From NCBI GenBank assembly GCA_029932585.1, contig JAOZPU010000010.1, forward strand, positions 1 through 39,433: 39,433 nucleotides of DNA, read 5' to 3'. Of this stretch, positions 1-39,433 are shown one piece after another; the first letter of the stretch is position 1; each line of letters starts with the position of its first letter. Both the position numbers and the translations under genes were made by a program. Under the pieces are notes generated by a model. The model was not told the DNA's origin and searched no databases. It was given only the letters and a program-made list of their open reading frames with translations. The DNA is from Spirochaetia bacterium. Its GTDB lineage: Bacteria; Spirochaetota; Spirochaetia; B11-G9.

Positions 1-25
1 CTTACCCCGTTATCTTGGCTATTAA

Positions 26-292
26 CCACTTCAATATTTAGATAAAGGAATCCAACAAATTGAAACATTTGATCAAACATTTGTTAATATTAGCTCCAAA
101 TCACTTAAATTTCCTATTATGTTTGGTTTAAGTTCCAGAAATGGAAGGCTTATAAGTGGAAATGTTATTTTGAAAGAAGCAAAAGCTGCACTAAAAAAAG
201 CAATGAGTAATAAAAGTTATCCAATAATAGGTTTTAGACCAAATCCTGCTCTTTATAGAGAATATCTATCCAAAATACAACGTAATAATTAA
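26..292 (+). CDS. 3' end of an unrecognised gene, with an in-frame stop near the window edge
   Basis: An open frame runs from just after a TAA at 23-25 to the stop at 290-292, giving 88 residues with protein-like composition (for example an IIGFRPNPALYREYL stretch near the end). The first ATG in frame is at 119 and has no clear ribosome binding site. The few codons before the TAA (reading LPRYLGY) look like a continuation of the same protein. The gene may therefore carry a nonsense mutation or a frameshift, or simply start inside the frame. It converges on rnz with about 7 bases between stops. I do not recognise the family. Coding status is moderately likely; whether the gene is intact is unknown. 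Confidence 0.35.
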   Translation, partial: PLQYLDKGIQQIETFDQTFVNISSKSLKFPIMFGLSSRNGRLISGNVILKEAKAALKKAMSNKSYPIIGFRPNPALYREYLSKIQRNN

Positions 293-299
293 AAATAAT

Positions 300-1229
300 C
301 TAATCTATATGTGGAATATTAATTTGTTGACCATCTCGTGTTAAAAATGTATCGGGGAAAATTTTCTTTGCTTCTGCTAAAAGACTTTCAAGTTCATATT
401 TTGTATACCTTGGGCTGTAATGAATAAGACCCATTTTTTTCACCCCACCTGCATCTGCTGTAAGTTTTGCTGCCTGAGAAGAAGTCATATGCATTTTTTT
501 CTTTGCACTCTCTTCTAAATCAGCTTTAAACATCCCTTCACAAATTAAAAGATCTGAGTCTCGTACATAATCTGATATTTCGGGGAAATACTGAGTATCA
601 GTAACAAAACTCACTTTTCTGCCTGTTCTGGGAGGACCCATTACTTCAATGGCACGAACAATAGTTTTGTCTTTTAATGTAACATCATTCCCTTTTTGTA
701 ATTCTGACCATAATGGCCCCATTGGAACATTTGCTTGTTTAGCTTTCTCTGGATAAAAAATCCCCGATCTTTCCTCTTCGATAAGAGAATATCCAACACA
801 TGGTTTTGTATGACGTAAAGGAAATGCATTTACTGCAAAACCATCTCCCTGATATACTACACCAGGCTCTGTAATCTCTTTGACAATTATTTCATAATTA
901 ATATACATATCTAAAACTTTTTTGTTCATTTCAACATATTCTTTAATTTTAGGAGGACCAAAAATATATAAAGGTTCATCCCGTTCCACTTGACTGGATA
1001 ACATTAAAATACCAGGTAATCCTGTAACATGATCAGCGTGAGTATGACTAATAAATATAGATGATATCTTTTTCCATTTTAGATTTAACTTTCTTAAAGA
1101 GACCTGAGTACCTTCACCACTATCAAATAAAAAAAGATCACCTTCTCTACGCAATAGTACAGATGTAAGAAAACGTCCTGGCAATGGCATCATACCACCA
1201 GTGCCCAGTACAAATAATTCAAGATTCAT
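300..1229 (-). CDS. rnz: ribonuclease Z
   Basis: This is the tRNA 3'-processing endonuclease, which cuts precursor tRNA after the discriminator base. At 309 residues it has the short-form length. The metallo-beta-lactamase zinc motif HTHADH is at residues 62-67. Further metal ligands expected for the family are visible: a His in LRHTKP near 139, the Asp of FVTDTQYF near 211 and the His of IHYSPRY near 268. An insertion around residues 165-190 (GPLWSELQKG) matches the position of the flexible exosite arm that grips tRNA. The ATG at 1229 follows AAAGGA at good spacing. The gene is last in mcsA-mcsB-clpC-rnz, 9 bases after clpC, so it should be co-transcribed with the Clp genes. No terminator is obvious after it. 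Confidence 0.95.
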   Translation of the reverse strand: MNLELFVLGTGGMMPLPGRFLTSVLLRREGDLFLFDSGEGTQVSLRKLNLKWKKISSIFISHTHADHVTGLPGILMLSSQVERDEPLYIFGPPKIKEYVEMNKKVLDMYINYEIIVKEITEPGVVYQGDGFAVNAFPLRHTKPCVGYSLIEEERSGIFYPEKAKQANVPMGPLWSELQKGNDVTLKDKTIVRAIEVMGPPRTGRKVSFVTDTQYFPEISDYVRDSDLLICEGMFKADLEESAKKKMHMTSSQAAKLTADAGGVKKMGLIHYSPRYTKYELESLLAEAKKIFPDTFLTRDGQQINIPHID

Positions 1230-1238
1230 ATTATTCCT

Positions 1239-3734
1239 TTATGATTCAATTTTTGTTTTTATTTCAATAGTTTTAGGTTTACTTATTGAAAAATAGATTT
1301 TCTCTTTTCGTAGGCTGGTTTTAATTCTGCTTCCATTTGGGCATTTACCTTGCAAAATTTGTAAAGACAAAGGATCTTCTATCTCTTTCTGAATTGCTCT
1401 TCTTAGGGGTCTTGCACCAAATTTAACATCATAACCAGTATCTATAATGTATTCCTTTACTGAGCTTGTAATATCAATCATAATATTCATTTGAAGGAGT
1501 CGCATTTTTAATTCTACTAATAATACTTCTAAAATTTCTTTTAAATTATCTCTGGAAAGACTCTCAAAAACAATTATTTCATCAACTCTGTTAATAAATT
1601 CTGGTCTGAATTTTCTTTTTAATTCATTTAATGCGGATGCTTTTATCTCAGAATAATGAAGTATACCTTCCTGAGATTTGAATCCTAATGCACTATCACG
1701 GGTAATTTCTCTTGCACCTGCATTTGAAGTCATAATAAGTACAGTATTTCGGAAAGAGACCTTATGTCCTAAATTATCCTGAAGTTCTCCCTCTTCCAGA
1801 ACCTGAAGCAATAAATTAAAAACATCTGGATGTGCTTTTTCTATTTCATCTAATAAAATAACACTATATGGCTTACGTCGTATTTTCTCAGTTAGCAAAC
1901 CTCCCTCTTCATACCCCACATAACCTGGAGGAGCTCCTACAAGGCGACTTATATTATGTTTTTCCATAAAATCTGACATATCAATTCTAATAAGAGCATC
2001 AGTATTACCAAAAAGAAACTCTGCAAGAGTTTTTGCCAATAACGTCTTACCGACTCCTGTAGGGCCTAAAAAAATAAATGAGCCCATAGGCCTATCTGGA
2101 GAAGATAATCCGGTTCTTGATCTCCTGATACTGGATGATATAGCATTAATTGCTTCATTCTGACCAATAACAGTTTTGTGTAATTCTGCTTCCGTTTCAA
2201 GCAATTTATCAGATTCTTTTTGAACTATACGTGCTAAAGGTATTCCTGTTATTCCGGAAATTACATTTTCGATATCAGTAACTTCAACTGGAACTCGATT
2301 TTTACTTTTATTTATTTTCCAACCCTTGTTAAATTCATCAATTTTTGATTTTAGATCTCTAACTTTATCTCTTACTGCTGCAGCTTTTTCATAATCCTGA
2401 TTACTAACTAAATTCTTTTTTTCCTGTGTTAAAATATCAATTTCATGTTCAAGTGTTTTTAATCCATCAGGTCTTATTGCATTTTCAATTCTTTTTACAG
2501 AACCGGCTTCATCTATAAGATCGATTGCTTTATCAGGTAAAAAGCGATCAGAAATATATCTATCTGACATTACAGCTGCAACCCGTAAAGATTCTTTTGA
2601 ATAGTTTACATTATGATGCTCTTCATATCTACCAATAATACCTTCAAGTATTTCCATTGTTTCTTCTATACCAGGCTCATCTACAAAAATTGTTTGGAAT
2701 CTTCTTTCCAGGGCAGCATCCTTCTCAATATACTTCCTGTATTCACGTAGAGTGGTTGCACCAATACATTGTAACTCACCTCTGGATAAAGCAGGTTTTA
2801 ACATATTTGAAGCATCTATAGCTCCTTCAGCACCTCCAGCACCAATTATAGTATGAAGTTCATCAATAAATAAAATAATATTCCCGGCGGTTCTAATTTC
2901 ATTCATAACTTTTTTTAAACGCTCTTCAAATTCCCCACGATATTTAGTTCCAGCAATTAATGAAGCAATATCAAGTGTAAGAACTCGTTTACCTGATAAC
3001 AGATCAGGTCCCTCTCCGGAAATTATAATCTGTGCAAGTCCCTCTGCTATAGCTGTTTTCCCTACCCCTGGTTCACCGATTAATACAGGATTATTTTTGG
3101 TTCTTCTAGCCAGTATTTGTATAACACGTTTTAGTTCTTCTTTCCGTCCAATAACAGGATCCAGTTTATTTAATCGTGCATATTCTGTAAGATCTCTTGC
3201 ATATTGATCGATAGTAGGTGTTCCCTTAGAGTGGTTGACCTGCTGTTTTTTATTTGCTGACTGTAGGGGAATATTTTTATTTCTCCCAGGAGGGTTTAAT
3301 TTTCTAAGACTAATAATTGAACTCTTTATTTCTTCACTGCCAATATTATGTTTAAGTAAAAATCTTTGAACAATACTTCCTGTTTCCATAACAGATGCAA
3401 GTAAAAGATGTTCTGTACCTATATACTGAATACCCATTTTCCTTGCTTCTTCTGCTGAATTTTCAAGAATATTTTTACCTCTATGAGAAGGAGGAACATC
3501 ACCGAGGATATAACCTGAATGTTTTTTTGGAATACTTTTTTCAATTTCTATCTGAAGTGAATTAGGATCTATATTTAAAGATTTTAAAACTTTGAAACCG
3601 AGACCATCACCATCTTTTAATAGTGCTAAAATTATATGTTCAGGTAAAAGTTGATCTGAATGAAATCTTTTTGCTTCTTCCTGGGCAAAAATAGTTAAAA
3701 TGCGTTGAGCACGTTGTGTAAGTCCTTTAAACAT
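1239..3734 (-). CDS. clpC: ClpC-type AAA+ chaperone/unfoldase
   Basis: This is the hexameric unfoldase that feeds substrates to ClpP (clpP is not in this window). At 831 residues it has the usual ClpC length. In order it contains two N-terminal Clp repeats (about 1-145), the first AAA+ domain with Walker A GEPGVGKT (220-227), Walker B LFIDE (288-292) and pore loop KYRG (264-267), a middle coiled coil with a UVR motif (about 441-466), then the second AAA+ domain with Walker A GPTGVGKT (557-564), pore loop GYVG (604-607), Walker B LLDE (627-630) and the [11 protein letters not shown] sensor region. The UVR-bearing middle domain identifies ClpC rather than ClpB. It starts 14 bases after mcsB, as in the Firmicutes ctsR-mcsA-mcsB-clpC operon. 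All ATPase residues I checked are intact. Confidence 0.97.
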
Positions 3735-3748
3735 ATGATGCCTCCATT

Positions 3749-4798
3749 TTAATTCGAAATATTCAATGATTCACGAATAATTTTTGATCTACTTTCATCC
3801 AGTAGTACGTTATCTATTTTTTTATCAACAATTGCAAACTGTATATGTGCTTTTTGAGACATTATAATTAGAGAATCTACTATACCTATATCAAAATCTG
3901 AAAATCCTAAAGCAATTCCAAGTCTTAAATCTGTAAGTGCTTTTATAGCCTCTCCTGAGCCTAATAATCTACAATTTGAAATTAAGCCTATAGATCTATA
4001 CATTCTATCTTCGATCTCTATTTTTCTTCTTTCAATTAGTTCATCCCGGGCTTGTCTTTCAAAAGTAGCTAATTTTAAACTTGTTTGAGAAAGCTTTTCA
4101 ATAAGTTCCTTTTCATCAGCACCTATTGCTATCCCATTTGATATTTGATAAAGATCACCAAGAGAACCATCCTCATTGCCCAAAAACCCTTTTACAGTAA
4201 ATTCCTTTTCTAATGAAGATTTTATAGCTCGGTCAAATAAAGATAATCTAACCAGTGCAGGTAAATGAACCATTACAGAAACTTTCATACCTGTTCCTGA
4301 ATTTCTTATATTCTCATTTAAATAGCCAAATTCCAGAGAAACTGCAAAATCAAGTATTTTTTCAAGCTTTGATTCCAACAAATCAATTGTATTATATGCA
4401 TATTTCAATCCCAATCCACTTTCAAAAACTGACATTCGTAGATGATCATGTTCATTAATCATACATGCTACTCTCTGATCTTTGCTTAAAATAAAAGATT
4501 TGTGTTTGTCCAATGTAAAATCCTGGGATATAAGACTTCTTTCTGCTAACATTCTCCTTTCAATACTGCTTATATCTGCAAGAGAAATAATATTCATACT
4601 TTGATCTATCATGCCAAAAGCTTCTGATATTAGAATTTTAACCTTATCTTCATCCCGAATTTCCATTTTATTAGGGAAAAGAAAACCAGTTAAATTTCTT
4701 GAGAGTCGAACCCTACTTGATAATACAACATCATTTTCCTTACCTTTAGTTCTAAACCAACCTGGAATATCGTTTAGAACTGGATTATTAATTGTCAT
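3749..4798 (-). CDS. mcsB: McsB-family protein arginine kinase homologue, probably active-site degenerate
   Basis: McsB phosphorylates arginines to mark proteins for ClpC and belongs to the phosphagen kinase fold. The 349 residues align along the whole family: LSSRVRLSRN (26-35), the NEEDH region (here NEHDH, 115-119), GTGMKVSVMVHLPALV (168-183), YQISN (217-221) and SNCRLL (274-279). Several residues essential in characterised McsB or arginine kinases differ here. The second Glu of NEEDH is His117. The conserved Cys of the SCPTNVGTG segment is Asn163. The Arg of RASV is Lys172. The Arg of VRG is Lys203. The GEGSEA loop reads GNEDGS. In the C-terminal phosphoarginine-sensing RDxxRA motif the first Arg is Leu. 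These comparisons rest on the Bacillus sequence recalled from memory. The gene overlaps mcsA by 11 bases. Family assignment is firm; kinase activity is doubtful. Confidence 0.9.
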   Translation of the reverse strand: MTINNPVLNDIPGWFRTKGKENDVVLSSRVRLSRNLTGFLFPNKMEIRDEDKVKILISEAFGMIDQSMNIISLADISSIERRMLAERSLISQDFTLDKHKSFILSKDQRVACMINEHDHLRMSVFESGLGLKYAYNTIDLLESKLEKILDFAVSLEFGYLNENIRNSGTGMKVSVMVHLPALVRLSLFDRAIKSSLEKEFTVKGFLGNEDGSLGDLYQISNGIAIGADEKELIEKLSQTSLKLATFERQARDELIERRKIEIEDRMYRSIGLISNCRLLGSGEAIKALTDLRLGIALGFSDFDIGIVDSLIIMSQKAHIQFAIVDKKIDNVLLDESRSKIIRESLNISN

Positions 4799-5303
4799 CT
4801 AAATTAAATCCTGCTTCAAGATTTGTTAATTTATCTCTTAATACCACTGCATTTTCATATTCTTCATTATCAACAGCCTCTTCAAGTTCTCTCTTTAAAA
4901 TTTCTTTATCTATCAAAATTGTTTTATATGCTTTTAGTTTTGAAGGTAATTTACCTACATGAGCTACATAAGTTCCATTTAAAGAAATTACATTAGCAAT
5001 AGAACTTCGGAAATAATTATAACAATCAGGACACCCAACCTGGCCATCTTCTTTCATATCCGCAACTTTTGTCCCGCAAGTTTTGCAAGTCTCTTGCTCA
5101 GTACCTGTTTTTACTGGTAAAACTTTCTTTTGAGCAAAATTACTAAGTAATTTTGATAGTGAAAAATCAAAGGATTTTCCATCTTTAGATATCCCTTTCT
5201 TTGCCGCACAATCCCGGCACAGGTGCATTTCATATAGATTTTCACCAATTAGCTGTTGAACATGAAAAACAGCTGACTTATTTTTACATATTTCACAAAT
5301 CAT
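4788..5303 (-). CDS. mcsA: McsA-like zinc protein with UVR motif
   Basis: McsA activates the McsB kinase and bridges it to ClpC. The 171-residue protein has four CxxC pairs (C3/C6, C29/C32, C73/C76, C91/C94), as expected for the two zinc modules of McsA. A C-terminal helical UVR motif follows (about 132-166, around NEEYENAVVLRDKL), like the one in the ClpC middle domain. The ATG at 5303 follows AAGGA. It is the first gene of mcsA-mcsB-clpC-rnz and overlaps mcsB by 11 bases. No ctsR repressor gene precedes it, unlike the Firmicutes arrangement; lolE lies upstream instead. All zinc ligands are intact, in contrast to the degenerate partner kinase. It may act as a ClpC adaptor on its own. Confidence 0.9.
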   Translation of the reverse strand: MICEICKNKSAVFHVQQLIGENLYEMHLCRDCAAKKGISKDGKSFDFSLSKLLSNFAQKKVLPVKTGTEQETCKTCGTKVADMKEDGQVGCPDCYNYFRSSIANVISLNGTYVAHVGKLPSKLKAYKTILIDKEILKRELEEAVDNEEYENAVVLRDKLTNLEAGFNLDDN

Positions 5304-5329
5304 TATTATATCCTTAATTTAATAATAAC

Positions 5330-5355
5330 AAAAAATCCGCCCAAATGCAGGCGAA
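5330..5355 (-). terminator. stem-loop with U-tract between lolE and mcsA
   Basis: Read on the minus strand, TTCGCC and GGCGGA (one G-U pair) form a 6-bp stem around an 8-base loop, followed directly by six T residues. This is a good short intrinsic terminator for the lol operon. It lies only about 27 bases before the mcsA start and right after the predicted mcsA promoter, so it could also be part of the mcsA leader. Confidence 0.6.
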
Positions 5356-5363
5356 ATTTCACA

Positions 5364-5392
5364 AATATACGATTTTTTTTCTGTATTTTCAA
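5364..5392 (-). promoter_or_regulatory. predicted sigma70-type promoter for mcsA-mcsB-clpC-rnz
   Basis: TTGAAA (5392-5387) and TATATT (5369-5364) are separated by 17 bases on the minus strand. Transcription would start near 5357, so the terminator-like stem-loop would be the very 5' end of the mRNA. No CIRCE element and no CtsR-type heptad repeat is visible nearby. Confidence 0.5.
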
Positions 5393-5418
5393 TCTTAACT
5401 ATATATTTCTTAATTGTT

Positions 5419-6726
5419 TTAATGTTTTCGCAGTATATCCATAGGTTTAAACCTACCAGCCTTTACAGCTGGGAAAAAAGCAGCAGCAACAGAAAGAAGT
5501 ACAGTTAAAGTGGAAATAATTAAAATATTTATCAAATCCAGTTTTATAGGAATTTGCTCTAAATAATATGAAGTATCAAAAATAACAAAATTTTTATCGG
5601 ATAATAATAAAACAGGTGATAATATATATTGAAAAACAGTGTATGAGAAATTAACTATCCTTTCTATTATTAAAATTAACTCATTTATATTTACTGCAGT
5701 AAGTAATCCCAAAACTAATCCTGAAATTGTTCCAAGAATGCCCATAATAAACCCAATAAGGATAAAAGCTCTTGTTATAATATACGAGGGAACCCCTGTG
5801 CTTTTTAACATTGCAATATCTTCTTCTTTTTCCATTACAAGCATAACTACAGCAGATGATATATTCATAGCCGCTACTATTACAATAACTATCATAATAA
5901 AAAGGAGTATGTCCTTTGTTGTTTTGAAGCTTTCTATCATGGTTTTTTCAAGATCATACCAGTTATATACGTAAAATTTTGTATTAAGAGCTTTTCTAAC
6001 TTCAATTGTTTTACTTTCAATATTTTCAAAAGGGTTATTAATTTTTACTGCAATAAAATTATTACCTTTTTCAGTAAATAAAGCTTTCCCTTTATCAATA
6101 TTTATATAAATACTTAGGGCATCTAATTCATAATATCCAGTAGAAAAAATACCTTTTACAGTTAAATATGATGGTTTTAGTACTGGACGTCTTCCAGGTA
6201 TTTGTTTTGCTGTTAGAATTTTAATTCTATCTCCTGGGTTTACATCTAAAATACGTGCTACTTCTAAACTCAACATTGCAGAGTCTTTGCTATTAAGAAG
6301 AAACTCTCCTTTTTCAATTTTAATGTAATCTTTAGCCGTAGGATCCAGATCAAAATAATTCGATGGTAAAGCTTTGAAACTTATCCCTGTTCTTCCATTT
6401 TCTGAATATGCCAGTCCTATTCCCGTGGTTACAGGAAAAGCTGATTGGATTCCCGGTAATGACTTAATAATTTCAATAGTATTTTTTTCAGTATATTCAT
6501 CAATAGTATTATTACTTTTTATTTGAATATGATATGAACCTATTTCCATATAACGCTGGGTTATACCTTCAATCATACCACTGGATATCTCTAATACAAC
6601 TATTAATGGAATTAAAGAAAATCCTATTCCCAGAATAGCGCCAAAAATATTTTTAGTAAAAAAATATTTCTTTTTATTTACCAAAAAATGATATGCAAGA
6701 TAAAAAGATCGGTCATAGATCATCAT
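5419..6726 (-). CDS. lolE: lipoprotein-releasing ABC transporter permease, LolC/LolE family (second copy)
   Basis: This is an inner-membrane permease of the MacB/FtsX superfamily that extracts lipoproteins from the inner membrane for transport to the outer membrane. The 435 residues have the family topology: one transmembrane helix near 27-50, a large periplasmic domain (about 50-265), then three helices near 272-296, 318-346 and 396-420. The C-terminal AAAFFPAVKAGRFKPMDILR segment is typical. It overlaps lolD by 4 bases (ATGA), so it is translationally coupled. Which of the two permeases corresponds to LolC and which to LolE is not certain from sequence alone. Confidence 0.85.
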   Translation of the reverse strand: MMIYDRSFYLAYHFLVNKKKYFFTKNIFGAILGIGFSLIPLIVVLEISSGMIEGITQRYMEIGSYHIQIKSNNTIDEYTEKNTIEIIKSLPGIQSAFPVTTGIGLAYSENGRTGISFKALPSNYFDLDPTAKDYIKIEKGEFLLNSKDSAMLSLEVARILDVNPGDRIKILTAKQIPGRRPVLKPSYLTVKGIFSTGYYELDALSIYINIDKGKALFTEKGNNFIAVKINNPFENIESKTIEVRKALNTKFYVYNWYDLEKTMIESFKTTKDILLFIMIVIVIVAAMNISSAVVMLVMEKEEDIAMLKSTGVPSYIITRAFILIGFIMGILGTISGLVLGLLTAVNINELILIIERIVNFSYTVFQYILSPVLLLSDKNFVIFDTSYYLEQIPIKLDLINILIISTLTVLLSVAAAFFPAVKAGRFKPMDILRKH

Positions 6727-7397
6727 AGGTTTGATAATTTCCCATTTTCCAGTTTAAGATGAATATCTCCTCTGCCAGTTAATGCCATATCATGAGTTAC
6801 TAATAACAAAGTTTTACCATGGTTATTAACAAGTTCAAATAATAATTCTTCTATCTTTTTAGAATTTTTTTGATCCAGATTCCCAGTTGGTTCATCTGCA
6901 AGTATAATACCAGGATCATTTATCAGAGATCTTACAACAGCAATTCTTTGACGTTCCCCACCGGATAATTGTGAGGGGAAATGCTCTAATCTGTCAATAA
7001 GACCAACTTCTCTTATTAATTCGGTTGCTTTTGTAATAGCTTTACTTTTACTCATACCTGACATATACCCTGGAAGCATAACATTTTCCAATGCTGTAAA
7101 ATCCTTTAAAAGATAATGAAATTGGAAAATTAATCCTATGCTTTTTGACCTAAATTCTGACATTGAATTTTCATCTAATTTATGAACAGCTTTATTATCA
7201 ACAAAAATAGATCCACTTGTCAATTTATCCATTCCAGAAATTAAGTTTAACAAAGTACTTTTCCCACTTCCACTATTTCCAGTAAGAATTACCTTTGTAT
7301 TAGATTCGATAGATAAATTAAGATCAGAAATAATTGATAATTCTTCATTACCATTCTTATATGATTTATATAATTGTTCAATAATTATATTACTCAT
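6723..7397 (-). CDS. lolD: lipoprotein-releasing ABC transporter ATPase
   Basis: This is the ATPase that powers the two adjacent permeases. The 224 residues contain Walker A GNSGSGKS (40-47), a Q-loop (FQFHYLL, near 91-97), the ABC signature LSGGERQ (144-150), Walker B ILADEP (165-170) followed by TGNLD, and the switch His of LLVTHD near 201. Length and motifs match the LolD/MacB ATPase group. It overlaps the upstream permease by 8 bases and the downstream one by 4. Placement between two FtsX-type permeases of about 434 residues supports the Lol assignment over a MacB or FtsE one. Confidence 0.92.
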   Translation of the reverse strand: MSNIIIEQLYKSYKNGNEELSIISDLNLSIESNTKVILTGNSGSGKSTLLNLISGMDKLTSGSIFVDNKAVHKLDENSMSEFRSKSIGLIFQFHYLLKDFTALENVMLPGYMSGMSKSKAITKATELIREVGLIDRLEHFPSQLSGGERQRIAVVRSLINDPGIILADEPTGNLDQKNSKKIEELLFELVNNHGKTLLLVTHDMALTGRGDIHLKLENGKLSNL

Positions 7398-8691
7398 ATC
7401 GGAGCACCTCCGCAGGTTTATATTTAGAAACTACTTTTGAAGCCGAATAAGCTGCTAAAGTAGATGATAATACAGCAAAAAGAAAGACAAATAAAATTTC
7501 ATTAAAAACTATTTTTACGGGAATCTCTGAAACATAAAAATTTGTAAACGAAAAAACAGAAGAATAATTAAAATTTGTACTAATAAAGGGTGATATTATC
7601 AATTTAATTAAATCTTCACTAAAACTAACAATGGATTCCAGTCCATTGAAAATAAGATTAATATTTATTGTTAGCAATAATCCGGAAATAAGACCAAAAA
7701 ATGAACCTAAGATTCCAATAACAAACCCTTCAATTATAAAAATAGTACGTATTGATAAAGGGGTAGCTCCCAAAGACATTAGAACACCAATTTCTTCCCT
7801 CTTTTCTACTACAGAACGTTCTAATGAGTGTTTAATATTTACTCCAACTACTATAAAAATTAATCCAATAACAAGCATCATTGCTGTCTTTTCAGTTCGA
7901 AGCGCTCCGAAAAATGATGAATTAAAGACTCTCCAACTCTGAATATCATAAATTCCACCAAGTTCTTCTTCAATTTTAAATGTAATAGCTTTATCGTTGT
8001 ATTGATCTTTTAGTTTAATTCCATAAATTAATTTTTCTTTTCCTGAAGAAATTGTTTGTGAGTTTGATAAAATAGTAAACCCCATTGATCTGTCAAAATT
8101 ATAATAACCACTTTGAAATAGACCGGAAATATTATAATTACGATCTGAAGGTGATAAAGATTTAAAACCTGAACCTTCCATAGAAATCAAGGAAATATTA
8201 TCATTTACACTAACTCCCAGCCGAGCAGCCAATTGATTTCCTAAAAGTATAGAATCCTTATTTCTCAAAGTTAATTCACCACTAACCAGATTCAATTGTT
8301 TCGCCATTACAGGATCATAATCTGCAATATCACCAGGTATTAATCGTATATTTACAGCTTCAAAATCTGAAAAATTACCCTTTATTAAAGTTTGTATATC
8401 AATAAACGGAAGAACAGATTCAACACCATCTATATTCTCTAAATAATTTAATATATCAGAATCTATAGTGGATTCTTTGCTATATACACGTATATGAAAT
8501 GAATTTATATTTATAATATCTTCAATAAATCCAAATTGGAAACCATTCATTACCCCTAAAACAGATATTAGTGCCATTACACCAATACCAATACCTGCAA
8601 TAGACAAAAATGAAGGACCTAACATTCGATCGGCTTTTCTTGCTTTTAAGTATCGAAAAGCAGTGAAAAATATCCAGTTATTTCCTCTCAT
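7390..8691 (-). CDS. lolC: lipoprotein-releasing ABC transporter permease, LolC/LolE family (first copy)
   Basis: This is an inner-membrane permease paralogous to the gene at 5419-6726. The 433 residues show one N-terminal helix (about 27-50, after an RYLKARKADRM amphipathic start typical of LolC/E), a periplasmic domain (about 50-265), and helices near 270-287, 315-345 and 392-412. The end SASKVVSKYKPAEVLRYE is the family signature. It overlaps lolD by 8 bases and the upstream secreted-protein gene by 4. Two distinct permeases suggest a heteromeric LolCDE rather than a LolF homodimer. Confidence 0.86.
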   Translation of the reverse strand: MRGNNWIFFTAFRYLKARKADRMLGPSFLSIAGIGIGVMALISVLGVMNGFQFGFIEDIININSFHIRVYSKESTIDSDILNYLENIDGVESVLPFIDIQTLIKGNFSDFEAVNIRLIPGDIADYDPVMAKQLNLVSGELTLRNKDSILLGNQLAARLGVSVNDNISLISMEGSGFKSLSPSDRNYNISGLFQSGYYNFDRSMGFTILSNSQTISSGKEKLIYGIKLKDQYNDKAITFKIEEELGGIYDIQSWRVFNSSFFGALRTEKTAMMLVIGLIFIVVGVNIKHSLERSVVEKREEIGVLMSLGATPLSIRTIFIIEGFVIGILGSFFGLISGLLLTININLIFNGLESIVSFSEDLIKLIISPFISTNFNYSSVFSFTNFYVSEIPVKIVFNEILFVFLFAVLSSTLAAYSASKVVSKYKPAEVLRYE

Positions 8692-9713
8692 TTGACATTC
8701 TCTTCACTAATTTTCTCACCATTTTCATATGTTACTATAAGTAACAGAGAATTGTCCTTATACAGTTTTTCTAATATTTTTTTATTATTGTCATAAAATA
8801 TCTCTTTTATAATTGAATCATCCTTTAAAATTCTTTCTAATATTAAACTATTTTCATTATTGTATTCATATAAATAACTTAATCGGACCCCGGAAGAAGC
8901 TATATCTTTTTGAATCAGCAATTCGTTATCATAATTATATATAATTTTCTTAAAAATGTTACCAGTACTTATGGTTTCTAATATAATATTATCATTCAAA
9001 TCATAGTTTTTGACATTAATTTCCCCATTAGCAAGATCAGTCTCAACTACTGAATGCCCAGTATCCATAAAAGTAAATATTTTTGATCTATTTAGAATAC
9101 CATGCTTCCAGTTTTCAATTTTAACAACTCTTCCATTTTTATAGTTATAAAGTATGAAATCATTTTTACTTCCATACCATTCAAAAGAATTATTCTTATT
9201 AGAATTGGAAAAACCTGATATACTTAAATTCGAATTTTCAAACAAACGTCTAATTTGAGAAATTTGTCCGTCATCTCCAAGTACAAAAGTATCCACATAT
9301 ATTAAAATATTTTTCTCATAATAGGTTGTTTTTAACAGTTTACGTTCAACCCATTCATAGTGATACTCTCTTGTTAGTATATTTTCTTCATAAAATTCTT
9401 CTTTTGTAATAAGGTCATTTTCTCTTTGCTCAATAGAGATTAAACTATCACCTTCATATTTTTTTATCAAAATATTATTATTCTTCTTTAAATATTCAAC
9501 CCATTTAAATAATTCACCCTTAAAATATATTTTTCTTATTTCCAAAGACTCTTCTTTGTGTATTTCTACAATCCAATCAAACTCATCAATTCTGTAAAAT
9601 GGAATCTGTTCGTAAACCATACCGATACTATTAGATCTATAATAGTTTTCTGCCATAATAAATGTAATAATAGATGTAAAAAGAATAAAACATATAAATA
9701 TTTTTTTAGTCAT
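8688..9713 (-). CDS. secreted repeat-containing protein of unknown function
   Basis: The 341-residue protein has a clear signal peptide (Lys-rich start, hydrophobic 4-20, likely cleavage after IMA at 21). The rest is a series of short beta-rich units with recurring YY/YE and KE/EK patterns (for example YEENILTREYHYE, YYEKNILIYVDTF, IFYDNNKKILEKLY, VTYENGEKISEE). This resembles MORN/YwqK-like or YD-like beta repeats, but I cannot assign a named family. It lies between ftsY and lolC, overlapping lolC by 4 bases. Its place next to the lipoprotein-sorting genes suggests an envelope role, which is inference. Confidence 0.75.
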   Translation of the reverse strand: MTKKIFICFILFTSIITFIMAENYYRSNSIGMVYEQIPFYRIDEFDWIVEIHKEESLEIRKIYFKGELFKWVEYLKKNNNILIKKYEGDSLISIEQRENDLITKEEFYEENILTREYHYEWVERKLLKTTYYEKNILIYVDTFVLGDDGQISQIRRLFENSNLSISGFSNSNKNNSFEWYGSKNDFILYNYKNGRVVKIENWKHGILNRSKIFTFMDTGHSVVETDLANGEINVKNYDLNDNIILETISTGNIFKKIIYNYDNELLIQKDIASSGVRLSYLYEYNNENSLILERILKDDSIIKEIFYDNNKKILEKLYKDNSLLLIVTYENGEKISEENVK

Positions 9714-9725
9714 CTCTATATTCGA

Positions 9726-10598
9726 TTACATGTTTAATAAATCATGAAGGAAATCTTCCTTATTAAATCTACTAAAATCATCATATTTTTCTCCTGTCCC
9801 TAAAAACAAAACTGGAACTTTTAAATCTCTACAAATTGAAATAATTATGCCACCTTTGGAAGAGGAATCATATTTTGTTAATATTATCCCATCAAGATTA
9901 ACAGCATCATTAAAAGATTCAGCCTGTCTTAAACCATTTTGACCAGTTGTTGCATCAATAACTAAAAACTTTTTATATGTATCTTCTGAAGTTTTACTTT
10001 TTATAATTTTATCTATTTTTTTCAATTCTTTTACTAAATTCTCTCTGTTATGCATTCTTCCTGCTGTATCTGCAATTACAATTTTTGAATTTCGTGAAAC
10101 AGCACTTTCAATAGTATCATAGATTACAGCACCGGGATCAGAACCAGTTTGTTGATGAACAACCCTCATATTAAGTTTATCTCCATGATACATCAACTGA
10201 TCTATTGCCGCAGCTCTGAAGGTATCACCTGCAGAAAGAATACTATCAAGTTTATATTCATTTTTGAAATATTGTGCTAATTTTGCAATTGTAGTTGTTT
10301 TCCCTACACCATTTACACCAAGTATTAATATTACATTTAAATTATCAACATCAGGAGAATATTCATAACTTAAAATTATATCTGAAAGGTATTTTTTTAC
10401 TATAAACATAAAATCAGACACATCTGATATTTTTTTGTTCTTTATATCTGTTTTTATCTGAGCAATTAACTCAAATGCAGTTACAGCTCCAATATCTCCT
10501 TCAATGAGTAAATCTTCCAAATCTTCAAAAAATTCCTCTGAAAATTTCCCACGAGTCAATAAATTCTTTATTTTTAATCCTAAACTACTTCCTGCCAC
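9726..10598 (-). CDS. ftsY: signal recognition particle receptor FtsY
   Basis: This SRP receptor GTPase docks ribosome-nascent-chain complexes at the membrane. At 290 residues it consists of the N and G domains only, without the long acidic A domain of E. coli FtsY. The GTPase motifs are complete: P-loop GVNGVGKT (94-101), DTFRAAAIDQL (125-135), DTAGRM (177-182) and TKYD (241-244), ending with the FLGTGEKYDD motif. The start is GTG at 10598, supported by AGGAGTGA just upstream. It sits 12 bases before the secreted repeat protein and the lol genes, so protein export and lipoprotein sorting are encoded together. Confidence 0.96.
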   Translation of the reverse strand: MAGSSLGLKIKNLLTRGKFSEEFFEDLEDLLIEGDIGAVTAFELIAQIKTDIKNKKISDVSDFMFIVKKYLSDIILSYEYSPDVDNLNVILILGVNGVGKTTTIAKLAQYFKNEYKLDSILSAGDTFRAAAIDQLMYHGDKLNMRVVHQQTGSDPGAVIYDTIESAVSRNSKIVIADTAGRMHNRENLVKELKKIDKIIKSKTSEDTYKKFLVIDATTGQNGLRQAESFNDAVNLDGIILTKYDSSSKGGIIISICRDLKVPVLFLGTGEKYDDFSRFNKEDFLHDLLNM

Positions 10599-10618
10599 TA
10601 CTCACTCCTGAATTTATT

Positions 10619-11998
10619 TTATAGGTTATTTGTACTTTTAATATAATCAACTAAATCAAAAATTGTATTAATAAAAAGTGATATATTTACAAAAAGAGAA
10701 CCGAGATATACATTATACCATGTTGTTGAAAGCTGCATCAATCTATTTGATTCTGATGAATATGGATCATCAAGAATTTCATTGTTATAAGCATAACCAT
10801 AATCTGAGCTCATACCAAAACTAATTATTGATAAAGGTATTGATAATAAGAAATAACTAAAAGATTCATAAAAATTATTTCTTTTAACATTTATAATAGA
10901 ATTTCGATCGATTAGAGATGATTCCATAAATATATCAATATTTTTAGAACTTAATTTTGAATATATATATTTACTATTATTATACCCTTTAAGTTTTAAT
11001 GTTAGTAATGAAGGTACTACAGGGCTTTTTATTAAAAGAGGAGTCTTTCCCAACCAGGTTGCTCCTGAATAAAAATCTGCTCCTGCAGGAAAAGATTGCA
11101 CAGATATCATTCCTTTTTCTTCTATTATCATTTTATACTCTATATTTAACTGTTCAAAGTCATCTAATTCTACTGATATATTTTTTGTTAAATATCCTTG
11201 TTTTGATATTTCAACATTATATAAACCAGGATATAAAAAATCCATATTATCTCTAATTATAGAACCTTTATTATTTTTTAATAAAATATTTGCCCCACTT
11301 TGATCTACTTGTAAATTCAAAGAAGCCCATGGTCGACCAAGAATTATTGTTTTTAGCTTTGAACTGATTTCCGGCAGCAAAGCAGATAGATTTTCTTTAC
11401 TTCCTACTGATTTATAAATTAAATCCTCTGTGTCTAAAATTTTATTTTCTACCCAAATTTCCAAATAAATCCATTCATCAAGCTCTTCTATGGAGCTTTT
11501 AATAATTAAATCACAATTTTCACTATTAACAATATCTCCATTAATTGTATTTTCAAAATTTTCCATAAATTTAATTGATAAATAAGATTCAGTTGGAATA
11601 ATTAAAGTTGAATCTAAGTTTTTAATTTGTAAAAGTTTATTATTGATCGCATCTTTTAATATTAAATATTCATTTTCGTTATAATTAGCATTAAAAATAT
11701 AAAAATCATATTTTTCTTTCAAAGAAGAAAGCTCTAGTAAATACTTTGTTTTTAAAATATTTAACTCATTTTCCTGAATAGATAAAATCTCTTCATCCGA
11801 TAATTTATGATTTAAAGCATTGTTTAAATTTAAAAATAATAACCTGGGTAGAGAATTTGCAAGGTGCAAATTATTAATATCCAAACCTTTCATTATTGCT
11901 GGAGAAAAACTTATTACAAAATCTTTCTTTTCAAAAGTATATATCTGTTGAGCTAATAAGTAGATGATAAGTAAAAAAATAACTCTTTTACTTATCAT
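10619..11998 (-). CDS. PEGA-domain envelope protein
   Basis: The 459-residue protein has an N-terminal signal sequence (hydrophobic 6-20). An alpha-helical region follows (about 50-215), then two tandem PEGA domains (about 225-290 and 297-360; the second includes SFPAGADFYSGATWLGKTPL, close to the PEGA consensus). Two hydrophobic stretches near the C terminus (about 379-396 and 427-447) may anchor it in the membrane. PEGA domains are surface or periplasmic beta modules common in spirochaetes. The start overlaps the end of the cheY-like gene by 11 bases. The exact function is unknown. Confidence 0.82.
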   Translation of the reverse strand: MISKRVIFLLIIYLLAQQIYTFEKKDFVISFSPAIMKGLDINNLHLANSLPRLLFLNLNNALNHKLSDEEILSIQENELNILKTKYLLELSSLKEKYDFYIFNANYNENEYLILKDAINNKLLQIKNLDSTLIIPTESYLSIKFMENFENTINGDIVNSENCDLIIKSSIEELDEWIYLEIWVENKILDTEDLIYKSVGSKENLSALLPEISSKLKTIILGRPWASLNLQVDQSGANILLKNNKGSIIRDNMDFLYPGLYNVEISKQGYLTKNISVELDDFEQLNIEYKMIIEEKGMISVQSFPAGADFYSGATWLGKTPLLIKSPVVPSLLTLKLKGYNNSKYIYSKLSSKNIDIFMESSLIDRNSIINVKRNNFYESFSYFLLSIPLSIISFGMSSDYGYAYNNEILDDPYSSESNRLMQLSTTWYNVYLGSLFVNISLFINTIFDLVDYIKSTNNL

Positions 11999-12365
11999 TT
12001 ATTCCTACAGCTTTTGTAATTGCAGATATAATTCTTGCCGGCTTAAATGGTTTTAAAATAAAATCCCTTGCCCCTAGCTGTATTGCTTTAATAATATACT
12101 TTTGTTGGCCTAATGCAGAACACATTATAACTTTTGCCCCAGAATCATAAGCTCTTATATGTTTTAATGATTCCAGGCCATCCATTACAGGCATAGTAAT
12201 ATCCATTAAAACGATATCAGGAGATAATTCAGAATATAATTGAACTGCTTCAGAACCATTTTCTGCTTCTCCAACAACAGTTATATTCTCTTTTTCAACT
12301 ATGCTCCGAATTGCATCCCGCATAAAAGAAAGATCATCCACCAGAATAATTTTTATTTGATTCAT
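11988..12365 (-). CDS. CheY-like single-domain response regulator
   Basis: This is a 125-residue receiver domain with nothing attached. The acidic pair is D10/D11, the phospho-acceptor D55 lies in VLMDITMP, followed by the CSALGQQ loop and Lys of LKPF. The CSALGQQ form is typical of chemotaxis-type CheY in spirochaetes, Thermotoga and Bacillus. I chose the ATG at 12365 because it overlaps the prfB stop as TAATG and gives the canonical CheY start; an ATG seven codons upstream lies inside prfB without a ribosome binding site. No chemotaxis genes are nearby, so its partner kinase is unknown. It overlaps the PEGA gene by 11 bases. Confidence 0.92.
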   Translation of the reverse strand: MNQIKIILVDDLSFMRDAIRSIVEKENITVVGEAENGSEAVQLYSELSPDIVLMDITMPVMDGLESLKHIRAYDSGAKVIMCSALGQQKYIIKAIQLGARDFILKPFKPARIISAITKAVGINDK

Positions 12366-13466
12366 TATATTCCAGACCAATTCCATTTAAGATATGATTC
12401 AATAAAATTATCTATTTTACCATCCATTACTGCCTGAACATTTCCTACTTCGTATTTTGTCCTATGATCCTTAATCATACTGTAGGGATGAAAAACATAA
12501 GAACGTATTTGACTGCCCCAGGATATATCTTTTTTCTCTTTTGCATTTTTTTCATGTTCTTTTTCTAATTCCTCAGAATAGAAATCATATAAACGGCTTT
12601 TTAAAACTTTCATTGCTGTTGCTTTATTTTTTATCTGACTTCTTTCATTTTGGCATTGAACAACAATTCCTGTTTCTAAATGAGTAAGTCGTACAGCAGA
12701 ATCTGTTTTATTAACATGCTGTCCACCTGCCCCTGAAGCTCTATATGTATCAATTCTAATATCGTCAGATTTAATTTCAAACTCTATTTCATCATCTATA
12801 ACAGGAGTACAATATACAGAAGCGAAAGTAGTATGTCGACGTGCACCTGAATCAAAAGGAGAAATTCGTACTAATCTATGAACTCCGGTTTCTCCCTGTA
12901 GGTAGCCATATGCAAAATCACCATTTAATTGAATAGTAACTGATTTAACTCCACCTTCAGCTTCCAGTAAATCAATTATATTTATCTTATATTTGTGAGT
13001 TTCTGCCCATCGTGTGTACATTCTTAGAAGCATATTAACCCAGTCACAGGCCTCTGTTCCACCAGCTCCGGAATGTATTGTCAAAAAAGCACTGTTAATA
13101 TCATATTTGCCACTTAATAATTCAAGAACTTCAAGCTCTTCAAATTTTTTACTAATTGATTTAAGAGTTTTTTTTATATCATCAGTAAATGACTCATCTT
13201 TTTCTTCTTTTGCAAGAGAATATAATTCATTCATATCTTCAAATTCAGAAACCAAATTTTGCCATGGATTTATTCTTTTTTTTAATCCGTTTAGTTTTCC
13301 CATTACTTTTTCTGAATTAGCTCTATTATTCCAAAAACCTTCAGCATAAGATTCTTTTTCCAGGTTAGCAATTGATTCCTTTAATTTTTCAGGGTCAAAG
13401 ACGCCCCCAGGTTTCATAGAGTTTTGTTTTTAAAAGATTCATTTCACTTTCAAGTTCTGACAACAT
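12365..13466 (-). CDS. prfB: peptide chain release factor 2, expressed by programmed +1 frameshift
   Basis: RF2 terminates translation at UGA and UAA. The true start is the ATG at 13466, preceded by AGGTGGAG. Translation runs 23 codons to CTT at 13400-13398, followed by an in-frame TGA at 13397-13395. Skipping the T at 13397 continues in the +1 frame from GAC (13396) to the TAA at 12367-12365, giving 366 residues, close to the 365 of E. coli RF2. In the full protein the RF2 tripeptide SPF falls at about 202-204 and GGQ at about 247-249, within three residues of E. coli. An apparent ATG at 13417 gives a truncated N terminus and should not be used. The gene is 28 bases downstream of the Cas2-like gene and overlaps the cheY-like start by one base. 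Confidence 0.96.
13394..13409 (-). promoter_or_regulatory. prfB: RF2 autoregulatory +1 frameshift site
   Basis: On the minus strand the site reads TGG GGG CGT CTT TGA C. It has the two classical parts: an internal Shine-Dalgarno-like GGGGG three bases before the slippery CTT, and the UGA stop followed by C. The E. coli site differs mainly in TAT where this has CGT. Low RF2 slows termination at the UGA and favours slippage, so RF2 controls its own synthesis. The mechanism is established for the family; its use here is inferred from the match. Confidence 0.93.
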
Positions 13467-13494
13467 TTATTTCTCCACCTCTGTTTATTGCTAA

Positions 13495-13767
13495 TTACCG
13501 TTTAACCACTACTCTACGCCACCGTTTGTCACTTAAAGTTGTAATTACCAACACTTCGTCTAAAGGGTATTGATATATTCTAACAGAATCATAAGAATCA
13601 GTTCTTCTATCAATATCTCTTTTTAATCTGGCCAGTTCTTTTTCTTTAATTTTTGCAGATTCATATAAGCACTCAAAAATCTGTTTAAAACCATATTCTA
13701 CAAAAAGATGCTTAAGTGCAATCTTATTATCGTCATTAGATATTTCACAAACAATAGATACAAACAT
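13495..13767 (-). CDS. solitary Cas2-like small protein
   Basis: The 90-residue protein has the size and pattern of the Cas2/VapD ferredoxin-like fold: beta strand MFVSIVCEIS, helix with LFVEYGFKQIFECLYE (Cas2 typically has yGf.rvq.SvFe), a second helix rich in Glu/Lys/Arg, then DSVRIYQYP, very close to the Cas2 DSVRIY strand. The conserved acidic residue after strand 1 (Asp in Cas2) appears to be Glu8. No cas1, other cas gene or CRISPR array exists in the window. The gene heads the run that includes prfB, cheY-like, ftsY and lol. The promoter ends six bases before the ATG and there is no ribosome binding site. Fold assignment is likely; a CRISPR role is unlikely. Confidence 0.72.
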   Translation of the reverse strand: MFVSIVCEISNDDNKIALKHLFVEYGFKQIFECLYESAKIKEKELARLKRDIDRRTDSYDSVRIYQYPLDEVLVITTLSDKRWRRVVVKR

Positions 13768-13773
13768 AGATAT

Positions 13774-13802
13774 ATAATATTAAGAACTAATTTTTGTGTC
13801 AA
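13774..13802 (-). promoter_or_regulatory. strong sigma70-type promoter producing a leaderless transcript of the Cas2-like gene
   Basis: TTGACA (13802-13797), a 17-base spacer and TATTAT (13779-13774) form a near-consensus promoter. Only six bases separate the -10 box from the ATG at 13767, so the mRNA should start at or within a base of the start codon. This also explains the missing ribosome binding site. Confidence 0.7.
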
Positions 13803-13808
13803 ACCCTA

Positions 13809-13837
13809 TTGAAGTAAATAGATTTTACCGATAGTTT
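13809..13837 (+). promoter_or_regulatory. weak candidate promoter for the secreted TPR protein
   Basis: TTGAAG and TAGTTT are separated by 17 bases, with seven bases from the -10 box to the ATG at 13845. The -10 match is poor (3 of 6), but no ribosome binding site precedes the ATG, so a leaderless start is plausible here too. Confidence 0.3.
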
Positions 13838-13844
13838 TAATGTA

Positions 13845-14765
13845 ATGAAAAAAATACTACTTCTTGTTTCTATTATGATACTTACCATTATAAACATAAA
13901 TGCACAAGAAAATACCTTAACATTATCAAATATCAACAATATTCCAAATAAAATAACAAATATTGTAGTTTCTGCAACAGAAAAAGCTATTGAGATTACT
14001 TTTGATAATTCAGTAGAAAACAGAGAATTAGTAATATATAGAAGTTCTAAACCTATTAATAATTATAATGATCTTATTAATGCATCTTTAATAGCAACAT
14101 TTTTTTCTTCTACCAATAAATATATTGATTATCCACAACCAGGAATTCCTTATTTTTATATAATTATGGATTCCTTTCTTACTAAATCCGGGAAATATGT
14201 AATTAATCCTGGCCAGAACGTAAGCACCAATAGCATTCTTATTCAGGCAGTTGATTCTACTAACAATATGCAAAAAAGAGAAACATTAAGAAACCAACCT
14301 CTTCCGTACCTTGATCTAAAATCAAGTATTGAGTCGGGAAAACTATTACTGGACAGCTATTCTGAACTTCCTGTGAAATATTCATTAACCTTTGAATCAA
14401 GCAAAATAGTTGATACAATTCTTAACACGATATACAAGGAAGATGAATTTGAATTATATCCAATAATATTGGAAGAAGATCTTATAGAGTCTGTCAATAG
14501 TGAAGAATATCAGCTAAAACGAATATTGGAGAGTGATTTTAATGACAAAAACTGGGTAATTGCAAATAAACTTCTTAGTAATTTCCTTAGTGTTGATCAT
14601 TCTGAAAATATTACAAAAAAAGCTCATTTTTATCTTGCTCAGGTATATTTTTTCCAAAATAGTTATACTAAATCATTTTTAGAATTTACCCTTATTCAAA
14701 ACCAGATGCCCAAAGAAACTAAGCCATGGATGGATAAACTTTTAACTTATATGAAAAATAATTAA
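13845..14765 (+). CDS. secreted protein with FN3-like and TPR-like regions, unknown function
   Basis: The 306-residue protein has a signal peptide (MKKILLLVSIMILTIININA, likely cleaved after residue 20). Residues about 35-135 look like a fibronectin-type-III-like beta domain (alternating strands, IEITFDNSVENRELVIYRS, then PGIPYFYII). The last 80 or so residues are helical with a TPR-like pattern (AHFYLAQVYFFQNSYTKSFLEFTLIQ). It is transcribed alone between a divergent Cas2-like gene and a convergent GH57 gene. There is no Shine-Dalgarno sequence before the ATG. I cannot name a family; a periplasmic or outer-membrane scaffold role is possible. Confidence 0.78.
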   Translation: MKKILLLVSIMILTIININAQENTLTLSNINNIPNKITNIVVSATEKAIEITFDNSVENRELVIYRSSKPINNYNDLINASLIATFFSSTNKYIDYPQPGIPYFYIIMDSFLTKSGKYVINPGQNVSTNSILIQAVDSTNNMQKRETLRNQPLPYLDLKSSIESGKLLLDSYSELPVKYSLTFESSKIVDTILNTIYKEDEFELYPIILEEDLIESVNSEEYQLKRILESDFNDKNWVIANKLLSNFLSVDHSENITKKAHFYLAQVYFFQNSYTKSFLEFTLIQNQMPKETKPWMDKLLTYMKNN

Positions 14766-14777
14766 AGCAGAAAATTG

Positions 14778-16679
14778 TTATTTTTTTTCTAATTTAATAA
14801 TAATAGACGTTGACCATTCCTTTGCGGAATCTATAGATACAGGCCAATTAAGTACAAAACATGATCCCTGATATATAGATTCAATTCTATTAAGGTTTTT
14901 AGTTAAAGTATTTACTGGTATTTTCCAAAGTGAAAAACTCATCGAACCTGAAATTGAAATTGTAACCTTCTTTTTTACTTCATGGATTGTAAACTCTTTT
15001 ACATTATCAATCTGGGGATTTTTCTGTGCTATTTCCAAAGATAAATCATCTAATCCATCTCTGGAAACTTGTATATCTGCTATACTATGTAAAGATAAAT
15101 TAATTTCAGATGCAAAATTTAAATCAATATGCTTATCAATAAGATTCTTAATTTTAAGATCAACTTGAATTGAGTTCTTTTTAAAAATATATTTTTTAGA
15201 TATTTTTACCTTTTTTTTAATTTTTTTAACTAAAACAAAACCGGCACATTCCAAATTTAATGTTTTTCTCTCTCTATCAATATCATCCAGAACATACTCT
15301 GTACCAATAAAACTTCCCATTTCCTTATATTTCATTGTTGAAAACTCATCAATGGTACAATTTTCTTCAAGAAAATGGTCTTGAAAAGCATTTCTTGGAT
15401 ACCAATCGATACCATTATCTTCGTGTTCCTTATTGTGGTAAGGCTCTCTGTATCTGGACATTGTATCAAGATAATTCCAGGATGTTAAAAGATAATCAAG
15501 TTCAAATAATTCTCCACCTTTTTTATGAATATATGCATTAATATACTGCCCCTGATAAAGATATTCATCACTACCATCAAAGTCAAAATCAATTGCACTT
15601 AAAGATGTTTTAAAAATTCCTTTTTCCCTTGTACCCTTTTCTGCATTTATCAAATGTTTATATGCAATTTTTCTAAAATTATTACTGTAGATTCCAGGAG
15701 ATTCTTTATGCCAATAGGGAGTATTACATTGACTCATCATAATTTCTTCTCTGGCGTATTTCTTTCTTACTTTATCTCTTTTTACCTGACTTGCAAGAGT
15801 ATTCATATACATCATTTTAGAATATAGATTGTTACTTTCAATGTATTTTGAAAAATTTTGCCTAAAATATCTTTCATTTGCAGTACAGGGAAAATAAATC
15901 TTCTTTACAGAACCAAGAGTTCTTATATACCTTCCGGGATTTATAGTCTGTATCTTTTTTGAATACTCAGTTAATAAAATAAATAATTTTTCAAACCAAC
16001 CATCTTTAAATAAAGAATCTACAGCCGATGGGGTTCCACCATCGATCATCATTGTACACACTTCTGAATTATCGTTTTCAGAAAATTTAATTAGAATTTC
16101 AATAATTCTTTCCGGATCAATGAATTTTTCTGATAACTCCCTATTTATAGGAAAAACATGTATATGTTTACCCTGATCTTCGGTGATATACACATTATTT
16201 GTTTTTGTTTTTTCAATTCCTGCTTTTTTAAAAAGCTCTTCATCCAGAAAGGTAAATTCCATACCACTATTTTTTATATTGGAGCTTAGAGTTGGTTCCC
16301 AAATTTTCTCAGGAATCCAGCATCCCCTGGGTCTTTTTCCAAAATGTTTTCTTATGTAAGTTGTAAGATACTCTATTTGACTTATTCTGTCTTTATTTGG
16401 AATGATAGATAATATTGGGTTATAAAAAGGTCCCCCAACAAGCTCAATTTGACGTCTTTTAACCATTTCATTTATTAAAGTTAAAATTTCAGGATGCTTT
16501 TCATAAAACCATTCTAAAAGGATTCCGGAATAATGAAGTGCTGCTTTAATTTTAGGATAAGCATATAAAAGTTTTAAAAATGGTCTATAAGAGTTTTTAT
16601 AAGCTGTTTCCAACTGTTCATTGGTACTTCCCATAGGTTCATTGTTATAGGTACCAAATAACAGTTTTATTTTATTCAT
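14778..16679 (-). CDS. GH57-family 4-alpha-glucanotransferase-like protein
   Basis: GH57 4-alpha-glucanotransferases transfer alpha-1,4-glucan chains. The 633 residues align across the family: an N-terminal (beta/alpha)7 barrel, then domains of the DUF1925/DUF1926 type (AFQDHFLEENCT, the C-terminal beta sandwich). The catalytic pair appears intact, nucleophile E124 in WIPEKIWEP and acid D213 in MMIDGG, matching E123 and D214 of the Thermococcus litoralis enzyme as recalled. Several substrate-site residues differ: the HNHQPLG motif is YNNEPMG, GFYEP is PFYNP, and DGEKFG is DGGTPS. Specificity may thus differ from classical enzymes, or activity may be low. The gene overlaps rnfB by 8 bases and ends the rnf run. 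Confidence 0.85.
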   Translation of the reverse strand: MNKIKLLFGTYNNEPMGSTNEQLETAYKNSYRPFLKLLYAYPKIKAALHYSGILLEWFYEKHPEILTLINEMVKRRQIELVGGPFYNPILSIIPNKDRISQIEYLTTYIRKHFGKRPRGCWIPEKIWEPTLSSNIKNSGMEFTFLDEELFKKAGIEKTKTNNVYITEDQGKHIHVFPINRELSEKFIDPERIIEILIKFSENDNSEVCTMMIDGGTPSAVDSLFKDGWFEKLFILLTEYSKKIQTINPGRYIRTLGSVKKIYFPCTANERYFRQNFSKYIESNNLYSKMMYMNTLASQVKRDKVRKKYAREEIMMSQCNTPYWHKESPGIYSNNFRKIAYKHLINAEKGTREKGIFKTSLSAIDFDFDGSDEYLYQGQYINAYIHKKGGELFELDYLLTSWNYLDTMSRYREPYHNKEHEDNGIDWYPRNAFQDHFLEENCTIDEFSTMKYKEMGSFIGTEYVLDDIDRERKTLNLECAGFVLVKKIKKKVKISKKYIFKKNSIQVDLKIKNLIDKHIDLNFASEINLSLHSIADIQVSRDGLDDLSLEIAQKNPQIDNVKEFTIHEVKKKVTISISGSMSFSLWKIPVNTLTKNLNRIESIYQGSCFVLNWPVSIDSAKEWSTSIIIKLEKK

Positions 16680-17526
16680 TAACTTTTTGTTTATCCTCTA
16701 TTTTTTTAATTTCTAAACTAGCATTTTCTGCAGATATAATACATTTTGCGGGACAACCCTTCATTGCACCGGTTCTATCGCCCTTTTGATCATAATCAAT
16801 GGTTGCAAGAAAGTTCTCTACAACAAAACCTCCATCCGGTGATTTCTTTTCACATATTTTACACCCTATACACCCTACAGAGCAATATTTTTTTACTTTT
16901 CCACCTTTATCCAGCGAATTACATGCAACTATAGCATCAGATCCATATGGAATCATCTGCATAACACCTGTGGGACAAACAACAACACACTTTTCACAAC
17001 TAATACAAAGATCTTTGTTAACCCATATTCTATTTTTTTCATCTCTGCTGATAGCATCAACAGGACATACCTTTATACAGCTACCTCCAGCCAGACATCC
17101 ATATTTACAATCTTTATCGCCTTTATACATTGCCTGCATGGCATTACAATCATTCAGACCTTCATAGTTATAAGTATATGTTGAAGTATCCCTGTTCCCA
17201 CGACAGTGAACCTGTGCGACCATTTTTTGACCAGGGTCACTAGCTTCTTTCCCCATTAACTCTGCAATTTTTGCTAAAACCTTCGATCCACCAGGGCTGC
17301 ATAAAGTTATATCTGCATCTTCATTAACTATTCCATCAGCATAACCTGAACAACCAGGAAATCCACAGGCACCACAATTAGCACCCGGAAGAATTTCTTC
17401 AATATCAGCAACCCGCTCATCCTTTTTTACTGCAAGAAGTCTTGCAGCAATGGCTAAACCAATCCCGAGGATTCCTCCCATAAGAGTAACAGAAATAAAT
17501 GCATAAAATATCTTAATAATAATCAT
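16672..17526 (-). CDS. rnfB: Rnf complex iron-sulfur subunit B
   Basis: RnfB passes electrons from ferredoxin into the membrane Rnf complex, which couples ferredoxin:NAD oxidoreduction to ion pumping. The 284-residue protein has an N-terminal membrane helix (about 5-30). A 4Fe-4S motif follows (C51, C54, C59, C76). Further cysteine clusters are CKYGCLAGGSCIKVCP (140-154), CISCEKCVVVCP (174-184) and CSVGCIGCKIC (215-225). In the last cluster the position where a fourth Cys is usual is Ser229 (KKSP), with C258 and C262 later. This extended form is seen in anaerobes. It is 21 bases after rnfA and overlaps the GH57 gene by 8 bases. Confidence 0.95.
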   Translation of the reverse strand: MIIIKIFYAFISVTLMGGILGIGLAIAARLLAVKKDERVADIEEILPGANCGACGFPGCSGYADGIVNEDADITLCSPGGSKVLAKIAELMGKEASDPGQKMVAQVHCRGNRDTSTYTYNYEGLNDCNAMQAMYKGDKDCKYGCLAGGSCIKVCPVDAISRDEKNRIWVNKDLCISCEKCVVVCPTGVMQMIPYGSDAIVACNSLDKGGKVKKYCSVGCIGCKICEKKSPDGGFVVENFLATIDYDQKGDRTGAMKGCPAKCIISAENASLEIKKIEDKQKVNE

Positions 17527-17547
17527 TCGGTCTCCTGTATCATGATA

Positions 17548-18138
17548 CTACCCAAGTAAATTTTTTAATAATGCGTTATCAAAGGCCATAAATGCTAATG
17601 CCATAAGACCACCTGTAATAAACGCAATGGGTATGCCTCGAAAAGGCTTTGGAACCCACTCTGTATCCAATTTTACCCGTATAGTTGACATTAAAAGAAT
17701 TGCAAGAAGAAAACCAAGACCTGCTGCAATACCTGCTATAAAACTTTCCAAAGCATTATAATCATTTCGAACATTTATCAGAGCAATACCAAGAACAGCA
17801 CAATTAGTTGTTATTAACGGCAGAAAAATTCCTAATGCTTTATACAAAGCAGGAGATATTTTTTGTATGACCAGTTCAACAAACTGAACGAGAGCTGCAA
17901 TTACAAGAATAAAACTTATTGTCTGGAGAAAAACAATGTCCAAAGGGACAAGCACATAATGATATATTACCCAGCTGGATATTGAAGCTAATGCCATTAC
18001 AAAGGTAACCGCAAAACCCATACCTACAGCTGACTCAACATTCTTAGAAACACCTATAAAAGGACATAAACCAAGAAATTGTGTTAAAATAAAATTATTT
18101 ATAAAGACAAAAGTTATTATTATTCCAATATAACTCAT
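17548..18138 (-). CDS. rnfA: Rnf complex membrane subunit A
   Basis: RnfA is one of the two inverted-topology membrane subunits (with RnfE) that form the ion-translocating core. The 196 residues contain about six transmembrane helices and the hallmark FLGLCPFIGVS near the N terminus (Cys at about 25) with TTNCAVLG near 110, the cysteines that hold the intramembrane 2Fe-2S cluster together with RnfE. The ATG at 18138 overlaps the end of rnfE by 4 bases. Confidence 0.96.
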   Translation of the reverse strand: MSYIGIIITFVFINNFILTQFLGLCPFIGVSKNVESAVGMGFAVTFVMALASISSWVIYHYVLVPLDIVFLQTISFILVIAALVQFVELVIQKISPALYKALGIFLPLITTNCAVLGIALINVRNDYNALESFIAGIAAGLGFLLAILLMSTIRVKLDTEWVPKPFRGIPIAFITGGLMALAFMAFDNALLKNLLG

Positions 18139-18758
18139 TGTTTAACCCTCCTGATATCTTCAATCCAGGTAAAAAGTGCCTTCAAAAGCCCCATAACAAG
18201 AAGAGCTCCTGCAGCTAAACCAAAAACTCTTACAGGAGAATCAATCAAACCCGGAATCTCAATTACACCATTAAAACTTCCCATAGGAAAAAGAGTTATA
18301 GTTCCTAATCCAAATACTTCCCGTACTAATGCTATTATGACCAATGCTAATGTAAAACCTAACCCCATACCCAGTGCATCCAGTATTGATGCTTTAACGG
18401 TATTTTTATTAGCAAATGCTTCTGCACGGCCAAGTATTATACAGTTAACAACAATCAGAGGAACAAAAACACCAAGGCTATCATACAAAGCTGGGAGAAA
18501 GGCCTCCATTACCATTTCAACAATTGTAACAAAAGATGCAATTATAACAATATATGCAGGTATTCTAACTTTTTCAGGAATAAAATTCTTTAGTAGTGAA
18601 ACAAAGATATTAGAACCCAATAGAACAAAAATAACTCCTGCGCCCATTCCCAGAGAATTGATAACCTTTGTGGATACACCGAGAGCAGGACAAAGTCCAA
18701 GGACAATTATGAAGACAGGGTTTTCTTTTATAAGCCCTTTAGTAAACTCTTTAAGCAC
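18135..18758 (-). CDS. rnfE: Rnf complex membrane subunit E
   Basis: RnfE is the partner of RnfA in the membrane core. The 207 residues have six predicted helices, the VLGLCPALGVS motif (Cys near 23) and VVNCIILGRAEAFA (Cys near 108), which mirror RnfA. The start codon is GTG at 18758, overlapping the rnfG stop by one base (TAGTG) and preceded by an AGGGGGAA ribosome binding site. The C-terminal helix near 180-195 is followed by the basic tail DIRRVKQ. Confidence 0.96.
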   Translation of the reverse strand: MLKEFTKGLIKENPVFIIVLGLCPALGVSTKVINSLGMGAGVIFVLLGSNIFVSLLKNFIPEKVRIPAYIVIIASFVTIVEMVMEAFLPALYDSLGVFVPLIVVNCIILGRAEAFANKNTVKASILDALGMGLGFTLALVIIALVREVFGLGTITLFPMGSFNGVIEIPGLIDSPVRVFGLAAGALLVMGLLKALFTWIEDIRRVKQ

Positions 18759-19312
18759 TACATTCCCCCTAGTTGGCTAACAAAACCTGCAGCCTCATTT
18801 AATGCTTTTCCAATTCCAATGAATGTAATACTTGCACCTGTTATTGAATCAGCATCTTTGGCATTTAGATGTGATTTACTTGAAGGTATAATTGAGCCAT
18901 TTCCTGTACCAATAAATTTTTCCATATAAGATGCATTTTCTGCTTCTTTACCAAGGCCGGGTGTCTCTGTATCTTCCATTAGAACTACTGATAAAACTTC
19001 ACCACCATTAGAAATAGCGGTAAGAAGATTTAGATCTCCTGCATATCCGTCACCAATTATATTTATAATATAAGCCTCTGTTTTTTCCCCTGAAGATAGT
19101 GGATAGTAACCAATAATTGAACTTTCATTATCAGTTTTAATGAATTCACCAATTTCCAGACCTGCAGATAATTCACTGAGGGCTAACCTGAGCTTTTCGG
19201 CTCTTGCAGCTAAAATTATAGGTTCGGTAATTGCATTAACAACACCTAGCGCAATTGCAGCAATGGCACATATGGCAGCTAGCTTGCCACCTATTTTCAT
19301 TACCTCTTTCAT
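18758..19312 (-). CDS. rnfG: Rnf complex flavin subunit G
   Basis: RnfG carries a covalently bound FMN on the periplasmic side. The 184 residues have one N-terminal membrane helix (about 8-30), the ETPGLG motif (116-121) and the flavinylation motif DSITGAS (155-161). The acceptor in most homologues is the Thr of S/T-G-A-T; here that position is Ser161. Ser is a possible ApbE-type acceptor, so flavinylation may still occur. The gene overlaps rnfD by 4 bases and rnfE by one. Confidence 0.94.
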   Translation of the reverse strand: MKEVMKIGGKLAAICAIAAIALGVVNAITEPIILAARAEKLRLALSELSAGLEIGEFIKTDNESSIIGYYPLSSGEKTEAYIINIIGDGYAGDLNLLTAISNGGEVLSVVLMEDTETPGLGKEAENASYMEKFIGTGNGSIIPSSKSHLNAKDADSITGASITFIGIGKALNEAAGFVSQLGGM

Positions 19313-20412
19313 TTAACTTCCTTCTTTACCTGAACACCAAATCTTTTTGGTTGAGTATATTGATCAATCATCGGTACGAAGATATTCATCAGAATAATTG
19401 CAAGAGAAACTCCTTCAGGAAAAGAGCCATATATTCTAATTAAAAAAGTTAAAACTCCTGCACCAACACCAAAAATTATCATCCCCAGGCGAGTTGTTGG
19501 AGAAGTAACCATATCTGTTGCCATGTACAAGGCTCCCAGAACAAGACCTCCGGTAAACAGATGAAATAAAACGTCACCGGTAAAATAGGTTCCACCTGAG
19601 TATCGTGTCCCTGCGAAAATCCATATTAATAATCCAAAGCTTGCAATATATGATACAGGAATTTCCCATGTAATTATTTTACGAACAAACAGATAGATAC
19701 TTCCAAGCAAGAGCAGTACTACTGAGACTTCACCTAAACTTCCAGGGATATTACCTAAAAACATATCTATATATCCATCAGAAAGGGAAAAACCCATATG
19801 GGTATTTAACCAGGCAGTAATGCCTGTATCAATATTAGTATGAGGATATCCTGTTTCGACCAAATACCTTGCAGCACTGTCTGCACTGCCTGTATATTCT
19901 AAAAGACCTGATTTCAAATAACCTAGTGGAGTTGCATTTGTAATAGCATCTACAGTTTCCAGTGTTTTAGGCATAGTCCATTTTGTCATAGGACCCGTCC
20001 ATGAAAAGAAAACAAAAACTCTACCTGCCAGAGCAGGATTCATAAAGTTCCCTCCCAAACCTCCAAAAGTCCATTTAACAACCATTATAGCAAAAACTGA
20101 AGCTACAATAGGTATATAATAGGGTATTGAAGGTGGCATATTGAAACCTATAAGAAGACCTGTAAGAAAAGCACTTCCATCTTTTAATATATTTAGAATA
20201 TTTTTCTTAAGTAAATATGCCATAGCAGCTTCTGCAACTACAGCTGAAATTATAGATGCAATTAAAACACCTAGTACTCTAAGGCCAAATATCCAAACTC
20301 CCCATACTCCTGCCGGAAGGAGACATAAACTTACAGCCCACATTACAGATCTTGTAGAATCAAATTGTTTTATTTGCGGGGAACTTTCAATAATTAAGTT
20401 GTTATTACTCAT
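19309..20412 (-). CDS. rnfD: Rnf complex membrane flavin subunit D
   Basis: RnfD is a membrane subunit with covalent FMN. The 367 residues have about nine transmembrane helices, the GGLGGNFMNPALAGRVF motif (117-133), and the flavinylation site DAITNATPLG with acceptor Thr161, as expected for RnfD/NqrB. It overlaps rnfC and rnfG by 4 bases each, so the chain of overlaps is unbroken. Confidence 0.96.
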   Translation of the reverse strand: MSNNNLIIESSPQIKQFDSTRSVMWAVSLCLLPAGVWGVWIFGLRVLGVLIASIISAVVAEAAMAYLLKKNILNILKDGSAFLTGLLIGFNMPPSIPYYIPIVASVFAIMVVKWTFGGLGGNFMNPALAGRVFVFFSWTGPMTKWTMPKTLETVDAITNATPLGYLKSGLLEYTGSADSAARYLVETGYPHTNIDTGITAWLNTHMGFSLSDGYIDMFLGNIPGSLGEVSVVLLLLGSIYLFVRKIITWEIPVSYIASFGLLIWIFAGTRYSGGTYFTGDVLFHLFTGGLVLGALYMATDMVTSPTTRLGMIIFGVGAGVLTFLIRIYGSFPEGVSLAIILMNIFVPMIDQYTQPKRFGVQVKKEVK

Positions 20413-21740
20413 GCTTTAACCTTCTTAGTTCTTAACATCCTTTTTCCAAGCCGCATTCCCTGAATAAGGGGTATTCTGGCTAAACAAACATAACCGCAAC
20501 TTCCACATTCCTTACAATCCATAAGACCTATGTTTTCTGCACTGTCATATTCAGTATGATCAATATATTTAAATAATGTTGTGGGATTAAGTCCCATGGG
20601 ACATGCTGCAATACATCTTCCACAAGAAATACAAGCTGTTTGAGCTGCTCCCCTGACTTCCCTGGAAGTTAAAGCTAAAATACCGCTGGTACCCTTGGTA
20701 ACCGGAGTATCAAGATCGTATATAGTAAATCCCATCATGGGGCCACCAACTACAACTTTAACAGGTTCCTCTGTAAATCCACCACATTCCTCTATTAGAG
20801 ATCTAATAGGAGTTCCTATTCGGGCTTTTAGATTTTGGGGATTTTTTATGGCCCCTCCTGAAACAGTTATAACTCTTTCAATAAGAGGTTTTCCAAGTAC
20901 AACCGCTTCATATATGGCATTAACTGTCCCTACATTTGAAACAACACAACCTATTTCCATAGGAAGAGCACCAGAAGGAACCTCTTTCCCGGTTACAGCT
21001 TTTAATAACTGCTTTTCATCTCCCTGAGGGTATTTTACCTTTAAGGAGACTACATCCAGAGGTAAATCTGCTCGTAATGCTGCCTCTTTTAGACTCTCTA
21101 TTGCATTTTCTTTATTTATTTCAATACCTATTACAAGTTTTTCGGGTTTTATTATACTTGCAATTATTTTTATTCCCTCAATAATTTGATCTGCTTTTTC
21201 AAGCATCAAACGGTGATCTGCAGTAAGATATGGTTCACATTCCACACCATTAATTACCAGGTATTCAGCTTTTTTCCCTTTTGGTAAAGTAAATTTCACA
21301 TTTGCTGGAAAGGTAGCTCCACCTAAACCTACAATTCCATTTGAATTTATAATTTCGATTAGCTCTTTACCAGACAGGTGCTCCCAGTTAGTCTCTATAG
21401 ATTCCTTACCAAGACGATCAAATTCACCTTCCATTTCAATTACAACAGCTTTACTTGTCATCCCATTAGGCAGATAAATATCACTGATTTCTTTTACAGT
21501 TCCCGGTACCGGAGAATGAATATTCCCAGAAATAAAACCAGTGGATTTGCCAATAAGCATACCCTCTCTCACTATATCACCAGGATTAACAATGCTCTCT
21601 GCAGGACTGCCAAGATGTTGAGACATTGCAATAACTGATAAATCAGAAATTACTGCATTTTTAATAGGTTTATTTTCTGACAAATATTTTTTTCCAGGAG
21701 GATGAACCCCTCCTCTGTTAAATGTCTTTAATCCTTTCAT
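20409..21740 (-). CDS. rnfC: Rnf complex NADH-binding subunit C
   Basis: RnfC is the peripheral cytoplasmic subunit that binds NAD(H) and FMN, related to the NuoF fold. The 443 residues contain an RnfC N-terminal barrel (GGVHPPGKK at 10-18, SPVPGTVKEI), the flavin/NADH-type GIVGLGGATFP segment (135-145), and two 4Fe-4S motifs: C370, C373, C376, C380 and C409, C412, C415, C419. All cysteines are present. It overlaps the upstream membrane-protein gene by 4 bases. Confidence 0.96.
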   Translation of the reverse strand: MKGLKTFNRGGVHPPGKKYLSENKPIKNAVISDLSVIAMSQHLGSPAESIVNPGDIVREGMLIGKSTGFISGNIHSPVPGTVKEISDIYLPNGMTSKAVVIEMEGEFDRLGKESIETNWEHLSGKELIEIINSNGIVGLGGATFPANVKFTLPKGKKAEYLVINGVECEPYLTADHRLMLEKADQIIEGIKIIASIIKPEKLVIGIEINKENAIESLKEAALRADLPLDVVSLKVKYPQGDEKQLLKAVTGKEVPSGALPMEIGCVVSNVGTVNAIYEAVVLGKPLIERVITVSGGAIKNPQNLKARIGTPIRSLIEECGGFTEEPVKVVVGGPMMGFTIYDLDTPVTKGTSGILALTSREVRGAAQTACISCGRCIAACPMGLNPTTLFKYIDHTEYDSAENIGLMDCKECGSCGYVCLARIPLIQGMRLGKRMLRTKKVKA

Positions 21741-23284
21741 ACTACCTGTTGTTTTCTCCTTAAAAGAAATTCTTTAAACACATACCAACCTGATGGAGAG
21801 AAATTACTCGACCATACTATAATTGCCAGTACAAGAATTATAGAGAACCAATAATGATTTCTAATATAATTACCATCTAACAGATTACCAAACTCAGACT
21901 GATAAGCCACGAGTGTTGGTGAACCCTGACTAAGAAGCAAGTTAATATAACCTGTAGTTAAACCGAAGTCCATTATACTTTGATACCAGCTCTCTGTAAA
22001 TATATAAATGTTTACATTTTTTTCTTTTAATAGATCTTTACTTAATGAAAATCGAGAAACAGACAGATGTTTATCAGGTTCAGGAAATGAATAATCAAAT
22101 CCATAAGAATATGTTTCCAGATACATCATATGAGATATATAGTCTGAAAGGTTTGGTATTTCAGATTCAATTGAGTGAGTATGTAATATCTGCATTGAAG
22201 ATTTTGAATAATCAGATATTCCTTCTATTGGGACAGGAACAGGTAGAGTTATACTCGATTCAAATTTATTTCCGCCAATTATCATAGGTGAAAGTATAAT
22301 TAACAACATAAAAGAACAAAAACTGTATAAATCAAGACGACTTACTTTTATTGAACTAAATTTAATCCTTACTGGGAAAAATATTCTGTGTTGTTGAAAT
22401 TTTCTTTTTGAATCAAGAATAATTAGATAAAATGCTATAAAACTAAAGTGAGCAGCAACTGAAATCACAAAGGCACCAACATATGCCAAGCCCTTTAAAT
22501 TTATTAAAAGATAAATAAAGGAGATAACCATTATAAAAATTGATACTGCTAATTTTTTATTATCGACAGGATCAAAAATACCCAGATTTAAATAATGCCT
22601 GAATGATCTGAATAAAACAGAACCAAGAAGCACCATAGAAAATAGAAATATAATGGAAACTAAAACTCCTGGCAATCCTGCTCCATATGAAAATTGATAC
22701 CAGGGGAATACTCCGGAGATCAAAACAGGCCAAAGCTCTTTATGCCAAATGAAAAGAAGAATTACTCCAAATAAAAAAATTATAGTATTTAAAAATTGAT
22801 GACCTGGTGTTATTTCAGGGAGAAACCAATTAATAGAATATATTTTTAAAATATTTTCAATTTTTTTAAATAACCTGATTGAACTCAAATTAGATTTTAT
22901 ATAAACAATTTGATATTTTTCAGATAATAATTTTCCTGTAAACAGCAATGGCAGTTTTTTCAAAAAGGGATCGTAAAGAGGATCTTCAGAAATATAGTAA
23001 TCCTCAAGTTCAGATATTGTTATAAATTTATCTGAATTATAATTAAAAACTTTTATTTTTGAATTATACTTTGAAACAACCTCTAATCCACCTTTTAATT
23101 GCAAATCGTTAATAATTTTACTAACAGGTGCATTATTTTCCAATGCAAGAGTATAATATCCATTCCAAATATTATGTGTAGTACCTTTTAAAGGTATATT
23201 TACAGTTAGAGATAATAATATATATAAAATACATGTTACAAATAGAAGGAAAACAGCTGTTTTTCGATTGTTTAAAATTTTCAT
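21737..23284 (-). CDS. unrecognised multi-pass membrane protein coupled to rnfC
   Basis: The 515-residue protein has one N-terminal helix (about 9-29), an extracytoplasmic-looking region (about 30-160), a group of about six helices between 163 and 337, a second soluble region (about 340-475) and a last helix (about 478-492) followed by the basic tail LLRRKQQ. I find no catalytic motif and no cofactor-binding cysteines. It is the first gene of the rnf run and overlaps rnfC by 4 bases, so it is translationally coupled. A role in assembly or anchoring of the Rnf complex is suggested by position only. No family recognised. Confidence 0.8.
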   Translation of the reverse strand: MKILNNRKTAVFLLFVTCILYILLSLTVNIPLKGTTHNIWNGYYTLALENNAPVSKIINDLQLKGGLEVVSKYNSKIKVFNYNSDKFITISELEDYYISEDPLYDPFLKKLPLLFTGKLLSEKYQIVYIKSNLSSIRLFKKIENILKIYSINWFLPEITPGHQFLNTIIFLFGVILLFIWHKELWPVLISGVFPWYQFSYGAGLPGVLVSIIFLFSMVLLGSVLFRSFRHYLNLGIFDPVDNKKLAVSIFIMVISFIYLLINLKGLAYVGAFVISVAAHFSFIAFYLIILDSKRKFQQHRIFFPVRIKFSSIKVSRLDLYSFCSFMLLIILSPMIIGGNKFESSITLPVPVPIEGISDYSKSSMQILHTHSIESEIPNLSDYISHMMYLETYSYGFDYSFPEPDKHLSVSRFSLSKDLLKEKNVNIYIFTESWYQSIMDFGLTTGYINLLLSQGSPTLVAYQSEFGNLLDGNYIRNHYWFSIILVLAIIVWSSNFSPSGWYVFKEFLLRRKQQVV

Positions 23285-23387
23285 TTCCCGAGTTTAGTCA
23301 CAAATAATTATAAGATAATACAGTTTGTATTTTGAGATACTCTTTGTCAAGTATATTTTAATAAGAGCTATATAATTCCAGTACTTA

Positions 23388-23416
23388 TTGTACTTGAACC
23401 TTTCAATGTGTATACT
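23388..23416 (+). promoter_or_regulatory. promoter giving a leaderless transcript of the P-loop/Asp23 gene
   Basis: TTGTAC (23388-23393), 17 bases, TATACT (23411-23416), then six bases to the ATG at 23423. An earlier in-frame ATG at 23408 lies between the two boxes and could not be transcribed from this promoter. No ribosome binding site is present. Confidence 0.6.
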
Positions 23417-23422
23417 TCCCGA

Positions 23423-24295
23423 ATGATTAAACTTATCCGACATTTAAACTGGTTAATAAAAGGAATACAAACATATGCCCTTGTTGGTAAAAGTGGTACA
23501 GGCAAAAGCTTTAGAGCTAAGCTTGTTTCACAAAAATATGGAATTGAACTTCTAATTGATGATGGTATTCTTATTCGTGATAAAAAAATAATTGCCGGAA
23601 CTTCTGCCAAAAAAGCAAAATCATATTTAGGTGCAATCAAAACAGCTGTTTTTGATAACAAAGAACACAGAAACAGTGTTATCAAAGCTCTTGAAAAAGA
23701 AACTTTTAAAAGAGTTTTAATTCTTGGAACTTCTGAAAAGATGGTTAGAAAAATTGCAAGCAGACTTAATCTCCCTTCACCATCAAAAATACTGAACATA
23801 GAACAACTTGCTACAAAGGAAGAAATTGCCCTTGCTATAAAATCAAGAAAAATGGAAGGTAAACATGTAATTCCTGTTCCAGCTATTGAAATTCATAGAA
23901 CTTATCCCAGATTTGTTTATGATTCCATAAGGGTTTTTGTAAAAAGAAAATTTCTTTTTAATAAAAGTAGTGAAGTATTCGAAAAAGCTATAGTACGACC
24001 TGAATTTGGAGAAAAAGGCAAAATTAGAATCTCTGAATCTGCAATTGCCCAGATGGTGAATCATTGTATAGATGAATTCGATGATACTATTACTGTTAAA
24101 AAATTACAGGTAAAAAATGATCCAAGAGGTTATAAACTTAAAATATCTGTTCATATTCCTTTAGGAGTTCAAATGTCCGGGAGTATTCATAACTTACAGG
24201 AATATATAATTGAAAGCATAGAAAGATATTCCGGTGTCAATATTCATAATGTTACTATAACAATAGAAAAAATACTGGAAACCCGTAAAAAATAA
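23423..24295 (+). CDS. P-loop NTPase fused to a C-terminal Asp23/Gls24-like domain
   Basis: With the start at 23423 the protein has 290 residues. The N-terminal part has a Walker A motif GKSGTGKS (22-29) after a hydrophobic strand (TYALVG) and a likely acidic strand LLIDDGILI (43-51), giving a small P-loop ATPase domain to about 150. Residues about 181-286 resemble the Asp23/Gls24 (DUF322) fold: GKIRISESAIAQMVNHCIDE, a conserved middle strand, then a PLGVQMSGSIHNLQEYIIESIERYSGVNIHNVTI pattern like the family's i.ev...vq..v...ie..tg..v..v.V. I chose this start because the promoter overlaps the ATG at 23408. The biological role is unknown. Confidence 0.75.
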   Translation: MIKLIRHLNWLIKGIQTYALVGKSGTGKSFRAKLVSQKYGIELLIDDGILIRDKKIIAGTSAKKAKSYLGAIKTAVFDNKEHRNSVIKALEKETFKRVLILGTSEKMVRKIASRLNLPSPSKILNIEQLATKEEIALAIKSRKMEGKHVIPVPAIEIHRTYPRFVYDSIRVFVKRKFLFNKSSEVFEKAIVRPEFGEKGKIRISESAIAQMVNHCIDEFDDTITVKKLQVKNDPRGYKLKISVHIPLGVQMSGSIHNLQEYIIESIERYSGVNIHNVTITIEKILETRKK

Positions 24296-24300
24296 AATAT

Positions 24301-24327
24301 TTGACAAAATCCTTTGTTACACATAAT
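24301..24327 (+). promoter_or_regulatory. candidate promoter for the peptidase-MA-like gene
   Basis: Consensus TTGACA (24301-24306) is followed by CATAAT at a 15-base spacing, or TAATGT at 17 bases. The leader would be about 50 bases long and contains the stem-loop at 24342-24369. Confidence 0.45.
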
Positions 24328-24341
24328 GTAATAGTAAGAAG

Positions 24342-24369
24342 AATGATAATAGGCTTATTATTTATCATT
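24342..24369 (+). promoter_or_regulatory. 5' leader stem-loop before the peptidase-MA-like gene
   Basis: AATGATAA and TTATCATT form a perfect 8-bp AT-rich stem with a 12-base loop, ending four bases before the AGGAG ribosome binding site of the ATG at 24385. It could affect mRNA stability or translation; no known riboswitch is recognised. Confidence 0.35.
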
Positions 24370-24384
24370 ACTTAGGAGAAATTT

Positions 24385-25635
24385 ATGAAAAAAATAATTA
24401 TCTTATTTTTAATTTTAATGACATTTGTAATCCCCTCTTTTAGTCAGACAATGAAAATGGCTGAAAGTAACAAATATAGGGTATATACAGACATCAGCAA
24501 TGAAATTGCCCAGTATACTGCAACTGCAATGGATGAATATTTTGAGTTATATAATAGATTTTTTCATTTTGATGAAAAAAAACTGGAATCAAAACTTCAA
24601 ATTCGTATTTTCCAGTCAAAAGATGATTTTGATAGCTATCTGGCATCAATTATCTCGGGGACAAGTAAATCTTATGTATTTCTTCAATATAAAAATTCTA
24701 AAAGAAATGAGCTTGTAACTTATAAAATGGATGATATTGATGAAATGAAAAGAACTTTTATCCATCACGGTTTTGTGCAATTTTTAAAAACATTTGTACC
24801 TCATGCACCTCTTTGGATCCAGAAAGGCTTTGCAATATATTTTGAAAAAAGCATCTATAATGAACAGGATAATTCTGTGATATTCCAGGATAATCTTGAT
24901 TGGGCAGTAACACTTAAGAAATACATATCTGCAGACAGAAAAAATCCTCTAAATCAAAAACTTTTTTCAATAGATAATCTTTTAAAACTTGATACAGCTA
25001 CTGCTAATAAAAATATTAATGTTTTTTATGCTCAATCATGGGGTCTTGTCAGCTTTCTTATCAATTCAAAATATCAGGAATATAACAGAGTTTTGTGGGA
25101 CTCAATTTCTTCTTTGGACCAAACTTTTCTTAAAAATGAAAATGAATCTGCCATTTTAAAATCCTCGTTTGCATGGATTGATAAAAACACCTTCCTTACA
25201 GATTTTTATTTCTATGCTGATTCTATTAAATCATTTAATGAACTGATTCAGGATGGAATTAAATCCTATTCCGAAGGTTCTTTAGGAGAAGCAGAAAGAA
25301 TTTTTATCAAAGGAATGATTATAAATGAAACTAACTATATCCCTTACTATTATATGGGATTAATTAATTATTCCAGAAAAGATTATGCTATGGCTGAATA
25401 CTATTATCATTCGACTGCCGAAAAAGGTGGAGATCCTAATTTGATAAATTATGCCTTGGGTGTAAATTCATATGCTAATAATAATTCGAAAGATGCAATA
25501 TTCTATTTAAGTAAAGTAGAATCGGGTGATTACTATGAAAAATCTATTGATCTTATTACTACACTTACAGAAGAAACAACAGATTCTTCTGTAAATAATG
25601 ATGATCAAAAAGAAAATCAATCTAAAAGTAAATAA
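24385..25635 (+). CDS. secreted peptidase-MA-like protein with lost zinc site and C-terminal TPR-like repeats
   Basis: The 416-residue protein has a signal peptide (cleavage likely after FSQ near 21). Its layout matches peptidase-MA-like gluzincins: a beta-rich N-terminal part, then the zinc-helix region and the downstream P-x-W-l-x-E-G-l-A-x-y-f-E helix. Here the HExxH position reads HHGFV (127-131), so both Glu and the second His are absent, and the glutamate ligand of the WLxEGLA motif is Lys147 (WIQKGFAIYFE). It is probably not a protease. Residues about 285-395 form TPR-like helical repeats (EAERIFIKGMIINETNYIPY, YYYHSTAEKGG). The ATG follows AGGAG. The tail is rich in Asn/Lys/Ser. Function unknown; a binding or scaffold role in the periplasm is likely. 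Confidence 0.75.
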   Translation: MKKIIILFLILMTFVIPSFSQTMKMAESNKYRVYTDISNEIAQYTATAMDEYFELYNRFFHFDEKKLESKLQIRIFQSKDDFDSYLASIISGTSKSYVFLQYKNSKRNELVTYKMDDIDEMKRTFIHHGFVQFLKTFVPHAPLWIQKGFAIYFEKSIYNEQDNSVIFQDNLDWAVTLKKYISADRKNPLNQKLFSIDNLLKLDTATANKNINVFYAQSWGLVSFLINSKYQEYNRVLWDSISSLDQTFLKNENESAILKSSFAWIDKNTFLTDFYFYADSIKSFNELIQDGIKSYSEGSLGEAERIFIKGMIINETNYIPYYYMGLINYSRKDYAMAEYYYHSTAEKGGDPNLINYALGVNSYANNNSKDAIFYLSKVESGDYYEKSIDLITTLTEETTDSSVNNDDQKENQSKSK

Positions 25636-25647
25636 TTATTAACAAAT

Positions 25648-25669
25648 GGCGGTAAGTAATTCTACCGCC
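25648..25669. terminator. perfect stem-loop between convergent genes
   Basis: GGCGGTA (25648-25654) and TACCGCC (25663-25669) form a 7-bp GC-rich stem with an 8-base loop in the 42-base gap between convergent gene ends. There is no strong T-tract on either side, so termination would be moderate, but the position suggests a shared bidirectional terminator. Confidence 0.55.
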
Positions 25670-25677
25670 TAAATCAA

Positions 25678-26811
25678 CTATCTTCTACGTTGATGACGAC
25701 TTCTTTCATGAGTCTTTTTAGGGTTCTTACCTTCGGGTACAGGCTTTTTTCTGCGAATTGCATTTTTAGGAGGTACAAGGCTCTCATTTCTAAATAATCT
25801 TACTACAGCCATTTCTACTTCCTTATTTGGAGGTGTTATGGGACTTATTAGCCTTTTTACATCCTTAAAAGTATCACGAAAAAGAAAAGTTGTATTTTCA
25901 TATTCTTCTGGAAACTTAATAAAAGAGGAAACCAGAGCAGCCAGCAACCGACCTTTTCTGGTTTCATTATTAGTTTTGACCTCTTTATCAATACTTTCAA
26001 GATCTTTTATAAAACTAACTGTATGTTCATTATTTCCTTTTCTAATTAGTAATGAATTAATCTCAGGAAGCATAAATCTCAACAGATTATATTTTAAAAG
26101 TGTTTTAAATATTGGAGCTGAATAACCGGTAGCCAGTATTTTAATGACCTCTTCTGTCATTCTCGAGGGAGAGCATCTTTTTAATTCAGTACTGTATTTT
26201 TTAATACTTTTTCCTAACATAAAAGAAATAGTAGAACCTGTTGTTCCTGAATACTTAATTGCCCTTATCATTCTGACAGGGTCCTCTATAAATGTTGTAG
26301 AAAGAGGTATAAGAGATCTGATTTTTCTGTGTTGTAAATCTTTCCATCCATCAATAAAATCAATGACATACTCTTTCTCAGGATCATAGTAAAGAGCATT
26401 AATTGTAAAATCTCTTCTTTTAACATCATCTTCTATTTGGCCATAAACATTATTGTCATTGTTTTCAGATTCTGACCTGAAAGTTGAAACTTCAATAATC
26501 TTATTAGGATAATACATATGTACCAATCTAAAACGACGACCAATTATTCTGGCATTCCAAAAGAGTTTTTTTATTTTACCAGGAAGTGCATTTGTAGAAA
26601 TATCAAAATCTTTGGGTTTTTTATTCAGAATAAGATCCCGAACCGCGCCTCCTACAATGTATGCATCAAAACCAGAATCGGTCAACCTTTTAGTAATTTT
26701 TACAGCATCCTTATCCATTAAGGATTTATCTATTCCATGATCTTTTTTTGTGTAAATTCGGGCAATAGCTACCCTTTTCCCTGAAGGAGAAGTTCCATAA
26801 CGTATGAGCAA
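25678..26811 (-). CDS. pcnB: poly(A) polymerase, PcnB type
   Basis: This nucleotidyltransferase adds A tails to RNA 3' ends and so promotes RNA decay. The 377 residues show the class II motif GGAVRDLIL (54-62) with catalytic Asp68 and Asp70 in KPKDFDI, the RRDFTINALYYDP motif near 141, and the GRRFRLVH segment (91-98) that separates PcnB from CCA-adding enzymes. The C terminus ends in a strongly basic tail (RRKKPVPEGKNPKKTHERS and more Arg), as in PcnB. The start is TTG at 26811, which keeps the N-terminal HGIDK segment aligned with E. coli PcnB; the promoter at 26880-26852 supports it. Confidence 0.9.
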   Translation of the reverse strand: MLIRYGTSPSGKRVAIARIYTKKDHGIDKSLMDKDAVKITKRLTDSGFDAYIVGGAVRDLILNKKPKDFDISTNALPGKIKKLFWNARIIGRRFRLVHMYYPNKIIEVSTFRSESENNDNNVYGQIEDDVKRRDFTINALYYDPEKEYVIDFIDGWKDLQHRKIRSLIPLSTTFIEDPVRMIRAIKYSGTTGSTISFMLGKSIKKYSTELKRCSPSRMTEEVIKILATGYSAPIFKTLLKYNLLRFMLPEINSLLIRKGNNEHTVSFIKDLESIDKEVKTNNETRKGRLLAALVSSFIKFPEEYENTTFLFRDTFKDVKRLISPITPPNKEVEMAVVRLFRNESLVPPKNAIRRKKPVPEGKNPKKTHERSRHQRRR

Positions 26812-26851
26812 TTTTTATCTCGCTTGAATTTTTAGTCTATTCTGGTCTACT

Positions 26852-26880
26852 ATAATAGAAGTGAAAGATATAATAATCAA
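26852..26880 (-). promoter_or_regulatory. predicted promoter for pcnB
   Basis: TTGATT (26880-26875), 17 bases, TATTAT (26857-26852) on the minus strand; the leader to the TTG at 26811 would be about 34 bases. A TATAAT on the plus strand at 26851-26856 overlaps it almost exactly and could serve hisS, although I see no matching -35 box. Confidence 0.6.
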
Positions 26881-26893
26881 GAGGGATAGTTAG

Positions 26894-28198
26894 TTGCTTA
26901 TTGAACCAAAAATATTAAAAGGCTTTAGAGATTTTCTTCCTGAAAAAGCATTACAACGAAAAAATATAATAAGGATTCTTGAAAAAACATTTACAAGCTT
27001 TGGTTTCCAGACAATAGATACACCGGTACTCGAATATAAGGAAGTTCTTTTGGGTAAAGGAGGCGGTGAAACAGATAAACAGGTTTATGCTTTTAAAGAT
27101 AACGGCAAGAGGGATGTAGCTCTACGGTTTGATTTAACAGTACCATTTGCCCGATTTATGGCTGCACACATAAATGAATTAAGTTTACCCTTTAAAAGAT
27201 ACCATATAGATAAAGTCTGGAGAGGAGAAAATACTCAAAAAGGAAGATACAGAGAATTCATACAATGTGATTTTGATATTGTTGGTTTAGACAATGCATC
27301 TGCAGATTTTGAAATACTTCAACTAATGCATAGCTCATTTAAAGCTATGGGAGTTAATAATATTACTATAAAAATTGCTCATAGAGGTATTTTTAACAAT
27401 TTTCTTACTAAAATAAAAGCCGCAGATAAAGCTGTTGAAATTATGCGAACTGTAGATAAAATAAGTAAAATTGGTAAGGATAACGTTTTTAAAATTCTTA
27501 ACGAACTAACTGATTCAGATTCTGCCAATAATATTCTTAAATATATAGAACCAGAAAATAATTTTTTGGAAACTCTTAGAAAAATTACCCTAATGTCAGG
27601 GGGCGAATCTGAAGCTTCCAACAGGCTCTACGAAGTTTATAATTTCATGACTGAAACAGGTATTGAAGATCTATTTTCCCTGGATCCTTCAATTACCAGA
27701 GGACTGGATTATTATACAGGTATAGTATACGAAACCTTCCTTAATGACTTGCCGACTTTAGGTTCTGTTTGCTCTGGAGGCAGATATAACAACCTTACAT
27801 CTGTTTATACTAAAAAAAATCTTCCAGGAGTAGGATCTTCTATTGGACTTGATCGCTTGATGGCTGGTTTGGACGAACTTGGACTTCTTGATAAAAAGAA
27901 CCAAAGTTCTAGTGTAATTGTTATTAATATGGATAAAACTTTACAATCCTACTACCATAAACTTGCTGCTGTAATTCGGGATTCAGGATTATCCTGTGAA
28001 GTATATCTTGATACAAAAAAAATAGGTAATCAATTTAGTTTTGCAGAAAAAAAAGGAATTCCATACGCTATTTTATGTGGTACAGAGGAATATAACAGTA
28101 ATACAGTTACACTTAAAAATTTATTGACAAGAGAAAATTTTAATAAAATATCATTAAATAATGCAATATCTCTTATTAAAACTGGTAAGGTAGAATAA
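26894..28198 (+). CDS. hisS: histidyl-tRNA synthetase
   Basis: This class II synthetase charges tRNA-His. The 434 residues include the KGFRDFLPEKA start, motif 2 (HIDKVWRGENTQKGRYREFIQCDFDIVG), the histidine-specific RGLDYYTGIVYE and GGRYNNL signatures, motif 3 (GVGSSIGLDRL) and a C-terminal anticodon-binding domain. The start is TTG at 26894, after GAGGGA. It is followed with one base between by the helicase gene, so the two are co-transcribed. Confidence 0.96.
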   Translation: MLIEPKILKGFRDFLPEKALQRKNIIRILEKTFTSFGFQTIDTPVLEYKEVLLGKGGGETDKQVYAFKDNGKRDVALRFDLTVPFARFMAAHINELSLPFKRYHIDKVWRGENTQKGRYREFIQCDFDIVGLDNASADFEILQLMHSSFKAMGVNNITIKIAHRGIFNNFLTKIKAADKAVEIMRTVDKISKIGKDNVFKILNELTDSDSANNILKYIEPENNFLETLRKITLMSGGESEASNRLYEVYNFMTETGIEDLFSLDPSITRGLDYYTGIVYETFLNDLPTLGSVCSGGRYNNLTSVYTKKNLPGVGSSIGLDRLMAGLDELGLLDKKNQSSSVIVINMDKTLQSYYHKLAAVIRDSGLSCEVYLDTKKIGNQFSFAEKKGIPYAILCGTEEYNSNTVTLKNLLTRENFNKISLNNAISLIKTGKVE

Positions 28199-28199
28199 T

Positions 28200-30680
28200 T
28201 TGATAAATAAACTTCCTGTATACGAACAGAAAGATAAAATACTAAAAGAGCTTGAAAACAACCAGGTAATAGTTGTTGAAAGCCCTACAGGATCAGGAAA
28301 AACTACTCAGCTTCCAATTATTTTGCGTGAGGCCGGATATGGTGATACAGGAATTATTGGAGTAACCCAACCAAGAAGAATAGCTACTGTTTCTGTTAGT
28401 GAATTTATTTCTAATAATTTAGAAAAACGGGATAGTAATATTGTTGCCTATAAAATGCGGTTTGAAGATACTACCGATATATTTACCAGAATAAAGATTA
28501 TGACTGATGGTATTCTTCTACAAGAACTTAAAGCTGATAAACTTCTATCAAAATATTCTGTAATAATGGTTGATGAGGCTCACGAAAGAAGTTTAAATAT
28601 AGATTTTATTCTTGGTCTCTTAAAAAATATACTGGAAGTCAGACATGACTTAAAAGTAATAATATCATCTGCTACTATAAATGGTAAAATATTTTCACAA
28701 TATTTTAACGGCGCCCCTATTGTATATATCGAAACCCGTGTTTTCCCAATTCAGACAATCTATGTAAATTTGCCTACAGAGAATAGAGATGAAAATATGC
28801 TCCTGAAAATTGGAGATATTGTTTCAAATGAGGTAAGAAAAAAGGATAGAGGTGATATCCTTGTATTTCTTCCAGGGGAACGTGCAATAAAAGAGTGTGT
28901 AACACTGCTATTAAGCAGTAAAATATCACGAAAACTATTTATTGTTCCATTATATGGAAGACTTTCCAGGGAGGAACAGGAAAGAGTTTTTTTGAAAACC
29001 CCTTCAGGAAAAATTAAAGTAGTTATTGCTACAAATATCGCAGAAACAAGTATTACTATTGATGGTATAAAAACAGTTATTGATCCGGGTCTTGCAAAAA
29101 TAAATTTCTACAGTCCAAGAACTTTTACGGAATCCCTGGTAGAAAGTTCAGTTTCAAAAGCTTCCTCTAATCAGAGGAAAGGAAGAGCCGGGAGAACTGG
29201 TCCTGGAACCTGCTACAGATTGTTTTCAAAACATGATTTTGATACAAGGGATTTATTTACTCTTGAAGAAATATTTCGTACAGATCTGTCAGAAGTTGTT
29301 CTTCAAATGGCTGAACTTGGTATTACAGACTTTAAAAGTTTCGATTTTATTTCCAAACCCGGGAATCAGGGGATAACAGGAGCAATAGATACATTACGAC
29401 TTCTTGGAGCTTTAAATAGAGATAATACCCTATCGGAATCTGGGAAACTAATGGTAAAATTCCCTCTTTTACCAAGACATTCTAAAATGATTGTTGAATC
29501 TGTAATGAAATACCCTGAAGTGCTGGAGGAAGTTATCATAATTTCAGCATTTTTATCATCACACTCACCTTTTTTATTACCTCAGGGAGAGGAAATCGAA
29601 GCAAGAAATGCCCAACATCATTTTAGAGATCCTTCCGGAGATTTTTTATCCAATCTAAATCTTTATAGAGCTTACATTAAAATAGATGATATTGAAAAAA
29701 AGAAATTTTTCTGTGATGACTATTATTTGGATTTACGTACAATGAATATGATTGTTAATATCAAGGAACAACTTGAAAGTATAGTTTCTGATTTGGGAAT
29801 ACCCATAGGTTCCGGTGGAAAGCAAAAAGAACTCCTTTGTTCTATTTCTGCAGGATTAATTCAATTTGTATGTGTGAAATCTGGCAGATCTGCCTACAGA
29901 AGTCTTACAGCAGCTCAGATACACATACATCCAGGATCAGTTATGTTCAGAGAATCACCTGAATATATTGTTGCAGGAGAAATAGTAAAAACATCCCGAA
30001 TGTTTGCAAGATCAGTTTCTACTTTAAAACGAGAATGGCTTAATGAAATATCTGGAGATCTTATAAATCTTGTTCCTGAAAAAACGGGCAAAAGTCAGAA
30101 AAATAAAAAAATCAAAGATACTTCCAACACTATAAATATAAATAATTATATATTTGAGCTTATTCCTTATAAAGGCAAAAAGAAAATTGCAATACTTCCA
30201 TGGGAACAAATTAGAGATCTGGTAAAATCCACTCCTTTAGATAAAATAGCTATTTATAACAATGTAAGAGGTAAAATTATTTTTAGAGATATGGAACTTG
30301 AAACAGGAAACAGAATGGAAAATATTATTCGGGTCATTCCTCATATTAATCCTGAAAAAGATTTAGCAATAAATAGTAAATCTGGTGGCAGTTTCGATAT
30401 TAGTACAGAATTAAAGGTTTTCTCTAAAACAATTGAGAAAATTTTACATATAGTTAAAATTAAGAAAAAAGGGAGAATGCTGGGTTATCTTTCATTGGAA
30501 ACAGATGAAAATGGAACTTACTGGCTTAAAACTAAAAAGGGTCTATACGGTGCTGTAGAGGGAAGTTTGTCTTCTCTTGAAGTTATGGCCGATGAGATAA
30601 CTCCATCTATGGATCCAGCCTATGGGAAATTGGTTAGTTCTATTTATAGAAAATTAACTTCAATTTTTGAAAGCTTTTAA
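28200..30680 (+). CDS. HrpA-type DEAH-box ATP-dependent RNA helicase
   Basis: This superfamily 2 helicase has motif I SPTGSGKT (28-35), motif II DEAH (125-128), SAT (157-159), and motif VI QRKGRAGRTGPG near 325. HA2 and OB-fold type C-terminal domains follow up to about 650, then an extra C-terminal region of about 170 residues. At 826 residues it is shorter than E. coli HrpA (about 1300) and near HrpB in size; DEAH, RRIATVS and the C-terminal layout fit the HrpA/HrpB group but do not settle which. The start is TTG at 28200, one base after hisS. The role is likely RNA remodelling in translation or decay, which would fit the neighbouring pcnB. Confidence 0.88.
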   Translation: MINKLPVYEQKDKILKELENNQVIVVESPTGSGKTTQLPIILREAGYGDTGIIGVTQPRRIATVSVSEFISNNLEKRDSNIVAYKMRFEDTTDIFTRIKIMTDGILLQELKADKLLSKYSVIMVDEAHERSLNIDFILGLLKNILEVRHDLKVIISSATINGKIFSQYFNGAPIVYIETRVFPIQTIYVNLPTENRDENMLLKIGDIVSNEVRKKDRGDILVFLPGERAIKECVTLLLSSKISRKLFIVPLYGRLSREEQERVFLKTPSGKIKVVIATNIAETSITIDGIKTVIDPGLAKINFYSPRTFTESLVESSVSKASSNQRKGRAGRTGPGTCYRLFSKHDFDTRDLFTLEEIFRTDLSEVVLQMAELGITDFKSFDFISKPGNQGITGAIDTLRLLGALNRDNTLSESGKLMVKFPLLPRHSKMIVESVMKYPEVLEEVIIISAFLSSHSPFLLPQGEEIEARNAQHHFRDPSGDFLSNLNLYRAYIKIDDIEKKKFFCDDYYLDLRTMNMIVNIKEQLESIVSDLGIPIGSGGKQKELLCSISAGLIQFVCVKSGRSAYRSLTAAQIHIHPGSVMFRESPEYIVAGEIVKTSRMFARSVSTLKREWLNEISGDLINLVPEKTGKSQKNKKIKDTSNTININNYIFELIPYKGKKKIAILPWEQIRDLVKSTPLDKIAIYNNVRGKIIFRDMELETGNRMENIIRVIPHINPEKDLAINSKSGGSFDISTELKVFSKTIEKILHIVKIKKKGRMLGYLSLETDENGTYWLKTKKGLYGAVEGSLSSLEVMADEITPSMDPAYGKLVSSIYRKLTSIFESF

Positions 30681-30683
30681 ATT

Positions 30684-30720
30684 AAATAAAAAAAGATAGA
30701 TATATCCATTTTTATTTTTT
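30684..30720 (+). terminator. AT-rich inverted repeat with T-tract after the helicase gene
   Basis: AAATAAAAA (30684-30692) pairs with TTTTTATTT (30709-30717), with a palindromic GATATATC inside the loop and a run of T to 30720. The stem is all A-T, so it is weak, but the position right after the helicase stop and just before the next promoter fits a terminator. Confidence 0.4.
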
Positions 30721-30721
30721 C

Positions 30722-30751
30722 TTGTGGTACTGATTTTCTGAATAATATACT
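30722..30751 (+). promoter_or_regulatory. candidate near-leaderless promoter for the DapF-like gene
   Basis: TTGTGG (30722-30727), 18 bases, TATACT (30746-30751), then nine bases to the ATG at 30761. The mRNA would have a leader of only two or three bases, and no ribosome binding site is seen. Confidence 0.45.
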
Positions 30752-30760
30752 ATAAGTAAT

Positions 30761-31597
30761 ATGGAAATAAATTTTTATAAATTGCAAATTGGTGGGAACG
30801 ACCTTCTTCTTGTTAATCAAATAAACAAAGCGACAATAAATCCAGATAGAATACCTTCGATTTCCAGGAATATATGTAAAAGAAGTAAAGGTGTTGGTGC
30901 CAATGGAATTATTTTTTTATACTCTGGTAGAAATAAAGAGATAAAAATGAAATTTTATAACTCTAAAGGAAGAGCTGATAACATTAGTTATGATGCTGTC
31001 TTATGCAGTGCAAAGTATATTTTTGATTATGGTATAGCAGGTAGTAAATATATAGTTATTAATAGTGACTATGGTATTTTTACAGTTGATTGCATAGATA
31101 GCATAAGCTTCAGAATAACCCTGGGGAAAGCCCATGATGAAAATGGTGAATTATTATATGAAAATTCTATGCATGATTTTAGTAAGCAGGCAATTATTGA
31201 TGGACGATCAACTGTTTATACACCTGTAACCCTGAAAGACACCGGTATTTCTGTTTTTTTTGCAAATAAACAAAAAACTGATAAAAAAGAAATTTCAAAT
31301 TATTTCCGTCAGTTAAAGAAAAAAAGACAGTATCGAACAGCTTTTATAACTATTTTTAATGATGAAGAGATAGGTGTTGAAACTTATTCTCAATATTACA
31401 GGAGAGATAATTGCTTTATTTCTGCAATAGCAGGAGTATCATCTGTAATTAATGGACTTTGTGACAGAGAATTGACTATATTCTATAGGTCAGACACCCT
31501 TTTTTTTCAGTGGGACAAAGATAATAACCAGATATATATTACAGGTCAGCCAGCTTATGTCTTTTCCGGCAGTTTTTATTATGAACAGGAGAATTGA
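30761..31597 (+). CDS. diaminopimelate epimerase-like protein lacking a catalytic cysteine
   Basis: The 278-residue protein follows the DapF pattern from end to end: FYKLQIGGND start (DapF has F.KmHGLGND), GVGANG (44-49, DapF GVGxDq), FYNSKGRADN (65-74, DapF FNaDGSev), and a TGQPAYVFSG end (DapF TGPAvxVYDG). The first catalytic cysteine loop (QCGNGARC) reads ISYDAVLC, so Cys73 of E. coli becomes Ser76. The second cysteine may persist as C218 in RRDNCFISA, but the GET and GxG elements around it are lost, as is GNPH. It is unlikely to epimerise diaminopimelate. Many spirochaetes use ornithine in peptidoglycan, which would remove selection on DapF. It is followed at once by a J-domain gene. Confidence 0.8.
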   Translation: MEINFYKLQIGGNDLLLVNQINKATINPDRIPSISRNICKRSKGVGANGIIFLYSGRNKEIKMKFYNSKGRADNISYDAVLCSAKYIFDYGIAGSKYIVINSDYGIFTVDCIDSISFRITLGKAHDENGELLYENSMHDFSKQAIIDGRSTVYTPVTLKDTGISVFFANKQKTDKKEISNYFRQLKKKRQYRTAFITIFNDEEIGVETYSQYYRRDNCFISAIAGVSSVINGLCDRELTIFYRSDTLFFQWDKDNNQIYITGQPAYVFSGSFYYEQEN

Positions 31598-31603
31598 TTA
31601 TTA

Positions 31604-32008
31604 ATGGATCCAATTATTGAAAGATTTAACAGATTAGTAAAATCTATGTTTGTAGATACCAGTGATATTGATTTTAACTATAATAATTTTTCGGGAAGTG
31701 ATAATAATGATTATGCAGAAGCATGGGAAGAATTAAACGATTTTTTATCATCTCCTGAATATGATCAGACAACTCCCTCTGTACCAAAAACTCCTGAAAT
31801 TCTTCGTCAGGATTTTAATAATATTGGAGTGCCTTTTGATTCTGATTTTTCTGTTACAAAAGAAGCTTATAAAAACTTACTTAAAAGACATCATCCGGAT
31901 AAAAACAATACAACTACCCAATCAATGAAATCGGCCACAGAAAAAACTAAAAATCTAAATATTTCATTCCAAAAAATAAAAGCATGGGAATTAGCAAAAA
32001 AAGGTTAG
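31604..32008 (+). CDS. small protein with a C-terminal J-domain
   Basis: The 134-residue protein has an acidic Asn/Asp-rich N-terminal half (about 1-65) and a C-terminal J-domain-like segment (about 67-134) with YKNLLKRHHPDKNN; HPD is at 97-99. This tripeptide stimulates DnaK ATPase. There are no G/F-rich or zinc regions, so it is a class C J-protein, an unusual layout with the J-domain at the C terminus. The start lies six bases after the DapF-like stop, with an AGGAG further upstream. Client or target unknown. Confidence 0.82.
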   Translation: MDPIIERFNRLVKSMFVDTSDIDFNYNNFSGSDNNDYAEAWEELNDFLSSPEYDQTTPSVPKTPEILRQDFNNIGVPFDSDFSVTKEAYKNLLKRHHPDKNNTTTQSMKSATEKTKNLNISFQKIKAWELAKKG

Positions 32009-32027
32009 GAAATTTATTAAATACATA

Positions 32028-33386
32028 TCAATTGTTTAATTCGTATTCATTTATCTTTCTATGCAGGGTTTTTCGACCAATCCCAAGAATTTCAGCCGTT
32101 TTTGTTTTATTCCCATTTTCATGATAAAGAGTTGCCTTTATAATTTCTTTTTCAGCGTTTTCCATACTTATTCCAATTGGAATTATTACAGAATCTTCAT
32201 TTGAATGAGATCCTACAGATGGGGGCATATCATCCAACATTATAACTGTTCCCTTACACATAACAACTGCGCTCTCTATACAGTTACGAAGTTCTCTAAT
32301 ATTTCCAGGCCAATTGTAATTATGAAGTGCTAATCGTGCTTTTTGATCAATTCCTGTAATTTCTTTACCATTTTCAACAGCAAACTCTTTTAAAAATGCA
32401 GCTGCTAACAGCTCCACATCCTCTTTTCTATCCCTTAAAGGAGGTACATGAATATTTACAACATTTAAGCGATAGTAGAGATCCTCTCGAAAATTTCCTT
32501 TTTCTGTTTCTTCTTTCAAATCTTTATTTGTAGCAGAAAGTATTCGAATATCTACTTCAATAGTTTCTTCACCTCCCACTCGTTCAAATTTTTTCTCCTG
32601 TAAAACCCTTAAAAGTTTTATTTGAACCTGCTGTGAAATTTCTCCTATTTCATCCAGAAAAATTGTACCACCATCTGAAACTTCAAATCTGCCTTTCTTT
32701 TGACCTATAGCTCCAGTAAACGAACCTTTTTCATGACCAAAAAGTTCACTCTCCAGAAGTGATTCTGCTAAAGCGGCACAATGAACTTCTACAAGTTTTT
32801 TATCTTTTCTTGGAGATAAATTGTGAAGAGCTTCTGCTATAAGTTCTTTTCCTACACCACTTTCACCAGTTATTAAAACCGAAGCTTTTGTTTCTGCTAC
32901 CTGTTCGACAATATCAAGAACCTTACGCATTTGAGAACTTTTACCAATTATACTTGAAAATTTATTTTTTTTACTTAACTTATCTATCTCTTTTTGAAGT
33001 TCACGGTGCTGCAAAAATAACTGTCTGTTTGAAAGCGCTCTTTTAACTAAAAGCGACATTCTATCAAGATTGACTGGCTTTGTAAGAAAATCAAATGCAC
33101 CATCCCGCATAGCATCAACAGCAGATTCAATTGTTCCATGACCAGTAAGTATAATTACAGGAATAGTAGGATTAGAAGCACTTATTTTACGAAGCAATTC
33201 TTCACCTGACATTTCAGGCATTTTTAAATCTGAAATAACAAGGTCAATATCACGCTTATTAATAAGATTTAAACCCTCTTTCCCATTTCCTGCAAGAAGA
33301 ATATTATAACCATCCATTTCTAAAGAACGGCCAAGCCCTTCCCTTATGTTTTTTTCATCATCTACAATTAAAATATTAAATTTCAA
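32028..33386 (-). CDS. NtrC-family sigma54-dependent response regulator
   Basis: The protein is 452 residues from the TTG at 33386, which has AAGGGG five bases upstream and gives MKFNILIVDDE; a TTG five codons further up lies inside the kinase gene. It has a receiver domain (phospho-acceptor D53, Lys103 in LTKP), a sigma54 AAA+ domain (Walker A GESGVGKE 174-181, Walker B IFLDE, and GSFTGA at 221-226 where GAFTGA is the consensus), and a Fis-type helix-turn-helix at the C terminus. It activates sigma54 promoters when phosphorylated by the upstream kinase. Target genes are not visible in this window. Confidence 0.93.
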   Translation of the reverse strand: MKFNILIVDDEKNIREGLGRSLEMDGYNILLAGNGKEGLNLINKRDIDLVISDLKMPEMSGEELLRKISASNPTIPVIILTGHGTIESAVDAMRDGAFDFLTKPVNLDRMSLLVKRALSNRQLFLQHRELQKEIDKLSKKNKFSSIIGKSSQMRKVLDIVEQVAETKASVLITGESGVGKELIAEALHNLSPRKDKKLVEVHCAALAESLLESELFGHEKGSFTGAIGQKKGRFEVSDGGTIFLDEIGEISQQVQIKLLRVLQEKKFERVGGEETIEVDIRILSATNKDLKEETEKGNFREDLYYRLNVVNIHVPPLRDRKEDVELLAAAFLKEFAVENGKEITGIDQKARLALHNYNWPGNIRELRNCIESAVVMCKGTVIMLDDMPPSVGSHSNEDSVIIPIGISMENAEKEIIKATLYHENGNKTKTAEILGIGRKTLHRKINEYELNN

Positions 33387-33388
33387 AG

Positions 33389-34549
33389 CTACCCCTTCCA
33401 ATCAAGTAGTCGTTTGCCTGATTGCGGCACAGGTAAATTTATTGTAAAAGTAGTACCCTGATTCTCAACAGATTCGAGGACAATATCTCCACCATGTTCC
33501 TTAATAATTTTATATACAACAGTTAAACCCAAACCGGAACCAAACTGTTTAGTTGTAAAATAAGGTTCAAATATTTTAGCCATATTTTCTTCAGATATTC
33601 CTGTTCCTGTATCACAAACATAGATATGAATAAAGTCTCCATCCCTTACGGTTTTAAAATACATCACGCCACCTTCCGGCATAGCAGCAACTGAATTCTT
33701 AATGATATTTAAAATAGCCTGTTTCATATACTTTTCGTCTATTTCAAGCTTTGGAAGATCTTCCTGCAACTCACATTCAATAGTTACAGAAGCTTCTTCC
33801 AATTCATATTTAACAAATTCCAATAAATCTGTAAGAACTTTATTTATGTCCGATTTCTTCATTGTAGGATTCATTGGTCTTACAGCAAATAGAAAATCAA
33901 CTATTATATTATTAAGCCTTTCAACCTCTTCATTTAATATTTCCAGATATTTACCGGAAGTTTCTTCCTTTAACTGTTTATCTCTTTTCAAAGACTTTTG
34001 CATAAGCTGTATATGAATACTTATAGACCCTAGAGGATTCTTAATTTCATGAGCAACTCCTGCAGCAAGAGTAGTAAGAGAAGCTAAATTTTCTGCACGT
34101 CTTAATCTGCCATCTCTTTTTTTCCGTTCAGTTATATCTGATACATGTAAAAGACTTCCCTGTATAGACCCTTCTCTTACAACAGGCATAATATCCAACC
34201 ACAGAGTTTTGGAAATACCAGCTATTTTAATAGTAAATTCCTCTTCACTTACTTTTTCTGCATTTAAAAGTGTTTTTTGTATAAATTTTGATATATCATC
34301 ATCATCAATAACTTCCCAAATAATAGAATCATCCAGATCTCCAGAGGAAAAAGGTATAAGTCTGTGAGATCTTCTATTGTGAAAAACTAATTTATTGTTA
34401 GTATCTGTTACAAGTATACCATCTGTCATAGAGTTTAAAACTATTTCCAAAAGTTCATTTTCTGAAGTTAATTCCTCAAGTAAATCCTGAACTTGTTCAC
34501 CACTGAGTTTATCAATTTTTTTTAAAGCCTTTTTAAAAAATTTCCTCAA
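33389..34549 (-). CDS. cytoplasmic PAS-domain sensor histidine kinase
   Basis: The 386-residue protein has a coiled-coil-like start, a PAS domain (about 30-140), a HisKA dimerisation domain with H-box AGVAHEIKNP (His167), then the ATP-binding HATPase: N box (NIIKNSVAAM), G1 DTGTGIS, F box PYFTTK, and G2 GSGLGL. No transmembrane helix is seen, so it senses an internal signal, as NtrB/AtoS-type kinases do. It overlaps the delta-prime-like gene by 4 bases and is followed directly by the NtrC-type regulator, its likely partner. Confidence 0.92.
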   Translation of the reverse strand: MRKFFKKALKKIDKLSGEQVQDLLEELTSENELLEIVLNSMTDGILVTDTNNKLVFHNRRSHRLIPFSSGDLDDSIIWEVIDDDDISKFIQKTLLNAEKVSEEEFTIKIAGISKTLWLDIMPVVREGSIQGSLLHVSDITERKKRDGRLRRAENLASLTTLAAGVAHEIKNPLGSISIHIQLMQKSLKRDKQLKEETSGKYLEILNEEVERLNNIIVDFLFAVRPMNPTMKKSDINKVLTDLLEFVKYELEEASVTIECELQEDLPKLEIDEKYMKQAILNIIKNSVAAMPEGGVMYFKTVRDGDFIHIYVCDTGTGISEENMAKIFEPYFTTKQFGSGLGLTVVYKIIKEHGGDIVLESVENQGTTFTINLPVPQSGKRLLDWKG

Positions 34550-35742
34550 ATTTCATTCCTCATCTGATATAAAAGAGTTTCAAAAAGTAATTTTGTATTC
34601 TGATTGAACGATCTTTTATTTAAAATTGTAGTATGAATTAGTTCATTCCATTTTGTAAGAAGCTGTATAGACAATCCTTCTTCAAAACCAGAAGCCCCTG
34701 GTAGTTTAGTATGTAAAAGTAATAACATCTCCTCAAGAAAGACCTTTAACATATTACTTTCACTAATAATTTCAATTAATTCTGAAAAATCATCAATATT
34801 TAGTTCATTTGCATCTTGTACTGTTACAATTATTTTATTTGCATACTGTCTTAATATACTTAGATTTATTCCTTTCATTCCCATAAAATAATCGCGTAGA
34901 TTTTTAAATTCGACTGATTCATCCTTAAAAATTCGTTGTATAATAGTTTTATCTTCAGATTCTGTTCTGGATCTAAAATTATATGGTCTGACTCTGGATA
35001 AAATTGTAGGAATTATTTTATTTTTCCGGGTACTTATTAATATAAAATAGACAGATGGAGGAGGCTCTTCTATTATTTTTAATAAAGCATTTCTGGAAGC
35101 TTCACCCATACTATCAGAACCTTCAACAATAATAACCTTTGCTGTCCCTGAAAAAGTAGTATGAGACCAAAAGGTTACATTTCTAATATGACTTATGGGG
35201 ATATTATCACTACTAATATAGCTTATAATTTTCTTACAAATTTTTCCTGAATCTACTAGTAGTTTATTCAGTTTTTTTTCGTTGGGAAGTATAGCTCCAG
35301 GTTGTACTTTTTCTAATATTAATTCGATTTTTTCAAGCTCTGAACTAAGCCCTTTAAGTTTATTTTCCTGGCCTTCCCAAATTTGAGGATCAAATCTTCT
35401 TGTAAGCTTTCGTACAGCACGTATAAACTGATACTGCCCGGTAATCTGTCTATTTCTTCTTAGTACATCTCCACAGGCTTCAATCTCTTCCAGAAAATAA
35501 TGACTTCCAAGAAGAACTGTATCAGGGGAGTCAAGAACCCTATGCTGTTCACAGGATGAACAACTACAAGACCAATCACCATCTTTTTCACATGAAAGGA
35601 CTCTTGCCAACTCCAATGCTGCTGTTAACTTGCCAGTATAAACATCCCCATAAAATAGCAATGAAGAAGGCAGTTTATTATTTTTAATATCATCTCTTAA
35701 AAGTTTAACTATTTCTGAATGATATAGAATATTTTCAAACAC
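34546..35742 (-). CDS. holB: DNA polymerase III delta-prime-like clamp-loader subunit
   Basis: The 398-residue AAA+ protein fits the clamp-loader delta' family: a degenerate P-loop GDVYTGKLT (Thr/Ser after the Lys is Leu, as is common in delta'), a zinc-binding cluster (C50, C58, C60, C63), a long helical insertion (about 100-190), and ASRNALLKIIEEPPPSVYFILISTRKNKIIPTI (the clamp-loader sensor region, the SRV motif follows). The start is GTG at 35742, eight bases after the cvpA stop. It does not show the long C-terminal tail of DnaX. Confidence 0.8.
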   Translation of the reverse strand: MFENILYHSEIVKLLRDDIKNNKLPSSLLFYGDVYTGKLTAALELARVLSCEKDGDWSCSCSSCEQHRVLDSPDTVLLGSHYFLEEIEACGDVLRRNRQITGQYQFIRAVRKLTRRFDPQIWEGQENKLKGLSSELEKIELILEKVQPGAILPNEKKLNKLLVDSGKICKKIISYISSDNIPISHIRNVTFWSHTTFSGTAKVIIVEGSDSMGEASRNALLKIIEEPPPSVYFILISTRKNKIIPTILSRVRPYNFRSRTESEDKTIIQRIFKDESVEFKNLRDYFMGMKGINLSILRQYANKIIVTVQDANELNIDDFSELIEIISESNMLKVFLEEMLLLLHTKLPGASGFEEGLSIQLLTKWNELIHTTILNKRSFNQNTKLLFETLLYQMRNEI

Positions 35743-35750
35743 TTTTACTT

Positions 35751-36230
35751 TTATATCCCCTCTTCTAGAATTTTTGTACCAATAGGTATAATTTTTTCAG
35801 CTATTGATGAAGCATAGCTGTCTATAAATAAATTAGAAATATTGATAAATTGCTGAGCCTTTAGTATAAATACAATTATAACTATTAGTAAAAACCCTTC
35901 TATAAGTCCAAGAAAAAACCCAAGAGATTGATCCAGTTTTTCCAATTGTACTTTTTCAATTAACGTATTTAAAGAATTTTCAAAGATTTTAATTATTAAA
36001 TAGCTTACAAGAAAAAGACCTAAAAAAGCTATTATAATATTCCAAAATGACTGGCCTATATAATCCTGCAATAACAGAGATACTGGACGTGTAAAAACAA
36101 CCGCTATAGTTATCCCTATAATTATTGATGCCATAGACATAATTTCAGCAAGAAACCCTTTAAAAGTTGCTCTTATTGCGAGTACTAAAAGTATTATTAG
36201 ACTTACTATATCAAATGCTACTATATTCAT
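35751..36230 (-). CDS. CvpA-family membrane protein
   Basis: The 159-residue protein has four hydrophobic helices (about 8-22, 30-48, 62-80, 103-124) and a short C-terminal segment, matching CvpA, an inner-membrane protein of unclear function first linked to colicin V production and bile resistance. Its start overlaps the end of murG by 20 bases. Confidence 0.8.
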   Translation of the reverse strand: MNIVAFDIVSLIILLVLAIRATFKGFLAEIMSMASIIIGITIAVVFTRPVSLLLQDYIGQSFWNIIIAFLGLFLVSYLIIKIFENSLNTLIEKVQLEKLDQSLGFFLGLIEGFLLIVIIVFILKAQQFINISNLFIDSYASSIAEKIIPIGTKILEEGI

Positions 36231-37353
36231 TTATATATCCTATTTCTTTGTATATTATATTTACTATCTGATCGGCACTATTTCTATTACAAAGAAGTTT
36301 AACATTTTCTTCAAGTTTATTTAACTTCTTTTTATTGTTTAAAAGATTGTCAATCTCTAAAAGAAGATTTAAGGCACCTGTATCATCATCTTTTAATACT
36401 ATAGCAGCACTATTTTTTCCAAAAAAATTTGCATTACGAACCTGATCGCCCCGGGAGCTCCCAAATCCCAGGGGAATTAAAATAGAAGGTTTACCAAGGA
36501 TACCATTTTCCCAAAGAGTACCTGCACCAGCCCTTGAAACAACAATATCAGCAGCTGCAAGTATTTCAGGAAACTCTTCATGAAACAATGCAGTAGTAAT
36601 ATAATTATTAATTTCTGATTTTTTATAAGAAAACTCTCCCATTTGATGGATAATAAAATAATTCTTTGTTAGGTCATAAATAATCTCTTTAATCATATTA
36701 TTTATCTCTAAAGCTCCCTGGCTTCCACCTAAAACTAAAATTATCTTTCTATCATCTGAAATATTATACTGTTTTCTTATCTTTTCTTTACTCCTTAAGA
36801 TTTCTACACTCATAATTTCAGAACGGACAGGATTACCTGTTACCAAAAGAGTCTGGTTAGTTTTTTTATTTTCCCAATGTTCCAAAGTTTCTTTATACGC
36901 AAAAAGTATTTTTTTTGAGAATCTACCATTTATTCTTGTTGCCAAACCTGGATCCAAATCTGATTCATGTGAAATAACAGGAATTTTTAATAATTTTGCA
37001 GCTATTACAGGAGGAACTGTAACAAAACCACCTTTAGAAAATAAAATATCTGCTTTTAATTTTTTTAAAAGAAAAATAGAAACTATAAACCCAGCTATTA
37101 TTTTAAATATATCAATAAAATTTTTAATTGAAAAATATCTTCTAAATTTCCCAGCAGGTATTGAATGGAAAGATATATTGTATCTATTTAAAATTTCTCT
37201 TTCCATTCCGGAATTACTACCAATCCAGGCAACATTAAATGAAGTTTTATCTTTATCCAATAACAACTTTTCTGCAACTGCGATACCGGGAAAAACATGC
37301 CCACCAGTACCTCCGCCGGTAAATACTATTGTTTTGTAATTTTGATATTTCAT
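36211..37353 (-). CDS. murG: MurG, UDP-GlcNAc:undecaprenyl-pyrophosphoryl-MurNAc-pentapeptide transferase
   Basis: MurG adds GlcNAc to lipid I to form lipid II in peptidoglycan synthesis. The 380 residues contain GGGTGGHVFPG (13-23), the GGFVTVPPVIAAKLL segment, GGSQGALEIN near 210-220, and the donor-binding RAGAGTLWE motif near 275, all typical. It is the first gene of murG-cvpA-holB-kinase-regulator. There is no clear ribosome binding site before the ATG, and a possible TTCTAC-17-TATATT promoter lies about 20 bases upstream. Confidence 0.95.
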   Translation of the reverse strand: MKYQNYKTIVFTGGGTGGHVFPGIAVAEKLLLDKDKTSFNVAWIGSNSGMEREILNRYNISFHSIPAGKFRRYFSIKNFIDIFKIIAGFIVSIFLLKKLKADILFSKGGFVTVPPVIAAKLLKIPVISHESDLDPGLATRINGRFSKKILFAYKETLEHWENKKTNQTLLVTGNPVRSEIMSVEILRSKEKIRKQYNISDDRKIILVLGGSQGALEINNMIKEIIYDLTKNYFIIHQMGEFSYKKSEINNYITTALFHEEFPEILAAADIVVSRAGAGTLWENGILGKPSILIPLGFGSSRGDQVRNANFFGKNSAAIVLKDDDTGALNLLLEIDNLLNNKKKLNKLEENVKLLCNRNSADQIVNIIYKEIGYINEYSSI

Positions 37354-37386
37354 TTCAAAACATTAGCATAATATAATATAATTTTA

Positions 37387-37414
37387 TAGACATAACTGTA
37401 GAAAAATGTATACT
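37387..37414 (+). promoter_or_regulatory. promoter with a very short leader for the SRPBCC-like gene
   Basis: TAGACA (37387-37392), 16 bases, TATACT (37409-37414), then 17 bases to the ATG at 37432. The leader would be about 10 bases and holds no Shine-Dalgarno sequence. Confidence 0.5.
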
Positions 37415-37431
37415 AAATTTCCTCTATAACT

Positions 37432-38124
37432 ATGAAAACAATTATAATATTTTTAATTATATTTCTTATTTCAATAACCGGCAACCCTGGCCTTTACTCT
37501 GTGGAAATTAAATCTCAATTGCCAAGTAATATATTTAAATTTCAAAATGAAAGAGTTCCTTTAGATTGTTACAATCAACTGATTAATAAACCAAGTGCAA
37601 TAAAAATACGTATCTTTCAAAACAAAATAGATGACATACCAATTTTAAACGTTCTTTTTGATTTCCATGTGGTATATAAGCTTCCGATAGATCAACTATT
37701 TTCTAAAGTTCTTAACCTTAATGAGGAACAGAAAGTTTTCCCAAGGATAATATATTCAAAAGATTTAAATCCCGAAGATGGATTATGGAAACCACATTTT
37801 CAGGAAATAAAAACTCAATTTACCTTTAGTTTTTATAAAGAGAATTTTAACTATATTTTCTATAAAATACCAATACAAAACAGTGATGGATCCTTTCTTA
37901 TTAAATGGAATCTTTACGATTCTGTTGATGAAAAATTTTTGTATAATTATGGATCCTGGTATATGGAGGAAATAATAATCGATAATCAGAAATACACCTA
38001 TATTAGAAATTATATTAATTATGGTATGAAAAAATACCATTTTTATACAGAACTTGCGACAAATATTGGTGGTGCAAATGAACCTATTTCTTTCTTTAAT
38101 GCTTTAAAAAAGGCTACTCAATAG
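37432..38124 (+). CDS. secreted protein, possibly SRPBCC (START-like) fold
   Basis: The 230-residue protein has a signal peptide (hydrophobic 4-19, cleavage likely near YSV at 24). Residues about 65-220 show the rhythm of the SRPBCC/polyketide-cyclase fold: a strand-helix start FDFHVVYKLPIDQLFSKVLNLNEEQKVFP, then a series of beta strands ending in a long C-terminal helix (HFYTELATNIGG...FFNALKKA). Trp and Tyr are frequent in the strands, as in hydrophobic-ligand-binding members. The family is suggested by pattern only. It is transcribed alone and divergently from murG. Confidence 0.65.
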   Translation: MKTIIIFLIIFLISITGNPGLYSVEIKSQLPSNIFKFQNERVPLDCYNQLINKPSAIKIRIFQNKIDDIPILNVLFDFHVVYKLPIDQLFSKVLNLNEEQKVFPRIIYSKDLNPEDGLWKPHFQEIKTQFTFSFYKENFNYIFYKIPIQNSDGSFLIKWNLYDSVDEKFLYNYGSWYMEEIIIDNQKYTYIRNYINYGMKKYHFYTELATNIGGANEPISFFNALKKATQ

Positions 38125-38171
38125 CCAGCCCCCTATTTGAAAATATATATCTCTACTCTTCATACCAATAA

Positions 38172-38189
38172 TAGATCTATTAGATCTAT
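38172..38189 (+). repeat. tandem 9-bp repeat with palindromic AGATCT cores, candidate operator
   Basis: TAGATCTAT occurs twice in direct tandem (38172-38180 and 38181-38189). The first copy lies inside the 12-bp palindrome AATAGATCTATT (38170-38181), and the second contains the palindrome TAGATCTA. The repeat is about 22 bases upstream of the -35 box of the outer-membrane-like gene, a plausible site for an activator or repressor. Confidence 0.4.
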
Positions 38190-38211
38190 TTGAGATATTT
38201 CCAATATAATA

Positions 38212-38240
38212 TTGTTTTTTTGCTAAATATGTTATATTGT
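38212..38240 (+). promoter_or_regulatory. promoter of the outer-membrane-like gene
   Basis: TTGTTT (38212-38217), 17 bases, TATTGT (38235-38240). The leader is about 24 bases and contains AGGAGG, a full ribosome binding site, before the ATG at 38271. Confidence 0.5.
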
Positions 38241-38270
38241 ATATAGATTAAAATAAATACAGGAGGATTT

Positions 38271-39065
38271 ATGAAATTATATAAAAATATCTTTTTTATA
38301 CTACTAATATTATTGCTGTCTCTACCCATATTTGCAGCCCCTGAGTCTTCAGGAAAGCTTGCAGGCACAGAAACAGCATTTATTGATAACAACTACTTAA
38401 ATATTGGCTTAATGGATTCAACCTTTGATTTTTCTGAAATTGTATCAATTAAAACTAATATTGTTTTTGATATTATTGGTTTGTACAATATTGGTATTAA
38501 AGCAGGATATCATTTTAAAAATATTATGGATCTGCGAGCAGCTATAGGATATACAGGATTATACCTAAACGAAGCTCAAATGCTTACATCAATTGCAAAT
38601 GGTCTTACAGCAGAATCAGGAATTACAATTAACAGCCTTAATCTTAATATAAAGGGTCAAAAAGTCTACTTTGCTGCATCGCTGCCTTTGTACGGGTTTA
38701 ATATTAATACTAACTATGCCTTATATTTTTTAGTAGGGACTGATTCCTATTCTAAAGCTACTTTAGGATTTGAAAAAACATTATTAAACAATAAACTTTC
38801 TTTTTTTGTAAATGGAGGTATGTTTTTTAACTTACCAGTTTCAAATGCAAGTGCAGAAGCAAAGTCTGTTTATTTTAATTTGGCAGTTTCAAATTTGTAT
38901 GCAGATGGAGGAATGAGATTCTACTTTGGAGACCATTATAATATGGAAATTGGTTTTATTTATCCAGGAATAAATATGCCATTGGGTAACGATCCTGATA
39001 CAGGAGAAGCTAAGGAATTAAACCTTCCTGTTCTGCCTGTTTTTAATATTGCCTACAGGTTCTAG
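38271..39065 (+). CDS. probable outer-membrane beta-barrel protein
   Basis: The 264-residue protein has a signal peptide (KLYKNIFFILLILLLSLPIFA, cleaved near 22) and then alternating beta-type segments (for example YNIGIKAGYHF, YFAASLPLYGF, LSFFVNGGMFF, MRFYFGDHYNMEIGF), ending in FNIAYRF with a C-terminal Phe264. A terminal aromatic residue is the usual outer-membrane assembly signal. It has the strongest ribosome binding site in the window (AGGAGG), suggesting high expression. It is followed after 14 bases by a lipoprotein gene. Specific function unknown. Confidence 0.75.
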   Translation: MKLYKNIFFILLILLLSLPIFAAPESSGKLAGTETAFIDNNYLNIGLMDSTFDFSEIVSIKTNIVFDIIGLYNIGIKAGYHFKNIMDLRAAIGYTGLYLNEAQMLTSIANGLTAESGITINSLNLNIKGQKVYFAASLPLYGFNINTNYALYFLVGTDSYSKATLGFEKTLLNNKLSFFVNGGMFFNLPVSNASAEAKSVYFNLAVSNLYADGGMRFYFGDHYNMEIGFIYPGINMPLGNDPDTGEAKELNLPVLPVFNIAYRF

Positions 39066-39079
39066 GGAGATATATAAAT

Positions 39080-39433
39080 ATGAAAAACAGAAAAAAATTA
39101 GTGTTCGGCACTATTGCAGTTATGATTATGTTAATTTCTTCCTGTGGACAGGCAGGATTTGATGTTAGTTTGAATCCTAGTGATATAAAAGATATTGATT
39201 TGTCTTTGTTGCTATTAGATGCTTATATCATAAAGATTGAGACTTATATGGAAATAGGTAATTATGGAATAAATCTGGACAAATTAAAATATGATTATTC
39301 TTTTGATAATCATGGAACAAATGCTGTTAATGTTGAAGTTCGCCTATCTCTCTACGGAGAAGCAACACTAAATGATAATAATAAACTGACAGTTTTTATA
39401 TCAAAAACTGATGGATATGGAACTGCTGGTACA
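39080..39433 (+). CDS. lipoprotein, 5' part only (runs off the window)
   Basis: The frame starts at the ATG at 39080 after AGGGAGA and stays open to the end of the window, giving 118 residues. A lipobox-like MLISSC places the lipidated Cys at residue 22; LISSC-type boxes with loose consensus are common in spirochaetes. The mature part is rich in Asp and Ile and is predicted to be beta-rich (VNVEVRLSLYGEATL). No family recognised. It probably shares a transcript with the outer-membrane-like gene 14 bases upstream. Confidence 0.75.
   Translation, partial: MKNRKKLVFGTIAVMIMLISSCGQAGFDVSLNPSDIKDIDLSLLLLDAYIIKIETYMEIGNYGINLDKLKYDYSFDNHGTNAVNVEVRLSLYGEATLNDNNKLTVFISKTDGYGTAGT

Follow-up and report, generated by a model that had tools for sequence, protein, structure and literature searches.

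The window, the 39,433-nucleotide stretch of DNA analysed here, belongs to a 3.19-Mb draft genome (92% complete) and carries a homologue of mcsB placed between mcsA and clpC (Table 1). The initial annotation had given the coordinates of mcsB correctly and had left its coding strand, the minus strand, unstated. The clpC gene begins 14 bp downstream of mcsB. The predicted McsA protein has four CxxC pairs (CEIC, CRDC, CKTC, and CPDC), corresponding to two zinc sites, and a C-terminal UVR motif, which identify it as McsA even though its NF053706 score is below the cut-off of 210. The gene order and these cysteine pairs confirmed that both the operon and the McsA zinc sites are intact, as had been claimed. 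The adjacency of mcsA, mcsB, and clpC extends through most of the phylum, and both this adjacency and the McsA zinc cysteines are found in degenerate and canonical lineages alike. A LolCDE-like ABC trio lies directly upstream of the cluster and is conserved in most genomes of the class, and RNase Z follows clpC in several families.

Table 1. Genes and McsB residues discussed in the text, with their positions in the window (BsMcsB, McsB of Bacillus subtilis)
Feature	Positions	Strand	Description and basis
clpC	1239..3734	(-)	831 aa; Clp_N, AAA1, M-domain with UVR, AAA2, D2-small
mcsB homologue	3749..4798	(-)	349 aa; predicted pseudokinase; NF002194, PF00217, PDB McsB matches, AF2 model
mcsA	4788..5303	(-)	171 aa; overlaps mcsB start; NF053706 98.5 bits, PF02151
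LolCDE-like ABC trio	5419..8691		permease, ATPase, permease
Arg29, Arg31, Arg34	4697..4714	(-)	SSRVRLSRN motif, kept; alignment and codon
His117	4448..4450	(-)	BsMcsB E121 position (NEEDH reads NEHDH; arginine kinase Glu225); alignment, codon CAT
Asn163	4310..4312	(-)	BsMcsB C167 position (arginine kinase Cys271); alignment and codon
Lys172	4283..4285	(-)	BsMcsB R176 position; alignment and codon
Lys203	4190..4192	(-)	BsMcsB R207 position; alignment and codon
Lid loop 207-212	4163..4180	(-)	GNEDGS replacing GEGSEA; Asn208 = E212 (arginine kinase Glu314); alignment and codon
Remnant of pArg receptor motif RDxxR	3788..3802	(-)	Leu333 (R337 lost); Asp334 (D338) and Arg337 (R341) kept; alignment and codon

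The claim that the protein aligns along the full length of McsB was corroborated by the match to NF002194, which covers profile positions 4–342 of 345 (E=6e-85), and by the closest PDB sequences, which are the McsB proteins of B. subtilis, G. stearothermophilus, and S. aureus, with E-values down to 7e-58. Every NCBIfam equivalog cut-off for McsB was missed in the profile search, with scores of 285 bits for NF002194 (curated cut-off 385) and 255 bits for NF053707 (cut-off 500); the PF00217 domain scored 143.6 bits. The AlphaFold2 model made from 30 related sequences (pLDDT 89.5, pTM 0.88) superposes with a TM-score of 0.93 on McsB (6fh3_A) and of about 0.6 on arginine kinases, and the McsB fold of the window protein is predicted to be intact. 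The end-to-end homology and the fold, comprising the phosphotransferase and dimerisation domains, place the protein in the McsB homology family, as does the position of its gene between mcsA and clpC.

Despite this membership, the residues that characterise a protein-arginine kinase are replaced: E121, C167, E212, R176, and R207 of BsMcsB correspond to H, N, N, K, and K in the window. The NEEDH, CPTN, RASVM, VRG, and GEGSEA motifs of Bacillus and Geobacillus McsB aligned without any gap, which rules out a misalignment in which the glutamates and the cysteine are merely shifted. The substitutions named in the initial annotation (His117, Asn163, Lys172, Lys203, and the GNEDGS loop) all proved right when checked at the codon level, and their origin by chance or assembly error could be ruled out because congeneric genomes have the same state. 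R125 and H123 (B. subtilis numbering) are also retained. The counterparts of E121, C167, and E212 in arginine kinase are Glu225, Cys271, and Glu314, which keep the guanidinium of the substrate in place (PMC11075012). In B. subtilis, McsB phosphorylation is no longer detectable with any one of the substitutions R176K, R207K, and R337K (PMC7235348). R337 contacts the phosphate of phosphoarginine (pArg) in the pocket defined for B. subtilis McsB (PMC8370763); the receptor motif R337-D338-x-x-R341 reads L-D-x-x-R in the window McsB.

We extracted McsB from 187 of the 242 genomes of the phylum with a McsB match, and compared these sequences with an outgroup of 80, consisting of 78 loci from Bacillota, Planctomycetota, Omnitrophota, and Verrucomicrobiota and two PDB sequences. 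Outside the phylum, E121, R207, and E212 are present in 80/80 sequences, C167 in 77/80, and R176 in 79/80, the last position having been fixed to K or R by the outgroup scan pattern, which left the other four catalytic positions unconstrained. The named near relatives of the window's genome are Spirochaetaceae and Spirochaetales metagenome genomes. Within the window's class, C167 is retained in 0/92, E121 in 17/91, R176 in 8/92, R207 in 12/92, and E212 in 7/90, and retention stays at 99–100% at G162, G172, E251, R34 (89/90), and R341 (92/92). R337 is found in 0/92 sequences of the class and in 2/179 across the phylum; it is gone also from spirochaete McsBs with an intact catalytic site. For 61 positions that are at least 95% invariant elsewhere, the mean retention in the class is 0.10 at the five catalytic positions versus 0.63 at the other 56, and when five of the 61 positions were drawn at random 100,000 times, 17 draws were equally low. 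Because of this difference in retention, we conclude that the erosion is targeted to the catalytic site and is not general. The initial annotation was right that the protein is unusual, but its framing as a single case was too narrow, as the same degeneration is found throughout the class.

All five catalytic residues are kept in only two of the 187 genomes, G012 (f32) and G036 (f41), which represent one genome each on sister branches. Thirty genomes keep both E121 and C167, often with an altered R207 or E212. The class alignment contains no newly shared catalytic residue, and the only gained positions are V24, F129, and F155. McsB has degenerated further in f24, f29, f34, and f42 (L058-L064, L211, L214), where the lid loop is short or absent and several members also have R29, R31, and R125 replaced. 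A separate variation on the Bacillota side was seen in gut Clostridiales (L114, L138, L154), with Tyr at the C167 position and the other motifs complete.

In a careful tree of 75 sequences, from which the active-site columns had been taken out, the class sequences form one clade (support 97/92), the spirochaetes keeping C167 form a separate clade (100/100), and f32 together with f41 form a third (100/100). On this tree, C167 needs at least five changes. A larger quick tree including long branches gave the same picture with weaker support. We read the degenerate McsB as a condition that the spirochaete class as a whole has inherited, rather than as a recent accident. The Nei-Gojobori dN/dS between the window and its nearest congener is 0.14, a rough value with dS above 1, and the ratios are 0.17 for another congeneric pair and 0.05–0.29 for other degenerate pairs. 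The reading frames of mcsB are intact in nearly all of the 187 genomes. The earlier view that the protein is under selection, which here is purifying, is upheld by the ratios of 0.14–0.17 within the genus, by the intact fold, and by the state common to the whole class.

We also looked for the other parts of the phosphoarginine system. The window's genome contains two ClpP genes and only one phosphagen-kinase gene; a second, active McsB paralogue was sought and none was found in it. CtsR is absent from 393/393 phylum genomes searched, and neither CtsR nor a YwlE-type phosphatase was found in the window's draft genome (92% complete), an absence that the phylum-wide picture supports. The McsB-YwlE-CtsR regulatory system of pArg is, as such, not found in this genome. 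Low-molecular-weight phosphatases (LMW-PTPs) are steered to phosphoarginine by Thr at P-loop position 5 (PMC8001253), and those of the window's genome have CMGNVCRS, not CTGNTCRS, and an ArsC-type loop. A DNA pattern encoding C-x-G-N-T-C-R matched 24 of the 393 genomes and lay within a phosphatase reading frame only in G012, G036, and G141. The G141 protein was rejected as arsenate-reductase-like (ArsC-type), and the other matches (f5 and others) were rejected as lying outside LMW-PTP reading frames. A YwlE-type phosphatase occurs, then, only in the two genomes with the complete catalytic site; because these two are sisters, the co-occurrence represents one evolutionary event, not two.

The N-domain alignment indicates that the window ClpC keeps the glutamates matching E32 and E106 of both pArg sites, which is a counter-point to a pArg-free reading of the locus. 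These glutamates do not imply pArg, because the same pockets are also used in the resting state of ClpC (PMC12583610). In four f9 genomes (G149, G238, G266, and G318; L051, L052, L081, and L082), ClpC has no N-terminal domain, starts just before AAA1, is about 660–685 codons long, and adjoins a retained mcsA-mcsB pair. Docking of pArg at that domain is therefore impossible in these lineages, and the N-domain of ClpC cannot be the partner of McsA-McsB in every lineage. In S. aureus, McsA uses its zinc finger to place the McsB catalytic cysteine (review PMC12467219); in the window, the McsA zinc finger is kept and the McsB catalytic cysteine is gone.

We consider that McsB of this class is a pseudokinase, probably kept together with McsA to serve ClpC/ClpP as an adaptor or regulator without enzymatic activity, and we give this reading a probability of roughly two in three, based on the sequences and on analogy with B. 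subtilis. Missing from the window McsB are the carboxylates that bind arginine, the cysteine of the catalytic site, and two arginines contacting the ATP phosphates, and no useful rate of arginine phosphorylation would be expected from it. With the McsB fold, the place beside McsA in the operon, and conserved residues of the dimerisation domain all kept, McsB would bind McsA and client proteins and would bring the clients to ClpC or relieve the ClpC resting state, resembling the kinase-independent activity of the C167S variant of BsMcsB. This variant is kinase-dead, yet it has a milder effect on MgsR stability than deletion, which its authors took as a kinase-independent adaptor function of BsMcsB (PMC7235348). 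A pseudokinase acting as a ClpC adaptor was among the initial suggestions. The pseudokinase half is well supported by the replacement of five catalytic positions, whereas we infer the adaptor half by analogy, because of the operon position and the B. subtilis precedent; the inactivity of the window McsB and its binding to McsA and ClpC are likewise presumed.

The retained R29, R31, R34, and R125, together with H123, could mean that ATP still binds, and the protein might be a slow or altered kinase in which the kept arginines and the lysines hold ATP, His117 or acids close by take the place of the glutamates, and the target is arginine or another residue. Arginine kinase mutants at the equivalent Glu and Cys are reportedly able to keep partial activity (Pruett 2003; Gattis 2004), and some phylum members with NEEDH and the Cys have Lys at both R176 and R207, so that Lys might be tolerated there. 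However, R176K and R207K each abolish the activity of BsMcsB (PMC7235348), R125 is lost in 4/7 family members, and the class has not settled on any new residue at the site. Congeners do not even share the same substitutions, with E121 replaced by H, N, or Q and C167 by N or K within the genus, and this speaks against a new active site that is conserved. The idea of a kinase with different chemistry, raised in the initial annotation, is disfavoured by this variation in spite of the kept arginines, and we regard it as unlikely.

Even less probable is a phosphoarginine reader, also proposed at the outset, which would not write the mark but use its C-terminal pocket to bind pArg proteins that a different kinase has produced and pass them to ClpC. 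D338 and R341 are kept, the latter throughout the class, and so are the pArg-site glutamates of ClpC, but R341 may be structural or contact McsA, and the genome has neither a second phosphagen kinase nor a YwlE-type phosphatase or CtsR that we could find. The idea is weaker because the receptor arginine R337, a Leu in the window, is gone from the class and from nearly all of the phylum. The locus might finally hold a decaying gene that is expressed without function. The congener G394 (L043) has an mcsB whose frame can be read except for a single in-frame TAA that interrupts it, the congener G395 (89% complete) has no McsB match, possibly reflecting in both cases recent gene loss or a draft-assembly error, and some spirochaete families are likewise without a McsB match. 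Such decay is very improbable in view of the low dN/dS ratios, the nearly universal intact frames, the conserved operon, and the residues that are still invariant across the class.

The putative pseudokinase adaptor can be compared with several known systems. It shares with the McsB kinases of B. subtilis, G. stearothermophilus, and S. aureus the fold including the dimerisation domain, the placing with mcsA and clpC, and R29, R31, R34, R125, H123, and R341, but differs from them in the replacement of E121, C167, R176, R207, E212, and R337, in scores below the equivalog cut-offs, and in a genome where no CtsR or YwlE-type phosphatase was found. Like the BsMcsB C167S mutant (PMC7235348), it has no catalytic cysteine and is expected to be kinase-dead; unlike the mutant, it is natural and far more extensively altered, and its adaptor activity is putative. 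The PF00217 catalytic-domain fold is common to phosphagen kinases such as arginine and creatine kinase, whereas the window McsB is without the N-terminal phosphagen-kinase domain and has the equivalents of Glu225, Cys271, Glu314, Arg280, and Arg309 replaced. Bacterial Ser/Thr pseudokinases (PMC12599244) are similarly conserved proteins with a degraded active site, but their fold is unrelated to the phosphagen-kinase type of the window McsB, which is tied to a protease operon. We found no description of a McsB pseudokinase from spirochaetes in the literature covered, which mostly excluded subscription papers, so that an earlier mention is possible.

In summary, we lean slightly towards the view that the whole spirochaete class has turned McsA-McsB from an arginine-kinase module into a ClpC adaptor that works without phosphorylation and possibly without nucleotide, giving a family of pseudokinases with the phosphagen-kinase fold, and that the phylum presents the stages from a full site with YwlE (f32, f41) through NEEDH and Cys without YwlE to complete loss. 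Such lineages would form a natural series of stages in losing a post-translational modification. An annotation of mcsB or 'protein arginine kinase' in a spirochaete genome should not be taken to show arginine phosphorylation. In B. subtilis, it is difficult to tell what McsB does as a kinase from what it does as an adaptor, and a lineage in which the chemistry has been removed and McsB, McsA, and ClpC have been kept would make the role of McsB without phosphorylation directly testable.
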